This document shows positions 1 through 64,000 of a stretch of 64,000 nt of DNA, one piece after another. The notes beneath the pieces were generated by a model. The model was given only the letters and a program-made list of their open reading frames with translations, did no database searches and had not been told where the DNA came from. How positions within the stretch are numbered: position 1 is the stretch's first letter; the number at the start of each line of letters is the position of its first letter. Made by a program: the position numbers and the translations under genes. This stretch comes from Granulosicoccus antarcticus IMCC3135. Lineage in GTDB: Bacteria > Pseudomonadota > Gammaproteobacteria > Granulosicoccales > Granulosicoccaceae. Location: contig NZ_CP018632.1 in NCBI RefSeq assembly GCF_002215215.1, forward strand, positions 2,600,501 to 2,664,500, written 5' to 3'.

Positions 1-2418
1 GTTGCTACTGATGTTTTGCACGGCATCACCACGTGCTTCGCTGAGCAATGAGACAACGGAACTGTTGGAGCAATAGGCACCCGTAGGAACAGAATCCGGG
101 GCATAGGTGATTTGTAGTGTGGGAGCATCAATGGAATTTGCATCAGCGCTGACAGCGACACGCTCACCCGAGCCTGAGAGTATGAATGTCATCGGGTTTC
201 CGCCACACCATTCAGGCTGGTCGGTAAGCTCCTGGACGATACGGGTAAGGTCTGGCGTGTCGTAAGCGGTACCGACTGTCAGCCAGGGGTCGACCTCCCA
301 GGTTTCCTGTGCGGTAGTACGATCGCGTGAACCGATGTTGTTCGAGCTGACAGTCAGCGGTTGCGAGCTGGCAATTTTCTCGGCAGAAATGTCCAGACTG
401 GTGGCTTCATCATTGGCTTTGGCTGAATGAAAAACGATCTTTGCACTCTTGATCTGTGCGCCAGGCGGAATATGAACATAGGAGAAGCGAATCGCTGTCT
501 TCTGAGTTTGACCTTCATCATCGGTGTCCGTATCGCTGGGTTCCCAGGTAATGCGCAATTCAGGTTTTTCGCTTGCAACGGCTGTGAGTAAATGGCGGCT
601 GTTATCTGCTGAGTTGCTGTAATCCTCGGTGGCGCTCAAGCGCAGGGATATCGAATTGCCTGAATTCCAGTCTTCCAATGCAATAACATCAGAGACCAGT
701 GCTGAGATATCCGGTGACGACATGCTGGTGTCAGGTGCATCAGGGATGTTCTCCCAGGGGATGAAGGTAGAACTGTGTGTACGCTCATCCAGTACGGTTG
801 AACCATAATTTTCGGGAGACGCACTCAGTTCAGCATGAATATTTATGGAAAGAGTCGGGTTGGCTGCGGCAGAGTCTGGTTCGTCGGGAGCGGTAACGAC
901 TGACGAATCAGCGGGGTCTGTATCGGTTGATAAATCAGCAGGGTCTGTAGAGGGATCCACACTGGATGAATCAGTTTCGTCCGGTATCACCTCGTTGCCA
1001 CTGCCCTCTACCGTGGTCCAGTCATCATCAGGAGACAGGCTTGCACTTTCAGAGGCTGATGTCATTGTCAGATAGGCATTTTTTATGATGGCATCTTTAG
1101 GAATGGAAATATTGTCAAAGCGCAATGCCAGTTGCCTTGGATGATTGCTGGAGCCAGCATGAAACAATTGTGATACTTCGTTTTCGCTGTTGCGACTGAC
1201 GACTTCTGTATTCTGTTCGGTCACCTCATCGACATGCGCAGAAGCATTCAGCACGCTGGTCATGAGGTCAGGGTTGGGAGCTTCATGGTAGGTATAGCTG
1301 AGGAGCGGTACCCGGTTGGCGGCGGCTACACTGCCATAGAATTCGCGTATATCTGCACCAGTGGCCGAGTAGGAGTCTACCGGGGAGAGCAGAAACGACA
1401 TGCTGCCGCCTTCAGCCCAGCCCGGCTGGCTAACAAGTTCAGCCACCACCGAGGCAATCTCGGGGGTGTCAGCCTTGATGTCGGTACCTGTTGCCGGAGG
1501 GGTACTTGAGGCGCTGTCCGGAGGGATAGGCTCCCATCTGACCAGTGCCTTGGTTCGTCGCAAGGGATCAATACGCTCTGCCAACGACAAAGTTCCATTG
1601 GAACTTGTCGGGTATGCCTGTGGGAGCGGTGTTGCTTCGGCACTGATGTAGGCTGCCACATCACCTGACTGGTTTGCTGAGTTGGTCTGGGTGAAGGTAA
1701 TGGTTGCGGATGTGACCGTGGCACCTGTTGGAATTTGCACATCGTCGAAGCGATACGCAAAAAGAGAAATACCATGTTCGGCAACGCCGTCGTGGAACCA
1801 GCGATTGGTTAGTTGGTCGTGCTCGTTTACAAGCGTGCTGGCATCAGTCGGAGAGTACTCCACAACTTCTGTGGACGCTGTGGCAGTCCCTGTGGTTTCA
1901 ATGACTTCTGCTTCGCTCGTATCTTCTGTTGCACTCTCGACATTGGCCATGACCAAAGTTGCAGAGTGCAAGGATATTTCTTTTGAAATATCGTTTTCAG
2001 TACCATCGTTGCTACCGCCATCCGGGCGTGCCACGATCAGTTCATCAGGGCATATACCGTCGCATAGTTCAGTGCTTTCGGCCTCCAGATAACCGATTGG
2101 ATAGCGGATTGCTCCGCCATGATCACGACCCTGAAAAGCCATGAGCCCTACGTTGAAGCTACTTGATTGGTCAAGCAGGGAACTCATGGCCGTTTTCAGT
2201 CTGTCCATCCGACTGGTGTCACCGAATCCGGCATCCTTTGCGGTCATTGACCCGGAGTTGTCCAACACAAACAGTATGTTGGGGTTGTTGTTGAAAGCGT
2301 CGTCGGCCTGGCCGAAAAATATTTCAGTGTCGTCAGCCTGCAAAGTACTCAGTGCAGCACAAGAGAGCAGCAAGCCAGCCCAGAACGCTCCGGTATGGCG
2401 ATGTTTCAGCGAATTCAT
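1..2418 (-). CDS. pilY1: PilY1-like type IV pilus tip adhesin (C-terminus beyond window)
   Basis: This is an open frame of 806 codons that runs off the left edge, so the C-terminus is missing. Residues 1-28 read as a signal peptide. Residues 47-115 form a von Willebrand A-like start with the metal-site motif DNSGS at 53-57 after ILFVL. Three beta-rich modules follow, at about 217-377, 425-625 and 638-773. Each has a F-x-x-(V/I)-x-I-P element early and a W-(E)-(V/I/D)-P, TPD/SPDI, then W-x-x-GN or GG-type element late, as in DNRLRE-type modules. Its ATG overlaps the pilX stop (TGATG). PilY1 sits at the pilus tip and promotes adhesion and assembly; the position after pilX supports this call. 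The characteristic C-terminal beta-propeller would lie outside the window, so another pilus-associated vWA adhesin remains possible. Confidence 0.8.
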   Translation of the reverse strand, partial: MNSLKHRHTGAFWAGLLLSCAALSTLQADDTEIFFGQADDAFNNNPNILFVLDNSGSMTAKDAGFGDTSRMDRLKTAMSSLLDQSSSFNVGLMAFQGRDHGGAIRYPIGYLEAESTELCDGICPDELIVARPDGGSNDGTENDISKEISLHSATLVMANVESATEDTSEAEVIETTGTATASTEVVEYSPTDASTLVNEHDQLTNRWFHDGVAEHGISLFAYRFDDVQIPTGATVTSATITFTQTNSANQSGDVAAYISAEATPLPQAYPTSSNGTLSLAERIDPLRRTKALVRWEPIPPDSASSTPPATGTDIKADTPEIASVVAELVSQPGWAEGGSMSFLLSPVDSYSATGADIREFYGSVAAANRVPLLSYTYHEAPNPDLMTSVLNASAHVDEVTEQNTEVVSRNSENEVSQLFHAGSSNHPRQLALRFDNISIPKDAIIKNAYLTMTSASESASLSPDDDWTTVEGSGNEVIPDETDSSSVDPSTDPADLSTDTDPADSSVVTAPDEPDSAAANPTLSINIHAELSASPENYGSTVLDERTHSSTFIPWENIPDAPDTSMSSPDISALVSDVIALEDWNSGNSISLRLSATEDYSNSADNSRHLLTAVASEKPELRITWEPSDTDTDDEGQTQKTAIRFSYVHIPPGAQIKSAKIVFHSAKANDEATSLDISAEKIASSQPLTVSSNNIGSRDRTTAQETWEVDPWLTVGTAYDTPDLTRIVQELTDQPEWCGGNPMTFILSGSGERVAVSADANSIDAPTLQITYAPDSVPTGAYCSNSSVVSLLSEARGDAVQNISSN

Positions 2419-2876
2419 CAACAGTCTCCAGTGCTGTCGGCAGCACCGATCAATAGCATGCCCTGCGCAATGCTCGTAGATGTATTGACGTCGGGAAGTG
2501 TGGAGGTGCCGGTGACGACAAATCGCCTGGCACTGATGCCACTGCCCAGTGAGTAGCCCAGCACTGCAGCCTGACCGGCGTATTCCAGCACCGATCCGGT
2601 ATTCTGTCCCGTGGCTTGACCAAGCGCATTCTGCTCGAGGTTTTCCTCGATATCGCTGCAAATGATGGATTCAAGTTTGCCCTCCAGGGCCAGTACCGAA
2701 TCCGAGGCTGATTCGGCAGCCTGGAAGGTCATCTCCTTGTGTACCGCATTGCTTGCAAGTTGTCCCTCTAACGATGCCTCACGCATAGCTGAGACACCCA
2801 GGACAGACAGCATGAGAAGCATGATCATGGCAATCATCAAGACCGCGCCACCTTGTCGTTCGAAAGGGTGGTTCAT
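2418..2876 (-). CDS. pilX: Minor pilin PilX
   Basis: The product has 152 residues. It starts MNHPFERQGG and continues into a hydrophobic helix (about residues 11-30). This is the usual PilX beginning, where a Gln-Arg/Gly-rich stub precedes the helix and the Glu at +5 of other pilins is absent. The rest is a small soluble domain ending in a Cys (GDC). PilX family proteins prime type IV pilus assembly together with PilV, PilW, FimU and PilY1. The start ATG overlaps the pilW stop by four bases (ATGA) and its own stop overlaps the pilY1 start, so translation is probably coupled along the operon. The family is weakly conserved, so the call rests on the N-terminus and the gene order. Confidence 0.85.
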   Translation of the reverse strand: MNHPFERQGGAVLMIAMIMLLMLSVLGVSAMREASLEGQLASNAVHKEMTFQAAESASDSVLALEGKLESIICSDIEENLEQNALGQATGQNTGSVLEYAGQAAVLGYSLGSGISARRFVVTGTSTLPDVNTSTSIAQGMLLIGAADSTGDC

Positions 2877-4015
2877 CGTCTATTCCTGATGCTGACGGTG
2901 GAGCCGAACGCCAGGCGCAAGCTTCGATCCGCGATATAGTGAGTGCTTGCACTGGAGCTGCTGCTTCCGGGGGACAGAGTAGTACCTGCCAGCAGGTAGG
3001 CTCGGTTGTCTGTATCTGCTGCAACCTGTTCAAAGGATTGCATCAGAATACCGATTTCGACACTTTCGACTCTGCCACTGGCTGCAGCTGAGTCTTCGGG
3101 ACTGACGTAGTTCAGATTGCTGTTACCGTCAGGGTTGCGAAAGCCGAGACGTACCTTCATGTTGGATACGCCTTCAACCATCTCTACGGGAGGGCGATCG
3201 TAGGGCCAGCTCTGTCGATACAGTGCGTAGACCGGTTCACCAGCAGCATTTGTTCGCTGAGTATTGCCGACATAATAGATATTGGCTTCAAAACGCATTA
3301 TGCGTGCACGTTCATTGCTCGTTTGGCCGTAAGGGGCGGACAATCTGTTGTTGCCACCATTGCCAACTGCGGCATGCTTCAATACGCCATTGGCTGCATT
3401 GGTAACCATGAAAATATCAGCCACCTGACAGTTGGAAATAAGAGCGAGGTCCCCGGTAGTCACGATCGCAGGATCAGAGCCTGCTATAACGACATCGGTG
3501 GACACATTGGCCATGGCCTGAATCTGGCGCGTCTCAGGACTGCCGAACTGTACTGATAGAGCATAGGTGCCCGGAAGCGGACTGCCTGCCGTTGTCGGGG
3601 GCACAAAATTCAGGGGTGCCGCTGGAGCCCAGCTGCCATCGGCATTGATCAATGAGCTGGAAATATTGCTCAAAGAGAAGTCACTGGTGGGTGCCAGAGT
3701 TGCGCGAATTCGCGCCTTGATCCGGCTGTCGGTGCAACCTTGAAAGCCAGCCAGGCGCACATCACTGACCATCGAACTCAATGCAAAGCGACCGTTTTCC
3801 TGAATCATGGCCATGGTTTTATTGAGTTCGGCACTGCGTTTTGAGCCAGCAAAGACGGTGATCATGCCCCCGACTAGTAGCAAACCGACCACCATGGCTA
3901 TCATGATTTCGATGAGTGACAAGCCCTGTTGCGCATGTATCGTCTGCAATGTGCTGTTGCGCAACAGTCCTCTTCCAGGTGATGAAACTGTCCTGAGCTG
4001 CACTGGTAACTTCAC
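2873..4015 (-). CDS. pilW: Minor pilin PilW
   Basis: The 380-residue prepilin has a leader of about 31 residues ending in Gly. The helix after the predicted PilD cleavage site begins LSLIEIMIAMVVGLLLVGG and carries the Glu at position +5 needed for processing. The long C-terminal globular region is typical of PilW, which is the largest of the minor pilins. It contains Cys residues (GFQGC and SNC) that could form a disulfide. The leader is longer than in most class IVa prepilins, as it is in the neighbouring pilV. The gene overlaps pilV upstream and pilX downstream by four bases each. The protein would sit in the inner membrane before incorporation at the pilus tip. Confidence 0.88.
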   Translation of the reverse strand: MKLPVQLRTVSSPGRGLLRNSTLQTIHAQQGLSLIEIMIAMVVGLLLVGGMITVFAGSKRSAELNKTMAMIQENGRFALSSMVSDVRLAGFQGCTDSRIKARIRATLAPTSDFSLSNISSSLINADGSWAPAAPLNFVPPTTAGSPLPGTYALSVQFGSPETRQIQAMANVSTDVVIAGSDPAIVTTGDLALISNCQVADIFMVTNAANGVLKHAAVGNGGNNRLSAPYGQTSNERARIMRFEANIYYVGNTQRTNAAGEPVYALYRQSWPYDRPPVEMVEGVSNMKVRLGFRNPDGNSNLNYVSPEDSAAASGRVESVEIGILMQSFEQVAADTDNRAYLLAGTTLSPGSSSSSASTHYIADRSLRLAFGSTVSIRNRR

Positions 4016-4587
4016 GGGAACACCTTGACAGTCAATGATCGCAAAGTGTCAGTTCCCTCGACCATCTCGCTCCATTGCACACCAACATGGTAGGCACCTT
4101 CGGTAGCGTCATAGGTAATGCTCCCCTTTGCAGGTATGGTGCTTGAGCTGGGTAAAAGAGGAATGAAGCCCGTCGAATCGGCAGAGGCATACAAGCTCTG
4201 ACTCCATGCATGTAGATCTGCGACAGCAATGTCAGCTGGCGAGCAGGCAGTGGTGCTGCTGACACATGCAGGGTTTGAGGTTCCCGATTGCGTATATTTA
4301 CCCTTGTACGCATCGCCTTTCATACCGTCGCGATTGACACGCATACGTTCTGTCATATCCAGCACCATGAATTTTGCCTGTGACAGCGTGTAGGCACTCT
4401 GGCTGTAGCGCATGCCTCCAACCTGCATGCGTGCTGTTGCGAGAAATCCGATCGATAGCAGAATGACTGCAATCAACACTTCCAACAAGCCAATACCGGA
4501 CTGGCGAGCGAACCCGCGAGCGAACCCGCGAGCGAACCCGCGAGCGAACCCATGGCGGCGGCCGGGTCGTGAATCTGCTGATCTCAT
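4012..4587 (-). CDS. pilV: Minor pilin PilV with repeat-expanded leader
   Basis: The 191-residue prepilin has a predicted cleavage site after Gly31 (QSG, then IGLLEVLIAVILL), with Glu at +5 of the mature protein. The leader is unusual. After a basic start (MRSADSRPGRRH) it has four exact copies of Gly-Phe-Ala-Arg, encoded by a perfect 12-base tandem repeat at 4504-4551. The soluble part has a Cys-rich stretch (ACVSSTTACS) and ends in a short beta-rich tail, which fits PilV. It overlaps fimU and pilW by four bases on each side. The family role is priming of pilus assembly. Whether the repeat affects membrane insertion or processing cannot be told from sequence. Confidence 0.88.
   Translation of the reverse strand: MRSADSRPGRRHGFARGFARGFARGFARQSGIGLLEVLIAVILLSIGFLATARMQVGGMRYSQSAYTLSQAKFMVLDMTERMRVNRDGMKGDAYKGKYTQSGTSNPACVSSTTACSPADIAVADLHAWSQSLYASADSTGFIPLLPSSSTIPAKGSITYDATEGAYHVGVQWSEMVEGTDTLRSLTVKVFP
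4504..4551. repeat. Perfect 12-bp tandem repeat, four copies, in the pilV leader
   Basis: The unit gcgagcgaaccc (plus strand) is repeated four times without a mismatch. Read on the minus strand it encodes Gly-Phe-Ala-Arg four times, just before the prepilin cleavage site of pilV. Twelve bases is a multiple of three, so gain or loss of units would lengthen or shorten the leader without shifting the frame. Confidence 0.97.
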
Positions 4588-5213
4588 GCGTCGCTGCTTT
4601 GCGTTGTACAGCTCAGAGCCGTTCCGAAGGTGTCGTATCGGATGCCGCTACCGTCGGCGCGGGCGTGTCTGACATCGCCGCTCATTGATACGTTGATAGC
4701 ACGCGCAGCACTGGTGCCGCGCCCATCACAGAAAGTGAAGGTGCCTGAGCCACGCCAGTTACTCAGGCCTCTGGGGCCAAACCTGACATAAGAGCGTTGC
4801 GTGGCTTCTGATGCTCCCTGCACGATGGCCGTGTTTTTAACCCTGAAACCACTGGGCAGTGAGGAGGCAACCTTGAGTACGCTTTCCGATGTATCGATCA
4901 CGCCCGGGGTTGCTCCATTGTCGATAAATACGATCCAGCCCTTGTCCCAGTTGGTTCCGCAGCTGGTATTGCTACTACGAGCGCAAACACTGATTCGCGA
5001 CGAGCGCTTGATGGCCTCAGAGCGCGCGTAATAGAGTGCACCTGTCAATTCGTTCACCCGGCTTTCCTGTTTAGATTGCTGTATCAGCGATTGAAACCCA
5101 GGTGCGGCGGTGGCCATCAGGATTGCAGCTACTGAAACGGTTATAAGCAACTCCATCAAGGTAAACCCCCGAGCCTGGTGGCGATCAGGTCCCAACTTCA
5201 TTGATTGATCCAT
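4584..5213 (-). CDS. fimU: FimU/GspH-type minor pseudopilin
   Basis: The prepilin has the processing motif QARG followed by FTLMELLITVSVAAIL, with Glu at +5. The rest matches the GspH/FimU fold: an N-terminal helix, a region with several Cys residues (SVCARSSNTSC), then beta strands with FGPRG and FCDGRG near the end. The last two motifs are typical of FimU, FimT and GspH. I placed the start at the ATG at 5213, giving 209 residues and a 16-residue leader. A GTG at 5246 would extend it and an ATG at 5201 would shorten it, and none has a strong ribosome site. It is the first gene of the operon fimU-pilV-pilW-pilX-pilY1. FimT is the alternative name, but the gene order favours FimU. Confidence 0.85.
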   Translation of the reverse strand: MDQSMKLGPDRHQARGFTLMELLITVSVAAILMATAAPGFQSLIQQSKQESRVNELTGALYYARSEAIKRSSRISVCARSSNTSCGTNWDKGWIVFIDNGATPGVIDTSESVLKVASSLPSGFRVKNTAIVQGASEATQRSYVRFGPRGLSNWRGSGTFTFCDGRGTSAARAINVSMSGDVRHARADGSGIRYDTFGTALSCTTQSSDA

Positions 5214-5702
5214 TTTTTGCGCCAACTTGTGAACGGTTAGCGGCACCGTCTGCCATTTGTTCAGTCGGCAGGTTTACATCGACGCTGCGTTTATCGATAG
5301 TCAGGGTTATTCGCCAGCAATTCTCGTGCAGCGTGAGTGATCAAGGCTACGGGTGCGTGAGCGTCAGGCTGATGGGAAAGGCTGGCAGGCAGGCCGTGAT
5401 AACGTGCGAATAACACTCGTCAGGCAAGAGACAACAGTAAACAAAGGTGACCAAAGCGTATTTTTCACAAGCCGTATCAGCGCCACAGCAATAGGGCGAG
5501 CAGCCAGAATGTCCTGACAGAGGTGGGTTTGCGGGATTTTCGGTTTTCAGATAACTCCAGATTCATTCAGCAGCGTGTCATCACTTGTTCCATTAGCGAT
5601 GTTGCAGTGCAGCATGGGAGGCCTATATTCGCCGCAGACATGGCCGATAGCTATGTCTCTTTAGAAATTCTCTGGTTTTAAATGTCATTGGAAAATACAA
5701 AT
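5214..5702. other. Divergent intergenic region between fimU and the DUF3461 gene
   Basis: About 490 bases carry no convincing gene. The stretch must hold the promoters of the leftward pilin operon and the rightward DUF3461 gene, but I see no strong sigma-70 or sigma-54 box pair. The one clear structure is the inverted repeat at 5636-5658. Confidence 0.6.
5636..5658. promoter_or_regulatory. Inverted repeat upstream of the DUF3461 gene
   Basis: AGACATGGC (5636-5644) pairs with GCTATGTCT (5650-5658) across a five-base loop, with a single G-T mismatch. It lies 24-45 bases before the two candidate starts of the next gene. It could be an operator or a 5'-UTR hairpin; nothing identifies the regulator. 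Confidence 0.4.
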
Positions 5703-6167
5703 ATGTCTGCAAATCTTGCTGAAAAAATCGCCGATTATCCTGCACTCGCGGAAATGGGCATCGTTCGTTTTCATGAAATTTCCCACTACAGCCTGCGTCA
5801 GGACGGTGCGGACAAGGATGTGCTTCGAGTTATCTACAAGCGTGCCAAAGGTTCTTTTCTGCCACATACCCGCAAGTACAAATTCGGTCGTTCAATGAAG
5901 ACAGTCATCGCTGATGGCGGTACTTCACGTATGGAACACACCTACGAAATTTCACCATTCCTGCTCAAAGCCGTGGCTGAGCTTGATTCTCTGGTTGAAA
6001 TCAATCAACACGACACCAGCAAGGTGACCAGTACTGATCTGAAGGCGGATCTGCTGGCTGAAATGAATGAGCTGAAGCTATTGGTTTCCGGCTCTGCGAC
6101 ACCCGAAGGGCAGAGCGCGGTAAACGCAAAGCTGGACAGCGTGCGCAAGCACATCGAAGCGTTGTAA
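5703..6167 (+). CDS. DUF3461/UPF0325 (YaeH-like) protein
   Basis: The small cytosolic protein has 154 residues from the ATG at 5703. That start is preceded at good distance by GGAAA, while the in-frame ATG at 5682 has no ribosome site. The core pattern GI..., EISHYSLRQ, DVLRVIYKRAKGSFLP, RKYKFGRS and KTVIADGG matches E. coli YaeH and the DUF3461 family, in which HYSLRQ and the KxKG turn are conserved. The C-terminal third is helical and charged. The function of the family is not established. It stands alone between divergent and convergent neighbours and is followed by a long hairpin. Confidence 0.85.
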   Translation: MSANLAEKIADYPALAEMGIVRFHEISHYSLRQDGADKDVLRVIYKRAKGSFLPHTRKYKFGRSMKTVIADGGTSRMEHTYEISPFLLKAVAELDSLVEINQHDTSKVTSTDLKADLLAEMNELKLLVSGSATPEGQSAVNAKLDSVRKHIEAL

Positions 6168-6192
6168 CGCTTCCCGTGTTCGCAAGGGTAAG

Positions 6193-6241
6193 CAGGCGGT
6201 AGCAGCAAGAACCATGCGTTGCGCATGGTCGCTACCGCCTG
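6193..6241. terminator. Long nested hairpin between convergent genes
   Basis: The outer arms CAGGCGGTAGC (6193-6203) and GCTACCGCCTG (6231-6241) pair perfectly. Inside them ACCATGCG (6211-6218) and CGCATGGT (6222-6229) pair around a three-base loop. There is no T-run on either side, so this is either a factor-assisted terminator for the converging DUF3461 and lpd genes or a REP-like element that protects mRNA ends. Confidence 0.55.
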
Positions 6242-6334
6242 TACTGGAGTATCAGGCCGTCGATTGCAGATTTACAAAGTCTGAACGGCAGTGCCGGCTA
6301 TATCAAGGCTGATGCAGCTGATCCGATGAATGCT

Positions 6335-8158
6335 TCAGCGTTTGGGAATGTAGATGTCTGTCACAGTTCCCTCAGCAACTTCTGCTGCAAAGTTGAGTGT
6401 CTCCGACAGAGTCGGATGCGGATGTATCGTCAGCGCCAGATCTTCCAGGTCTGCGCCCATTTCCAGGGCCAGAACGGCTTCTGCGATCAGCTCACCGGCA
6501 TTCGGGCCGACAATGCCGGCTCCCAGAATTCGCTTGGTTTGCGGATCATAGAGAACCTTGGTCAAGCCATCACTGCGTGCCATGCTTAGCGCACGACCGC
6601 TGGCAGCCCAGGGGAAAGCACCTTTTTCATAGCTGATTCCCTGATCCTTGGCAGCCGTCTCGGTTAGTCCCATCCACGCAATTTCCGGATCGGTGTAGGC
6701 CACGGAAGGAATCGTCTTGGCATCGAAATAGCTCTTTTGACCGGCCGCCACTTCGGCAGCAACCTTGCCCTCATGCGTCGCCTTGTGAGCCAACATGGGC
6801 TGGCCGACCAGGTCGCCAATGGCGAAGATGTGTTGCACATTGGTTCTTTGCTGTGAGTCGACAGCGATAAAACCCCGCTCATCAACCAGCACCTCAGCCT
6901 TGTCTGCGTCCAGTGCATGGCCATTGGGGCTGCGACCGACTGCCAGCAGCACCCGATCAAATGTATCGCTGGCAGGTGCCTTGCCACCTTCAAAGGTGAC
7001 ACTCAAGCCCTTCTTGGTGGACTCTATGCCGGTCACTTTCGCACCAGTAAAGATATTCTCGAAATCTTTTTTCAAGCGCTTTTCCAAAGGTCTGACCAAA
7101 TCACGATCACAGCCGGGCATCAGTCCCTCAGACAGTTCCACGACGGTAACAGCTGATCCCAGCCCTGCATAGACACAACCCATCTCCAGGCCTATGATGC
7201 CGCCGCCAATGACCAGTAGTCGCTTGGGTATATCGGCCAGTTCCAGCGCTCCGGTAGAGTCCATCAGGCGCTCATCGTCATAGGGGAAGCCTGGTATACG
7301 GATACTTTTCGAACCTGCGGCAATAATGGCCTGATCAAAGCTGACAAGTCGATCGGCCTGGTCGGCGCCTTCTTGCTGCTCAGGATTACTGATGGCGATC
7401 AGGTGGCTGGAACGGAAGCGGGCGAAGCCGTGTGCAACCGTCACTTTTCGCTGCTTAGCGAGTCCGGCGAGCCCGCCTGTCAACTTGCCGATCACCTCTT
7501 CCTTGAAGCTGCGTAATTTATCGATATCGATCTCGGGTTTTGCGAAGGTAACCCCGTGCGCACTCATGCCCTGTGTTTCCTGAATGATGGCCGCCGTGTG
7601 TAACAAGGCTTTGGAGGGAATGCAGCCTACATTCAGGCAGACTCCGCCCAGATCGGGATAGCGTTCAATCAACAGAACCTTGAGTCCCAGATCTGCGGCG
7701 CGAAAGGCTGCCGTATAACCACCGGGGCCTGCTCCGAGCACGACCAGGTCATGATGTTCGTCGGCGGCTTGCCGGTTCTCTTCGGAGGCTCCTGCAGCAT
7801 CAGGGGCTGTGGTTCTTGTTGTTGGTGGTGGTTTCTGACTGCCCTCTGAAGCCGAGTCTGCTGTTGGAGTTGCCTGGGCTGGCTCGCTAGGTGTGGGTGC
7901 CGGGTTTGAGGCCGCAGCCGCAACATCCAGTACCAGTATGTCACTGCCTTCGGATACTCGATCACCGGTTTTCACCAGCAAGGAGGTAATGACACCTGCA
8001 GCGGGGGAGGGGATCTCCATGCTGGCCTTGTCACTTTCGACCGTGATGAGGGAGTCCTCCAGTCCAATGGTGTCACCCACGGAGACTAGTACCTCGATGA
8101 TTTCGACATCATCCACATCTCCGATGTCGGGGATCTTGACGGTTTCCAGCTCACTCAT
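6335..8158 (-). CDS. lpdA: Dihydrolipoyl dehydrogenase (PDH E3) with N-terminal lipoyl domain, copy 1
   Basis: The 607-residue E3 reoxidises dihydrolipoamide on the E2 subunit with FAD and NAD+. Residues 1-80 are a lipoyl domain with the modified lysine in ESDKASM (Lys44). A Pro/Ala/Thr-rich linker follows to about residue 135. The FAD site is [19 protein letters not shown] and the redox disulfide is in [13 protein letters not shown]. The NAD-binding glycine motif is [12 protein letters not shown]. The C-terminal dimer interface has the His-Pro-His-Pro-Thr-x-Ser-Glu active-site signature. It is the last gene of the aceE-aceF-lpd unit, 82 bases after aceF. A lipoyl domain on E3 is known in several beta- and gammaproteobacteria. 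A paralogue of the same architecture lies at 58782-60545. Confidence 0.96.
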   Translation of the reverse strand: MSELETVKIPDIGDVDDVEIIEVLVSVGDTIGLEDSLITVESDKASMEIPSPAAGVITSLLVKTGDRVSEGSDILVLDVAAAASNPAPTPSEPAQATPTADSASEGSQKPPPTTRTTAPDAAGASEENRQAADEHHDLVVLGAGPGGYTAAFRAADLGLKVLLIERYPDLGGVCLNVGCIPSKALLHTAAIIQETQGMSAHGVTFAKPEIDIDKLRSFKEEVIGKLTGGLAGLAKQRKVTVAHGFARFRSSHLIAISNPEQQEGADQADRLVSFDQAIIAAGSKSIRIPGFPYDDERLMDSTGALELADIPKRLLVIGGGIIGLEMGCVYAGLGSAVTVVELSEGLMPGCDRDLVRPLEKRLKKDFENIFTGAKVTGIESTKKGLSVTFEGGKAPASDTFDRVLLAVGRSPNGHALDADKAEVLVDERGFIAVDSQQRTNVQHIFAIGDLVGQPMLAHKATHEGKVAAEVAAGQKSYFDAKTIPSVAYTDPEIAWMGLTETAAKDQGISYEKGAFPWAASGRALSMARSDGLTKVLYDPQTKRILGAGIVGPNAGELIAEAVLALEMGADLEDLALTIHPHPTLSETLNFAAEVAEGTVTDIYIPKR

Positions 8159-8240
8159 TATCGATTCGCTCTGCGTTCACGTGCATGTGTTTGCCTGGTT
8201 CGAAACTGTCCACACGGTTTCGCTGGGCACTCAGGTTGCC

Positions 8241-9611
8241 TTACAGTGTCAGTCGTCGAATATCACTGATCTGACGCACATAAAAGGCCATGAAACGGGC
8301 TGCATCAGCCCCATCGACCACTCGGTGGTCATAGGTCAGGTCCAGTGGGCACATGAGCCTGGGTATGAATTCCGAGCCGTTCCAGACAGGCTGCATGGAG
8401 GCACGGGTAATGCCCAGAATAGCGACTTCCGGTGGATTGACGATGGGGGTGAAAGAGGTGCCGCCAATACCGCCCAGGCTTGATATGGTCATGCTGGCAC
8501 CCTGCATTTCATCGGGTTTCAGTTTTTTCTGCCGCGCACGAGTGCTGACGTCAGACATTTCTATAGCCAACTGATGAACACTTTTCTTGTCCACATCACG
8601 GAACACAGGTACCACCAGGCCGTTAGGTGTGTCCACTGCAATCCCGATATGGTAGTAGTGCTTATAGAACAGGGCCTCACCATCAGCCGATAGAGAGCTG
8701 TTCAGTTTGGGGAACGCCTGTAGACTTTTTACCAGTGCTTTCATGTGGAAGGCAAGCCCGGTGACCTTCGGATCATCCTTGCCTGATTCTTCTTTCAATT
8801 GCTTTCTGAAAGCTTCCATCTCGGTGACATCAGCCAGATCGTGATGCGTCACCATGGGCAGATTCAACCAGGCCCGATGCAGATTTGCGGCACTGAGTTT
8901 GTTGATACGACCCAGCTCGACCCTTTCGATTTCTCCGAATTTGGAAAAGTCGACTTCCGGGATAGGAGGAATGCCGGCCCCACCAGAGACAGCCGCACCG
9001 GAGCCACCACGGTAGTTTGAGCCCATGCCTTCCAGGGCCTGCTTGATAAAGGCGGTGACGTCGGTCTTGGTGATGCGTGCTTTGGGGCCCGTACCTGTGA
9101 CCAGCGACAAGTCGGCACCGAGCTCCCGGGCGTAGCGTCGCACTCCAGGACTTGCATGCGCTTTACGCATGTTTTCATCATCGAGATGGGCCGTCGGAGA
9201 AGTACTCTGGCTGGAAGGTGCCGGTTTGACGGGTTCAGCCGGACTCGCTGGAGGCGGGGTCGGTTTGTCGGGCTTGGCAGCTGCGGGTTCTTCCGTTTCT
9301 CTGGCTGGCGTCTCAGCTTCGGCAGCGGCTGGTTTGTCACTGGATTCAGAGGCTGCGCTGTCTGCGATACTCATTGTGCCAATAACAGCGCCTGAACTGA
9401 CGCTATCACCGATCGACACAGTCAGAGATTTGATAACACCAGCGCTCGTGGCTGGTACTTCCATGCTTGCCTTGTCACTTTCCAGCGTCAGCAACGAGTC
9501 GTCGTTGCTGACCTGATCACCAACGGCGACCAGTATCTCGATGATCTCGACACTTTCCGAGTCGCCGATGTCAGGTATGACAATATCTATGGTTTTATCG
9601 GATTCGCTCAT
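8241..9611 (-). CDS. aceF: Dihydrolipoamide acetyltransferase (PDH E2), copy 1
   Basis: The E2 core transfers the acetyl group from lipoyl lysine to CoA. I start it at the ATG at 9611, which follows AGGGGA at good distance and gives 456 residues; a longer reading to 9662 would run into aceE. There is a single lipoyl domain (Lys47 in ESDKASM) and a long Ala/Pro/Glu-rich linker. The peripheral subunit-binding domain is HASPGVRRYARELGADL with GTGPKARI. The catalytic domain ends with DHRVVDGADAARF, which holds the active-site His and Asp. E. coli AceF has three lipoyl domains, so this is a short form. Ten bases separate it from aceE. Confidence 0.96.
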   Translation of the reverse strand: MSESDKTIDIVIPDIGDSESVEIIEILVAVGDQVSNDDSLLTLESDKASMEVPATSAGVIKSLTVSIGDSVSSGAVIGTMSIADSAASESSDKPAAAEAETPARETEEPAAAKPDKPTPPPASPAEPVKPAPSSQSTSPTAHLDDENMRKAHASPGVRRYARELGADLSLVTGTGPKARITKTDVTAFIKQALEGMGSNYRGGSGAAVSGGAGIPPIPEVDFSKFGEIERVELGRINKLSAANLHRAWLNLPMVTHHDLADVTEMEAFRKQLKEESGKDDPKVTGLAFHMKALVKSLQAFPKLNSSLSADGEALFYKHYYHIGIAVDTPNGLVVPVFRDVDKKSVHQLAIEMSDVSTRARQKKLKPDEMQGASMTISSLGGIGGTSFTPIVNPPEVAILGITRASMQPVWNGSEFIPRLMCPLDLTYDHRVVDGADAARFMAFYVRQISDIRRLTL

Positions 9612-9621
9612 GATTGTCCCC

Positions 9622-12306
9622 TCAAGCTGTCGCCGGATTCGGTTTGTCAGGGTCGATGCCATACTGCTGCACCGCCTTGGCTACCGATACCTTGTCCATC
9701 TTGCCGTCCATGGACAAGGCATGAAGTGCAGCGATGGTCACATAGCGTCTATCCACTTCGAAAAACTCTCGTAGTTTTTCGCGAGTGTCGGATCGACCAA
9801 AACCATCTGTGCCCAGTGCCGTGAAGGTGGCAGGCACATACTCGCGCACTTGATCCGAGTAGGTCTTCATGTAGTCCGTCGAGCTGACAACCGCTGAGTC
9901 ATCATTGCCCAGTATCTGGGTGATATACGGTACACGGGGTTCGTCGTTCGGATGCAGCATGTTCCAGCGTTCCACTTCCAGGCCGTCGCGCGCCAGTTCG
10001 TTGAAGCTGGTAACGCTGTAGATTTCGGCACCGATGTTCCAGTCTTTTTCCAGCATTTCGGCTGCAGCAATGACCTCGCGAAGAATGGTGCCACTACCTA
10101 GCAGGCGTACTTTGCCGGTCAGTTTTTTAGCCGCTTTTGCATCGCCGTCCGCTACTTGCCGCAGCTGGTAGATACCCTTGATGATGCCTTCTTCAGCACC
10201 TTCAGGCATGGCCGGATGCAGGTAGTTCTCGTTCATGGCGGTGATGTAGAAATAGACGCTTTCCCGATTGGTCAGCATGCGGGTCATGCCGTGATGAATG
10301 ATCACCGCCATCTCGTAGCTGAAGCAGGGGTCGTAACTGATGCAGTTAGGGATGGTATTGGCCAGTACCAGCGAGTGACCATCCTCGTGCTGAAGGCCTT
10401 CGCCGTTGAGGGTTGTACGTCCTGCCGTACCGCCAATCATGAAGCCACAGGCGCGCATGTCTCCTGCCAGCCAGGCCAGGTCACCAATACGCTGGAAGCC
10501 GAACATCGAATAATAGATGTAGAACGGCAACATGTTCACGCCATGTGTCGAATAGGAAGTGGCTGCTGCGAGCCAGCTGGCCATCGCGCCAGCTTCTGTA
10601 ATGCCTTCTTCGAGAATTTGCCCGGACTTGTCTTCCTTGTAGTACATGATCTGGTCACGATCCTGCGGCTCGTATAGCTGACCAACAGAGGAGTAGATGC
10701 CCAGCTGTCGAAACATGCCATCCATACCAAAGGTGCGTGCCTCATCGGGTACGATCGGTACGATGTTCTTGCCGATCTTCTTGTCGCGAGTCAGGATGGT
10801 CAGCAAACGCACGAAAGCCATGGTCGTGGATATTTCACGATCGCCAGAGCCTTCCAGAACCGCTTTGAAGGCCTCCAGTGGTGGCACTTCCAGTGGTTCC
10901 GCAAATTTCTTGCGCTGTGGCAAGTAGCCGCCCAATGCCTTGCGACGTTCATGCAGGTACTTGATTTCGGCACTCTCAGGATCAGGCAGAATGTATTCGT
11001 AGTTTTCGACTTGCTCGTCGGTCAGCGTCAGACCAAAACGATCACGCATCTTCAACAATGAGGCAAGATCCATCTTCTTTTGCTGATGGGTCGCGTTGGT
11101 GCCTTCGCCGGACTCGCCCAGTCCATAGCCTTTGACGGTCTTGGCTAGTATGACGGTTGGCTGGCCTTTGTGATCGACAGCTTGTTTGTAAGCTGCGTAC
11201 AGTTTGTGTGGGTCATGACCGCCGCGGTTCAGGCGCCAGATATCTTCATCGGTCATGTTGGCAACCAGGGCCTTGGTTTCAGGGTACTTGCCGAAGAAAT
11301 GCTCGCGGGTATAGGCGCCGCCCTTGGCCTTGCAGTTCTGATACTCGCCGTCGACGGTTTCCATCATCAGCTGCATCAGCTTGCCGGATTTGTCCTTCGC
11401 TAACAGTGTGTCCCAGTACGAACCCCAGATGACCTTGATGACATTCCAGCCGGCACCTCGAAAGACGCCCTCCAGCTCCTGGATGATCTTGCTATTGCCA
11501 CGTACCGGCCCGTCAAGTCGTTGCAAATTGCAGTTGATGACAAAGTTGAGATTGTCCAGTTTCTCTCGTCCTGCCAGTGAGATTGCACCCAGTGATTCTG
11601 GCTCATCCATTTCGCCATCGCCGAGAAAGGCCCATATCTGGCGATTGTCAGTGCGTGCCAGGCTCCGGTCCTGCAGGTATTTCATGAATCGCGCCTGATA
11701 GATCGAGGTCAGCGAACACCAGCCCATGGAGACGGTTGGGAACTGCCAGTACTCGGGCATCAGCCAGGGATGGGGGTAGGAGGACAGACCCTTGCCATCG
11801 ACTTCACGACGAAAGTTGTCAAGCTGCTCGACTGTCAGCCGTCCTTCGAGAAAGGATCGGGCGTAAATACCGGGTGAGGAATGACCCTGCATCATGACGA
11901 CATCACCGCCGTGATCGTGTGTCGGTGCCTGGAAGAAGTGATTGAAGCCCACATCGTACAAAGTGGCTGCCGAGGCAAAGCTGGACAGGTGACCACCCAG
12001 GCCGGAATCGTCGCGCTGGGCACGCAGCACCATAACTGTGGCATTCCAGCGAATCATGGATCGCAAACGATGCTCCAGCTCATGATCGCCAGGGCTTTTT
12101 TGTTCCAGATGAACGGGGATGGTATTGACGTAAGCGGTGCTTGCATCGTAGGGCAGGTTAGCGCCAGATCGGCGTGCCTTGTCGATCAGGCGTTCGAGCA
12201 GAAAGTGAGCACGCTCGGGTCCTTCATGTTCGATAACTGCCTCAAGCGCATCGAGCCACTCCTGCGTTTCAATCTCGTCGGCGTCAAGCATCGGGTTAAT
12301 AGCCAT
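9622..12306 (-). CDS. aceE: Pyruvate dehydrogenase E1, homodimeric type, copy 1
   Basis: The 894-residue thiamine-diphosphate enzyme decarboxylates pyruvate and reductively acetylates the E2 lipoyl group. The length fits AceE (E. coli 887). Visible signatures are the ThDP/Mg site GDGEMDEPESLGAIS with NCNLQRLDGPVRG, the YPHPWLMPEYWQFPTVSMG segment, TVKGYGLGESGEG, the PIVPDEARTFGMDGMFRQ block, and the C-terminal LGTDGFGRSDTRE. It is the promoter-proximal gene of aceE-aceF-lpd and is preceded by a plausible sigma-70 promoter at 12358-12386. The paralogue at 54770-57424 has the same architecture but differs throughout, so the two are not a recent duplication. Confidence 0.97.
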   Translation of the reverse strand: MAINPMLDADEIETQEWLDALEAVIEHEGPERAHFLLERLIDKARRSGANLPYDASTAYVNTIPVHLEQKSPGDHELEHRLRSMIRWNATVMVLRAQRDDSGLGGHLSSFASAATLYDVGFNHFFQAPTHDHGGDVVMMQGHSSPGIYARSFLEGRLTVEQLDNFRREVDGKGLSSYPHPWLMPEYWQFPTVSMGWCSLTSIYQARFMKYLQDRSLARTDNRQIWAFLGDGEMDEPESLGAISLAGREKLDNLNFVINCNLQRLDGPVRGNSKIIQELEGVFRGAGWNVIKVIWGSYWDTLLAKDKSGKLMQLMMETVDGEYQNCKAKGGAYTREHFFGKYPETKALVANMTDEDIWRLNRGGHDPHKLYAAYKQAVDHKGQPTVILAKTVKGYGLGESGEGTNATHQQKKMDLASLLKMRDRFGLTLTDEQVENYEYILPDPESAEIKYLHERRKALGGYLPQRKKFAEPLEVPPLEAFKAVLEGSGDREISTTMAFVRLLTILTRDKKIGKNIVPIVPDEARTFGMDGMFRQLGIYSSVGQLYEPQDRDQIMYYKEDKSGQILEEGITEAGAMASWLAAATSYSTHGVNMLPFYIYYSMFGFQRIGDLAWLAGDMRACGFMIGGTAGRTTLNGEGLQHEDGHSLVLANTIPNCISYDPCFSYEMAVIIHHGMTRMLTNRESVYFYITAMNENYLHPAMPEGAEEGIIKGIYQLRQVADGDAKAAKKLTGKVRLLGSGTILREVIAAAEMLEKDWNIGAEIYSVTSFNELARDGLEVERWNMLHPNDEPRVPYITQILGNDDSAVVSSTDYMKTYSDQVREYVPATFTALGTDGFGRSDTREKLREFFEVDRRYVTIAALHALSMDGKMDKVSVAKAVQQYGIDPDKPNPATA

Positions 12307-12611
12307 GTGTGATTCTGTCGTCCCGTGGTTGGTATCGCAATGCCTTAATAGTACCCGTTTATAGTAACTATTGGCAGCGAGTGCAAGAGAGGGTATGCCC
12401 GCTATTCGTGGTATGGATGTTAGCGGCGACAGGTCATGTAGACTGAAAAATAATGCACTTTCATTGGGTGCGCTGCGGCATGAGTGCAGGTGAAATGAAT
12501 GAAATTCAGATCGGCAGGTAGCACAGAGTTAACGCCAATGCGTACTCTGGCATTCCTGCTTCAGTATTATTGTTATTTTGCGATGCGGTATCTACGCGCC
12601 CCGCACGGACA
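12307..12611. other. Intergenic region upstream of aceE
   Basis: The 305 bases between the aceE start and the mtaB stop hold the predicted aceE promoter. No other gene or clear terminator is visible for mtaB, so some mtaB transcripts may read through into aceE, both being on the minus strand. Confidence 0.6.
12358..12386 (-). promoter_or_regulatory. Predicted sigma-70 promoter of the aceE-aceF-lpd operon
   Basis: On the minus strand TTGCAC (12386-12381) and TATAAA (12363-12358) are separated by 17 bases. The -10 box matches five of six consensus positions, while the -35 matches only the TTG part. The implied transcript start gives a leader of about 45 bases. I see no obvious PdhR-type operator. 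Confidence 0.45.
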
Positions 12612-13904
12612 TTACATCTGCGAAGTGCCCGTGAGCTTGCCATCCTCAATGCCTGTCAATTTGACGGGCAAAATACGGTTAGCCAGGTTCTCATGGCTTT
12701 GGGTGCGCACACGTTGGTAGTTGGGCGTATAGCCCTGATGAGTCCAGATGCTCTGGCCCTGTTCGTTGCTTGTCTGACGACCACGCTCCCACAGCACATC
12801 TGCCACGGTTCCGATTGAACGGCTGAGTTGTTCGTTCTTTAGTTGGTCGCCAAGCTGATGCAATTGTCGGCTGCGTTGCTGGCGTATTTCCATGGGGACC
12901 GAATCCGGCAATGTCGCCGCTCGGGTGCCGTCACGTTCCGAATAGGTGAACGCATGAATATGCCCGAAGCCTTGTGTTGCGATGAAATCCATCGAGTCGG
13001 CCCATTCCTGCTCTGTCTCACCGGGAAATCCGGCGATGATGTCGGTCGTGATGTTGAAGTTCGGGACAGCCTCGCGAAGTGACTGGGTGAGGGCGTTGAA
13101 ATCTACCGTCTTGCAGCGGCGAGCCATGCGTCGCAGCACGGTATCCGAGCCACTTTGCAAGGGTAGATGCATATGCGGCTGCACTCGTGGATTAGCAAAC
13201 AGATCGAGAAAGCCTGGTGACAAATCCCAAGGCTCTACCGAGGCGAAGCGGATGCGCGGAATGTCTGTATCGTCCAGCAGAGCCTTTACCAAAGCTTCAA
13301 GATTTGTATCCAGGTCGGAGCCATAACCACCCACGTGGACACCGGTCAGTACCACTTCACGGACTTCATCGGCTTCCAGTGCGCGTACTTCCTCAACGAT
13401 GTCTGCGATGGTGCGGCTTCGTTCGGCACCACGGGCAACGGTTACGATACAAAACGTACAACGGTAGCGACAGCCATCCTGAATCTTGATGAATGCCCGA
13501 TGCCGGTTACGGGTGAACAGGGCAGCATTCGCCGGCAGAGTCGCCGCCTGAGGCATCGATAAGTCGGCAAAGGCATGTCGAGTCAACGTTACCAGCTCGT
13601 CCTTGCGGGTGTTGGGAACAATCAGGTCGACACCCAGCTCGGCTAATGCATTAGCGGGTTCAAGCTCGCTGTAGCATCCGCTGACGACCAGTTTCGCCTG
13701 AGGATTATCCCGTTGCAGCTTCTGTAGTTTCTGACGTGACTTGCGGACCGCCTCGCGTGTGACTGCGCAGGTATTAAGTACGAGCACGTCTGCTTCTGCG
13801 GGTTCTGTGGCAATCTGGTCACCAGCTTTGGTGAACGCGGTGGCCCATTGTTCAAGCTCGGCCTCGTTCAGACGACAACCCAAAGCACTGAGATGAATAC
13901 GCAA
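12612..13904 (-). CDS. mtaB: tRNA t6A37 methylthiotransferase MtaB
   Basis: This radical-SAM enzyme of the MiaB/RimO/MtaB family adds a methylthio group to t6A37 of tRNAs reading ANN codons. The N-terminal UPF0004 domain has SALGCRLNEAE, LNTCAVT and VSGCYSE, giving the three Cys of the second cluster. The radical-SAM cluster is CRYRCTFC. The Cys layout and the ALGCRLN(E/Q) start are those of MtaB rather than MiaB (which reads TFGCQMN). A TRAM-like C-terminus ends at about residue 430. I prefer the TTG at 13904, which follows AGAGG at nine bases; the longer GTG start at 13976 adds a non-conserved tail. The giant coiled-coil gene is divergent. Confidence 0.87.
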   Translation of the reverse strand: MRIHLSALGCRLNEAELEQWATAFTKAGDQIATEPAEADVLVLNTCAVTREAVRKSRQKLQKLQRDNPQAKLVVSGCYSELEPANALAELGVDLIVPNTRKDELVTLTRHAFADLSMPQAATLPANAALFTRNRHRAFIKIQDGCRYRCTFCIVTVARGAERSRTIADIVEEVRALEADEVREVVLTGVHVGGYGSDLDTNLEALVKALLDDTDIPRIRFASVEPWDLSPGFLDLFANPRVQPHMHLPLQSGSDTVLRRMARRCKTVDFNALTQSLREAVPNFNITTDIIAGFPGETEQEWADSMDFIATQGFGHIHAFTYSERDGTRAATLPDSVPMEIRQQRSRQLHQLGDQLKNEQLSRSIGTVADVLWERGRQTSNEQGQSIWTHQGYTPNYQRVRTQSHENLANRILPVKLTGIEDGKLTGTSQM

Positions 13905-14170
13905 GTTTGACTGCCTCTGATTTTTTGTGTCATGTGATTTACATTCCAGCCTCACGAGTCTTATATACTGGCGCACACTGCGCTATATCAGGGCTCGCAT
14001 GGTAATACTCGTGCATCACTGGAATATGGTGGAGTGTGTAGTTTACTGAAAGCTCTGCCGAAATACGTGTTTTCCTGCGTACCGAGATTGTGGCGACTGG
14101 GTGTTTTCGCTACGATGGGTGCTGCGCTCCGCATTTACGTTGTCCGATCCTTGTCCCCGGAACCGAATTC

Positions 14171-17100
14171 ATGTTCAGAGAGTTTGAGAAAGCCCCGAGT
14201 AGATCTTCCTATCAGTTGAAATTCGTTTTGGCCGCTCTAGCGCTCATAGCGTTGGTCGCTGCCTGGATTTCCCGATCCAATGTCGAGCACGATCTGAAGA
14301 GCACGCAGCTCGATCGAGATCGTGTGAGCCTGTTGCTGGATGAGCGCAATGGGGAGTTGGAAACAGCCAGAAGCGGCATTGCCGAACTGGAAGCTGAACA
14401 GGCCGAGCTGGAAGTAACAATTGCTACTGGCGAGTCCAGTCTTGCCGAGCTGCGCACCCAGTTGTCCGAACTGGACGTTGAGCGCACCGATAACCAGAGC
14501 TTGCTGGCTGACGTCAGTCAGAGCAAGACCGGGTTGGAGGAGCAGGTAGCCTCCTTGAGCGCTGAGCTGGAAGTTGCTCAAACGCGCATGGCTGAACTGG
14601 AAGCAGAGCGCGAGGCCGCGACGACTCAGCTACAGGATGTTATTGCCGCGATTGATGTTGAAACTGACAAACGCGTACTTGAACTGAAGTCCGAGGTTGA
14701 AGTCGCCGGTCAGCAAGTGGTCGAGCGCGATGCTCGCCTGGCTGAATTGAATACTGAGATTGAAAGTCTGCGTGCCGAGATTGAAGCTTCCACGCTGGAA
14801 GTGGCCGATAGAGATGCTAAGGTTGCCGAGCTGAACGAGCAAATGGCGAGCTTGCAGGCCGAGATGAGTGCCTCGGGTCAGCAATTTGAAATCAAGGATG
14901 CCAAAGTTGCCGAGCTGAGCGAGCAGATCGCGAGCCTCAAGGATCAACTGCAGGTACAAGAAGCACAGATTCAGCAAAAGAACGCCGCTCTTGCCGAGCA
15001 GGAAGTGGTTGTCAACTTCGCTCAATCAGAAGTTCAGTCATTGCAATCAGCTTCCAGCTTTTCAGGTGGCGCACTAGAAGATGCACAAGCCAGTTACAAC
15101 TCGCTGTTGGCTGTATACGACACTGATGTGGCTCAGCTGAATGCAGATATTGGTGATCTGGAAGCACGCAAGTCGGCATTGGCATCAGAGCTGACGGCCA
15201 TGCAAAGCCACGTGGAAGCGGTAGAAGACGAACTGAGTACTACGCGGGATCGCCTGGTAGTCACCGAAACGACTTTGGCAGACACGCAGCTTGAACTTGA
15301 AGATACCCAGTCCCGTCTTTCTGATACACGCGGGAATCTGGCCGATCTACAGACTGAACTGGATAACCGTACTAACGAACTGGCCTATGTGAAAAATGAG
15401 CTTTACACTCAACAGGTATCACTGGAAACCGAGATAGAACAGAAGTCAATAGCTCTTCAGGGGCTGTTAGGTGAGTACGACTCGCTGAACGAAAGCTTTC
15501 AGACAGCACAAATGGCTATTGCCCAGCGTGAATCCAGCATGGGTGAACTGAATACACAGGTTCAGTCATTGCTGTCTATGTCCACCGATCAGGACGACAA
15601 GATCGAAGCGGCACAGGAAGGTTATCAGTCTTTGCAGAATCAGTTTGATTCAGAAGTCGTTGCACTGAATGTGGAGCTGGGCGAACTGGAAGCACAGAAG
15701 CAGGCATTGTTGCTGGATGTTGACAGTCTGACGGAGCAGGGCGATGTCTTGCGATCAGAAAAAACTGAACTGCAACTGTCTCTCAACGGACTTCAGGATC
15801 GGCTTGAGCTGGTACAAAATGAAGCCGCTGAAGAAGTTGAAACTCGTACTTTCCAGATCCAGAGTCTGCAGGCACAGGTCAGTGATCAGACTGAAAGTAT
15901 GGAAAGCCAGGTTGCTCAGCTGCAAGCAGATGTGACAGAGCTTCAAGCCACTCGCGATACTCTGACGAGTGAGCGTGATGCCATGCAGGTTACGCTGAAC
16001 ACACTGGAAGCCGACAAGACGGCACTCAGTTCAACTCAGGCAAGTCTGGAAGCCGAGCGTAATACAGCAGCAGAAACACTGGTCGAGCTGGAAGCCGAAG
16101 TCGGTGAACTGCAGGCCACTGTCGATGTTCAGAAACCAGCCATTGCCGAATTGCGCAAGCGTAACTCGAATCTGGAAGAGCAACTGGCAGCTGCCCAGGC
16201 CGTAGCCGATGAAGAGAAGCAAGTATACGAAGAGCAACTTGCTGAACTGCAAGCGACTATAGAACTGCAAAAGCCGGCACTGGCTGAGCTTCGTTCACGC
16301 AGCTCGGAGCTGGACGTACAGCGAGCGCAGATGGCAGTCAATGTCAGTACTCTTCAGGCGCAGTTGAGCGAAACCGAAGCTGCTCAGGGAGAGGAGCTTG
16401 CGACTGTTCAGGCAGAAGCTGATGAGCTGCGTGAGCGCAGCGTAACTCTGGAAACAGAACTGGCTGCTCGTCAGGCAGAAGTTGAAGAGCTGCAAGCCAC
16501 CATCGATCTGCAGGTTCCAGCCATTGCGGAGCTGCGAAGCCGCAGCGCTTCACTGGAAGCTGAACTGGCTGCCCGTCAGAGTGAGGCTGAAGAATTGCAG
16601 TCAACCATTGATCTGCAAGTACCGGCAATATCCGAATTACGTGGACGCAGCACTTCACTGGAAGCTGAGCTGGCATCACGCCAGGCACGTATTGACGAAT
16701 TACAGGCAACTGTTGCCGAGCAGGAAGCTTCCCTGGCTGAACTACGCACTCGCAGCAGTTCGCTGGAAGAGGCGATGGCAGGCAGAGAGGCAGAAATGGC
16801 CGAACTGCAGGCAACCGTTGATTTACAGAATCCGGCAATTTCAGAATTGCGACAACGTGCCGGTGATCTGGATGTTCAACGCGCTCAGATGGCAACCCGA
16901 GTATCGATTCTCCTGAGTCAGCTGGAGTTCGCCGAATCTGCCCCTGCCGATAACGAAGCATTGGCTGCACTGGAAACTCAGAAGCAAGAGCTGGAAGGTC
17001 GTGTAAGCGAAATGCAGACGTTGTTTGATGCCAGTGCGAACCAGCCTAATGAAGAAGTGGTCGCTCTCACGGAAGCCAGGAACGAGTTGACATCGGTCAA

Positions 17101-18820
17101 CGAGGAATTGACAGCCAGAAACATCGAGTTACAGGCTGCCGGTGGCGATATGGAAGCAGCCAATGAGTATCTGAAAGAGCGTGTTGAAACATTACGTGCT
17201 GAGCGTGAAGGCTCCCTGGAGCAGCTCAGCGCTCTGGAAACTGAGCAAGCGGCACTGAACCAGCAAGTTGCAGATCTGGAAATTCAGAACGGTGATCTGA
17301 TCGAACAGGTCACGGATCTGGAAACACAGAAAGCCGGTATGGGTGAGCAACTGGCTGCTCTGGAATCGGAGAAGACTGTTTTACAGAGCGACCTGGAAGC
17401 AGCCACTGCTGAAATTGGCGAAGCTTCAAGTTCCAGCGATGGGCTGCAGGTGCAGATTCAGGATCTGACCGGCGAACTGGCGACACTGACAAGCAATCGA
17501 GATGAGCTGGAAACCCAGGTCATCGAGTTAGGTGCGTTGGTAGGTGATCTGGAAGCTCAACTGTCAGTCTCCAATGAGTCTCACTCAACTGATGCTCAGG
17601 CAATCGAGTCTTTACAAGGCGAATTGGTCACCGTTCAGACACAAGTAACCGATCTGAATACAGAACTTGCCAATGCCCGTGAAGCGTCTGTAACAACCTC
17701 TGCGACGATGGCAGATGTCGAGCAGTCTCTGGAGGCAAGCAATGGACAGAAAGCCGCTCTCGAGCAACAGCTGACCGAATCCCAGGCGCAGATTGCCGAT
17801 CTTGAAACGCAGGTAGCGGATGCCGCAGAACGTCGGGCAGCGCTGGAAGCGGAACTGGCCAGTACGCAGGGCGAACTGGTCAGTGCACAGGATGAGCTAG
17901 GCAATGCGGGTAGTCAGGTGCAGAGTCTGCGTTCGACGCTGGAGGCCGATACTGGTGCTCTGAACGAAAGTCTTGCCGCTTTGAACACTGAAAATACCGA
18001 TTTGCAAACGCAATTGCAGGCAGCCACTGACGCCCGTACTTCGCTGCAATCAGATGTCAGCTCGGTTCAGGATCGTGTCGCCGAGCTTGAAGCTCAGCAG
18101 CTCACGCTCTCAGAAGAGAAGCAGGCAATCGAGGCCAACCTGGCTGAATTGCAGACCGGCAAAGAAGGTCTGGAAACTCAACTGAGTGAGCTGAGTTCTG
18201 CCAAGGAAGACCTGGAAGCTCGTTTGAGTGATGCCGAAACAGCGTCTGCCACATTGCGTGAGCAACTGGCTGCCAGTAATCAGGGAGCCGCAGAGCAGCT
18301 CTCACTGGCCGAAAACCTGGCTGCCAAGCTGGCAGGTCTGCAGAGTGAGACCGATTCAGAGACTCAACAAGCTGCGTCGTTGCGTGACACGCTGGAGTCA
18401 AACCTGACTGATAACGGTGTTGACAATGTGACAGTCACTATTCGTGATGACAATGGCGTTGTTGTGAACCTGCCGAGTCAAGCGTTGTTTCTTTCCGGAC
18501 GTGCTCGCCTGAGTGCTTCTGGTCGAGACCTGATGACTCGGGTAGCTGAGGCACTGAAAGGGCTTGACAACAATATCGTTGTGGAAGGGCACACTGACAG
18601 TATTCCTGTCTCGGGTGAGCTGATGACCTTTTTCCCAAGCAACTGGGAATTGTCAGTGGCTCGTGCGGCAAATACCGTCAACTTCCTTGAGTCACAAGCG
18701 GGTGTCCGGCCTGAGCGACTCTCTGCTCTGGGTTATGGACAGCAACGTCCAGTGGCACCTAACGACACACGTGAAGGCCGTGCACTGAACCGTCGAGTGG
18801 AGTTGGTCGTACAACCTTGA
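14171..18820 (+). CDS. Giant coiled-coil protein with N-terminal membrane anchor and C-terminal OmpA/MotB domain
   Basis: The product has 1549 residues from the ATG at 14171; a GTG 27 codons upstream adds a Cys-rich tail without sense. Residues 16-34 form one transmembrane helix (KFVLAALALIALVAAW). About 1300 residues of almost uninterrupted Glu/Leu/Ala/Gln-rich heptads follow. At 16096-16862 six copies of a motif of the form ELQATxDLQxPAIAELR occur, each with a helix-breaking Pro in most copies. The last 130 residues are an OmpA/MotB peptidoglycan-binding domain: FLSGRARLSASG, VVEGHTDSIPVSG, NWELSVARA and LGYGQQRPVAPNDTREGRALNRRVEL. The expected topology is inner-membrane anchor, periplasmic rod, cell-wall binding. 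Its stop overlaps the ubiX TTG start. I do not know a named homologue. Confidence 0.85.
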   Translation: MFREFEKAPSRSSYQLKFVLAALALIALVAAWISRSNVEHDLKSTQLDRDRVSLLLDERNGELETARSGIAELEAEQAELEVTIATGESSLAELRTQLSELDVERTDNQSLLADVSQSKTGLEEQVASLSAELEVAQTRMAELEAEREAATTQLQDVIAAIDVETDKRVLELKSEVEVAGQQVVERDARLAELNTEIESLRAEIEASTLEVADRDAKVAELNEQMASLQAEMSASGQQFEIKDAKVAELSEQIASLKDQLQVQEAQIQQKNAALAEQEVVVNFAQSEVQSLQSASSFSGGALEDAQASYNSLLAVYDTDVAQLNADIGDLEARKSALASELTAMQSHVEAVEDELSTTRDRLVVTETTLADTQLELEDTQSRLSDTRGNLADLQTELDNRTNELAYVKNELYTQQVSLETEIEQKSIALQGLLGEYDSLNESFQTAQMAIAQRESSMGELNTQVQSLLSMSTDQDDKIEAAQEGYQSLQNQFDSEVVALNVELGELEAQKQALLLDVDSLTEQGDVLRSEKTELQLSLNGLQDRLELVQNEAAEEVETRTFQIQSLQAQVSDQTESMESQVAQLQADVTELQATRDTLTSERDAMQVTLNTLEADKTALSSTQASLEAERNTAAETLVELEAEVGELQATVDVQKPAIAELRKRNSNLEEQLAAAQAVADEEKQVYEEQLAELQATIELQKPALAELRSRSSELDVQRAQMAVNVSTLQAQLSETEAAQGEELATVQAEADELRERSVTLETELAARQAEVEELQATIDLQVPAIAELRSRSASLEAELAARQSEAEELQSTIDLQVPAISELRGRSTSLEAELASRQARIDELQATVAEQEASLAELRTRSSSLEEAMAGREAEMAELQATVDLQNPAISELRQRAGDLDVQRAQMATRVSILLSQLEFAESAPADNEALAALETQKQELEGRVSEMQTLFDASANQPNEEVVALTEARNELTSVNEELTARNIELQAAGGDMEAANEYLKERVETLRAEREGSLEQLSALETEQAALNQQVADLEIQNGDLIEQVTDLETQKAGMGEQLAALESEKTVLQSDLEAATAEIGEASSSSDGLQVQIQDLTGELATLTSNRDELETQVIELGALVGDLEAQLSVSNESHSTDAQAIESLQGELVTVQTQVTDLNTELANAREASVTTSATMADVEQSLEASNGQKAALEQQLTESQAQIADLETQVADAAERRAALEAELASTQGELVSAQDELGNAGSQVQSLRSTLEADTGALNESLAALNTENTDLQTQLQAATDARTSLQSDVSSVQDRVAELEAQQLTLSEEKQAIEANLAELQTGKEGLETQLSELSSAKEDLEARLSDAETASATLREQLAASNQGAAEQLSLAENLAAKLAGLQSETDSETQQAASLRDTLESNLTDNGVDNVTVTIRDDNGVVVNLPSQALFLSGRARLSASGRDLMTRVAEALKGLDNNIVVEGHTDSIPVSGELMTFFPSNWELSVARAANTVNFLESQAGVRPERLSALGYGQQRPVAPNDTREGRALNRRVELVVQP
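16096..16862 (+). repeat. Six-fold internal motif repeat within the coiled-coil gene
   Basis: Six segments share the pattern ELQ-(A/S)-T-(V/I)-(D/E)-x-Q-x-P-A-(I/L)-(A/S)-ELR, followed by R-x-(S/N)-x-L-(E/D). Copies three and four are nearly identical at the DNA level. The fifth has lost the Pro. Spacing varies from about 30 to 70 residues. The pattern suggests internal duplication of a proline-punctuated helical unit. Confidence 0.85.
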
Positions 18821-19503
18821 ATACTGAACCGGGTACCGTGAATGTGGTTGATATCGAAACGGGACTGGTACCCGAGCCAGTAAAAGCACACCAGTTTGAC
18901 AAGACCATCTGTGTCGCGATGACAGGGGCATCGGGCATTCAATACGCTTTGCGGCTGATTGAATGCCTGGTGCAGGCCAATTGCGAGGTCTACGTACTGA
19001 TGTCAAAGCCTGCCCGTATTGTCATGGGGATGGATACAGACATCCCTGTGCCGGCTCGAACGGCGCAGGTGCAGTCGCAGTTTTCAGAAATGTACGGTGC
19101 ACGGGAAGGGCAGATAAAGGCATTTGGTCAGGAAGAGTGGACCGCACCTGTGGCCAGTGGCTCTGGCGTACCCGACGCCATGGTTATCTGTCCGTGTACG
19201 ACAGGCACGCTGGCATCAGTGGCTGCCGGCACCTGTAACAGCTTGCTGGAGCGTGCGGCTGATGTGGTGATCAAGGAAGGGCGCAAGCTCATCGTCATGC
19301 CACGGGAAATGCCCTTCTCTTTAATTCATCTGGAGAATATGTCCAGGTTAGCCCGAGCTGGCGTCGTGATCATGCCGCCCAACCCGGCCTTTTACAATTT
19401 ACCCCAAAGCATCGACGAACTGATTGACTTCGTTGTTGCCCGGATCATGGACCAACTTGGCGTTGCTCAGAGCATCATGCCTCGCTGGGGTATTGAAGAT
19501 TAG
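18817..19503 (+). CDS. ubiX: Flavin prenyltransferase UbiX
   Basis: UbiX prenylates FMN to make the cofactor used by UbiD-type decarboxylases in ubiquinone synthesis. The core begins KTICVAMTGASGIQYALRL, the FMN-binding start. It continues with ASGSGVPDAMVICPCTTGTLA, the GTCNSLLERAADVVIKEGRKL block and MPREMPFSLIHLENM, then PNPAFYNLP. All are diagnostic. The TTG at 18817 overlaps the stop of the upstream gene (TTGA) and gives a non-conserved N-terminal extension of about 28 residues. A GTG at 18838 is an alternative. The tight overlap suggests co-transcription with the OmpA-like gene, though no functional link is apparent. Confidence 0.94.
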   Translation: MNTEPGTVNVVDIETGLVPEPVKAHQFDKTICVAMTGASGIQYALRLIECLVQANCEVYVLMSKPARIVMGMDTDIPVPARTAQVQSQFSEMYGAREGQIKAFGQEEWTAPVASGSGVPDAMVICPCTTGTLASVAAGTCNSLLERAADVVIKEGRKLIVMPREMPFSLIHLENMSRLARAGVVIMPPNPAFYNLPQSIDELIDFVVARIMDQLGVAQSIMPRWGIED

Positions 19504-19547
19504 ACAACCGCAGCACTCCTGCTGAGTGAGTGCGAACTACCCGCCTT

Positions 19548-20126
19548 ATGCAATTACCTCTTTTTCCGCTTTCAAGTATCGTTCTACCCGACGGCTTCAT
19601 GCCGTTGCGTCTGTTCGAGCGGCGCTATATCGATATGGTGAAGGAGTGCTTCAGGAACGATACGGGCTTCGGCATCTGTCTGATCAGACAAGGGCGTGAA
19701 GCGGGTGAAACCTCCGTGCCGTATCCGTTGGGAACTCACGTATCGATCGTCGATTTCGATCAAGGCGCGGATGGCTTGTTGCACATAACTGCCAAGGGGC
19801 TCGAAGAGTTCCGACTCCTCGACTATATATCATCGGATACCGGCCTCTTGATTGGACAGGTAGAGCTCTTGCCAGCCAGCCAACCGACGCCCATGTTGCC
19901 CGAATACGAATTGCTGGCACAGAAACTCGAGCTTATTCTCAGTTATCTGGACACCGATATTCGTTTCGAGGAAAAACGTCTGGATGACGCAGACTGGATC
20001 AGTCACCGATTACTCGAAGTCCTGCCATTGACCCCTGAGGCAAAGTTCGAGCTGTTACAGCTGTCGAGCAATCAGGAAAGGCTGAAGGCGCTCAGCGCCC
20101 TGCAGATTGAAATCGCAGAACGCTGA
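19548..20126 (+). CDS. LON substrate-binding (LON-N) domain protein
   Basis: The 192-residue protein is the isolated N-terminal domain of Lon protease without ATPase or peptidase parts. It starts at the ATG at 19548, giving the family-typical MQLPLFPLSSIVLPDG. It continues with LRLFERRYIDMV, GICLIRQG, LGTHVSIVDF and ITAKGLEEFRL, then a helical bundle with LLEVLPLTPEAKFELLQ. Stand-alone LON-N proteins are common in proteobacteria and their role is not settled; substrate or RNA binding has been suggested. A GTG at 19530 would add six residues. It lies 44 bases after ubiX on the same strand and converges on argA. Confidence 0.9.
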   Translation: MQLPLFPLSSIVLPDGFMPLRLFERRYIDMVKECFRNDTGFGICLIRQGREAGETSVPYPLGTHVSIVDFDQGADGLLHITAKGLEEFRLLDYISSDTGLLIGQVELLPASQPTPMLPEYELLAQKLELILSYLDTDIRFEEKRLDDADWISHRLLEVLPLTPEAKFELLQLSSNQERLKALSALQIEIAER

Positions 20127-20155
20127 AATCAGTAGTCGACAGTGCCGTATTGATA

Positions 20156-21541
20156 TTACAGGCGCTTTTGATAGATCTTGGAGTTTCGTGCCTGGTTGTA
20201 ACTTGCCCGGCGGTTGGCAGGCAAATCCTCGAGCGCTAATTCCGAATAACCTCGGGCGATGAACCAGTGGCCGGTATGCGTGCTGAGTATTCGGGCGTGG
20301 CGGAATGATTGTCGGCGAGCCTGTTTTTCCAGATGTGTCAGTAGCTGGTCAGCACGGCCTTGCCCGCGGTAATCAGGATGGGTGGCCATACAGGCTATTT
20401 CTGCGGTGGACGAATCGTCTTCCAGGTACATGGCGGCACAGGAAACAACCATGCCGTCGCGTTCGCTGACGACAAAACGATCGATATCGAGTTCAAGAGC
20501 CTCGCGCGACCGGCTGACCAGCGTGCCATTGGCCTGTAAGGGGGTAATCAATTCAATGATGCCACCGACATCTGAAATGGAGGCCGGGCGAATATGATCC
20601 CAGCGCTCAGCGGTTATCAGTGTGCCACTGCCATCTCGAGTGAAAAGCTCGCTTAACAAGGCATCAGGGTTATCGTTGGCCAACAGGTGAACCCTTTGCA
20701 CGCCATGCAGGCAGGCTTGCACGGCTGTGCCCAGAATCTGGTCCAGACTGGTATCTCCAGTGCCTTGTGCGGTTTCCTCTGGCTCCTTGTCAGGGCTCTG
20801 CTCAGTCTGTGAGATTACTGTTGCTTCAGAAACGCCATAGAGTTTTTGAATCTGATTGGCACTGGCCTGGCGTACAACCGAGCCGTCGGTGTCACGAGGT
20901 AGTGCATTCACCAGAAAAACCAGCTTGTCTGCCTTCAAGGCAATGGCCGCGGCGCTCGCCACTTCGGTGGCAGTGACATTGAATACATCTCCAGTGAGCG
21001 AGTAGCCCAAGGGGGGCAGCAGTACCAGATGACCTGCGTTGAGCAAAGCCTGAATGGCGTTTTGATGAATTTCACGAACCGAGCCGGTATGTTGAAAATC
21101 CAGGCCGCCATGCACGCCGAATGGCTGAGCGGTGACAAAATTACCCGATGTGACTGCGAGCCGGGCGCCCGCCATGGGGGTATTTGGCAAGCCCATCGAC
21201 AGTCGGGCTTCCAGATCATTGCGAACCAGGCCGGCTGCGCTGATGATGGCTGAGAGCGCTTGCGGGTCTGTGACTCTGCGACCTGCGACGATATGACCTT
21301 TGATATGGGTCTGTGCCAATTGCTCGTCTACCTGCTCACGAATGCCGAAACACAGAACCAGACGTAAACCAATATGACTTAACAGTGTCAGATCGTGAGT
21401 GAGTGTTGGCAGGAGTTCACTTCTAAGCGCACTGCCAGGCACGCAAATCACCAGCGTCTTGCCTCGGTGAGCATTGATATAGGGTGAGGCTGCCCTGAAC
21501 CAGTCGATGGCTGCTTCTGTCCCGTTGATCTGATTCGTCAT
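20156..21541 (-). CDS. argA: N-acetylglutamate synthase ArgA
   Basis: The 461-residue enzyme makes N-acetylglutamate, the first step of arginine synthesis. The N-terminal two thirds are an amino-acid-kinase-fold domain (RGKTLVICVPGSAL, RLVLCFGIREQVDEQL, GRRVTDPQAL, LLPPLGYSLTGDVFNV), the arginine-sensing part in the family. The C-terminal GNAT domain has RPASISDVGGIIELI, AEIACMATHPDYRGQGRADQLL and ARGYSEL. Length and layout match E. coli ArgA (443), including the closing ARGYxE-type segment. The start at 21541 overlaps the first bases of the opposite strand. Feedback inhibition by arginine is expected from the family and not visible here. Confidence 0.94.
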   Translation of the reverse strand: MTNQINGTEAAIDWFRAASPYINAHRGKTLVICVPGSALRSELLPTLTHDLTLLSHIGLRLVLCFGIREQVDEQLAQTHIKGHIVAGRRVTDPQALSAIISAAGLVRNDLEARLSMGLPNTPMAGARLAVTSGNFVTAQPFGVHGGLDFQHTGSVREIHQNAIQALLNAGHLVLLPPLGYSLTGDVFNVTATEVASAAAIALKADKLVFLVNALPRDTDGSVVRQASANQIQKLYGVSEATVISQTEQSPDKEPEETAQGTGDTSLDQILGTAVQACLHGVQRVHLLANDNPDALLSELFTRDGSGTLITAERWDHIRPASISDVGGIIELITPLQANGTLVSRSREALELDIDRFVVSERDGMVVSCAAMYLEDDSSTAEIACMATHPDYRGQGRADQLLTHLEKQARRQSFRHARILSTHTGHWFIARGYSELALEDLPANRRASYNQARNSKIYQKRL

Positions 21542-21689
21542 GAAATGCGGTAAAGCCGGTGTCGGTTATGAAACGCAGTACGCGTCGTTGTGTGTTGTAC
21601 AACCTATAGTAAACCGGAGGGATGTTGCAAGGCGAAGGATTTGGAACACTTGTTGCGCACCATTTGAAAGCAAAGAGGAGTTAGTGTTA

Positions 21690-24569
21690 GTGACATTTCA
21701 TGTGACAAATTGCCAGATTGCGGGTAAATCCAGACAGCTTGTTCTGTCATTGTCGCTACTGAGCTGTCTGTTCGGTAGTCTGGGCGTCAGCATTTTACCT
21801 TCGACGGCGCAGGCTGCCAGCGAAGAGGACAACTGGGCGCGAACAGTGTCGCGGGTTGCCGATTCGGTGGTTTCGCTACAATTGTCGCAGCTGCGTAACT
21901 TCGATGATAACGAGCAGGGAGGGAGCAGCGCCACAGGTTTTGTCGTGGATGCCGAGCGCGGAATCATTCTGACCAATCGCCATGTCGTAGGCTCTGGACC
22001 TATCCGAATATCTGCAACTTTCCAGAACCAGGAAAGAGTGGATGCAGTCCCTTTGTATCGGGACCCCATTCATGACTTCGGTTTCATTCGTTACAAACCG
22101 GCCGATCTTAAATACGCAACGCCAGAATCATTGCAGTTACGGCCAGAAAAAGTCAGCACGGGCATGAACATCCGGGTCATCGGCAGTGATGGTGGTGAGC
22201 AACTCTCCATTTTGCCCGGCACCATTGCCCGGCTTGATCGGGAAGTCCCCTCGTATGGTCGCTACGGTTACAACGATTTCAACACTTTCTATCTACAGGC
22301 AGCCTCGGGTACTTCTGGCGGCAGTTCGGGCTCGCCGGTTATTGATCTGGATGGCGATGTGGTTGCCTTGAATGCTGCTGCCAATACCAAGACGGCCAGC
22401 AGTTTCTTTCTGCCGTTGGCGCGCATTCAGTACGCACTGAAAAAATTGCAAGCCAATGAGCCGATCGATCGCGGCGGTTTCGAAACTCTGTTTGAGCATC
22501 AACCATTTCGTGAGTTGCGTCGCCTGGGTCTGGATGAGGATACCGAATCGCTAGTGCGTGCAACCAACTACGGAACTACCGGGATGTTGACGGTAGAGCA
22601 AGTCATCACTGGTGGCATTGCCGATGGTCTGTTGCAGCCTGGTGACATTCTGGTCTCTATAGACAAGGCGATGGTCACCGATTTTCTCAGTCTGGAAACG
22701 CTGCTGGATGCCTCCATCGAGCAGACTCTGGAGGTGGAGCTGATACGCCAGGGTGAACGCACGACAAGCCGTGTCAGTGTGGTTGATCTGAATGCTCTGG
22801 CTCCTCACAAGTTTCTGGAGCTTGGCGACACCATCTTGCAGAACATGTCCATTCAGCATGCCCGTGCCATGAATCTGCCTCGCAAAGGCGTGATTGTCAT
22901 GCGTCCCGGCTACGCACTCACCAGTGCCAATGTTCCCCAAGGAGCCCTGATCACCGAGCTTGAAGACATGCCTATAGAGGATATTGATGGTTTTCTGGCA
23001 GCATTGAATCAATCCAGAAACAAGGATAAAAAGCGTGTGCGCTACATTGTCCCTGGACGCGAGTTCAGCTCCGAACTCGCTCAGATCCAGATTGACACGC
23101 ATTGGTTCGGGCAGCGTGCCTGCACCCGGGTTGACGATGTCCGGTTCTGGGATTGCTCGGTGGTAACGCTGGCAGAACCTGAGCCAGATAGCAGTAAGCA
23201 ATTAGTCAGCGTGCCGAACTACAAGGACGCCTTGCTGGACAAGGTGGCTCCTGCCATGGTGCATGTGGATTTCGACATACCTTATTCGGTTGACAACGTC
23301 TATGCGCGCCATTTCAAGGGTGTAGGGATAGTGATTGACAAGCAGGCGGGCCTGGTCGCCGTTGATCGAAACACGGTTCCCATTGCGCTGGGTGATGTTG
23401 AACTCACCTTCTTCGGCTCACTGGTGGTCCCGGCAACGGTGGTTTTCCTTCACCCCCGGCACAACGTGGCTCTGGTGCAATACGATGCCTCGTTGCTGGC
23501 TGATGCACAGTTTGACGCACTCACACTCAGTGAGCTGGAAACCGAGTTGCCACAGAATCTGACAATGGTTGGCTATCGGGCTGATGGTACCTTCCGTCGC
23601 CATGCCATCGACGATATCAGTCATCTCACCATCGGCTTCAGTGCGCCGGGTCTGCCAAGGTTTCAGCAAGCTTCACTGGATGTCTATGGCGTGCCTAATG
23701 TTCCACCTTCACTGGGTGGCCCACTGGTGGATGAGAATGGTGATGTGCATGCCGTCTATATGTCCTTCGCCTACGAAAAAGATCGGCAGATCAGCCAACG
23801 TGAGTGGGCGATGCCGGCTGCTGTCATTCGGGAATCACTGCGTATGTATCGTTCGCAGCAACCTTACTATTCGCTTGATGCGCACCTGTCTTACCAGCCA
23901 TTGTCGCTCGCTCGTCAATATGGGCTGCCGGATAGCTGGTTGTTGCGTTATAACGAATTACCTTCGGAAATGCGAAGAGTCTTGTCTGTATCGCGGCAGC
24001 TGCCAGATACCGACGCGGCTGAGAAGCTACGCTCGGGAGACGTGTTGCTGGCTATTGATGGTGAGCTGGTCTCAGAGCTGTTTGTGGCGGAAACACTCTC
24101 GCAACGCTCCGAGCTTGAACTGACTATTCTGCGCGCGGGCAAGGTTATTCAGGTGCTACTGAAGCCATCAATGCTTGATACGCGTGGTACGCAGCGCATT
24201 GTCAGCTGGGCGGGTGCCACTTTCGAGAATGTCTTTTCAGATATTGCCTACCAGAAGTCTGTGAGCTTTCCCGGCGTCTATATTGCTGACACCGAAGATG
24301 GCTCACCGGCCTTGTGGGATTCCCTGTATCGAAATCGTTTTGTGGTTGCCGTAGATGGTTCGCCGGTCAATGATCTTGATGATTTTCTGACACTTGTCAG
24401 CCAGCGCGAGCAGGATCAGATAACCCGTCTGACAGTGGTTTCCATGAGTGGCCGCAAGCAGATCGTGACGGTTCAGCCGGAATACAATTTCTGGCCTACC
24501 TTCGAGGTCAGCCAGAGTCCGGAGACCGGATGGCAACGTATCGAGCATGGTGTAGTAACGCCCCAGTAA
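21690..24569 (+). CDS. Tandem HtrA-like serine protease of NMA111/DEG7 type
   Basis: I start it at the GTG at 21690, nine bases after AAAGAGGAG, which gives 959 residues and a clean signal peptide ending STAQA; the frame is open upstream to 21540. The first protease domain has the likely triad His98 (TNRHVVG), Asp129 (DPIHDFGFIRY) and Ser213 (SGGSSGSPV). The block LSILPGTIARLDREVPSYG, then DFNTFYLQA, is characteristic of yeast Nma111p and plant DEG7. A PDZ domain follows. A second trypsin-like domain has lost the catalytic set (VAVDRNTVP, PRHNVALVQYD, PPSLGGPLVD). Further PDZ segments complete the protein. The family degrades or holds misfolded proteins; here it should be periplasmic. Typical bacterial DegP has one protease and two PDZ domains and is about 450 residues. 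Confidence 0.85.
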   Translation: MTFHVTNCQIAGKSRQLVLSLSLLSCLFGSLGVSILPSTAQAASEEDNWARTVSRVADSVVSLQLSQLRNFDDNEQGGSSATGFVVDAERGIILTNRHVVGSGPIRISATFQNQERVDAVPLYRDPIHDFGFIRYKPADLKYATPESLQLRPEKVSTGMNIRVIGSDGGEQLSILPGTIARLDREVPSYGRYGYNDFNTFYLQAASGTSGGSSGSPVIDLDGDVVALNAAANTKTASSFFLPLARIQYALKKLQANEPIDRGGFETLFEHQPFRELRRLGLDEDTESLVRATNYGTTGMLTVEQVITGGIADGLLQPGDILVSIDKAMVTDFLSLETLLDASIEQTLEVELIRQGERTTSRVSVVDLNALAPHKFLELGDTILQNMSIQHARAMNLPRKGVIVMRPGYALTSANVPQGALITELEDMPIEDIDGFLAALNQSRNKDKKRVRYIVPGREFSSELAQIQIDTHWFGQRACTRVDDVRFWDCSVVTLAEPEPDSSKQLVSVPNYKDALLDKVAPAMVHVDFDIPYSVDNVYARHFKGVGIVIDKQAGLVAVDRNTVPIALGDVELTFFGSLVVPATVVFLHPRHNVALVQYDASLLADAQFDALTLSELETELPQNLTMVGYRADGTFRRHAIDDISHLTIGFSAPGLPRFQQASLDVYGVPNVPPSLGGPLVDENGDVHAVYMSFAYEKDRQISQREWAMPAAVIRESLRMYRSQQPYYSLDAHLSYQPLSLARQYGLPDSWLLRYNELPSEMRRVLSVSRQLPDTDAAEKLRSGDVLLAIDGELVSELFVAETLSQRSELELTILRAGKVIQVLLKPSMLDTRGTQRIVSWAGATFENVFSDIAYQKSVSFPGVYIADTEDGSPALWDSLYRNRFVVAVDGSPVNDLDDFLTLVSQREQDQITRLTVVSMSGRKQIVTVQPEYNFWPTFEVSQSPETGWQRIEHGVVTPQ

Positions 24570-24663
24570 AACGAGCGTTGAGTCGCGACCAGGCATCATA
24601 GGGTTTAGTTGGCCAGTACAGCCTCAGATTTCGTATCATTAGATAAATACAGAGGCGACTGGC

Positions 24664-25899
24664 ATGACTATGCAATCAGAATGTTCATTCGACTACGACG
24701 TGGTGATCGTGGGTGGTGGCATGGTCGGAAGTATGCTGGCAGCGGCATTGGCCACACAGGGTTCCCTGAAAGTGGCGGTGCTGGAGCAGCAAGAGCCCGA
24801 ACCCTTTGCCCCCGGCAGTGAGCCTGAGCGTGATATCCGTGTTTCGGCTCTGAGCATCGCCACCCAGCGTATGCTGGAGAAGGTCGGCGCCTGGCAAGGC
24901 ATCATCACCCGGCGTGCCTGCCCCTATCGCCAGATGCTGGTATGGGATGGCGAGGCGGCAGGGCAGACGCACTTTCGAGCCAGTGACATCGGCGTGCCTG
25001 AGCTTGGGCATATTGTTGAAAATCGAGTCTTGCAGCTGGCGTTACTCGATGTCATCAAATCAGCCGCAACGGTAGATTTCTTGTGTCCGGCAAGTCTGGT
25101 CTCGTATCAATGTCATGCGGGATATGTTCAGTGTGAGCTGAGTGATGGGCAGAGAGCCATTTCAACGCGGCTACTGGTAGGGGCCGATGGTGGACGCTCC
25201 ACGGTTCGGGATCAGGCGGGTATCCAGGTTGATCGCTCGCCATACCCGCATCATGCACTGGTTGCCACTGTTGAGACCGAGCTTCCCCAGCAGGACATTA
25301 CGTGGCAGCGGTTCCAGCCAACGGGCCCGGAAGCCATGTTGCCACTGACAGGGCACCATGCCTCACTGGTCTGGTATCACGATGCCGAGGAAGTGAAACG
25401 TCTGAAAGCTCTGAGTGAGGCTGATTTCATCGAAGCACTGCACCGCAGCTTCCCGCCTGAGCTGGGTGCCATCAGAAAGATTCTGGAGCGCAGCAGTTTT
25501 CCCATTGTGAAGGCGCATGCGCAACATTATATTGCTGAACGGGTTGCCCTTATTGGCGATGCAGCTCACACGGTTCATCCGTTGGCAGGGCAGGGCGTGA
25601 ATCTGGGTATGCTGGATGCTGCAGCCTTGGCGCAAGTGCTGATAGAGGCCGTTGACAGTGGGCGGGATCTGGGCAGCCGTCGCGTGTTACGCGGCTATGA
25701 GCGCTGGAGACGCGGTGAGAACGCACTGATGATATCCATACTGGATGGTTTCTATCATGCGTTCAAACCACAGCCGAGCGGGGTGAGAACGGCCCGTTCG
25801 GCGGCGTTGAACATTGCCGATCGTGCAGGGCCTGCCAAATCTCTGGTGATGCGCTATGCCATGGGAACAGCAGGAGATTTACCGGCTCTGGCGCAATAG
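24664..25899 (+). CDS. UbiH/UbiF/VisC-family FAD-dependent hydroxylase
   Basis: The 411-residue flavoprotein monooxygenase of ubiquinone synthesis starts at the ATG at 24664 after AGAGGCG. The Rossmann motif is DVVIVGGGMVGSMLAAALA. The second FAD motif is GDAAHTVHPLAGQGVNLGMLD, which is diagnostic of the UbiH/UbiF/UbiI/VisC/Coq6 group. The middle motif GADGGRSTVRDQAGI, the NADPH/FAD-binding DG element, is present. The family hydroxylates positions C1, C5 or C6 of the ring. Motifs alone do not tell which, so I give no symbol; the DIRVSALS start resembles UbiF and UbiI. UbiX lies about 5 kb upstream on the same strand, but not in the same operon. Confidence 0.9.
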   Translation: MTMQSECSFDYDVVIVGGGMVGSMLAAALATQGSLKVAVLEQQEPEPFAPGSEPERDIRVSALSIATQRMLEKVGAWQGIITRRACPYRQMLVWDGEAAGQTHFRASDIGVPELGHIVENRVLQLALLDVIKSAATVDFLCPASLVSYQCHAGYVQCELSDGQRAISTRLLVGADGGRSTVRDQAGIQVDRSPYPHHALVATVETELPQQDITWQRFQPTGPEAMLPLTGHHASLVWYHDAEEVKRLKALSEADFIEALHRSFPPELGAIRKILERSSFPIVKAHAQHYIAERVALIGDAAHTVHPLAGQGVNLGMLDAAALAQVLIEAVDSGRDLGSRRVLRGYERWRRGENALMISILDGFYHAFKPQPSGVRTARSAALNIADRAGPAKSLVMRYAMGTAGDLPALAQ

Positions 25900-25972
25900 A
25901 AGCTGAGAAGCAGGTACTGCTAATCAGGCAGGCGTGGCCAAGGGGTCTGCCAAACCCCGTCATCGGCTGAGT

Positions 25973-26392
25973 TCAGGCGTCGGGTATGAGGCGTTTGCCC
26001 ATGCTCACACAGGCATCGGTACTGAAGCCGATCGCTTCATAGAAGGCGATGACAGCATCGTTGCCATGACGAATCTGCAAGTTGATCTTGGGGCAACCCA
26101 GTTCAAGCAGGCGCGCCTCTACATTGATCATCAATTGTTTGCCCAACCCGCAGTGGCGGGCACTGGGGGCGACGGCCAGATAGTTTATCCAGCCACGGTG
26201 GCCCTCATAGCCAGCCATGACGGTCCCGGCGATCATGCCATCCTTTTCGCCCACCAGAAACAGATCGTCATCAAGAGCTGACTTGCGCTGGATATCCAAT
26301 GCTGGATTATTCCATGGACGGGTCAGTGCACAGGCTTCCCAGAGCATGATGACTTCATCGGTATCGCGTGTTTCAAAGGGTCGTATCTTCAT
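25973..26392 (-). CDS. GNAT acetyltransferase, YpeA-like
   Basis: The 139-residue protein starts at the ATG at 26392 (MKIRPFETRDTDEVI). The sequence follows E. coli YpeA closely: MLWEACALTRPWNNP, DIQRKSALDDDLFLVGE, GTVMAGYEGHRGWINYLAV, then the acetyl-CoA loop and CPKINLQIRHGND, ending GFSTDACVSMGKRLI. The YpeA substrate is unknown. The alternative TTG start at 26416 adds eight residues with no support. A short GGGGT/ACCCC inverted repeat at 25942-25958, between this gene and the converging hydroxylase gene, may help end transcription. Confidence 0.9.
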   Translation of the reverse strand: MKIRPFETRDTDEVIMLWEACALTRPWNNPALDIQRKSALDDDLFLVGEKDGMIAGTVMAGYEGHRGWINYLAVAPSARHCGLGKQLMINVEARLLELGCPKINLQIRHGNDAVIAFYEAIGFSTDACVSMGKRLIPDA

Positions 26393-26505
26393 GTGCCGTG
26401 GTTTATCATGATTCAAGGGTCCGTGAACTACCGAAATGGACAGACAAGTATTTTACGAGCCCTGACATTATCGTTCATCTTTATTTTTCAGGAGCCAGCT
26501 TGCCA

Positions 26506-26994
26506 ATGAGCAAGGAAGAGAATCCCGCCCAAGTTCTGGCTGATCTGAAAGTCACGGTGAAAAGTGTCTTGCTGGCAACACTGGGTGAAGATGGTGAGCC
26601 GCACTCGGGCTATACCCCGTTTCTACTGGATGAGGGGGATGTCATCATTTTTGTCAGTCAGCTTGCCCTGCATACTCGTGACCTGTTGGCCAATGGTCGA
26701 GCGTCAGCAATGATCATCAGCGATGAGGCTGATTCTTCCCAGATTTTCGCTCGTACTCGGGTCAGTTACCAATGCGAGGCAAAGGTGGTTCGCAAGGAAG
26801 ATGAGCACTATGCCCCCTTGCTGGATCGGTTTGAACAACAGCACGGCAAGATGATCAACCTCTTGCGTCAGCTTCCCGATTTTGTACTTTTTCGGCTGGT
26901 GCCGCATCGTGGCCAGTTTGTGATGGGCTTCGGCAAGGCGTTCAAGCTCACAGGTCCAAAGCTGGATGAGTTCGAGCACGCCAGATCAGCTTGA
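26506..26994 (+). CDS. Pyridoxamine-phosphate-oxidase-fold protein (HugZ/PPOX family)
   Basis: The 162-residue protein starts at the ATG at 26506, ten bases after CAGGAG. The split-barrel flavin or heme-binding fold is indicated by VKSVLLATLGEDGEPHSGYT, FLLDEGDVIIFVSQLA and HTRDLLANGRASAMI. The tail FRLVPHRGQFVMGFGKAF matches the end of HugZ-type heme-utilisation proteins and general PPOX proteins. No heme-uptake genes are nearby, so the substrate is unknown. The coding region begins about 115 bases beyond the start of the divergent ypeA-like gene. Confidence 0.82.
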   Translation: MSKEENPAQVLADLKVTVKSVLLATLGEDGEPHSGYTPFLLDEGDVIIFVSQLALHTRDLLANGRASAMIISDEADSSQIFARTRVSYQCEAKVVRKEDEHYAPLLDRFEQQHGKMINLLRQLPDFVLFRLVPHRGQFVMGFGKAFKLTGPKLDEFEHARSA

Positions 26995-27083
26995 TACTCT
27001 GTTTTCGGGAAAAAATATAACCGATCAAGTCAAGCTGGTTCGCCGCCGGCCGATAGCTCTTCGATTGAACTCGGAGATTTTCT

Positions 27084-27674
27084 ATGTCGACAGGCATGCT
27101 CGGTTTGATCATTGTCGCAATTATCTGCCTCGTCGTTGTTCAGCTGTACAACCGTCTGGTGAGCTTGAGAAACCGCTTTCTCAATGGCTTCTCGCAAATC
27201 GAGGTTCAGTTGCAGCGCCGCTATGAACTGATTCCCAATCTGGTGGAAACAGCGAAGGCCTATATGAACCATGAAAGCGAGACGCTGGTGGCCGTCACCG
27301 AAGCTCGTAACCAGGCATCGCAACGTTGTGCGGATGCGGCCGTCGATCCGCAGAATGCCTCTTTGGTTGAGGCGCTTGCTTCTGCTGAAAATACTCTGAG
27401 TAGCGCGATGGGGCAATTGAATTTTGTCATGGAAAGCTACCCTGAACTCAAAGCCGATACCCAGATGCTGGAGCTGCAGGAAGAGCTGACGTCGACGGAA
27501 AACCGAGTTGCATTTGCCAGGCAGGCCTACAGCGATGCGGTCATGCAATACAACACCGCACGCGAGCAATTTCCCGCCATCATTATAGCCAACACCTTTT
27601 CTTTCAAGGAGGCGGACTTGTTCGAAGTGTCAGAGCCTGCCATGAAACAGCCGGTTACAGTGTCGTTTGCCTGA
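27084..27674 (+). CDS. lemA: LemA family protein
   Basis: The 196-residue protein starts at the ATG at 27084 after CGGAGA. One N-terminal transmembrane helix (GLIIVAIICLVVVQLYN) is followed by a helical-bundle domain. Family signatures are QIEVQLQRRYELIPNLVE, ETAKAYMNHE, the ENTLSS region, YPELKAD and a tail with AFARQAYSDAVMQYNTA and FPAIIIANTFSF. LemA proteins are usually small membrane proteins encoded next to an M48 (HtpX-like) protease, as here with an 11-base gap. The pair is thought to act in membrane protein quality control, though the biochemical role is not established. Confidence 0.93.
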   Translation: MSTGMLGLIIVAIICLVVVQLYNRLVSLRNRFLNGFSQIEVQLQRRYELIPNLVETAKAYMNHESETLVAVTEARNQASQRCADAAVDPQNASLVEALASAENTLSSAMGQLNFVMESYPELKADTQMLELQEELTSTENRVAFARQAYSDAVMQYNTAREQFPAIIIANTFSFKEADLFEVSEPAMKQPVTVSFA

Positions 27675-27685
27675 ACTGAGGCGTC

Positions 27686-29569
27686 ATGAATTTTTTCGAT
27701 CAACAGGCTTCAAAGCGTCGGCAGTCGTTTGTATTGCTGATACTGTTTCTGCTGACCATGGCAGCCATGGGTGGTGTGATTCAGTCCATTGTAGTGGGGC
27801 TGTCAAAACTGCTCGGTGAACAGAGCAGCTTTCTGGAACCTTCAGCACCGGCTCTGACATTAATCGGACTGGTCTGGTTTACGGTGCTGGCTGGTGGCTA
27901 CTTTCGCTACCTGGATGTCAGAAGTGGTGGCGCGATGCTGGCCAGGCGCTTTGGTGCAGTACGGGCCTCGGATCGTGCGCGTTTTGACAAGGAGCAGAGG
28001 TTACTGAATATTGTCGCTGAGATGGCGATTGCCTCGAGCACGACGCAGCCGGACGTCTACATCCTGCGTAATGAGAGCAGCATCAACGCGTTTGTTCTTG
28101 GGGCTGAGGATGAGCGGCATGCGATGGTCGTTACCCAAGGCGCTCTGGACGCATTTGATCGAACGCAATTGCAGGCAGTTGTTGCCCATGAGTTTGGTCA
28201 CATTAAAAATGGTGACTTGCCAACGAACATGCGCTTGCTGATTGCTTTGGGTGGCTTGATGGCAATTGATGAGGTTGGCCGTTTGCTGATTGGTGATTCA
28301 ACGGTATCGCGGGATGACCCGATATCATTTCATCCCGGTGTTATCGTCGGGTACGTCTTGCGTGCCATCGGCAGTGTGGGTGTGTTTTCCGGGCAGCTGA
28401 TACGCTCTGCTTTCTCCAGGCAAAGAGAGTATCTGGCAGATGCCTCGGCGGTTCAGTTCACACGCGACCCTGTGTCACTGGCCAGCGCGCTGGATATTAT
28501 CAGGCAACGAGAAGATGAACCGGCGTTACACAGTCTGCATGCGCAGGAGCTGGCACACCTGTGTTTTCAGGCCAATACGGCGCTAGTCTGGTATCGGCGA
28601 TTGACAGCCAGCCATCCCGATATACAGTTGCGGATACAAACCATTGAACCGCACTTCTCGGTCAAGCGGCGCAAAAGCAGCAGAGCTTCGGGTGAGTCTG
28701 CCAGTAATCGTGGTAGTGCCGATTCGAGTCCGGTGTCAATGCCTGGCAGTATGGGGGCTCACCATTTGTACGGCACAAACATGGTCGTGGAAGAAGTCAC
28801 TCGCAAGCCGCCATCCGACCGCCTATTGCTGCTACTGCCTGATGAGAGCAGTTGTCTGGCCGTATTGTTTGCTTTGTTTGTCAGTGATGATCCAGACAAA
28901 CGGGAGCAATATCATGGAGCTCTGTCACGCAGCTTCAATGAAGGCTTTCTGGAACGAGTTCAAAGCGTCTGTGCGTTGATTCCAGGAGAGCTGCGTAGTG
29001 ATCGTCTGGGGGTCATCGAGCATGCTTGTAGCGTACTCAGTGGCTCTATCAAGCAGGAGAGTCGCCAGCGTCTATTGCTCAAGCTAGAGCGGTTGTTACG
29101 ATCGAATGACGAATATGACCTGATGAGATACGCCAGCTTGCAGCTGATCAGGCGCAGATTGGGCGTTGAGTTTCCCATGATCGAATCGATTGTGAATGGT
29201 GATTCCGGGACCGCTCAAGCCAGGCATGTCAAAGCGTTTGAATCAATGGGCCGTGAGTTTGCCCTGTTACTATCATTGATGGTTGAGAGCTCGGGTGCAT
29301 CAGCGCAGGTGCTGGATGCTGAATTTGAACGAGTACTCAAGTGTTATACGACGACCCGTTATCCTCGCCGCACAGCTCGGGAGGAGGGCATCATCCAGGA
29401 GCTTGAAGCGGCTTTCCAGACTTTGTATGTGCAGCCGAAATCCATTCGAATGGCATTCGTTCAGCACTGTCTTGAAATCGTGGAACACGATGGCTATGTC
29501 GCACGGGCAGAGCGTACGCTGCTGGATCTGTTTGCAGCCAGTCTGGGCTGTGATGAATTGGCAGCCTAG
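27686..29569 (+). CDS. M48 family membrane metalloprotease with long C-terminal extension
   Basis: The 627-residue protein starts at the ATG at 27686. Two N-terminal transmembrane helices lie at about 14-38 and 55-72. The zinc site is VVAHEFGHIKNGDL (His168, Glu169, His172), with the third ligand in SRQREYLADASAV. The catalytic part ends near residue 320. About 300 residues follow: a low-complexity Ser-rich joint and a helical domain ending EHDGYVARAERTLLDLFAAS, which resembles TerB-like tails. HtpX itself is about 290 residues, so the C-terminal half is an addition seen in the LemA-linked subgroup. It forms an operon with lemA. Confidence 0.9.
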   Translation: MNFFDQQASKRRQSFVLLILFLLTMAAMGGVIQSIVVGLSKLLGEQSSFLEPSAPALTLIGLVWFTVLAGGYFRYLDVRSGGAMLARRFGAVRASDRARFDKEQRLLNIVAEMAIASSTTQPDVYILRNESSINAFVLGAEDERHAMVVTQGALDAFDRTQLQAVVAHEFGHIKNGDLPTNMRLLIALGGLMAIDEVGRLLIGDSTVSRDDPISFHPGVIVGYVLRAIGSVGVFSGQLIRSAFSRQREYLADASAVQFTRDPVSLASALDIIRQREDEPALHSLHAQELAHLCFQANTALVWYRRLTASHPDIQLRIQTIEPHFSVKRRKSSRASGESASNRGSADSSPVSMPGSMGAHHLYGTNMVVEEVTRKPPSDRLLLLLPDESSCLAVLFALFVSDDPDKREQYHGALSRSFNEGFLERVQSVCALIPGELRSDRLGVIEHACSVLSGSIKQESRQRLLLKLERLLRSNDEYDLMRYASLQLIRRRLGVEFPMIESIVNGDSGTAQARHVKAFESMGREFALLLSLMVESSGASAQVLDAEFERVLKCYTTTRYPRRTAREEGIIQELEAAFQTLYVQPKSIRMAFVQHCLEIVEHDGYVARAERTLLDLFAASLGCDELAA

Positions 29570-29576
29570 ATCAGGA

Positions 29577-29601
29577 ACGGCACCACTCGATATGGTGCCG
29601 T
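29577..29601. terminator. Bidirectional terminator-like hairpin
   Basis: ACGGCACC (29577-29584) pairs perfectly with GGTGCCGT (29594-29601) around a nine-base loop. It sits in the short gap between the converging M48 gene and the secreted-protein gene. There is no long T-run, so its efficiency is uncertain. Confidence 0.6.
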
Positions 29602-29608
29602 AGTCACA

Positions 29609-30880
29609 TCAGTATCCTGATACTGAATTGAACGTAAGGCTGTCGGACCACAACGACCATGGCTGAGTAAACGTGCTGGTAGTGCCGTCAGCGGTGATGG
29701 TGATGTCAACGGTATTGACGTCGCCGGTGTCTGCGTTTAATACAAGCCTGTTATCCGGACCAGCACTCAGTTCCAGCTTGCCTTTGTTATCGTCGGGACT
29801 CAGTGTATCAAAGGGACTCGGTGTCTCAAGAACCTTAACGGCGATTATGTCATCCCCGGTCCAATCTGCTTGCACCGTGAACTGCCCCGAAATTGTTGTT
29901 GAATTGAAATCGAACCCAGCCGTAGAGTCCTTGACGATGAGGGAGTGATTGGCACTTTCCAGGCTGAAGTTCATGTCGGTGGTATACCAATGCTCAAGAC
30001 TCCGTCCACTGAGATAGCCAGAATACTGAAGTACTTCAGTTTGATCGTCGCGTCTGAATCCGGTTGAGTCAATAACAATGGACTCATAGATTCCACGTGA
30101 AATCTGTCCATCCAGCATGGTTATTCCATCCTGGCAATTCTCAAAACCAAAATTCCAGAATAGCAGGGTATCAACGCCTTCTGTCTCAGGCACGAGAGAG
30201 ACGGTGCCCCCATTGCTGCACACAATATCAAGGGGTTCAGAGATCAGTTCATTCGTTGCATAACTGAATTCTGGCCAGTACTCAAAAGCCGGGTTGGTAT
30301 AATCTGGAGCGGTGAGAATGTCATCACCATAGAGTTTGCCTGAAAAGATGGCGAGTACATTTGATACAAGTTCGACGTGATTGTCTGTTGTAATGACTGG
30401 AACGCCAGTTTCAGGCTCGGTTTCTGGTGGTGTTTCATAATCACCTTCAACATTTATATTCTCAAAACGCTGCCCTGTTGTGTGATTGATAACAATGTAG
30501 TTGCCCGGTTCGACGTTACATGACTGAGCACCTTCGCAAAAAGAGGTGAAGGTTGCGGCATTCTGCACCTGATACCACCCATCATCTGGCCAACTGATGA
30601 CGTTACCGGACACGGTGACAGATGATGCAGGTTCGCTGTCACCAGTAACCTTGACGCCCTCAAATCGTTCGCCAGTTGAATGGTTTACTACAATATAGCT
30701 ACCCGGTTCAACCGCGCAGAAACGTGTGCCGCTACAGATCTCTGTATAGCTCTGTTCATCCTGCACTTGATACCACCCATCATCAGGCCAGCTGATGGTG
30801 TTGCCAGTAACCAGCGGGGCTGCTATCGCTGCTGAGCTTGAAAGGAATAACGCGGTGCAGCCAAGAAGTTGATTTTTCAT
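29609..30880 (-). CDS. Secreted protein of unknown function with duplicated WPDDGWYQV module
   Basis: I start at the ATG at 30880, after AAGGGA, giving 423 residues; the upstream extension is unlikely. Residues 1-21 form a signal peptide (LLGCTALFLSSSAAIA). Two tandem modules of about 65 residues follow. Each has ISWPDDGWYQVQ, a Cys pair spaced five or six residues apart (ICSGTRFC and FCEGAQSC), VEPG-(S/N)-YIV-(V/I)-NH and TG-(E/Q)-RFE. A PET-rich linker precedes a C-terminal beta-rich domain of about 260 residues with one further Cys pair. I do not recognise the protein. The modules look like small disulfide-closed beta domains, perhaps for binding carbohydrate or surfaces, but that is a guess from composition only. 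Confidence 0.8.
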   Translation of the reverse strand: MKNQLLGCTALFLSSSAAIAAPLVTGNTISWPDDGWYQVQDEQSYTEICSGTRFCAVEPGSYIVVNHSTGERFEGVKVTGDSEPASSVTVSGNVISWPDDGWYQVQNAATFTSFCEGAQSCNVEPGNYIVINHTTGQRFENINVEGDYETPPETEPETGVPVITTDNHVELVSNVLAIFSGKLYGDDILTAPDYTNPAFEYWPEFSYATNELISEPLDIVCSNGGTVSLVPETEGVDTLLFWNFGFENCQDGITMLDGQISRGIYESIVIDSTGFRRDDQTEVLQYSGYLSGRSLEHWYTTDMNFSLESANHSLIVKDSTAGFDFNSTTISGQFTVQADWTGDDIIAVKVLETPSPFDTLSPDDNKGKLELSAGPDNRLVLNADTGDVNTVDITITADGTTSTFTQPWSLWSDSLTFNSVSGY

Positions 30881-31042
30881 CAGTCCCTTCAATGGTTTGT
30901 TTGTTTGAGCAAGAAGCATATCAGTCAGACAAAAGTAGTTATATTGGTTAAATTACCAGAACGAGCAATCCGGTAACTGGCGGATCACGGTTGCAGCTGA
31001 ACTGCGGCCAGGTGGGAGGTGACTGGTTCTTTGTAACCTGTT

Positions 31043-32173
31043 TCAGGACGCAGCTCGCATCTGACGTTCAAAGAAGCTCCAGATGAGGCGTGAGGTGTCA
31101 GGACCCGCAGCGTCGCTGAACCGTTGTTTGCTGTCGCCACCACTCCAGCTGTGGCCCAGTTTATCGATCTCATTGAGGCTGACCACGATACGCCTGCCAG
31201 CACGAAAATCAGTCACCGTACTGGTATAGCGTTTGCCGCGTTGAACCTTGCGTGGCGTGCTCTCTCTGGCGCCGAGTGAGCTGGCCCACAACTGAGCTGC
31301 AGCGTGTGCGTTACTGATGGCGACCACTCGATCCCTGCGACCATGCGCGATCAATAGTGGTGGCCATGGATGAAGGCCGCCGGGGGCTGTTGATCGCTGG
31401 AGGCCGCGCATGGCAGCTACCGCAGAGGCCGCTGAGCGTGCGCTGCCCGGAGGCACGCCCGAGTGCATTGCTACGGCACGGAAACGTGCAGGATGCAGGG
31501 TGGCGAGCAGGGCTGCCATACTGGCTCCTGCCGAGAATCCTGCGATAGCGACGGCTTCGCGATTGACCGGGTAGCGTATACAGACCTGATTGATAATGCT
31601 CATCAACGTAGCAGCCTCGGCATTCGCCTGACCGCTTTTGGTGTCGTACCAGTTCCAGCAGCCTTGCGGATTGAAGCGCAGATCCTGCTCGGGATAAAGT
31701 ACCAGCGCACGTGATCGTGCGGCAATCGTATTCATGCGTGTGCTGAGTGCGAAATCGGGCGCATTCTGACTACAGCCGTGCAGCATGACAAGCAGCGGTA
31801 AGCTTTCGTCAGCCGATACGCCGTGGGGACGGAAAAGGCAGTAGCGCCGTGGCCCGCCAGCACCGATAGCATGACCTTTGATCCAGTCGCCAGCGCTAAA
31901 GGGTGGTTTTGATTGCGCCGAAGCTGAGCTGACCGACTTCTTGGCTATTTTCTTTGTTGTTTTTCCGACGGCTTTTTTTGCGGTCTTTTTAACAACCTTT
32001 CTGACTACCTTCTTGACGATCTTGCTGGCAGTCTTGTTAGCCTTTTTTTTGACTGTTTTTTTAGTTGCCTGCTTGACCGTTCTTGAAGCGGCGGGCACCG
32101 AGATCCCCGTCATTGTCTTTAGCAGGCGTCGCATTGCGGCACTGGGAGTGAGCTTACGTCGTCGGCTGCTCAT
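31043..32173 (-). CDS. PHB-depolymerase/LpqC-family esterase with lysine-rich N-terminal tail
   Basis: The alpha/beta hydrolase is of the esterase-PHB-depolymerase family. The catalytic part has LPLLVMLHGCSQNAPDFA, the oxyanion-hole region, then CWNWYD and the nucleophile motif IAGFSAGASMAALLA. The likely acid and base are in LIAHGRRDRVV and LGHSWSGG. Before it lies a stretch of about 45 residues made almost only of Lys, Ala, Val, Thr and Arg with KKTVKKKANK-like repeats, resembling histone H1 and the tail of the granule protein PhaF. No signal peptide is seen. I use the ATG at 32173 (376 residues); a TTG at 32242 would add 23. Substrates of the family include short-chain polyhydroxyalkanoates and aryl esters. 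Confidence 0.85.
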   Translation of the reverse strand: MSSRRRKLTPSAAMRRLLKTMTGISVPAASRTVKQATKKTVKKKANKTASKIVKKVVRKVVKKTAKKAVGKTTKKIAKKSVSSASAQSKPPFSAGDWIKGHAIGAGGPRRYCLFRPHGVSADESLPLLVMLHGCSQNAPDFALSTRMNTIAARSRALVLYPEQDLRFNPQGCWNWYDTKSGQANAEAATLMSIINQVCIRYPVNREAVAIAGFSAGASMAALLATLHPARFRAVAMHSGVPPGSARSAASAVAAMRGLQRSTAPGGLHPWPPLLIAHGRRDRVVAISNAHAAAQLWASSLGARESTPRKVQRGKRYTSTVTDFRAGRRIVVSLNEIDKLGHSWSGGDSKQRFSDAAGPDTSRLIWSFFERQMRAAS

Positions 32174-32384
32174 CGGCGTTGCATGGGGGTGGACCACATA
32201 GGGCGTATGTGCATCTGTTACTCTTTGGTGACGCTTGGCCAACGGCGGGATTGTCGACGTGATGACAGCATTACCGATAGATAGGCGATTAGCAGAAGCG
32301 AGATGTTAACGCACTATTTTTCCAAATCTGATGATGTGACGAAACATGTAAAGTTGACCAGTGAGCGTTGCAGCTTGACAGTAT

Positions 32385-33215
32385 TCAGTCTGATTCTGTA
32401 GGTGTTTTGCCCAAGAGCGTGCAGGCAAGATCAACCCGATCAGTCACGATTCCGTGAGCGCCCCGAGCAAGCAACAATTGCATCGCCTCAGTCGTGTTGA
32501 TGGTCCAGTAGACAACGTTGATGCCACGGGATCTGGCTGCCTGGATAAAGCTGTGGGTCGCTAAAGGTATGCCAAAATAACTAACGGGAATTTGCAGAAA
32601 TTGAAAGGGTAGGGTGTGTTTTTTTCCGCGGCCCAGAAAGTACAGTTTCGCTACTTCGGATTGGGTGGCAGCGGTGGTCACCTCAGGTGCTCGATCTCGA
32701 AAATGCCCCAGAGCTGCGGCATGAAAGCTACCGACATTGACGCGTGCATAGCTATTAGCCTGCTTGATGGAATCGGCTACGGCCTGCGCGGCTCGTGCCG
32801 AATTATCCTTGATGTCCACATTGATTCTGGAGGTCGGGAATCGTTCGAACAACTCATCCAGAGTGATTAACCGAACACCTTGATCACGATAGTGCTTGCC
32901 TTGCAAGTCTGTGAAGTTGTAAGCCGCATCGAGTCGTTTGAGTTCGCTCAGTGTCTGGTCGGCTACGGCTCCTTGTCCATTGCAGGTGCGTTCAACACGC
33001 GAGTCATGAGTCACTACAACCTGACCATCCCGACTCAGGCGCACATCGATTTCCAGCACATCTGCACCGTACCCCAGCGCAAGTTCAAAAGCCTGCTCGG
33101 TGTTCTCCGGAGCCAGAACCGTACTGCCCCGGTGTGCGTATACATCCACGGTCTCGAAATTTTCCGGTATGGAACCTGGTGATATTTTACTTTGCAGTAT
33201 CTTTGGGTGATTCAA
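32385..33215 (-). CDS. Glycerophosphodiester phosphodiesterase (GDPD family)
   Basis: The 276-residue enzyme hydrolyses glycerophosphodiesters to glycerol-3-phosphate and an alcohol. Family motifs are DVYAHRGSTVLAPENTEQAF (catalytic HRG and the ENT metal site), DVLEIDVRLSRDGQVVVTHD (E-x-D metal ligands and the second catalytic His), INVDIKDN, and VVYWTINTTEAMQLLLARGA near the end with GIVTDRVD. No signal peptide is evident, so it resembles cytosolic UgpQ rather than periplasmic GlpQ. The start is a TTG at 33215 without a clear ribosome site; an in-frame GTG just before the first motif is an alternative. No glycerol-phosphate transporter is adjacent. Confidence 0.93.
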   Translation of the reverse strand: MNHPKILQSKISPGSIPENFETVDVYAHRGSTVLAPENTEQAFELALGYGADVLEIDVRLSRDGQVVVTHDSRVERTCNGQGAVADQTLSELKRLDAAYNFTDLQGKHYRDQGVRLITLDELFERFPTSRINVDIKDNSARAAQAVADSIKQANSYARVNVGSFHAAALGHFRDRAPEVTTAATQSEVAKLYFLGRGKKHTLPFQFLQIPVSYFGIPLATHSFIQAARSRGINVVYWTINTTEAMQLLLARGAHGIVTDRVDLACTLLGKTPTESD

Positions 33216-33287
33216 GAGGCTTTGAGGCGTGTTAGTTGCAGAAGAGGCAATATTATGTCTACTTAGTTATAGTTTAACGAAAAGTGT

Positions 33288-34271
33288 ATGTTGCATGCCA
33301 TGAACGAAAAACAAGAAGGAATCATGCTGATCAATGTTGCCATTGCGATTTTCGCAGGCGCATTGAGTAGTGTTCTTATTTTGATATTCACCCACGGTTT
33401 TTCGATGAGTGATGCGGTGCGTGACCCTGGCCGAGTCCTTAGCGGGGAGCACGCGACCCTATTGGAGCTTGATCAGGATCAACCAGGTCCGCTCAGTGGC
33501 AACAGCACATTGTTGCCAGGCGATGGTGTCAGTATAGAACTTGTGCAATTGCAAGACTCAGTCATTGCAGCGATAGAAGAACGGGAACAATTGAAGGCAA
33601 CCATCGACAGTTTGAATACACAGGTGGCCAAGCTTGAGGCGAACATGGTCAACCTGGAGTCCCGTCTGATGAGCGATGGACAAATAGCGGCTACGGAGTC
33701 TGTGTCCGTTTCCGCTCCCGGTGATGGCGAAGCCGGCAGCCATGCACAGTTCATTGGGGAAACCCCAGCAGAGCGTCAGTATGAAAGTTTGCTGGCCTCC
33801 GGACTGGATGAGCAGAGCGCACGCGATTTGCAGTTTCGTGGAGATGAATATCAACTGGCGCGATTAGAGCTTTTCGACCTGGCATCACGCGAAGGCTGGG
33901 CGGATTCGGAACAGCTTGATCAACGTCTGGAGGCTCTGAACGAGGAGAGTCGACCGGATCTGCGCTCAGAGCTTGGCGATGGTGCGTACGACCGTTACCT
34001 GTATGAGTCGGGCAGGTTCAATCGAGTAGGAATCGCATCGGTAATCAGTGGTTCTGCTGCCGATCAGGCAGGAGTGCAGTTGGGCGATGTGGTCTCCAGC
34101 TATGCCGATGAACTTATCTTCAGCGTGCAGGATTTGCAGAACAGTACTCGTTCAGGCACACGTGGTGAATACGTGCAATTGCTGGTTGAGCGCAATGGCG
34201 AGGTGCAACGAACAGATATTCCGCGCGGCCCTCTGGGAGTCACTTTGCAAGGTATTCGGGAAAAACCCTGA
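33288..34271 (+). CDS. Membrane-anchored PDZ domain protein
   Basis: The product has up to 327 residues. One N-terminal transmembrane helix (MLINVAIAIFAGALSSVLILIF) is followed by a short coiled coil (about 90-130) and an acidic, helical middle. A C-terminal PDZ domain covers about 230-325, with FNRVGIASVISGSAADQAGVQLGDVV as the peptide-binding start and GEYVQLLVERNGEVQRTDIP at its end. No protease domain is present. Starts at 33288, 33300 and 33324 are all possible; only the last has AAGAAGGA before it, but very close. It is probably an envelope adaptor that binds C-terminal peptides. I recognise no named family. Confidence 0.75.
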   Translation: MLHAMNEKQEGIMLINVAIAIFAGALSSVLILIFTHGFSMSDAVRDPGRVLSGEHATLLELDQDQPGPLSGNSTLLPGDGVSIELVQLQDSVIAAIEEREQLKATIDSLNTQVAKLEANMVNLESRLMSDGQIAATESVSVSAPGDGEAGSHAQFIGETPAERQYESLLASGLDEQSARDLQFRGDEYQLARLELFDLASREGWADSEQLDQRLEALNEESRPDLRSELGDGAYDRYLYESGRFNRVGIASVISGSAADQAGVQLGDVVSSYADELIFSVQDLQNSTRSGTRGEYVQLLVERNGEVQRTDIPRGPLGVTLQGIREKP

Positions 34272-34333
34272 CTCACTCAACCCGCTGGCTGCAAATTCAT
34301 CTGCAATGTCCCGGGTTGATTGTCAGAAGTTGA

Positions 34334-34353
34334 CCAGGCAAGTGTCTGCCTGG
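34334..34353. terminator. Hairpin between convergent genes
   Basis: CCAGGCA (34334-34340) pairs perfectly with TGCCTGG (34347-34353) around six bases. It lies between the PDZ gene and the converging aldose-epimerase-like gene. The T-rich tail is weak in both directions. Confidence 0.5.
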
Positions 34354-34382
34354 CACTCTTGATACTTAATTATTCACGATCC

Positions 34383-35318
34383 CTAAGTTACGATGGCCTG
34401 CAAAGTCATCGTCGCTTCCATGGATTGGCCGGGCTTCAATACCTCAACGCCTGCATCAACTCCCTGCGAGGCCAGGTTGAAGGCATCGTTTGCGTTGGTC
34501 ACTGGCTCTACTGCAAAGTGCGGCATGTCCGGGTTGTACAGAATCAGAAAGCGACAAATCTCGCTGGCTGTCATATGTAGCTGAATCCCACCGTCCTTCC
34601 AGTCAATCACACAGGGTCCGTTTAGCTCTGACAGGCAGCAATCGATACGCTGATTCTTGTCCAGCGATTTTGCCTGTCGAAAGTCCAGAGCGTTTGGCAG
34701 TTCGACAGGGGCTCCATCCGGCAGGCAATCACCGGCCTCGTCCGGGAAAATGCCCTGAACAGGCAGTGTGAGTGTCGGTTCGGAACCATTGACTTCACGT
34801 ACGAAATAGGGGTGCCAGCCAAAGCCTGCAGGCATGTCTGTCTCTGCACGGTTGGTCAGGATCAAAGTGCTGGAAAGGCGATCACCGTCGATACTTTGCT
34901 TGATGGTGGCATCGATGGCCCAGGGCCAGTTCAATTCCGGATGGTCGCTGGAGTGTAGTGTGCATGTCAATGAGTGGGAGTCGCTGGAAGCGATTTTCCA
35001 TGGCAGTTTACGTAGCGCGCCATGAATGGCATGTTTATCAGCGTCAGCGAGTTGTACAGATTGCCCTTGAAATTCGAACCGTCCATCGCGAATGCGATTG
35101 CTGTACGGCAGCATATGGAAATTGGCAGCTGGCAGAGGCGCTGCGACGTTCTGGCCGGCACGCGACAGGCTTGTCGTCGCGTTCGAGGGGGACGCTTCAC
35201 GGCAATCGGGGACTACGGCATGCCAGGTACCCTGCCGCTGAACTTCAGCAGCCATCCATTGCACACCAATCTGGGGGTCACACCACAGACGCCAATGGTC
35301 CGATTCAATAAGTATCAT
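34383..35318 (-). CDS. Aldose 1-epimerase family protein (GalM-like)
   Basis: The 311-residue protein starts at the ATG at 35318. The family pattern is clear: LPYSNRIRDGRFEFQG (substrate Arg), HAIHGALRKLPW (catalytic His), GFGWHPYFV (second His) and HFAVEPVTNANDAFNL (catalytic Glu region). These enzymes interconvert alpha and beta anomers of hexoses. There is no signal peptide and no sugar operon beside it, so the true sugar is unknown, and a hexose-6-phosphate epimerase role (YeaD-like) is possible. A TTG at 35348 would add ten residues. Confidence 0.9.
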   Translation of the reverse strand: MILIESDHWRLWCDPQIGVQWMAAEVQRQGTWHAVVPDCREASPSNATTSLSRAGQNVAAPLPAANFHMLPYSNRIRDGRFEFQGQSVQLADADKHAIHGALRKLPWKIASSDSHSLTCTLHSSDHPELNWPWAIDATIKQSIDGDRLSSTLILTNRAETDMPAGFGWHPYFVREVNGSEPTLTLPVQGIFPDEAGDCLPDGAPVELPNALDFRQAKSLDKNQRIDCCLSELNGPCVIDWKDGGIQLHMTASEICRFLILYNPDMPHFAVEPVTNANDAFNLASQGVDAGVEVLKPGQSMEATMTLQAIVT

Positions 35319-35596
35319 GTAGAAGCAGGTATCCGGTAACGACGACAAAGGCCGTCAAGTTGATTAGTCTGTGTGTCAGAGTTCGTTCAATAATGAACTG
35401 CACCCTTAGTACGCGTAATATACAGGGGTGCCAGAAGGCTGTGAAAGAGCAACTGGCGAGCTCACAGGTTTTATTTCGGGAGTTTCACAGCAGACCAATC
35501 CAGCTTGTCATGTTTGCATACCTTGTGACGAGCGCATGCGATACCTACACTTAGCGGATTCTGTGTCCGCACTCATCAAACCAACAGGTAATTATT

Positions 35597-36250
35597 GTGA
35601 TAGATCGTTTGGCCATACTGCTTGCAGTGACAGCTTTGTCCTTACCCGGCGCTTTCGTCAGTTCGGCATGGGCGCAATCCGGAACCGGCCTCAAACTTGG
35701 CCCATCTGAAGAGCCTGCAGGCAAGCTGGACCTGGGTGCCACGCCTCAAAGCGAGAGGGAGCAAGCTCCGGCGGCGCGTCAGGATTCCAGCACATCCGGC
35801 GCAAGAAGCCAGGCCTCGGAAGGCCAGCAAACCAAAGTAGGCGCCTGGAATGTCGCTTGTGATGGCGAAGGAAAGAACTGTGCCATGGCTCAGATCGGTA
35901 ATGACAGCAAGGGAACACCCGTGCTGGAAATGGTCATTCGAAAATTGGCAGAACCGCTGGAAGTTGGCGAGCGCACCGCTATCGCGGTACTCGATGTAAT
36001 AACACCGCTAGGTGTCGTTTTGCCAGAAGGACTGGCAGTGACCATCGATAACGGGCAGCAGGAAACGGCACCATTTCAAGTCTGTACAGAGCAGGGGTGC
36101 CTGGTTCGGGAGCCGATTGACAGTGACTTGGTCGACCGGTTCAAGGGCGGCAATGGTGCTGTAATTTCAGTCATCGCCGCGAGCCAGGGTGAAGTCAGCG
36201 CCAGCATTTCACTCAGCGGGTTCACTAAAGCGTACGCCTCGCTCAAGTAG
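35597..36250 (+). CDS. Invasion-associated locus B (IalB) family protein
   Basis: The 217-residue exported protein starts at a GTG at 35597. The signal peptide is LAILLAVTALSLPGAFVSSAWA. A disordered Gly/Ser/Gln-rich linker runs to about residue 78. The IalB domain begins KVGAWNVACDGEGKNCAM and continues with LEMVIRKL, ITPLGVVLPEGLAV, the paired Cys in FQVCTEQGCLVREPI and SLSGFTKAYASL. That pattern (W-x-V-x-C, TPLGV-x-LP, C-x-x-x-GC, GF-x-x-A) is diagnostic. Despite the name, the family is widespread in non-pathogens and its role is unclear, probably in the envelope stress or surface context. Confidence 0.9.
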   Translation: MIDRLAILLAVTALSLPGAFVSSAWAQSGTGLKLGPSEEPAGKLDLGATPQSEREQAPAARQDSSTSGARSQASEGQQTKVGAWNVACDGEGKNCAMAQIGNDSKGTPVLEMVIRKLAEPLEVGERTAIAVLDVITPLGVVLPEGLAVTIDNGQQETAPFQVCTEQGCLVREPIDSDLVDRFKGGNGAVISVIAASQGEVSASISLSGFTKAYASLK

Positions 36251-36298
36251 TCTGCAAAATGCTAGTGGGCAATCGTCAGTGTCAGGGCGATTCGCCAA

Positions 36299-36336
36299 AT
36301 GATCACCGGCTCAGCCTCTGCTGATCCGGTGATCAT
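36299..36336. terminator. Perfect 11-bp hairpin between convergent genes
   Basis: ATGATCACCGG (36299-36309) pairs exactly with CCGGTGATCAT (36326-36336) around a 16-base loop. It lies between the converging ialB-like gene and ttcA. There is no strong T-run on either side. Confidence 0.6.
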
Positions 36337-36346
36337 TGCCAGTCCA

Positions 36347-37180
36347 TTACATACGTAATAACGGGAATTCGTTGCCAGCAAATAACGGTGTACTCAGAGG
36401 CGTGCTGCTTACTCGCTGATTACTATCAAAGTCATATAGATTCTTGTCGAGCATATGCGAAGGCGTAACATTTCCCAGTGACGTCAGCATCGAGGCGATT
36501 CTGCTGGGGTCCTCCGCCTCCCAGGTAGTCAGCAACTGCTTCATCGCTTGCCGTTGCAGGTTCGGTTGTGATCCGCAGAGATTACAGGGAATGATGGGGT
36601 AACCTTTTATGTCACTGAATGCTTGCAGGTCAGTTTCACGGCAGTAGGCCAGAGGTCTGATGACGACATTGTTACCATTGTCTGCATGGAGCTTGGGAGG
36701 CATCGTCTTGATGGATCCACCATGAAACATATTGAGCAAAAGCGTTTCGAGCAGATCATCGGCATGGTGGCCAAGCGCAATCTTGGTGGCCCCCAGTTCA
36801 TCCGCTACCCGATAGAGAATTCCTCGGCGTAACCGTGAGCACAGTCCGCAGGTTGTCTTGCCTTCGGGCACCTTGTCCATTACAACGCTGTAGGTGTCCT
36901 CTTCAACAATCCGGTACTCCACGCCCAGTGCATCCAGATAGTCTGGCAAGACATGCTGAGGGAATCCGGGTTGTTTCTGGTCAAGATTGACCGCAACCAG
37001 TGAGAAATCGATAGGCGCCACACGTTGCAGATGCAGCAACAAGTCGAGCATCGCGTAACTGTCTTTACCTCCCGAGAGGCACACCATGATGCGATCATTG
37101 GCCTCGATAAGGTTGAAATCCGTCACGGCACGACCGCATTGGCGTTGCAGTCTTTTGGTCAAGGGGGGCAATTTGGACAA
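36347..37180 (-). CDS. ttcA: tRNA 2-thiocytidine(32) synthetase TtcA
   Basis: The 277-residue PP-loop ATPase thiolates cytidine 32 of tRNA using an iron-sulfur cluster. Signatures are [18 protein letters not shown] (ATP pyrophosphatase loop), [32 protein letters not shown] (two cluster Cys), [16 protein letters not shown] and [16 protein letters not shown] (further Cys). The alignment with E. coli TtcA is nearly continuous. The start is a TTG at 37180 and no better start is visible. The protein is somewhat shorter than the E. coli one (311) at both ends. Confidence 0.95.
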
Positions 37181-37347
37181 GGAGCAGGTCGCAATCGGCT
37201 GATGAGTTGGGGCCTATTGTAGTGCAGTTGGGCATTTCACCAAACCCTGTGTTTGACAGGAAGGCTGTAAACGGAGGAAACTTGTTATTCTTGACGAACC
37301 AGTCAGAGTCCGTTGATGTATCGATGTAACGGTAGAGCACTCGTTGA

Positions 37348-37989
37348 ATGAAGATTCTCATAGTCGATGACCACACACTTTTTCGCAGCGGTATGGTTCA
37401 CCTGCTTCAAAGCTTGTCTCCGACGCCGGAAGTCATAGAATCCGAAGACCTTTGTAGTGCCCAACATATACTGTCTACAGATCCCGGGATTGATCTGGTT
37501 TTACTGGATCTGAAACTGAATGATGCGGTGGGTGTTGATTCTGTGCTGACCTTGCGAAAACAGGCCTCTCAGACCACCATTGTGGTGCTTTCCGGAGAAC
37601 AGGATCCCACCGTAATTCATCGTTGCATCGACAGTGGCGCCATGGGGTTCATCACAAAATCGGCCACTCATGATGAACTGCTGAGCGCCATTCGTCTGAT
37701 TGTGGCCGGTGGCGTCTATCTGCCCAAAGACATCATGACGAGTGAAATGGCCTCGCGCCCACCCGGCGAACGTAGTGATGTTGCGCTATTGGCTTCACTT
37801 TCCGACCGGCAGCGCGAGGTTTTAGCCTACCTGCTACAGGGCAAGCCAAACAAGACAATATCCAATAAACTGGATATTTCGCAGAATACGGTCAAAGCGC
37901 ATCTATCTGCCATTTTTCGTACCCTGGGGGCTAGAAATCGGACAGAAGCTGTCTATTTTGCCGCTCGAGCCGGTGTTCCACTGGAGTAA
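37348..37989 (+). CDS. NarL/FixJ-type response regulator
   Basis: The 213-residue two-domain regulator starts at the ATG at 37348. The receiver has the acidic pair in MKILIVDDHTLFRSGM, the phosphoacceptor Asp in DLVLLDLKLND, the Thr/Ser switch in VVLSGEQD and the Lys in GFITKSA. The LuxR-type helix-turn-helix is LSDRQREVLAYLLQGKPNKTISNKL with TVKAHLSAIFRTLG, so it should bind DNA when phosphorylated. No histidine kinase is encoded next to it, making it an orphan here. The coding region is divergent from ttcA with about 170 bases between them. Confidence 0.92.
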   Translation: MKILIVDDHTLFRSGMVHLLQSLSPTPEVIESEDLCSAQHILSTDPGIDLVLLDLKLNDAVGVDSVLTLRKQASQTTIVVLSGEQDPTVIHRCIDSGAMGFITKSATHDELLSAIRLIVAGGVYLPKDIMTSEMASRPPGERSDVALLASLSDRQREVLAYLLQGKPNKTISNKLDISQNTVKAHLSAIFRTLGARNRTEAVYFAARAGVPLE

Positions 37990-38066
37990 GTACCATCGTA
38001 AATTTGTTGTATACAGCTTTCTCTTTAGCCCCTGTTGTCAGGTGGAGCAGAATGGCTGCTTGCAAC

Positions 38067-39095
38067 TCAAGTTGCTGAATCTTGTAACAATGGCAGAAGC
38101 TCGCCAAGCTCTGCATCCCAATGAGGCATGGCAACGCCGGTGAATTGTGTGTCGAAAAAAGGCAAGCTATCGCCCAGCAGATTGCCCACATAAATTCGCT
38201 GACGAGTCGGGCCACCAAAGGCCAGGTTTGAGATGTTTTTCATGACCTCACTGCGCGCGGTATCCAGGTGTTCACGACCCAATGCATCCTTTTGGTAGGC
38301 CTCTTCAGTCCATTGCAGGTGGGATTCATCGGAATCTTCGAACATTCGTTGCATCACACCATCCGGTGAGATTCGCAGAATACGGTTGCTGAGAATGCTG
38401 GTCACCCAGAGATAGCCTTCTTCATCGAGTGCCAGGCCGTCGGGGTACGAGCCCACACCGAAACGATAGACGCAATGGGCATCGCTCAGTTGAATGCTGT
38501 CAGTGTTCGATATCGTAAAGCGAGTCAATTTTCTGCTGAAAGTCTCATTGACCCAGACGTGACCTCGCACCTCGTCTATGACGCATTCGTTAGTGTAGCC
38601 CAGACCGTCTGCGACAATACGTGCATCATTCTGACCTGGTTCAGCCACGGCAATGAAGCCGGTACTGGCGCTTGCTCTATAGTCTGCAGAGCGTGGTGTT
38701 TTACGTGTGCTCACGGTCAGCCAAATGCGTCCCTGGCTATCCTGAACAACGAAGTTGGCAGGCGGCATGGGTTCGCCGTCCACGGTCATAACCACCGGCT
38801 CAACATGGCCATCGGCAGACAGTCGGTAAATACCGCCCTGTGTATCGCCCAGATGAGCCAGTAAAACGGTGCCACCATTTTCCAGTGCTATGCCGTTAGG
38901 GCGTAGTGGCTTTGAATACAGGCTTTGAACGTGATGTGTGCCCCCTGATGGTGCAATCAGACTGATGCCTCCATTATCCGTCCAGTTTGGAATCAGGATC
39001 AGACCGGAACTGTGAGTCAGAACGCATTCCGGGCGAGACAATTGTTGGCCTGTCCATCCTTTTACTTGGCCCAATGGGCAATTTTCTGGTATCAA
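38067..39095 (-). CDS. SMP-30/gluconolactonase/LRE family protein
   Basis: The 342-residue six-bladed beta-propeller protein has metal-ligand motifs RPECVL (first Glu region), RPNGIALENGG, FVVQDSQGRIWLTVST, GLGYTNECVID and VGSYPDGLALDEEGYLWVT. These fit the family of lactonases that hydrolyse gluconolactone and similar sugar lactones. The start is a TTG at 39095 with no clear ribosome site, and an in-frame TTG at 39074 is possible. No signal peptide is seen. The neighbouring tpa gene is divergent with 198 bases between them. The lactone substrate cannot be deduced. Confidence 0.87.
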   Translation of the reverse strand: MIPENCPLGQVKGWTGQQLSRPECVLTHSSGLILIPNWTDNGGISLIAPSGGTHHVQSLYSKPLRPNGIALENGGTVLLAHLGDTQGGIYRLSADGHVEPVVMTVDGEPMPPANFVVQDSQGRIWLTVSTRKTPRSADYRASASTGFIAVAEPGQNDARIVADGLGYTNECVIDEVRGHVWVNETFSRKLTRFTISNTDSIQLSDAHCVYRFGVGSYPDGLALDEEGYLWVTSILSNRILRISPDGVMQRMFEDSDESHLQWTEEAYQKDALGREHLDTARSEVMKNISNLAFGGPTRQRIYVGNLLGDSLPFFDTQFTGVAMPHWDAELGELLPLLQDSAT

Positions 39096-39293
39096 GTTAT
39101 TTGTTTCGCTGGCACTTTAAGTCTGAAGTAAGTTATTCCATAGTCAGTCGTCAAACCGATTAGTTTTAGACTTTAATGCCTATTGGTGGTGATCAACGCG
39201 GTGCTTAGCCCAATTTGATTTGCTTGCCACGAGTTTATCAGTCAAACAAACAACACGAAATAAGAGCCACAGGCTTCCACAGGAATCAACTCA

Positions 39294-40676
39294 ATGAATA
39301 AACCGACTGAAGACGTTAACATGGCCGAGCTGGTGGAGATGGATCGAGCCCATATCTGGCATCACCTGACACAGCACAAGGCGCTGGAAACCAAAGACCC
39401 GATGGTCATTGTCAAAGGCAATGGCATGCGTATCCAGGATCAGCATGGCAAGGAATATCTTGATGCTGTTTCCGGAGCTGTATGGACCGTTAATGTTGGC
39501 TATGGAAGAGAGAGCATCGCCAACGCTGTGCGAGATCAGTTGGTTGAAATGTGCTATTTCGCTGGTTCCGCAGGGAATGTTCCCGGCATCAAATACGCCG
39601 AAAAACTCATTTCCAAGATGCCTGGCATGAGCCGCGTGTACTATTCCAATTCTGGTTCCGAAGCCAACGAGAAGGGTTACAAGATTGTTCGCCAGATTGC
39701 CGCGATGAAGCATGACGGCAAAAAGCACAAGATTCTCTATCGTGACCGCGATTATCACGGCACAACCATTACAGCATTATCTTCCTGTGGCCAGAATGAG
39801 CGTAAAGACCAGTATGGTCCGTTTACTCCGGGTTTCGTCGAAGTGCCGCATTGCTGTGAATACAGAAGCCAGTTTCCTGACTCGTCTGATTATGGTGTCA
39901 AGATTGCTCGCGAGATCGAAACGATCATTCAGCGAGAAGATCCGGATACGGTAGGTTCGATCGTGCTGGAGCCGGTAACCGCGGGCGGAGGAGTCATCAC
40001 GCCACCTGAAGGCTACTGGGAGACGGTTCAGGAGATCTGCACCAAGTACGGCGTTTTGCTACATATTGACGAAGTCGTTTGCGGTTTAGGGCGAACCGGC
40101 AAGTGGTTTGGATACCAGCACTACGGTATCAAGCCGGATATCGTCACAATGGCCAAAGGTGTTGCGAGTGGTTATGCGGCAATCGCCTGTACGGTCACAA
40201 CTGAAGACGTTTTCAATCAGTTCAAGGACAGTGATGACACGATGAGTTATTTTCGTGACATCAGTACTTTCGGTGGTTGTGCTGCGGGCCCTGCTGCTGC
40301 ACTTGAAACCATGCGCATCATTGAAGATGAAAACTTGCTGGAGAATACGACGCGTATGGGCGAGTATCTGATGGAGAAAATGCGTGGTTTGCAGAACAAG
40401 TACAAGGTAATCGGTGATGTAAGAGGCAAGGGGCTTTTCTGCGGAATGGAACTGGTCAAGGATCGCCAGACGAAAGAACCGGCAGATGAGCAGTTGCTGA
40501 TGGCCATCAGCGGCGATTGCATGGAGCAGGGCGTCGTCATAGGACGAACCAACCGTAGTCTTACTGGCTTCAACAATACAATCTGCCTAAGCCCTGCGCT
40601 GATTTGCAATGAGAGTGATATCGATGAAGTCATCACAGCCATCGACAATGCTCTGGGCCGACATGCGGTCAACTAA
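39294..40676 (+). CDS. tpa: Taurine:pyruvate aminotransferase (class III aminotransferase)
   Basis: The 460-residue PLP enzyme starts at the ATG at 39294 after AGGAATCAA. Its beginning, AELVEMDRAHIWHHLTQHKA, and the blocks DAVSGAVWTVNVGYGRE, VYYSNSGSEANEKGYK, DRDYHGTTITALSSCGQNER, EPVTAGGGVITPPEGYW, HIDEVVCGLGRTGKWFGYQ, TMAKGVASGYAAIAC and YFRDISTFGGC follow the Tpa proteins of Roseobacter and Bilophila closely as I remember them. Tpa converts taurine and pyruvate to sulfoacetaldehyde and alanine. The PLP lysine is in MAKGVASGY. No xsc, pta, tauABC or tauE gene is in the window. Other omega-amino acids (hypotaurine, beta-alanine) could be substrates. Confidence 0.87.
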   Translation: MNKPTEDVNMAELVEMDRAHIWHHLTQHKALETKDPMVIVKGNGMRIQDQHGKEYLDAVSGAVWTVNVGYGRESIANAVRDQLVEMCYFAGSAGNVPGIKYAEKLISKMPGMSRVYYSNSGSEANEKGYKIVRQIAAMKHDGKKHKILYRDRDYHGTTITALSSCGQNERKDQYGPFTPGFVEVPHCCEYRSQFPDSSDYGVKIAREIETIIQREDPDTVGSIVLEPVTAGGGVITPPEGYWETVQEICTKYGVLLHIDEVVCGLGRTGKWFGYQHYGIKPDIVTMAKGVASGYAAIACTVTTEDVFNQFKDSDDTMSYFRDISTFGGCAAGPAAALETMRIIEDENLLENTTRMGEYLMEKMRGLQNKYKVIGDVRGKGLFCGMELVKDRQTKEPADEQLLMAISGDCMEQGVVIGRTNRSLTGFNNTICLSPALICNESDIDEVITAIDNALGRHAVN

Positions 40677-40733
40677 ATAGTTTGTGTGACTGTCGGGAGT
40701 AGAAAATCCCGAAAGTTTTCAGTCTTCTGAATA

Positions 40734-40768
40734 CAACAAAGGCGCCCATGAGGCGCCTTTGTTGTTTC
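40734..40768. terminator. Strong bidirectional rho-independent terminator
   Basis: CAACAAAGGCGCC (40734-40746) pairs perfectly over 13 bases with GGCGCCTTTGTTG (40752-40764) around a five-base loop. TTTC follows on the plus strand, and the A-rich left flank serves the minus strand. It separates tpa from the converging repeat-protein gene. Confidence 0.9.
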
Positions 40769-40828
40769 TGAGTCTGCTGCCTTCTCGAAACTATATAGAG
40801 AAGGCAGTCAGTAACCAGTAGCTAAATA

Positions 40829-43597
40829 CTACTTGACCAGGCTTTCCAGAGTTTCCAGCATGGGGGCAACGACAGGAGTAAGAACCGCGCCAACACCTTC
40901 TTTGTTGAGCTTGGTTTCAGCCAAAGGCTTGAGTCGAGCAATACCGTTGGTGAGGACCTTGTTCAAGGTGCTTTTCGCAGCTTCTGGTACATCGTTGTAA
41001 GAGGCCGCTACTTCTGACAAAGATGCACTGGCGCGTTCCAGACGAGGAAGTGCCATTTGGGCAGAAGCTTCGTCATCAACTCCGTCCAGAACGGTAGTCG
41101 TTGTACCAAATACGCCGCCCAATTTTCGGCTGATTCCCGCCAGGCTGAATGAGCCTCTTTCAGCTGTGGTCATTATGGCAGGAGCAGCTTCAGTTTCGGC
41201 AGTTGCCGCGTCAGTCGCTTCTTCAGTAGTTTCTGCAACAGCGTCAGTGGCTTCTTCAGTAGTTTCAGTTACTGCATCAGTCGCTTCGTCTGCAGTTTCA
41301 ACAACAGCGTCAGTCGCTTCTTCAGCAGTATCAGTTACTGCATCAGTAGCTTCTTCAGTAGTTTCTGCAACAGCGTCGGTAGCTTCTTCAGCAGTATCAG
41401 TTACTGCATCAGTGGCTTCTTCAGTAGTTTCGGCAACAGCGTCAGTCGCTTCTTCAGTAGTACCGGTTACTGCGTCGACCGCATCAGATGCCATTTCTTT
41501 TACTGCTTCAGTTGCATCAGCAGCTGTCTCAGCGACAGCATCAGTTGCACTGCCGACAGCGTCAGATACAGTTCCAGCAACGCCTGCAGCAATTCCAGTT
41601 ATCGTGGAAGTTGCATCAGTTGCATCAGTTGCATCTTCAGTCGCTTCGTCTGCAGTTTCAGCAACAGCATCAGTGGCTTCTTCAGTTGTTTCTGCAACAG
41701 CGTCGGTAGCTTCGTCTGCAGTTTCAGCAGCAGCGTCAGTCGCTTCTTCAGCAGTATCAGTTACTGCATCAGTGGCTTCTTCAGTAGTTTCAGCAGCAGC
41801 GTCAGTGGCTTCTTCAGTAGTCTCGGCAACAGCGTCAGTCGCTTCTTCAGCAGTATCAGTTACTGCATCAGTGGCTTCTTCAGTAGTTTCAGCAGCAGCG
41901 TCAGTCGCTTCGTCTGCAGTATCAGTTACAGCGTCAGTGGCTTCTTCAGTTGTTTCTGCAACAGCGTCGGTAGCTTCGTCTGCAGTTTCAGCAGCAGCGT
42001 CAGTCGCTTCTTCAGCAGTATCAGTTACTGCATCAGTGGCTTCTTCAGTAGTTTCTGCAACAGCGTCAGTGGCTTCTTCAGTAGTCTCGGCAACAGCGTC
42101 AGTCGCTTCGTCTGCAGTATCGGCAACAACGTCAGTGGCTTCTTCAGTAGTCTCGGCAACAGCGTCAGTCGCTTCGTCTGCAGTATCGGCAACAACGTCA
42201 GTGGCTTCTTCAGTAGTCTCGGCAACAGCGTCAGTCGATTCGTCTGCAGTATCGGCAACAACGTCAGTGGCTTCTTCAGTTGTTTCTGCAACAGCGTCGG
42301 TAGCTTCGTCTGCAGTATCAGTTACTGCGTCAGTAGCTTCTTCAGTAGTTTCTGCAACAGCGTCAGTCGCTTCGTCTGCAGTATCGGCAACAGCATCAGT
42401 GGCTTCTTCAGTTGTTTCTGCAACAGCGTCGGTAGCTTCGTCTGCAGTTTCAGCAGCAGCGTCAGTCGCTTCGTCTGCAGTATCAGTTACTGCATCAGTG
42501 GCTTCTTCAGTAGTCTCGGCAACAGCGTCAGTCGCTTCGTCTGCAGTGTCGGCAACAACGTCAGTGGCTTCTTCAGTAGTTTCAGCAGCAGCGTCAGTCG
42601 CTTCGTCTGCAGTATCAGTTACAGCGTCAGTGGCTTCTTCAGTTGTTTCTGCAACAGCGTCAGTGGCTTCTTCAGTTGTTTCTGCAACAGCGTCGGTAGC
42701 TTCTTCAGCAGTGTCAGTTACAGCGTCAGTGGCTTCTTCAGTTGTTTCTGCAACAGCGTCGGTAGCTTCTTCAGCAGTGTCAGTTACAGCGTCAGTAGCG
42801 TCTTCAGTAGTTTCTGCAACAGCGTCGGTAGCTTCTTCAGCAGTATCAGTTACGGCATCAGTGGCTTCTTCAGTAGTCTCGGCAACAGCGTCAGTAGCCT
42901 CTTCAGTAGTTTCAACAACCGCGTCGGTCGCTTCTTCAGCAGAGCCAGTCACTGCATCCGTGGCGTCAGCAGCAGCACCAGTAACCGCTTCAACTGCATC
43001 GGAAGCTGTTTCAGTTACTGCGCTGGTTGCATCAGTAGCCATCAGTGCTACAGCATCAGTCGCTTCCCCAGCTTTTTCAGTAACTGTCTCAGTTACTTCT
43101 CCAGCTGTTTCGGTAACCGCGTCAACCGCATCACCGATAACGGCGCCAGCTTTCTCGGCTGTTTCGACAACCGCATCCTTCGCATCGGAAGCCGTTTCGA
43201 CTACAGCGTCAGTTGCATTATCCGCAACTTCGACAGCAGATGCTGTTAAAGAGTCACTGTCGCTTGCGACTGTGTCAGCATCTGATTCAGTCTTTTCGAC
43301 CGCCTCGGTTGCCGTAGCAGGTGCCTCTGCGGTGACTGCTTCATCGGCTTCTTTGCCGCCGAACAGATTGATTACGATCCAGCCTATAACTAACAAAGCT
43401 GCTATCGGGAGTACTTTTTTCCACATCGGGGACTGATCTCCATTATTTCCAGAATTGCCACCTGAGCCACCGAAATTGCCGACAGCTTGCGTGGTGTTTG
43501 ATGCAGCAACGGTCGAACTAGTTGCTGAAGTTTTTACTTCGGTTGACGGATTCGACCCTTTTTCAGGGGGCGAATCCGAATTGTTCGAGTTGGCCAT
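40829..43597 (-). CDS. Membrane-anchored acidic protein of 11-residue repeats (LEA/hendecad-like)
   Basis: The product has 922 residues. The N-terminus is Asn/Ser/Gly-rich (1-57). One transmembrane helix follows at about 61-79 (KVLPIAALLVIGWIVINLF). Residues 128-211 are a degenerate repeat zone. Residues 212-651 hold 40 consecutive units of the form ATDAVAETTEE, strictly 11 residues long. Units of AETTEE type often alternate with TDTA(E/D)E type, giving a 22-residue super-repeat. Seven more units and a decayed eighth occupy 717-804. A C-terminal domain of 118 residues has mixed charge and helices (SFSLAGISRKLGG to LETLESLVK). The 11-residue period fits right-handed coiled coils or LEA-type amphipathic helices, but each unit carries about four acidic residues and no Lys. 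I know no named homologue. Confidence 0.85.
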   Translation of the reverse strand: MANSNNSDSPPEKGSNPSTEVKTSATSSTVAASNTTQAVGNFGGSGGNSGNNGDQSPMWKKVLPIAALLVIGWIVINLFGGKEADEAVTAEAPATATEAVEKTESDADTVASDSDSLTASAVEVADNATDAVVETASDAKDAVVETAEKAGAVIGDAVDAVTETAGEVTETVTEKAGEATDAVALMATDATSAVTETASDAVEAVTGAAADATDAVTGSAEEATDAVVETTEEATDAVAETTEEATDAVTDTAEEATDAVAETTEDATDAVTDTAEEATDAVAETTEEATDAVTDTAEEATDAVAETTEEATDAVAETTEEATDAVTDTADEATDAAAETTEEATDVVADTADEATDAVAETTEEATDAVTDTADEATDAAAETADEATDAVAETTEEATDAVADTADEATDAVAETTEEATDAVTDTADEATDAVAETTEEATDVVADTADESTDAVAETTEEATDVVADTADEATDAVAETTEEATDVVADTADEATDAVAETTEEATDAVAETTEEATDAVTDTAEEATDAAAETADEATDAVAETTEEATDAVTDTADEATDAAAETTEEATDAVTDTAEEATDAVAETTEEATDAAAETTEEATDAVTDTAEEATDAAAETADEATDAVAETTEEATDAVAETADEATEDATDATDATSTITGIAAGVAGTVSDAVGSATDAVAETAADATEAVKEMASDAVDAVTGTTEEATDAVAETTEEATDAVTDTAEEATDAVAETTEEATDAVTDTAEEATDAVVETADEATDAVTETTEEATDAVAETTEEATDAATAETEAAPAIMTTAERGSFSLAGISRKLGGVFGTTTTVLDGVDDEASAQMALPRLERASASLSEVAASYNDVPEAAKSTLNKVLTNGIARLKPLAETKLNKEGVGAVLTPVVAPMLETLESLVK
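41186..41449 (-). repeat. 33-bp tandem repeats, second block (eight units)
   Basis: Eight in-frame units of 33 bases encode residues 717-804 of the repeat protein; the last is degenerate (ATDAATAETEA). It is separated from the main block by about 195 bases of related but irregular sequence. Confidence 0.9.
41645..42964 (-). repeat. 33-bp tandem repeats, main block (40 units)
   Basis: Forty in-frame 33-base units encode residues 212-651 without any insertion or deletion. Many are identical or differ at one to three bases, mostly third positions. Alternation of two unit types makes a 66-base higher-order period. Because the unit has no stop in several frames on either strand, long spurious reading frames appear opposite the gene. 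Confidence 0.95.
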
Positions 43598-44184
43598 GGG
43601 GTGTTGCTCGGTTTTATCTGCTCATCTCTTGAATAAACATTCCGCTATTACATATTGTGCCTGTTTCAACCCGTTCCCATCAGACATATGAAATAACGTT
43701 ACTGCGATCTATCTAACCATCGTCAAGCTCTGCGCGGTGTGTAGAACGCCGAAATTTACAATGTGCGACAGTTGCCTCGACTGTGTGGGGGAGGGACTTA
43801 CGGGTTCCTGCCAAATCAGCATCCGATCAACAAAGTTACAAAGAGGCTCAGTAACATCAGCTTCAAATCTGACAGAGAATCATTGTCGGCGAAGCATTCT
43901 AGCGAATAGCGGGGGCGCTGTGTCGAACAAGTGGCATGGCAAGACCCATTGTACAAGCCTGTTTTTAATTGGATTCAAGTTGTTTCATACTTCAATAATC
44001 CAGGAATGTTTTTCGGGATATATGTCTGTTTCCGGGAAAAATGCCGCAGCATGAAAGTAAGACCTTGTTACCATTCAGCCAGAGTCAATACAACGTATGT
44101 TACTCGATGTTTCATGACAAAATATTGACGCAGCAGAGATGACTTAGTACTCTGCTTTGCAATGGACAACAATTCTCGGGCGGA
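43598..44184. other. Divergent intergenic region, 587 bases
   Basis: There is no convincing gene. Small reading frames here have Cys- and His-rich, non-repeating sequence and no ribosome sites. The region must hold the promoter of the leftward repeat protein. On the right it carries the promoter candidate with an embedded palindrome at 44125-44156. Confidence 0.6.
44125..44156 (+). promoter_or_regulatory. Promoter candidate with embedded palindrome
   Basis: TTGACG (44125-44130) and TACTCT (44148-44153) are 17 bases apart; the -35 is strong and the -10 weak. Across them AGCAGAG (44132-44138) and CTCTGCT (44150-44156) form a perfect seven-base inverted repeat with 11 bases between. A repressor bound to the palindrome would cover the -10 box. 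The implied leader to the gene at 44185 is about 25 bases. Confidence 0.4.
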
Positions 44185-44853
44185 ATGCACTTGGACGACC
44201 TTATCTATAGTTTTCTACTGCAATCGGACTTCCCGAGAGCCGCGATCATTTTCGATCTGGACTTGCTTGGAGCCGCGGCGAAAGTGGGGACAGATATGCG
44301 GAGGCCCTCGTTTGTCATTGTTGACCCCGATACTGCCGAACTGCTCGCCATAATCGACGTTGTTGATGCCATCGATGGTGATGCCCTGCGAGAGATGTCC
44401 ACAGAGACTGGCGCTTACGCTTCACGGTTGGGAGGCAAGGCGATTCAGGGCTTTGTCATTCGAGTTGATGTTCGTGGAAGTACGGAAGATGAGCAGATCC
44501 AGTTCTATCGCGTATGGCCGAATAGCACGCTGCATCAGCTATCCAGCAAGTCATTCCCGGATCTCGGTTCGTTGCGCGTGGCGCGAAAGCTTGTCATTGA
44601 CAACATGCCCAAGCCTGTTATCAGAGCTGAGCCGATAATCATGGAAGAAGAATCCGATGACGATCAATCTGAGCCGCGCCCGGGGTGGGGCATGTACCTG
44701 CCTGCCTTTGTTTTGCTGGTTTTGATTATTGCAGATGGCCTTTCTAATGCAATTCGAGGCATATCGTTGCTGACGCTTTCGCAAAGTGTCCTGGCTTTCG
44801 GAGTCGCTTTTCTGCTTACCTTGCCAGCAGCCATTCGTTTTCTACGACGCTAG
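44185..44853 (+). CDS. Membrane protein with possibly inactive PD-(D/E)xK-like N-terminal domain
   Basis: The product has 222 residues. The N-terminal 145 residues read like the HsdR-N/restriction-endonuclease-like fold. A helical start is followed by RRPSFVIVDPDTAELLAIID, laid out as the usual RPDFVI...LLAIIEVK core, and then by FVIRVD and FYRVWP strands. The expected Asp, Glu and Lys are Ser, Asp and Val here, so cleavage activity is doubtful. An acidic linker (MEEESDDDQSEP) leads to two C-terminal transmembrane helices at about 171-189 and 198-216. I do not recognise a named family. The start ATG follows GGGCGG too closely for an ideal site, and no other start is better. Confidence 0.7.
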   Translation: MHLDDLIYSFLLQSDFPRAAIIFDLDLLGAAAKVGTDMRRPSFVIVDPDTAELLAIIDVVDAIDGDALREMSTETGAYASRLGGKAIQGFVIRVDVRGSTEDEQIQFYRVWPNSTLHQLSSKSFPDLGSLRVARKLVIDNMPKPVIRAEPIIMEEESDDDQSEPRPGWGMYLPAFVLLVLIIADGLSNAIRGISLLTLSQSVLAFGVAFLLTLPAAIRFLRR

Positions 44854-44928
44854 TTTAGGGCGTAGTTCACCTGCAAACCATGCTCTAGTGCATACTGGTG
44901 TCTGGTATCCACATATGTTTATACGTGT

Positions 44929-45855
44929 ATGGAAGTATTACTCGCCGGCCTCAGGGCTGCAGGTGAACCCACGCGCTTGCGGTTGCTGGCCTTGTGTGCG
45001 CATGGTGAACTCAGCGTAACCGAGCTGACTCAGATTTTAAGTCAGAGCCAACCTCGTGTATCGCGTCATCTGAAACTCCTGGTCGAAGCCGGGTTGCTAA
45101 CCCGATTCAGGGAAGGCTCTCTGGTGTTCTATCGAATTTCAGAAAGCGGTGATTCTGCGCACTTGGCTCGTACGTTGGTGGAGTTGTTGCCCGACGATGA
45201 TACCGAGTTGACTCGCGATCTCGGTCGGCTTGATCAAATCAGGCACAAACGGGCGGAAATCGCAGAAAACTACTTCCAGGAAAATGCCGGCCAGTGGAAC
45301 AAGATCCGCGCCTTGCATGTGCCAGAAGCCGATGTGGAGCAGAGACTGCTACAGCTGGTGGGTACAGGCAGCATTGGCAGCTTTCTGGACATCGGTACCG
45401 GCACCGGGCGTGTGTTGGAGCTATTTGCCGCACAGGTTGAGCGAGGCATTGGACTTGATCTGAGTAGCGAGATGCTTGCGATAGCACGTACGCAGCTTGA
45501 ACGAGACGAGTTCAGGCACCTTCAGGTACGCAAGGGTGATATGTACAACATGCCTATTGATAATGAGTCAATCGACGTGGCTACCTTGCACCTGGTCTTG
45601 CACTACAGTCTGGAGCCGGCACTCGTCATTACAGAAGCCGCCCGCACTCTGACTACTGGCGGACGACTGTTCATTGTCGATTTTGACGCCCATCAGGAAG
45701 AGCGCCTCAGGGCTGAGCACAAGCATCAGCGACTGGGTTTCACTGATCGGGAAATCAATCAATGCATGGTGCAGGCGGGACTGGTTCCAGGTCCTGTGGA
45801 GTCGTTGATGGGAGACCCTCTTACCGTCAAGTTCTGGCAAGGCGTTCGTGCTTGA
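44929..45855 (+). CDS. ArsR-family regulator fused to a SAM-dependent methyltransferase
   Basis: The product has 308 residues. Residues 1-85 are a winged helix of ArsR type (AGEPTRLRLLALCAHGELSVTEL, SQPRVSRHLKLLVEAGLL, EGSLVFYRIS) without the metal-binding ELCVCDL Cys motif. Residues 110-305 are a class I methyltransferase with SFLDIGTGTGRVLELFA (SAM loop), GIGLDLSSEMLAIAR and a DVATLHLVLHY motif. Such fusions are frequent in proteobacteria, often near methionine or folate genes, but none is close here. The substrate is unknown. It may sense SAM or a methyl acceptor, or methylate a small molecule; the order of domains is certain, the function is not. Confidence 0.88.
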   Translation: MEVLLAGLRAAGEPTRLRLLALCAHGELSVTELTQILSQSQPRVSRHLKLLVEAGLLTRFREGSLVFYRISESGDSAHLARTLVELLPDDDTELTRDLGRLDQIRHKRAEIAENYFQENAGQWNKIRALHVPEADVEQRLLQLVGTGSIGSFLDIGTGTGRVLELFAAQVERGIGLDLSSEMLAIARTQLERDEFRHLQVRKGDMYNMPIDNESIDVATLHLVLHYSLEPALVITEAARTLTTGGRLFIVDFDAHQEERLRAEHKHQRLGFTDREINQCMVQAGLVPGPVESLMGDPLTVKFWQGVRA

Positions 45856-45906
45856 TGGCGTGATTCACCGCAGAGGGGCTGAATGTAATCAGGTATCGCG
45901 GCCTAC

Positions 45907-46506
45907 CTACCTGGCAAGAGAGGAGGAGGCTGAAGGGGCTTTGAGTGTCCGGGAGACTAACAGTGCTACCAGAGCACCGGCAATCGCTCCTATCAAGTGA
46001 CCTTCCCAGGAGACGCCGTGCTGGAAGGGTACGACACCCTTCATCAGCGTGGAGGCGTACAGGAACCCGACACCGACCGAGATAAGTACTGATTTCAATC
46101 GTTTTTCAAAAATACCTGCAAATACGTGAAAGGTAATCAGGCCGAAGACTACGCCACTTGCACCGATATGCAACGCGGTTCTTCCGAACAACCATAGGCC
46201 TGTACCGCACAGCAGCGCGATCAATATGACAATCACACCGCTATTGGCTCGTGAGCCAGCCAATAGCAGCATGGTGACTGTCAGCGGGATTGAATTACCC
46301 AGCAGGTGTGCGAAGTCGCCGTGCAGAAAAGGCATGGCAACGATGCCGGTCAACCCATGCAGAGTCCTTGGAACCAGCCCGAGTTTTTCAAGAGGCAGAA
46401 AAATATCGAGGAGAAAAACGAGCCAGATGACGGCTACAAAGATGCCGACACCTGCTAAGTCCCGTTTGATGGAATGAACGTTTCGTGAATCAACAAGACT
46501 ACTCAT
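45907..46506 (-). CDS. Rhomboid-family intramembrane serine protease
   Basis: The 199-residue protein has six predicted helices. The oxyanion element is FLHGDFAHLLGNSIPL, the catalytic Ser is in LHIGASGVVFGLI, and the catalytic His is in WEGHLIGAIAGAL. These are the three landmarks of active rhomboids. It starts at the ATG at 46506, six bases after the stop of the upstream gene at 46512-46982, so the two are likely co-transcribed. Rhomboids cleave transmembrane segments of partner proteins; a co-transcribed single-pass protein is a reasonable candidate partner, though that is only inference. Confidence 0.92.
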   Translation of the reverse strand: MSSLVDSRNVHSIKRDLAGVGIFVAVIWLVFLLDIFLPLEKLGLVPRTLHGLTGIVAMPFLHGDFAHLLGNSIPLTVTMLLLAGSRANSGVIVILIALLCGTGLWLFGRTALHIGASGVVFGLITFHVFAGIFEKRLKSVLISVGVGFLYASTLMKGVVPFQHGVSWEGHLIGAIAGALVALLVSRTLKAPSASSSLAR

Positions 46507-46511
46507 AGGTG

Positions 46512-46982
46512 TCAGGCCAGCATACGACGCAGGCGATCGGCTACGTCTGTCTGTACCTTGGCGGTAGGCAGCGCTGAGGTAGTGGTGCTGGTCTCACTCC
46601 GGAGTGCGGAAAACTGCTCAGCATTGATACCCAGGCGAGAGGCGTCCGCTTCAGTCAGGTTAAGAATTTTTATCATTTCCCGAATTTCTCGTGATTCAGC
46701 CTGTTGGGCGTCAGCCGAAACAGTTGATTGTGCTGTTTGCTCGGGTGTCTTCTCAGAACCAGCCTCGGTCGGGACTGTTTTGTCGCCTCCAGAGTTGTTG
46801 TCTGCCGATGTCTGATCAGGTGTTTTTGTTTGTGATGAAGTGTCTCGATTGAGTTGCCCTTGCAGACCAGAGGTCTGGGAAAGCTGCGCTTCGTCGGCTA
46901 GTTTTCTTTCCGATTGTGCCTTGACAGCCTTGATGATCAGGGCGGCGGCAAGCGCCAGTACGATTAATGTAATGAACCACAT
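46512..46982 (-). CDS. Single-pass membrane protein with disordered linker, unknown function
   Basis: The 156-residue protein starts at the ATG at 46982 after GGAGAG. It has one N-terminal transmembrane helix (MWFITLIVLALAAALIIKAV). A Ser/Thr/Gln/Glu-rich disordered stretch covers about 25-95. A short helical C-terminus (REIREMIKILNLTEADASRLGI, ending VADRLRRMLA) follows. I recognise no family. It is the first gene of a two-gene unit with the rhomboid protease. Confidence 0.75.
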   Translation of the reverse strand: MWFITLIVLALAAALIIKAVKAQSERKLADEAQLSQTSGLQGQLNRDTSSQTKTPDQTSADNNSGGDKTVPTEAGSEKTPEQTAQSTVSADAQQAESREIREMIKILNLTEADASRLGINAEQFSALRSETSTTTSALPTAKVQTDVADRLRRMLA

Positions 46983-47206
46983 GACAGTCTCTCTCCATTT
47001 TGAACGTGTGGGTAATCAACCTGTATAACCATAGGCTAATCACCGGGTAAGTGGTCACGGCTGATAGAATTCCGTGATAGAACGGTACGAATACTTGCGG
47101 CGGTGGATTTGTTGTGTGATCTACAGCTTAGATGATCCGTTGAACAGATTGATATCGTCCATATTCTTTTAATTTCCTTTTTCCTACTCCAGAGCCCTGA
47201 TACCTG

Positions 47207-48643
47207 ATGGTCCGACCCGACAAATCAATTGTCAAACGTTTCGACAGTCTGAAAACCCATCTTGAGCGTGAAAACCCGGTGCTGATTGATGCCATCGCTG
47301 GTTTTCGCAAGCTCGATACAATCGGCTACAAGACTGGTCTGATCGATTCTGACGACTCTTACGCCATGCAAATATCCTGGTGGCCGCTAGTTTCCGTTCT
47401 GGGAGTGTTCTCGGCCGGAAAATCCTCATTCATCAATAGTTATCTTGGTGAAAAACTACAAAAAACAGGGAACCAGGCGGTAGACGACAAGTTTACCGTG
47501 ATGTGCTACGGCGAAGAAAATGCCGGACGCGTGTTGCCAGGGCTTGCTCTGGACGCTGATATGCGCTTTCCTTTTTACAAAATAAGTGATGAAATTGAAA
47601 AGGTTACAGAGGGTGAGGGTCGAAGAATCGACGCTTATCTGCAATTGAAAGTAACCAATTCGGAAGTATTGCGAGGCAAGATACTGATCGATTCTCCGGG
47701 GTTTGATGCCGATGCGCAGCGAACATCCACACTGAAGCTGACCAACCACATCATGGATATATCAGATCTGGTGCTGGTCTTCTTTGATGCGCGTCATCCA
47801 GAGCCTGGTGCAATGCAGGACACACTGACTCATCTGGTTGAAAACACTATCTTGCGCAATGACAGTAGCAAATTCCTTTTTATTCTCAACCAGATAGACA
47901 CGGCCGCCAGAGAAGACAATACCGAAGAAATTGTCGGTGCCTGGCAACGTGCCTTGTCGCAAAAAGGCCTGACTGCTGGTCGCTTTTACACCATCTACAA
48001 CAAGGACGTGTCACTGCCCATCGATAACGAATCACTGCGTAAGCGATTCGAAGACAAGCGCGATTCGGACATGGCTGAAATCGAAGAGCGAATACACCAG
48101 GTTGAGGTGGAGCGGGCTTACCGGATTGTCGGAGCCATGGAAAAGCAGGCTCACAATATTCGTGAACAGGCAATTCCGGCAATTACTCGCTTGAAGCGCA
48201 CCTGGTCACGCCGCGTATTGCGACTGGATGCTCTGGCGTTTGCTCTGGCTGCCGTAGCGATCATAGGCGGCGCGTTAATGACCGGTGCTATGGGCTCGCT
48301 GATGGGGTTTGTTCTGAGCCTGTTCGCCGATCCTGTATCGATGCTGACCACGTTGCTGGGGCTGTTGCTGGTAGTGCTGGTGGTGCACTTTTTCATCCGA
48401 AAACTTGTAGCGGAATTCATGGCGGCTCGCCTGAAGAATACTGATGATGAGCCTTATGCCAAGGCATTCAGGTTCAATACCCGCTATTTCAGATCAGTAT
48501 TCAGCAAGGATCCTGTTGGCTGGGGTAGTCGTTCGCAGAAGACGATTGATGAAGTGGTTGAACATGCGTCAGAATTCGTCGAATCCTTGAACGACCAATT
48601 CACAAACCCTTCAGGCAAGGCCAAAGAGCTGGCCAAAGAATAA
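47207..48643 (+). CDS. Dynamin-like GTPase with C-terminal membrane helices
   Basis: The 478-residue protein starts at the ATG at 47207. The GTPase domain has G1 GVFSAGKSSFIN (66-77), a G2 candidate Thr in VDDKFTVMCYG, G3 IDSPGFDAD and G4 FILNQIDTA, the layout of dynamin and EHD-type GTPases. A helical stalk follows (about 285-345). Two or three transmembrane segments lie at about 340-400, and then an amphipathic tail. This is the pattern of bacterial dynamin-like proteins that tubulate or fuse membranes. It stands alone, without the second dynamin-like gene seen in paired systems. The partner and membrane are unknown; the transmembrane anchor suggests the cytoplasmic face of the inner membrane. 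Confidence 0.83.
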   Translation: MVRPDKSIVKRFDSLKTHLERENPVLIDAIAGFRKLDTIGYKTGLIDSDDSYAMQISWWPLVSVLGVFSAGKSSFINSYLGEKLQKTGNQAVDDKFTVMCYGEENAGRVLPGLALDADMRFPFYKISDEIEKVTEGEGRRIDAYLQLKVTNSEVLRGKILIDSPGFDADAQRTSTLKLTNHIMDISDLVLVFFDARHPEPGAMQDTLTHLVENTILRNDSSKFLFILNQIDTAAREDNTEEIVGAWQRALSQKGLTAGRFYTIYNKDVSLPIDNESLRKRFEDKRDSDMAEIEERIHQVEVERAYRIVGAMEKQAHNIREQAIPAITRLKRTWSRRVLRLDALAFALAAVAIIGGALMTGAMGSLMGFVLSLFADPVSMLTTLLGLLLVVLVVHFFIRKLVAEFMAARLKNTDDEPYAKAFRFNTRYFRSVFSKDPVGWGSRSQKTIDEVVEHASEFVESLNDQFTNPSGKAKELAKE

Positions 48644-48699
48644 GCCTTCTTGCTGGTCAATGATGGAAGAGCAGAACCAAGGCTCTAACACTTAAGAAT

Positions 48700-48728
48700 A
48701 AAAAACCCGGCTCAAGGCCGGGTTTTTT
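48700..48728. terminator. Strong bidirectional rho-independent terminator
   Basis: AAAAAACCCGGC (48700-48711) and GCCGGGTTTTTT (48717-48728) form a perfect stem around five bases, with A and T runs on both sides. It separates the converging dynamin-like gene and rne. Confidence 0.95.
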
Positions 48729-48754
48729 ATTGGCAGATACTGACTTTTGACTGA

Positions 48755-51700
48755 TTAGTCGTTGAGCTTCTCAGTCGTAGGTTTGACATTGCTTTCTATG
48801 GCTTCATCCGAACTCTGTGACGTATTGTCATTGACCGCCGCCTTCGTGGCTGCCTCAGAGTTACCAACCTCTACTGCCTTGCTGCCAAGGCTTGCAGGAA
48901 TGACATCAGGCACCCTCTTGGACGCTAGCGACAAGCCACCACCTGAGCCAGACTCATCCTTGTTGGCCAGGGATCGTACAGAGCTTTTCAGCTGGCTGGG
49001 TTGGCGCTGTGACACTTTGCTTTCTTCGGTTACAACGTGTGTCGTTGCTTCTGAAGCGCTCGTCTCAACAGGGCTGATATCGGCCGGCTCTGGTTGATGC
49101 TTTTCAGGCTTTGTACTTTCTTCCGCAGTAGTCGTTGTGTCGTTGGAGTCAGCTGTTTCTGCAGGGGTAGGGCTTTTTGCAGCTGCCGCTTTCTTGCTGT
49201 TGACTCGTTCACGACGTCGTCCGCCACCGCGGCGTTTCGGTTTGCCAGTGTCGTCGCTGTCGTCCGAAGGGTCTTCTGAATCAAGCTCGGAAATCGCTGC
49301 AGGCTCAGCTTCTGTAGCCTCTGCAGGTTCAACCGCAGCAGGCTCTTCTGCAGATTCGATCACAGCAGGCTTGGCTTCAGCAGTTTCAACTGGAGCTGGT
49401 ACTTCTGCAGGTTCGACCGCAGCAGCCTGAGCTTCAGCGGATTCAACTGGAGCAGGCTCTTCTGCAGGTTCAACCGCAGCAGCTTGAGCTTCAGCGGATT
49501 CAACTGGAGCAGGCTCTTCTACAGGTTCGAGCGCAGCCGGTTTAGCTTCAGCGGATTCAGTTGCAGCAGGCTCTTCTACAGGTTCGACCGTAGCAGGTTG
49601 AGCTTCAGCGGATTCAACGGGAGCAGGCTCTTCCGCAGATACGACCGCAGCAGGTTGAGCTTCAACGGATTCAACGAGAGCAGGTTCTTCCGCAGATTCA
49701 ATCGCAGCAGGTTCAGCTGGAGCAGTCTCAACTACTTCAGCTGCGCTAGCGTCCTCTGCCGTGTCATTGGCAGCTGCTTTTGAAGAACGTCTGCGACCTT
49801 TCTGTCGAGAGCTCTTTTGCCTATCGGTTGGCGAAGCCTCGGAAGTGTCAGATGTTTCCGATGTTTCCGATGTTTCCGATGTGCTTTCCGCAGACGTATC
49901 GTTAGCAGGCTCTTCGGATGAGGCAATCACCTCATTTGGAGCATCGACAACAGCGGTTGCTGTCGTAATGGCAGCTTTTTCGCCGACTGATTCAGCTTTT
50001 TCTGTGGATTCCGACATCGCAGCAGAAGCATCATCAATTGAGACAGCTTCGGCGTTATTGCCCTTTGCGTCAGCGTTGTCAGCTTGTTGATGCTCGCCAG
50101 TGGCGTTAGCAGATGGTTCTACTGTTGCATCGGCATCGTTTGCCGCTGATTCTTTGATTTCACCATTTTCATCACGCTCGTTGGTCTTTCCTCGTCCTCG
50201 ACCACCACGACGTCGTCCACCACGTCGTCCGCGTGTGCGACCGCCTTCTTCCGAATTAGCAGGCTGTTCGTTGGCCGGCCCATCTGCCGTCGTTGTTGGT
50301 GCTGATTCCGCATCGATAACAACGGTGTCGGAATTTTCAGGTGTTGTCTGTTCGACTTTTCGTTTGGAGCGTCGTCCGTTGGCTGATCGCTTGTTGTTTT
50401 CTGGTTTGCCAGCGTTCGCATCAGTGGCTTCGCCTTCACCGTCAACAGCGATAGGCAGTTCCTCAGCATTGGCGCTGTTCTCTTGCTTGCGGCCACGACC
50501 ACGTCCACGAGGATTCTTGCGCTCTCCTTCTGGGGCTTCTGCGTTCTTGGCACGTCGCTGGTTGTTGCGTCCGCCACGAGGAGACTCGTTGCTTGTTTCG
50601 CCGTTTTCGCCGTTTTCGCCGTTTTCGCCGTCAGCTTGCTTGGAACGTCCACGTCCATTGCGGTTGCCGGAACGTGATCCGCGTTTCTGGCCTCGCGATT
50701 CGTCATCCGAATTACCGTTACGGCGAGCATTCGTATTGGCCGATTTCGAGCCTGAAGCGTTCTGTTCAGTGGTGCTATCAGCTGACGACTCATTGCTTGA
50801 TGAGCTGGCTCCAAACAGGGAAGTGACAGCACCTAGTATCCGTCTGAAGCCGCCTGGTCCCTGGACGGGGCCAGGGACGACAGCTTGTTGTTGGAGTCGG
50901 GCAGGGGTGGGGGCTGGGGCCAGAGGGCTGACCGCGCTAACTGCTGCGGTTTCCGGCTTTTTCTCTTCTCGCGCTTCTTGCTGTGCGGAGTAAGTTTCGG
51001 TGTTGTCAGATGCCAGTTCGTAGCTCTTCTTTGTCACCATGTCGTGGTCCGCTTCAGACATGCGGATACGTTCGATGGTGTAGTTCGGAGTTTCAAGAGT
51101 CGGGTTGGCAACAATCAGCAGGACGACATTGTTACGAGCCTCGATCTCGGTAATGCTCTGACGTTTCTCATTGAGCAAATAGGTCGCGACCTCTACAGGA
51201 ACATCCGCCATGACGCGTCCCGTATTGTCCTTCATCGCATCTTCTTCCACCAGTCGCAGAATGGACAGAGCGGTTGATTCGATACCACGAATGGTGCCGT
51301 GGCCCTGGCAACGAGGGCAGACGTTTTCGGAGGATTCTCCCAGTGACGGGCGTAAACGCTGTCTGGACATTTCCAACAGCCCGAACTTCGAAATTCGGCC
51401 TATTTGCACACGGGCACGGTCTTGCTTGAGAGCATCGCGTAGGCGGTTTTCCACGGCGCGCTGGTGCTTGGAGTCCATCATGTCGATGAAATCGATGACA
51501 ACCAGGCCGCCCAGGTCGCGCAGTCGCAATTGACGGGCGACTTCATCGGCAGCTTCCAGGTTGGTGTTGGTCGCTGTCTCTTCTATATCTGATCCCTTGG
51601 TGGCTCGTGCCGAGTTGATGTCGATGGACACCAGAGCTTCGGTGTGATCGATGACAAGAGCACCGCCGGAGGGCAGGCGAACTTCACGACGAAATGCCGA

Positions 51701-52531
51701 TTCGATCTGGGATTCAACCTGGTAGCGATTGAACAACGGGACATCGTCCTGGTACATCTTGAGCTTGCGTTCGTTCTGCGGCATGTACAACCGAATGAAC
51801 TCTGCTGCCTGCTCATAAGTGGTCGCTTCGTCAGCGATGATTTCACCGATGTCGCCGCGAAAATAGTCACGCAGACCGCGCACGATGATGTTGCTTTCCT
51901 GATAGATCAGAAAGGGGGCTTTGTTCTCACCAGCAGCTTCTTGAATGGCTTTCCAGATGGCTGCCTGATAATCAAGATCCCATTGCAGTTCTTCAGTGGT
52001 TCGTCCGATACCGGCAGTACGCACGATAGTACCCATGCCGGCCGGGACTTCCACATCGGACATGGCAGCCTTCAGCTCGGAGCGGTCGTCTCCTTCGATA
52101 CGACGTGAAACACCGCCAGCACGGGGGTTGTTAGGCATCAAAACGAGAAATCGGCCAGCCAGGCTGATGAAGGTCGTCAGGGCAGCGCCTTTATTGCTGC
52201 GCTCTTCCTTCTCGATCTGAACAACGATCTCTTGGCCTTCCTTGATGCAATCACGAATGCTGGGGCGTCCGCCTTCAGTCTTCTTGTTGCTACCGTTCAG
52301 GAACTCTTTGGCAATTTCCTTGAAAGGCAGGAAGCCGTGACGATCAGCACCATAGTCTACAAAGACCGCTTCGAGGCTGGGCTCGACGCGAGTGATTTTG
52401 GCTTTATAGATATTTGATTTGCGTTGTTCGCGGGATTTGTGCTCAATATCGAGATCGACTAGTCGTTGACCATCGACGATGGCAACACGCAACTCCTCTG
52501 AGTGAGTTGCGTTGATCAACATTCTTTTCAT
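48755..52531 (-). CDS. rne: Ribonuclease E
   Basis: The 1258-residue endoribonuclease is the scaffold of the RNA degradosome. The catalytic half starts [17 protein letters not shown] and has the S1 domain ([24 protein letters not shown]) and the 5'-sensor/RNase H-like region. The catalytic Asp residues lie in [16 protein letters not shown] and [12 protein letters not shown], and the zinc link is CPRCQGHG. After about residue 530 the tail is disordered: Arg/Gly-rich patches ([16 protein letters not shown]), short repeats and a run of six 19-residue Glu/Pro/Ala units at 49349-49690. E. coli Rne has 1061 residues, so the tail is longer. rluC is divergent, as in many gammaproteobacteria, with a long shared leader. 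Confidence 0.96.
49349..49690 (-). repeat. Six 57-bp repeats in the RNase E tail
   Basis: Six consecutive units of 19 residues, pattern E-(E/V)-P-A-x-V-E-S-(A/V)-E-A-(Q/K)-x-A-x-(V/L/I)-E-(P/S)-(A/V), run without gaps. Units four and five are identical in protein. The segment is strongly acidic and proline-rich. Confidence 0.88.
49851..49877 (-). repeat. Three 9-bp repeats (Ser-Glu-Thr) in rne
   Basis: The unit gatgtttcc (plus strand) occurs three times in a row and encodes repeated Ser-Glu-Thr in the disordered tail. Confidence 0.9.
50600..50626 (-). repeat. Three 9-bp repeats (Gly-Glu-Asn) in rne
   Basis: The unit gccgttttc (plus strand) occurs three times in a row and encodes repeated Gly-Glu-Asn, next to an Arg-rich patch of the tail. 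Confidence 0.9.
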
Positions 52532-53114
52532 TATTGGTTTGGTCCATAGCGGACCCTGCCTTGACGGGAATTTCCGGGGAATGCGCGCACGCCTCGACCA
52601 CGCTGGTTAGAAACCAGATTAGGAGGGTCAGGCAAGACTTGATATATGCGCTCAGCATTTCATTGGCCGAGAAGGCGGAATCCGTAATTGTTATTTAGTA
52701 GTTGAAACACACCGGTTGGTGCGATTCGCAATTCTGCGATCATGGCTGGCATCCGGCCCCGATGATCGAGCGAGTAAGACTGTCTTGTTTACTCTGGCCA
52801 GTGAGGCATCCACGTTGAGGTAGAGACCGTTGTTCAGTCCCGGCCAGCGCTGGCGGCAAAAGCCCGTCAAGTTGGCAACCACCCGTGGTATGAACGATAC
52901 TGTCAGAATCGTCGATTAAATGGAGTCCATTCATACACCGACTCTTTAATATAGCAGTGCCTGAAGAGTTCGGCAATCGTCAGGCCAAAATTTGACAGTT
53001 CCAGCTAACATATTTCGCTGTCTGGAACTCACTTGCTTTGTCACTAACGTCAGCAATAATCATGCAAATATCACATTCGATTGTGAAACTCTGTCACAAT
53101 TCAGGTCAAGATCA
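52532..53114. other. Divergent rne/rluC intergenic region and probable rne leader
   Basis: The 583 bases hold no convincing gene. In E. coli the rne mRNA has a long structured 5' leader through which RNase E controls its own message. The length here allows the same, but I could not identify the conserved hairpins by eye. A perfect inverted repeat at 53080-53100 lies just before rluC. Confidence 0.55.
53080..53100. promoter_or_regulatory. Perfect inverted repeat ahead of rluC
   Basis: ATTGTGA (53080-53086) and TCACAAT (53094-53100) are exact inverse repeats seven bases apart. They resemble a CRP-type site but the spacing is one base too long for the consensus. A further TCACA lies at 53071. 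The element ends 14 bases before the start codon, so it could act in RNA as well as DNA. Confidence 0.4.
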
Positions 53115-54089
53115 ATGACAGAAGATAAGCAAACGGACGCATCTGCGCAATTTCCATTGTCAAAATCCAGGCATGAAAGTGTCACGGAGGATGAAGACGG
53201 ACAGCGTATCGATAACTTTCTCATCAAGCGTTGCGGCGGTGTGCCGCGCAGTCATTTGTATCAGTTGATACGAAAGGGCGATGTCAGGGTTGATGGCAAG
53301 CGTATCAAGCAGACGCGCAAGCTGGTCGCCGGGGAGAAGGTACGAATTCCACCTATCAGGCTGCAAGTCAGCGAGGTGGTCAAGGTTCCTGACAAGCTGG
53401 CCCGCGCTGCAGGTCGCGCTGTCATATTTGATCATCCCGACTTTCTGGTGGTTAACAAGCCGCCGGGAATTGCTGTGCATGGCGGGAGTGGTCTGGCATT
53501 CGGATTTATCGATGCATTGCGGCAGCAGTTGGATCAGCCAAAGCTGGAGTTGGCTCATCGGCTCGACAGGGCAACCAGTGGTTGCCTTTTGATTGGTCGT
53601 AGTTTGAAGGCCAACAGGAAGCTGCAGAATCTGTTTCGGCAACGAACAGTCACCAAGCGATACCTGGCTCTGGTTGACGGGGTCTGGCCTGCTGGCGTGG
53701 AGTTGGTTGATGCACCTCTGTTGAAGAACGTTGAGCATGCGGGAGAGCGCCGTGTCACTGTGGATTCAACCGGGCAGCATGCGTTGACCTATTTTCGTGA
53801 GCGTCAGCGCTTCAGTCAGGCGACGCTAATGGATGTAGAACTGGACACAGGACGAACTCATCAGATTCGCGTGCACGCAAAGCACATGGGTCATGCCGTG
53901 GTTGGAGATGAGCGCTATGGTGATAACAACCGTAACACCCGGTTTCGTCAGTCCGGGCTTGATCGGCTTTATCTGCATTCATCAGAGCTGGCATTCGACT
54001 GGGGTGCTGAGCACATTCATGTCACCGCTCCGGTGGACGCTGCCTGGGAGAAAGCACTCGTCTCTTTGGAGTCTGCTATACGACGTTAG
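53115..54089 (+). CDS. rluC: 23S rRNA pseudouridine synthase RluC
   Basis: I start it at the ATG at 53115, ten bases after CAGG, giving 324 residues; the frame is open upstream to 52992. An S4 domain comes first (GQRIDNFLIKRCGGVPRSHLYQLIRKGDVRVDGKR). The catalytic domain has LVVNKPPGIAVHGGSG, then ELAHRLDRATSGCLLIGRS with the catalytic Asp, RYLALVDG, LDTGRTHQIRVHAKHMGHAVVGDERYG and LHSSELAF. RluC makes pseudouridine at three positions of 23S rRNA. Divergence from rne is the same arrangement as in E. coli and separates RluC from its relative RluD. Confidence 0.93.
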   Translation: MTEDKQTDASAQFPLSKSRHESVTEDEDGQRIDNFLIKRCGGVPRSHLYQLIRKGDVRVDGKRIKQTRKLVAGEKVRIPPIRLQVSEVVKVPDKLARAAGRAVIFDHPDFLVVNKPPGIAVHGGSGLAFGFIDALRQQLDQPKLELAHRLDRATSGCLLIGRSLKANRKLQNLFRQRTVTKRYLALVDGVWPAGVELVDAPLLKNVEHAGERRVTVDSTGQHALTYFRERQRFSQATLMDVELDTGRTHQIRVHAKHMGHAVVGDERYGDNNRNTRFRQSGLDRLYLHSSELAFDWGAEHIHVTAPVDAAWEKALVSLESAIRR

Positions 54090-54769
54090 TGGTGCCTGGG
54101 TGTGGGCCAGTTGCGCCTTCCTGGTGCGTCGCAGGTAGTGATCAGGTGTCTTGGTGTTGGAAATATTCTGCATTTTTTCATTACACGTATCGCACTGAAT
54201 CGAATGTAACCATTGGTGGTTCGGACTGTTGAAGTCGAATGTGAGGTTTTTTTAGAAATATCACTTCGGTGGCGTTGCAAAAACGTCAGGGTATTTCGAT
54301 CGCGTGAATTGAGTATTTCATTATTGAGAGGGTTGTGCTTGTTGAATTCAAGCCTTGAATTAAAGCACTTTTACGTACGTGTCTAAATATTGAAGTCGCT
54401 CTGCTTTGTTCGAAAAAAGATTGTGCGGTGCAGGATAAAAACGCGGCTATTGCAAGCAGTATTTTCTGGTGCAATGATTCGATACCAATGATGAATCGGT
54501 GCTGTTATGGTTCATCATAAGGGTTGGCCGTTAGACTAGATGCCTAGTTAAATGATGTTATCGCTGAGAGAGACTGAACCTTCGAAATTGCACTCGGGCT
54601 TATCACTCGAGCCGTTGCATGTTTTGTCGAAATCTCACCGCCGATTCAGCCTGGTTCTTACTGCTGACTGTTTTGAATCCAGCATTCATCTGCGAGATGC
54701 TGGTTGTTTTACTCGCGTGTCTTGGCAGGGCTGAGCCACAATGATAAAAATTGTACAGAGGTACTTTGA
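54090..54769. other. 680-base region upstream of the second PDH operon
   Basis: This is the longest gene-free stretch in the window and is more A+T-rich than its surroundings between about 54230 and 54480. No reading frame looks coding. The only clear structure is the hairpin at 54679-54703. A TTGGCA at 54722 with a weak -10 17 bases on would place the transcript start inside the ribosome site, so I do not call it a promoter. Confidence 0.6.
54679..54703 (+). promoter_or_regulatory. Hairpin followed by T-rich run, attenuator-like or operator
   Basis: CCAGCAT (54679-54685) pairs exactly with ATGCTGG (54697-54703) around 11 bases, and TTGTTTT follows directly. It lies about 67 bases before the aceE2 start. 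It could end short transcripts (attenuator) or serve as a dyad operator. Confidence 0.4.
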
Positions 54770-57424
54770 ATGAATGGTCCGGTTCACGATATCGACCCAG
54801 TGGAAACGGCTGAATGGCGAGACGCAGTAGCCGACGTCATTGAACGCGACGGAGCGCAACGAGCGCACTATCTGTTAGATAAGACAGTTCAGGAAGCGCG
54901 TGAGCAAGGTACAAATCTTCCATTCTCATCAACCACGAGTTACCAGAACTCTATCCCCACTGACATGCAGGAAGCCTATCCGGGTGACCTCGACATGGAA
55001 TGGCGCATAAGAACCATCAACCGCTGGAACGCCATGGCGACAGTGGTCAGACGCAACAAGGTGAGTTCCGAATACGGCGGTCATATTGCCTCGTTTGCCT
55101 CATCAGCAGTCATGTATGACATTGGTTTCAATCATTTCTGGCGTTCGCAAAGCGAATCCCACGGTGGCGATCTGGTGTTCTTTCAGGGGCATGTTATTCC
55201 CGGTGTTTATGCTCGTAGCTTCATGGAAGGGCGAATTACTGAAGAGCAACTGTTGAACTTCCGCTCGGAAGTGGATGGTTCAGGCCTGTCTTCGTACCCG
55301 CATCCCTGGTTAATGCCTGACTACTGGCAGTTCCCGACTGTATCGATGGGGCTTGGTCCGTTGTGCGCCATCTATCAGGCGCGCTTCATGAAATACATGC
55401 ATAACCGTGGCCATATCGATATGGCTGACCGGAAAGTTTGGTGCTTTCTGGGTGATGGCGAGATGGATGAGCCGGAATCACTGGGCGCCATATCTCTGGC
55501 CGCTCGCGAAGACCTGGACAATCTGATCTTCGTCATCAATTGCAATTTGCAAAGACTTGACGGGCCTGTCAGAGGGAACGGAAAAATCGTTCAGGAGCTG
55601 GAAGGCGAGTTCCGTGGCTCTGGCTGGAATGTCATCAAGTTGTTATGGGGACATGGTTGGGATGAGCTGTTGGAGCAGGACACCAGTGGCATGTTGCGTC
55701 GTTTGATGGATGAGACCGTTGATGGTGACTATCAGACTTTCAAAGCCAAGGATGGAGCGTACGTTCGCAAGCATTTCTTCGGCAAGTATCCGGAGACTGC
55801 AGCTCTGGTCAAAGACTGGAGTGACGAGCGTATTTTCGCACTGAAGCGAGGCGGACATGATCCTGAGAAGGTCTATACGGCTTTCAAGAGTGCGAGCGAA
55901 ACGAAGAACCAACCCACCTGCTTGCTGATCAAGACGGTCAAGGGTTACGGCATGGGTAACGCCGGTGAAGGTCAGAACATTACTCACCAGCAGAAAAAGA
56001 TGGCGGAAGACCAGTTGCGTGCCTTCCGTGATCGTTTCAAGATTCCAGTCACCGACGAGAATCTGCACACGGCACCGTTTGTGACGCTGGATACTGAGCA
56101 GCGAGCTTATCTTGCTTCGCGTAGAACAGAGTTGGGCGGCGAGTTTCCCAAGCGAAACTGGCGTGATGCTCCCAAGCTGGCAATCCCTGAACTCTCCGCA
56201 TTTGCGGCTCAGCTGAAAAGCTCCGGTAAGCGAGAGATATCAACAACGATGGCGTTCGTTCGAGTGCTTACGACGTTGTTGCGGGACAAGAATATCGGCA
56301 AGCAGATCGTGCCCATCGTGCCAGATGAATCTCGCACCTTCGGTATGGAAGGTCTGTTTCGCTCCGTCGGTATCTACAATCCCAAAGGTCAGAACTACAC
56401 GCCTGAAGATGCTGAACAGATGATGTTCTACAAGGAAAGCAAGACCGGTCAGATACTTCAGGAAGGCATTAATGAAGCTGGCGGAATGGCTGACTGGATT
56501 GCAGCGGCTACCTCCTATAGTGTGCATGGCGTGCCCATGGTGCCGTTTTATATCTACTACTCCATGTTCGGTTTTCAGCGCATTGGTGACTTGGCCTGGG
56601 CGGCCGGTGACAGTCGAGCCAGAGGTTTCATGCTCGGTGGTACAGCTGGCCGTACAACTCTTAATGGCGAAGGCTTGCAGCATGAAGATGGTCATTCGCA
56701 TATTCTGGCAAGTACGGTTCCTAACTGCATCAGCTACGATCCGACCTTCAGTCATGAAGTCGCTGTCATCATTCATCATGGCTTGCAACGCATGTTTGTG
56801 GATCAGGAGGACATCTTCTTCTACCTGACACTGATGAATGAAAACTACGTACATCCTGATATGCCAGAAGGGTCAGAGGAAGGCATCATCAAAGGCCTGT
56901 ACAAGCTGACGGAAGAAACGCCGAATGCAAGACACGTCAATCTGATGGGCTCGGGCACGATCCTGATGCAAGTCATCAAGGCTGCCGAGATGCTACGCGA
57001 AGACTTTGGAGTCAGCTCCGACATCTGGTCGGCGACGTCACTGAACGAGTTGGCTCGTGATGGACAGGATGCTGAGCGCTGGAATCGCCTGAATCCTCTG
57101 GAGGCGCCGAGAGTCCCTTATGTCACTGAGGCACTTTCAAGCACCACCGGGCCGATCATTGCCGCAACTGACTATATGAAGAACTATGCCGAGCAGATTC
57201 GTGCATTTGTTCCTCACTCATTCACCGTTCTAGGAACAGATGGATTTGGCCGATCAGACAGTCGTGTCAACCTTCGACGTTTCTTCGAAGTGGATGATTA
57301 CCATATCGCGGCAGCGGCTATGGTTGAGCTTTACAAGCAGGGTGCTGTTAGTCGAAGCGATCTCGAAGCGGCTATGGCGAAATACAACATTGACGGCAAT
57401 AAATCCAATCCGAGGCTGTCGTGA
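54770..57424 (+). CDS. aceE: Pyruvate dehydrogenase E1, homodimeric type, copy 2
   Basis: The 884-residue AceE paralogue starts at the ATG at 54770 after AGAGGT. It carries the full family set: YPHPWLMPDYWQFPTVSMG, GDGEMDEPESLGAISLAARE with NCNLQRLDGPVRGNG (ThDP and Mg site), TVKGYGMGNAGEG, PIVPDESRTFGMEGLFRSVG and LGTDGFGRSDSRVNLRRFFE. No catalytic residue appears lost. It has the same layout as the copy at 9622-12306 with differences along the whole length, including the stretch before the C-terminus, so the pair has diverged for long. It opens the cluster aceE-aceF-lpd-phaA-phaB. Confidence 0.97.
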   Translation: MNGPVHDIDPVETAEWRDAVADVIERDGAQRAHYLLDKTVQEAREQGTNLPFSSTTSYQNSIPTDMQEAYPGDLDMEWRIRTINRWNAMATVVRRNKVSSEYGGHIASFASSAVMYDIGFNHFWRSQSESHGGDLVFFQGHVIPGVYARSFMEGRITEEQLLNFRSEVDGSGLSSYPHPWLMPDYWQFPTVSMGLGPLCAIYQARFMKYMHNRGHIDMADRKVWCFLGDGEMDEPESLGAISLAAREDLDNLIFVINCNLQRLDGPVRGNGKIVQELEGEFRGSGWNVIKLLWGHGWDELLEQDTSGMLRRLMDETVDGDYQTFKAKDGAYVRKHFFGKYPETAALVKDWSDERIFALKRGGHDPEKVYTAFKSASETKNQPTCLLIKTVKGYGMGNAGEGQNITHQQKKMAEDQLRAFRDRFKIPVTDENLHTAPFVTLDTEQRAYLASRRTELGGEFPKRNWRDAPKLAIPELSAFAAQLKSSGKREISTTMAFVRVLTTLLRDKNIGKQIVPIVPDESRTFGMEGLFRSVGIYNPKGQNYTPEDAEQMMFYKESKTGQILQEGINEAGGMADWIAAATSYSVHGVPMVPFYIYYSMFGFQRIGDLAWAAGDSRARGFMLGGTAGRTTLNGEGLQHEDGHSHILASTVPNCISYDPTFSHEVAVIIHHGLQRMFVDQEDIFFYLTLMNENYVHPDMPEGSEEGIIKGLYKLTEETPNARHVNLMGSGTILMQVIKAAEMLREDFGVSSDIWSATSLNELARDGQDAERWNRLNPLEAPRVPYVTEALSSTTGPIIAATDYMKNYAEQIRAFVPHSFTVLGTDGFGRSDSRVNLRRFFEVDDYHIAAAAMVELYKQGAVSRSDLEAAMAKYNIDGNKSNPRLS

Positions 57425-57469
57425 TCAAGCCTGATCATCGCCCAAATACCAGACTTTCAGGAGAAAAAC

Positions 57470-58771
57470 ATGTCAGCGCTTGACGTAACCGTTCCGGATA
57501 TCGGTGATTTTACGGACATACCGGTGATCAGCATTCTGGTTGGAGTGGGCGACTCGGTGTCCGCTGAGGACCCGCTGATCGAACTGGAAAGTGACAAGGC
57601 CACCATGGAGGTGCCTAGCCCTTCATCGGGTGTTGTCAAAGAGATTCGTGTAAGTGAGGGTGACCTGGTTTCAATGGGAACTCTGGTCATGGTTCTGGAT
57701 ACGGAAGAGGCTTCTGCCGAGGCGCCAGCTGCAGCAGAGCCTGCTGCAGCTCCTATGCCACCGACCGTTGCCAAGGAACCGATTGGTAATGCTCCACCGG
57801 CGAATACTCTGGCCAACTCGTCAAGCGTTGCCTCGGTTGATGAGAAAGGATTCAAGCGGGCACATGCTTCGCCATCCATTCGCTCTTTCGCTCGGCAACT
57901 AGGTGCTGATCTCTCGCAGATCACGGGCACCGGTCGAAATGGCCGAATCCTTCGGGAAGATGTCACCGAGTGGTTCAAGGGAATTTCCAAAGGGGCCGGC
58001 GCGGACAAGGCATCCGCAGCCGTTAGTTCGGGTTCGGGTATTCCTCCGATTCCTGCGGTGGATTTTTCCAAGTTCGGACCGATCGAAGATGTGGAAATGT
58101 CACGCATCAAGAAGCTATCGGGACCAGCTTTGCATCGCTCGTGGTTGAACATCCCACATGTCACGCATCAGGAAGAAGCTGACATAACCGATCTGGACAA
58201 GTATCGCAAGGAAATGGATACCCAGGCTAAGGCAGAAGGGTATCGAGTTACTTTGCTGAGCTTTATTGTCAAGGCAAGCGTGTCGGCCCTGAAGACTCAC
58301 TGGGAGTTCAACTCATCTCTGCACCCTGATGGCGACAAGCTGATCAAGAAGGGTTATTACAACATCGGATTTGCTGCGGATACGCCAAACGGGCTGATGG
58401 TTCCTGTCATCAAGGATGCGGACCGAAAAGGTATCGTGGAAATTTCGAAGGAACTGGCAGATTTGTCGGCTCAGGCGCGTGAAGGAAAACTCAAGGTTCC
58501 TGACATGCAAGGGGCCACGTTTACCATCTCATCACTGGGTGGTATTGGCGGCACGGCTTTCACACCTATTGTCAACGCACCTGAAGTTGCGATTCTGGGC
58601 TTGACCCGGTCGAAGATGGCACCCGTCTGGGACGGAGAGCAGTTCGTACCTCGCAACATGTTGCCTATGTCTCTGAGCTATGACCATCGAGCCGTTGATG
58701 GTGCATTGGCAGCGCGTTTTGCTGCCACTCTCAAACATCTACTGGGCGACGTTCGTCGCCTGATGCATTGA
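57470..58771 (+). CDS. aceF: Dihydrolipoamide acetyltransferase (PDH E2), copy 2
   Basis: The 433-residue E2 starts at the ATG at 57470 after CAGGAG. It has one lipoyl domain (Lys43 in ESDKATM), a short Ala/Pro linker, a subunit-binding domain (HASPSIRSFARQLGADL, GTGRNGRILREDV) and the acetyltransferase core ending DHRAVDGALAARF with the active-site His and Asp. It lies 45 bases after aceE2. The lipoyl domain resembles that of the following E3 ([20 protein letters not shown] versus [20 protein letters not shown]) more than those of operon 1, suggesting exchange or duplication of lipoyl domains within this operon. Confidence 0.96.
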   Translation: MSALDVTVPDIGDFTDIPVISILVGVGDSVSAEDPLIELESDKATMEVPSPSSGVVKEIRVSEGDLVSMGTLVMVLDTEEASAEAPAAAEPAAAPMPPTVAKEPIGNAPPANTLANSSSVASVDEKGFKRAHASPSIRSFARQLGADLSQITGTGRNGRILREDVTEWFKGISKGAGADKASAAVSSGSGIPPIPAVDFSKFGPIEDVEMSRIKKLSGPALHRSWLNIPHVTHQEEADITDLDKYRKEMDTQAKAEGYRVTLLSFIVKASVSALKTHWEFNSSLHPDGDKLIKKGYYNIGFAADTPNGLMVPVIKDADRKGIVEISKELADLSAQAREGKLKVPDMQGATFTISSLGGIGGTAFTPIVNAPEVAILGLTRSKMAPVWDGEQFVPRNMLPMSLSYDHRAVDGALAARFAATLKHLLGDVRRLMH

Positions 58772-58781
58772 GGTGACAATC

Positions 58782-60545
58782 ATGGATATCAAAGTTCCGG
58801 ATATAGGTGATTTCAGCGACGTGCCGGTTGTGTCGGTACTCGTTGCCGTAGGTGATGAGGTTAGTGCCGAAGATCCCTTGATCGAGCTTGAAAGCGACAA
58901 GGCGACCCTGGAAGTTCCCTCTCCAGTGTCGGGTAAGGTAACTCGCATCGACGTCAAGGAAGGGGACCTTTGTTCAGAAGGCACCGTCATTCTGGCCATT
59001 GAGGCTGCGGGTGAGGCTGCCGGAGAGGCTGCACCAGAAGCTGCTACTGCAGCCGCGGCCCCACCAGAGAAAGCTGCGGCCGCACCTGTTGCTCAAGCAC
59101 CAGCCAGTCGGCCGACAGCGCCCAATGTGGGAGACATTCATGCCGAGGTGCTAGTACTCGGTTCTGGACCGGGAGGCTACACGGCCGCTTTTCGTGCGGC
59201 AGACCTGGGACTGCGAGCTGTGCTGGTGGAGAAGTATGATTCGCTCGGCGGGGTGTGCCTGAATGTCGGTTGTATCCCATCCAAGGCGATGTTGCATGCA
59301 GCGAAAGTCATCACCGAGTATGAGGAGATGGGTGAACATGGTTTCACCTTTGTACGCCCTGAAGTGGATATTGACGGATTGCGCAGCTGGAAAGACAGCG
59401 TGGTCAACAAGCTCACGGGAGGCCTCAAGGGGCTGGCCAAGGCGCGCAAGGTTGAAGTTGTGACGGGTGTCGGAAAGTTTTCCGGTCCTAACACCATGAG
59501 TGTGACAAACGATGGCAAGGAGACAACGATCAGTTTTGATCAGTGCATCGTGGCTGCGGGCTCAGAACCGGTGAAGTTGCCGTTCATTCCGCACGATGAT
59601 CCACGAGTCATAGATTCTACCGGTGCTCTGGAGATGACTGATATTCCCAAGCGCCTGCTCGTTCTCGGCGGCGGCATTATCGGACTTGAAATGGGTGCGG
59701 TCTATGATGCATTGGGATCCAAAGTGACGGTGGTCGAACTGATGGATCAGATCATTCCCGGTGCGGACAAGGATATCGTCAAGCCTTTGCATAATCGCAT
59801 CAAGGGTCGGTATGAAAATATCTATCTCAAGACCAAGGTAACGGCTGTAACCGCAGAAGATGACGGTCTGCATGTCGTCTTCGAAGGGCCTGATGGTGAA
59901 CATGTTGATACTTTCGACCGTGTACTTGTCGCTGTCGGACGGCGTCCCAATGGTTCAACACTTGGTCTCGAGAATGCCGGTGTTGCCGTGGATGAGCGTG
60001 GCTTCATTGCCGTAGACAATCAGCAACGCACTAACGTGCCACATATATTTGCTATCGGCGATGTGGTCGGTCAGCCGATGCTGGCTCACAAGGCGGTGCA
60101 TGAAGGCAAAGTTGCTGCCGAAGTCTGCTCTGGCATGAAGCGAGTATTTGATGCGCGAGTGATTCCATCTGTTGCTTATACAGATCCGGAAGTTGCATGG
60201 GTCGGAATGACCGAGATCGAAGCCAAGGCACAAGGTATCAAGGTGGGCAAGGGTGTATTCCCTTGGGCAGCCTCTGGTAGGTCCTTGAGTCTGGGTCGTT
60301 CGGAAGGTCTGACCAAGTTATTGTTCGACCCGGTAGATGATCGTGTCATCGGGGCAGGAATCGTTGGGCCGAATGCGGGAGATCTGATTGCCGAAGTCGC
60401 GCTGGCAATCGAAATGGGGGCAGATGCTGTTGATCTAGGTCAAACCATCCACCCGCATCCCACTCTTTCAGAAACAGTGAACTTTGCAGCAGAAATGTTT
60501 GAAGGTACTATCACTGATCTGATTCCGCCAAAGAAGAAACACTAA
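58782..60545 (+). CDS. lpdA: Dihydrolipoyl dehydrogenase (PDH E3) with N-terminal lipoyl domain, copy 2
   Basis: I start it at the ATG at 58782 after AGGTGA, giving 587 residues. The lipoyl domain has Lys40 in ESDKATL. An Ala/Glu/Pro-rich linker runs to about residue 115. The FAD site is [19 protein letters not shown], the redox pair is in [13 protein letters not shown], the NAD site is [12 protein letters not shown], and the C-terminal active site is [17 protein letters not shown]. All catalytic elements are intact. It begins 11 bases after aceF2 and is followed after 22 bases by phaA. Its architecture is the same as the copy at 6335-8158. Confidence 0.96.
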
Positions 60546-60567
60546 TTCCACAGAGGTAATCCGTATT

Positions 60568-61743
60568 ATGAATGACATAGTCATCACTGGCGCAGCCAGG
60601 ACTCCTATCGGCTCTTTTCTTGGAACCTTGTCCAGCGTATCGGCTGTCGATCTTGGGGCCACGGCCATCACAGAAGCGTTGAAGCGCAGTGCGGTTGATG
60701 CTGCCGATGTCTCGGAAGTGATTTTCGGACAGGTTCTCACGGCAGGTGCCGGTCAGAACCCAGCTCGTCAATCTGCCATGAAAGCAGGAATTCCTGCGGC
60801 AAGCACGGCAGTTACAGTCAATCAGGTTTGTGGCTCCGGACTGCGTACAGTTGCCATGGGCTTTCAAGCTATCAAAGCGGGCGACAGTCAAATCGTCGTT
60901 GCTGGCGGACAGGAAAGCATGAGTCTGTCGACTCACTGCGCGTCATTGAGAACTGGCCAGAAGATGGGTGATGCGAGTTTCATTGACACCATGATCAAAG
61001 ATGGTTTGTGGGATGCTTTTCACGGCTACCACATGGGAACAACTGCAGAGAACGTCGCAGCCAAATGGGAAATTACTCGTGAAGAGCAGGACGCTTTCGC
61101 AGCCAAGTCTCAGCAAAAAGCTGAAGCTGCTCAGGCAGCGGGCAAGTTCGTCGACGAAATCGTACCCGTTACTGTCAAGAACCGTCGTGGTGACGTGGTG
61201 GTTGATGCAGACGAATACATCAAGCCTGGAACTACTGCTGAAACATTGGCAAAGCTGCGTCCAGCGTTCTCGAAGGAAGGCACTGTAACGGCAGGTAATG
61301 CATCAGGACTCAACGATGGTGCTGCAGCATTGGTACTCATGAGTTCCGATGAAGCGAAAAAACGTGGTGCTAAGCCACTTGCACGTATCGTTAGCTGGGC
61401 CACTGCCGGTGTTGAGCCTGCAGTCATGGGTTCAGGGCCTATTCCTGCCAGTCGTGCAGCGCTTGAGAAGGCTGGCTGGTCAGTCGGTGATCTGGACTTG
61501 ATAGAAGCCAACGAAGCATTCGCTGCACAGGCCTGTGCAGTTAATAAAGAGCTGGAGTGGGATACCGACAAAGTGAACGTCAACGGTGGAGCCATTGCAC
61601 TGGGACATCCGATTGGAGCCTCTGGTGCACGTGTACTGATATCTTTGCTGCACGAAATGCAGCGACGTGATGCTAAAAAGGGACTTGTTACACTTTGCAT
61701 CGGTGGCGGTATGGGAATCGCCATGTGTGTTGAGCGGGATTAA
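60568..61743 (+). CDS. phaA: Acetyl-CoA acetyltransferase (beta-ketothiolase PhaA)
   Basis: The 391-residue biosynthetic thiolase condenses two acetyl-CoA to acetoacetyl-CoA, the first step to polyhydroxybutyrate. It starts at the ATG at 60568 after AGAGGTAA. Catalytic residues are Cys88 in [11 protein letters not shown], the His in [16 protein letters not shown] and the second Cys in [12 protein letters not shown]. Length and motifs are those of PhaA/AtoB. Placement between PDH genes and phaB supports a role in PHB synthesis over degradation. No promoter is apparent in the 22-base gap, so it is probably transcribed with the PDH genes. Confidence 0.93.
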
Positions 61744-61819
61744 TTTGACATGCTGACACCCGTATGATTACACGGGTGGTTTGCTCATCAACTAACAACT
61801 AAACGGAGATATATTGATC

Positions 61820-62545
61820 ATGGCAAAGATTGCGATTGTAACTGGTGGTACTCGCGGAATCGGTGAAGCGATTTCAATTGGATTGAAGAACGCAGGCTAC
61901 AGCGTCGCTGCGAACTATGCGGGAAATGACGAGCGAGCCAAAGAATTTTCGGATAGAACCGGCATTGCTGTTTTCAAATTTGACGTTTCAGATTTCGCAG
62001 CCTGTCAGGAAGGAATCAAGAAGATCGAAGCTGATCTGGGCGGATCAGTTGACATCCTGGTCAACAATGCCGGCATCACGCGTGACGGAACACTGCAACG
62101 CATGGAGCAGGAAAGTTGGCAGGCAGTTATTGATACGAACCTGGGATCCTGCTTCAACACCAGTCGTTGTGTCATTGACGGAATGCGTGAAAAAGGTTTT
62201 GGTCGCATCGTTAACATTGGTTCCATCAATGGTCAGGCTGGTCAATACGGTCAGGTGAATTATGCAGCTGCCAAATCTGGCATCCATGGTTTTACCAAGG
62301 CTCTGGCACAAGAAGGCGCCTCGAAGGGTATCACCGTCAATGCTATCGCTCCGGGTTATGTCGACACTGATATGGTTCGTGCAGTGCCACCTGCCGTACT
62401 GGAGAAAATCATTGCCAAAATCCCGGTAGGTCGTCTGGGACGTGCTGAAGATATTGCGCGTACGGTTGAGTTCCTGGTTGCTGATGAGGCGGGCTTCATT
62501 ACCGGTTCAACTCTTTCTGTTAATGGCGGTCAACACATGTATTGA
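61820..62545 (+). CDS. phaB: Acetoacetyl-CoA reductase PhaB
   Basis: The 241-residue short-chain dehydrogenase starts at the ATG at 61820 with GGAG 12 bases before. The NADP-binding start is IAIVTGGTRGIGEAI, the structural motif is LVNNAGITRDGTL, and the catalytic Ser, Tyr and Lys are in NIGSINGQAGQYGQ and VNYAAAKSGIHGFTKALA. The ITRDGTLQRM segment and the GFTKALAQEGA stretch match PhaB of Ralstonia type more than FabG. It reduces acetoacetyl-CoA to (R)-3-hydroxybutyryl-CoA. It is the last gene of the cluster, 76 bases after phaA, and ends before two hairpins. FabG activity remains possible, but the context argues for PhaB. Confidence 0.92.
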   Translation: MAKIAIVTGGTRGIGEAISIGLKNAGYSVAANYAGNDERAKEFSDRTGIAVFKFDVSDFAACQEGIKKIEADLGGSVDILVNNAGITRDGTLQRMEQESWQAVIDTNLGSCFNTSRCVIDGMREKGFGRIVNIGSINGQAGQYGQVNYAAAKSGIHGFTKALAQEGASKGITVNAIAPGYVDTDMVRAVPPAVLEKIIAKIPVGRLGRAEDIARTVEFLVADEAGFITGSTLSVNGGQHMY

Positions 62546-62553
62546 TCATCAGT

Positions 62554-62576
62554 CCCAGCCTTATCGACAGGCTGGG
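62554..62576 (+). terminator. Hairpin after phaB
   Basis: CCCAGCCT (62554-62561) pairs exactly with AGGCTGGG (62569-62576) around seven bases, nine bases past the phaB stop. Only a weak T-rich tail follows; a second hairpin with a better T-run lies just downstream. Confidence 0.6.
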
Positions 62577-62598
62577 TTGATTGATTGTGACAGTGATC

Positions 62599-62640
62599 AA
62601 CGGCTACTCCCGCTTTGCGCAGGGGTGGCCGTTTTTGTTT
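62599..62640 (+). terminator. Rho-independent terminator after phaB
   Basis: AACGGC (62599-62604) pairs with GCCGTT (62628-62633), with an inner CCC/GGG pairing, and the 3' side runs into TTTTTGTTTTT. It probably ends the aceE-aceF-lpd-phaA-phaB transcript. Confidence 0.75.
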
Positions 62641-62835
62641 TTCAGGTTCGATAGTTCAACATTGTAAAATTTTCCAAGTTGCCTTATATCTTTTGGTTCC
62701 AGAATCTGGCTGGTAAAGTCGGGTTTATCGGATCCGTCTTTTGTGAACTTGAAATGTTCGGTCGTCTGATTCGAAAGGTAAGGGGCCAATTGATGCAGCT
62801 CTCGCTCTTCTAGAACAGGTAAACGTAGAATAGTT

Positions 62836-64000
62836 ATGACAGAGAGCGTGCAGCTCGCGGTAGGGCCCACTGGGTCCAGATCCCGATTCCCGATAGTCGC
62901 CATAGGTGCATCGGCTGGGGGGCTGGAGCCTATAGAAGCTCTGTTGCATACCATTCCGGTCGATTGTGGGTTGGCCTTTGTCGTCGTGCAACATCTCTCT
63001 CCTGACTTTGTGAGCCATATGAGCTCCATATTGGGTCGAGCTACGGACATGCCCGTGTTGCTTGCCGAACAGGGGATGACCGTTGAGGTGAACTGCGTCT
63101 ACCTCATACCTGCAAACAAGACCATGACTATCAAGTCTGAAAAGCTGCAGTTGACGCCATGTGGAATGGAAAGGAGGCACAAGCTGCCGATCGATGCCTT
63201 TATGGTTTCTCTGGCTGCTGATGTTGGTGATCGTGCTATCGGGGTGGTGCTGTCTGGAACAGGCTCAGATGGAACGACGGGTGTTCAGGCCATTAGTGAC
63301 GCTGGCGGATGGGTGCTGGTTCAGGATGAAAAAACTGCACAATTTGACGGAATGCCAGGCAATGCCATTGCCAGTGGTGCCGCAGATGTCATCGGTTCGC
63401 CAGGAACACTTGCCGACTCACTGTGTTCCCTGGAGCGTAGTTCAAGCGATCTGACAGCCGAGTCAGAACGGATGATCAGAACCCAGACGAGTACCCATAC
63501 GCAAGAGCTAAACCGCATTATTGAATTGCTCAGGCAATTTTGCAGTATCGATTTCTCGCAATACAAACACAGCACAGTGGGTAGGCGAATTCGCCGACGA
63601 ATGCGGCTATTGAAAATAGATCAATTGCTGGCGTACGAGGTCTTGCTACAGGCGAACCCTCAGGAACTCGATGCACTTTACCGTGACATTCTCATAGGAG
63701 TCACACAGTTTTTCCGTGACAAAGAGGCATTCGAGTGTCTCGACGACAAGGTTCTGGTGCCGCTGGTGGAGAATGCCACTGCCTCGAAGAAACTGCGGAT
63801 TTGGGCTTGTGGAGTTGCTACGGGAGAGGAAGTGTACTCGCTGGCAATGCTCATTGATGAGCGTGTGTCGGCATCGAGTTCAGGCATAGAGGTCAAGCTG
63901 TTTGCCACCGATGTTCATCAAGGGTCACTTGAACGAGCCATCAAAGGGGTTTATTCCGCAGAGGCCGTGAACGATCTCCCAGGTGAACGACGGGCGAGAT
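62836..64000 (+). CDS. CheB-CheR fusion protein (3' end beyond window)
   Basis: The first 388 codons are visible from the ATG at 62836; an in-frame stop at 62791 bounds the frame upstream. Residues 18-195 are a CheB methylesterase domain with the catalytic Ser in IGASAGGLEPIEA, the His in VVVQHLSPDF and the Asp region in SGTGSDGTTG. A linker with coiled-coil character follows. Then comes a CheR methyltransferase domain: ELNRIIELLRQFCSIDFSQYK, GVTQFFRDKEAFECL and RIWACGVATGEEVYSLAML with the SAM site. Such fusions often continue into PAS and histidine kinase domains, which would be past the edge. The CheB part lacks a receiver domain, so regulation differs from classical CheB. No chemotaxis genes are next to it. 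Confidence 0.9.
   Translation, partial: MTESVQLAVGPTGSRSRFPIVAIGASAGGLEPIEALLHTIPVDCGLAFVVVQHLSPDFVSHMSSILGRATDMPVLLAEQGMTVEVNCVYLIPANKTMTIKSEKLQLTPCGMERRHKLPIDAFMVSLAADVGDRAIGVVLSGTGSDGTTGVQAISDAGGWVLVQDEKTAQFDGMPGNAIASGAADVIGSPGTLADSLCSLERSSSDLTAESERMIRTQTSTHTQELNRIIELLRQFCSIDFSQYKHSTVGRRIRRRMRLLKIDQLLAYEVLLQANPQELDALYRDILIGVTQFFRDKEAFECLDDKVLVPLVENATASKKLRIWACGVATGEEVYSLAMLIDERVSASSSGIEVKLFATDVHQGSLERAIKGVYSAEAVNDLPGERRAR

Follow-up and report, generated by a model that had tools for sequence, protein, structure and literature searches.

We find that the window, by which we mean the whole stretch of 64,000 nucleotides analysed, from a marine bacterium, encodes a 922-residue protein in which a long, acidic repeat with a period of 11 residues separates a single transmembrane (TM) helix from a C-terminal domain (Cdom), and that this Cdom is a separate conserved domain for which neither Pfam nor NCBIfam holds a model. 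With moderate confidence, we read the protein as an inner-membrane-anchored rod or tether that would present the Cdom to the wall or to another periplasmic partner. It is from sequence that we take the anatomy, the relatives with the domain orders they show, the conservation of the Cdom, the helical phase and the protein-level constraint, and our confidence in the anatomy is much higher than in the functional reading. An earlier note on this DNA had recognised the repeat, the anchor and the charge, all of which stand, but it missed the Cdom, an ancestry involving the domain DUF937, the paralogues, and the syntenic relatives that carry different units.

The coding sequence (40829..43597, minus strand, as are all parts given here) runs for 922 aa from an ATG start, according to the list of open reading frames and the translation, and its N-terminus resembles by eye those of the relatives L036, L037 and L039. 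Residues 1-61 (43415..43597) form a short Ser/Asn/Gly-rich tail, probably cytoplasmic, at the position where relatives have DUF937, judging from L051. A single TM core is predicted at aa 62-76 (43370..43414), in agreement with the one anchor described before. The Lys pair immediately preceding it, and the one Lys and then acids that follow, suggest an N-in, C-out topology, and a periplasmic C-terminal part is likewise suggested by an OmpA domain at the matching place in relatives, by the lipobox of L078 and by the signal peptide of L055 (both read by eye). Next comes a linker of 734 residues with a net charge of -230 (aa 77-810, 41168..43369), probably periplasmic, which contains 40 gapless 11-residue units with the consensus EATDAVAETTE (aa 211-650, 41648..42967), a 65-residue irregular interruption (aa 651-715, 41453..41647) and eight more 11-residue units (aa 716-803, 41189..41452); TRF reports the array at 41208-42939, with a period of 66 and a score of 1628. 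The conserved four-helix Cdom makes up the last 112 residues (aa 811-922, 40832..41167). The description of the protein as built of about 48 repeats therefore holds for the 40 + 8 in-register units of 33 bp, but not for aa 811-922.

Since the host genome (7.78 Mb) is one contig, the worry that the repeat count is an assembly artefact is weakened. Among the 60 family members extracted, 45 are complete at the 5' end and 15, from fragmented assemblies, reach a contig end at their 5' side; 13 of these 15 break before any TM helix, i.e. inside the linker. An antisense gene over the array (plus-strand ORF 41166-43436, 756 aa) was set aside as a probable by-product, because the unit length is a multiple of three and stop codons are absent from three of the six frames across the array, counting the coding frame. 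As to a mobile origin, phage and plasmid collections gave no match.

The computed net charge of the whole protein, -231, goes beyond the -150 that had been predicted, and yet the units are not almost wholly acidic, as had been stated: acidic residues make up 36% of the main array, and the remainder is mostly Ala, Thr and Val. From aa 176 to 699 (524 residues) there is no Lys, Arg, His or Pro at all. We tabulated 47 units (39 + 8, leaving out the unit at aa 211), which fall into 14 types at the amino-acid level and 28 at the DNA level, with a mean DNA identity of 0.81. Unit positions 1, 4, 8 and 11 are acidic in nearly all units, with Ala, Val and Thr nearly everywhere else, and Thr occupies position 3 in 47 and position 9 in 46 of the 47. 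Placed on an 11/3 helical wheel, the acidic positions form a single arc (262-360 degrees), which bears out the period-11 repeat proposed earlier and marks it as amphipathic. The 22-residue alternation is confirmed as well, both by a linker self-identity of 0.66 at lag 22 (z = 31.9 against shuffles) and by a mean DNA identity between units of 0.773 at lag 1 versus 0.851 at lag 2. An AlphaFold2 (AF2) model of aa 57-330 consists of two long helices, with block pLDDT values of 75-89 over the regular units (one sequence, pTM 0.33); because AF2 tends to render such repeats as helix, this single-sequence model is weak support for a helical repeat. Another acidic repeat lies elsewhere in the window, in the C-terminal region of RNase E (48755-52531, named by eye): a Pro-containing unit of 57 bp (19 residues) at 49320-49718 on the minus strand, which shows no amphipathicity at 98 degrees, 993 of 1000 shuffles equalling or exceeding its moment.

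A set of 20 loci shares flanking genes with the window, among them genes for an aminotransferase, an SMP-30-like protein and an ArsR-methyltransferase. Synteny was defined through BLAST groups of neighbouring ORFs, and for L058 and L065 it rests on one shared neighbour. As these loci are related to each other, they do not count as 20 independent tests; furthermore, eight of them are truncated on their 5' side where a contig ends, seven of these inside the linker. The divergent neighbour at 44185-44853 (plus strand, 222 aa), kept at 10 of the loci, is matched by neither Pfam nor NCBIfam at E values up to 1. Complete syntenic linkers range from 49 aa in L071, which belongs to another genus and has DUF937, to 766 aa in L037, and their 11-mers differ as well, e.g. 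EATDAVAETTE, EEMAEDATDAT, AGDAADAATDA and EAAAEGEAAVE. The net charge is negative in the other 19 syntenic linkers too, from -6 (L071) to -231.

What is mostly held at this locus is the helical phase. The hydrophobic moment at 98.18 degrees beats 1000 of 1000 shuffles in 18 of the 20 syntenic linkers, the observed moment being reached by 3 shuffles of 1000 in L051 and by 997 in L050. The moment peaks at 97-99 degrees in 17 of the 20; the exceptions, L050, L051 and L052, come from the same locus, have Gly-containing units and show no peak near 98 degrees. L066, with weak periodicity and with Lys, still peaks at 98 degrees. A finer measurement on eight linkers gave 98.5-99 degrees per residue, which is an 11/3 phase. 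Dominant periods among 26 periodic linkers are 22 (nine linkers), 11 (six), 29 (two) and 7 (one), with 6, 12, 15, 24 or 30 in the other eight. For these 26 we also applied a stricter null, which permutes unit columns and so keeps both repeat and composition. Fourteen of them beat all 1000 draws, the window linker among them (0 of 1000 draws reach its moment), and 16 lie at a fraction of 0.006 or less; L042, L044, L045 and L078 lie at 0.019-0.049, and L034, L051, L052, L054, L080 and L085 are not above this null. Cytoplasmic spacers between DUF937 and the TM helix, which have fewer acids (6-18%), peak at 97-101 degrees in 12 of 13 cases.

The Cdom is the part by which the family can be followed. 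A 50-row profile of 110 positions finds it in 44 of the order's 48 genomes, and the host genome has three Cdom genes. Since the window sequence is itself a row of this profile, a search with the single window Cdom was used as an independent test of membership; it matched 32 of 57 genomes, namely 32 of the 36 in its own family and none of the 21 outside. When a sample of the class was searched, 8 of 369 matched, with only G232 and G335 convincing outside the family; the marginal matches in G217, G363 and G381, by eye chemoreceptors or coiled-coil membrane proteins, were dropped as relatives. In a sample of the phylum 7 of 349 matched, and five of these lie beyond the class. At E up to 0.01, any single Pfam or NCBIfam model matches at most one of the 50 Cdom members. 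The AlphaFold2 model is a four-helix bundle with a pLDDT of 89.6, for which structure searches gave a best Foldseek E of 0.14 and VIA Z values up to 9.8, a range common for helical bundles. Sequence comparison with solved structures produced 24 weak matches up to E = 1 (best 4.1e-4). These do not make up a consistent family; designed coiled coils, syntaxins, apolipoprotein A-IV and the designed ice-binding TIP-99a are among them.

The Cdom tree is built on few columns, 17 of its 57 inner branches are open, and in it the syntenic loci do not form one clade. Class C paralogues (such as L034, L046 and L055) join the Cdom to a linker of quite another kind, bearing PTDPVTGATIY-like motifs, and the Cdom thus does not need an 11/3 helix. 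Such repeated motifs were seen on the acidic linkers of L034, L044, L046, L055, L057 and L162; in the tree, L042 and L045 fall together with L044, and the motif is absent from their inspected parts. A short-linker paralogue (L035 and 11 other loci) adjoins a murQ-like gene, often with nagK/nagA-like genes (all by eye). As this murQ-like gene is convergent and not in an operon with the paralogue, it is weak evidence for a link to the wall.

The order DUF937 - TM - linker - Cdom is found in 25 of the 45 family members that are complete at the 5' end, where DUF937 was called from an N-terminal segment of at least 213 residues with a match to PF06078 at its place. The same order occurs in G335 and G232, from another family of the class; L096 and L097, also from another family of the class, carry DUF937 and Cdom, and outside the class the full order is seen in 6 of 6 loci from five genomes. 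DUF937 - TM - short linker - Cdom is therefore probably the old form. Within the family, 45 of 48 genomes have DUF937, and three syntenic relatives (L051, L053 and L071) carry it, whereas the window protein has no PF06078 match in Pfam up to E = 1, and its host genome none to DUF937 at E up to 0.001, though three Cdom genes were kept. In the L083 region (G016:C105), DUF937 lies in a frame of its own just upstream of a TM-Cdom frame, as if the gene had been split. One DUF937 sequence compared with the PDB gave only two weak, unrelated matches, from which the absence of any DUF937 structure does not follow. YidB is linked with DUF937 by annotation in a passage of one paper; among the literature matches listed, no title contains 'DUF937' or 'YidB', and passages of two of the papers name them in gene tables only.

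Elsewhere, DUF937 is joined to a different end. The arrangement DUF937 - TM - rod - OmpA is seen both within the taxonomic order (L150 and L152) and beyond it (L138). L154, L155 and L156 also end in OmpA, with a weak DUF937 in one of two Pfam scans, and in L151 an OmpA-like end was read by eye, without a Pfam scan. As a group, L150-L156 (genus g4; L154 from genus g5) are giant DUF937 proteins with frames of 974-1692 aa and very long coiled-coil rods, OmpA being found in the five scanned and L153 being cut at a contig end. The rods of L150-L152 and L154-L156 measure 534-1252 residues by a crude cut, and none of these six peaks at 98-99 degrees. PF00691 (OmpA) is absent among the Pfam matches of the window protein.

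How, then, might the protein work? Our inferences here concern the direction of the domain changes, the topology, the formation of a helix in vivo, the tethering and the partner. The protein would descend from a DUF937 - TM - short linker - Cdom form, having lost DUF937 and lengthened its linker by tandem expansion. Its periplasmic part would be a long alpha-helix, polyanionic and amphipathic with a period of 11, anchored by the one TM helix and carrying the Cdom at its far end. At 0.15 nm per residue the linker would measure about 110 nm as a straight helix (34-115 nm in the 12 syntenic genes with complete linkers, the window's included and L071 excluded), and the periplasm is several times narrower than that. 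An upright rod does not fit this width, and a ruler spanning the periplasm was rejected because linker length is too variable. The helix would instead lie along the envelope, fold back or pack with its neighbours via the Ala/Val/Thr face, while the acidic face would remain in solvent. Since OmpA, a peptidoglycan-binding type of end, stands in relatives at the place of the Cdom, the wall is the first candidate partner. A bolder version, which we think unlikely, holds that an untwisted (11/3), length-tunable polyanionic helix packs sideways into a periplasmic lattice or filament and so sets periplasmic fixed charge and mechanics; the Cdom would then be a new wall- or outer-membrane-binding module, and selection would hold the phase while sequence and length drift.

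A different emphasis would place the function in the charge itself. As a periplasmic polyanion, the protein would use some 230 fixed negative charges to hold counter-ions, divalent cations and water, with helix geometry being secondary, much as if it were a protein counterpart of the anionic periplasmic glucans. The 734 linker residues with their long stretch devoid of Lys, Arg, His and Pro would fit this well, as would the negative charge of the other syntenic linkers, and the fact that Gly-rich and class C linkers of other geometry are acidic too. However, charge alone explains neither why the 11/3 phase is mostly retained through turnover of the units nor why the Cdom is, and the short linker of L071, taken as the old form, reaches only -6. 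As such, we consider this account fairly unlikely.

The array might also lack a function of its own, slippage having lengthened a linker in which this is tolerated. Length and units do vary between species, exact DNA repeats of at least 110 nt are present in the array, and the amphipathicity could come in part from an amphipathic founder unit. Moreover, homogenisation within the array, as suspected earlier, is evident: the best DNA match of 66 linker stretches lies in the own gene for 47 and in another species' gene for 16, with 3 ties, and at 14 of 16 loci the stretches are closer to their own gene than to those of other species, by a narrow margin at L058, the two loci where this does not hold being L065 and L066. 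Neutral expansion would not, however, account for a pN/pS of 0.22 among 46 units, for amphipathicity exceeding a null that keeps periodicity and composition, or for the 98-degree phase of L066, which lacks a strong repeat; in addition, the acidic RNase E repeat of the same window has no such phase. Taken together, the pN/pS, the own-gene similarity, the helical phase retained across loci and the results of the stricter null show, at the level of sequence comparison, protein-level constraint along with homogenisation of the repeats. Neutral expansion, already disfavoured, is thus unlikely to be the explanation.

Could the helix coat a membrane or granule through its Ala/Val/Thr face, in the manner of apolipoproteins, perilipins or phasins? 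The whole protein scores above the Pfam cut-off for Apolipoprotein (PF01442, 4.2e-29, 102 bits against a cut-off of 90), Phasin_2 (1.2e-11) and Senescence (1.5e-8), and for a 220-aa stretch the Apolipoprotein score is higher forward than reversed (66.5 vs 47.4 bits, 19 bits apart). Yet all three models are also matched by the reversed stretch, and none is matched up to E = 1 once the columns are permuted, which indicates that the signal is mostly repeat pattern. Apolipoprotein kinship is doubtful on these grounds; kinship with Senescence was rejected by the same controls, and that with Phasin (PF09361) because for this model the reversed stretch gives no lower a score than the forward one (34.9 and 31.4 bits). 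With no basic residue over 524 residues and an apolar face of just Ala, Val and Thr, a surface-binding helix of this kind is improbable. Least probable of all is an ice-binding or desiccation helix, untwisted at 11/3 with rows of Thr, Ala and Val in resemblance to the type I antifreeze proteins: the Thr at unit positions 3 and 9 and the pattern TxxxAxxx[AV], raised in the window linker (52 observed vs 18.3 expected), L036 (30 vs 16.7), L037 (30 vs 16.9), L058 (19 vs 12.4) and L053 (16 vs 10.1), would speak for it, but the pattern falls below expectation in L040 (0 vs 3.4), L048 (1 vs 7.7) and L060 (3 vs 7.3), so that ice binding is not the family's shared role, and the inferred site is the periplasm.

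Returning to the rod or tether that we prefer, two aspects give it wider interest. One is a conserved domain that accompanies DUF937 and for which Pfam and NCBIfam have no model. The other is a single locus with rods of 49 to 766 residues, in which sequence turns over while phase is mostly held; this amounts to a natural experiment, and makes directly testable what such a rod must conserve, be it length, charge or geometry.

Among known systems, the group 3 LEA proteins named in the earlier note are alike in period and amphipathicity, but they carry basic residues within each 11-mer, whereas the window protein lacks Lys and Arg over a run of 524 residues, is membrane-anchored and bears an end domain; no LEA family is among the six Pfam families listed up to E = 1, and this kinship was dropped. 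Hendecad coiled coils have an 11/3 phase, which the window linker matches, although its core would consist of Ala, Val and Thr only; literature combining 'hendecad' and 'periplasm', judged by its listing, contains none on such a protein. With stand-alone DUF937 proteins of the YidB type, 24 of 30 class matches to which lie in open frames of only 183-249 aa, the DUF937 forms of the Cdom family share that domain. TolA has a like layout of inner-membrane anchor, long periplasmic helix and C-terminal domain, while the repeat of the Cdom family is acidic, has a period of 11 and extends to 766 residues. The DUF937 - TM - rod - OmpA proteins (L138, L150 and L152) are alike in their one TM helix, long rod and end domain and, like relatives of the window protein, carry DUF937 ahead of the TM helix; they differ in ending in OmpA and not in the Cdom, and the window protein itself lacks DUF937. 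By its layout, the window protein is of this membrane-anchored rod-with-end-domain kind, with a conserved end domain that has yet to be named.
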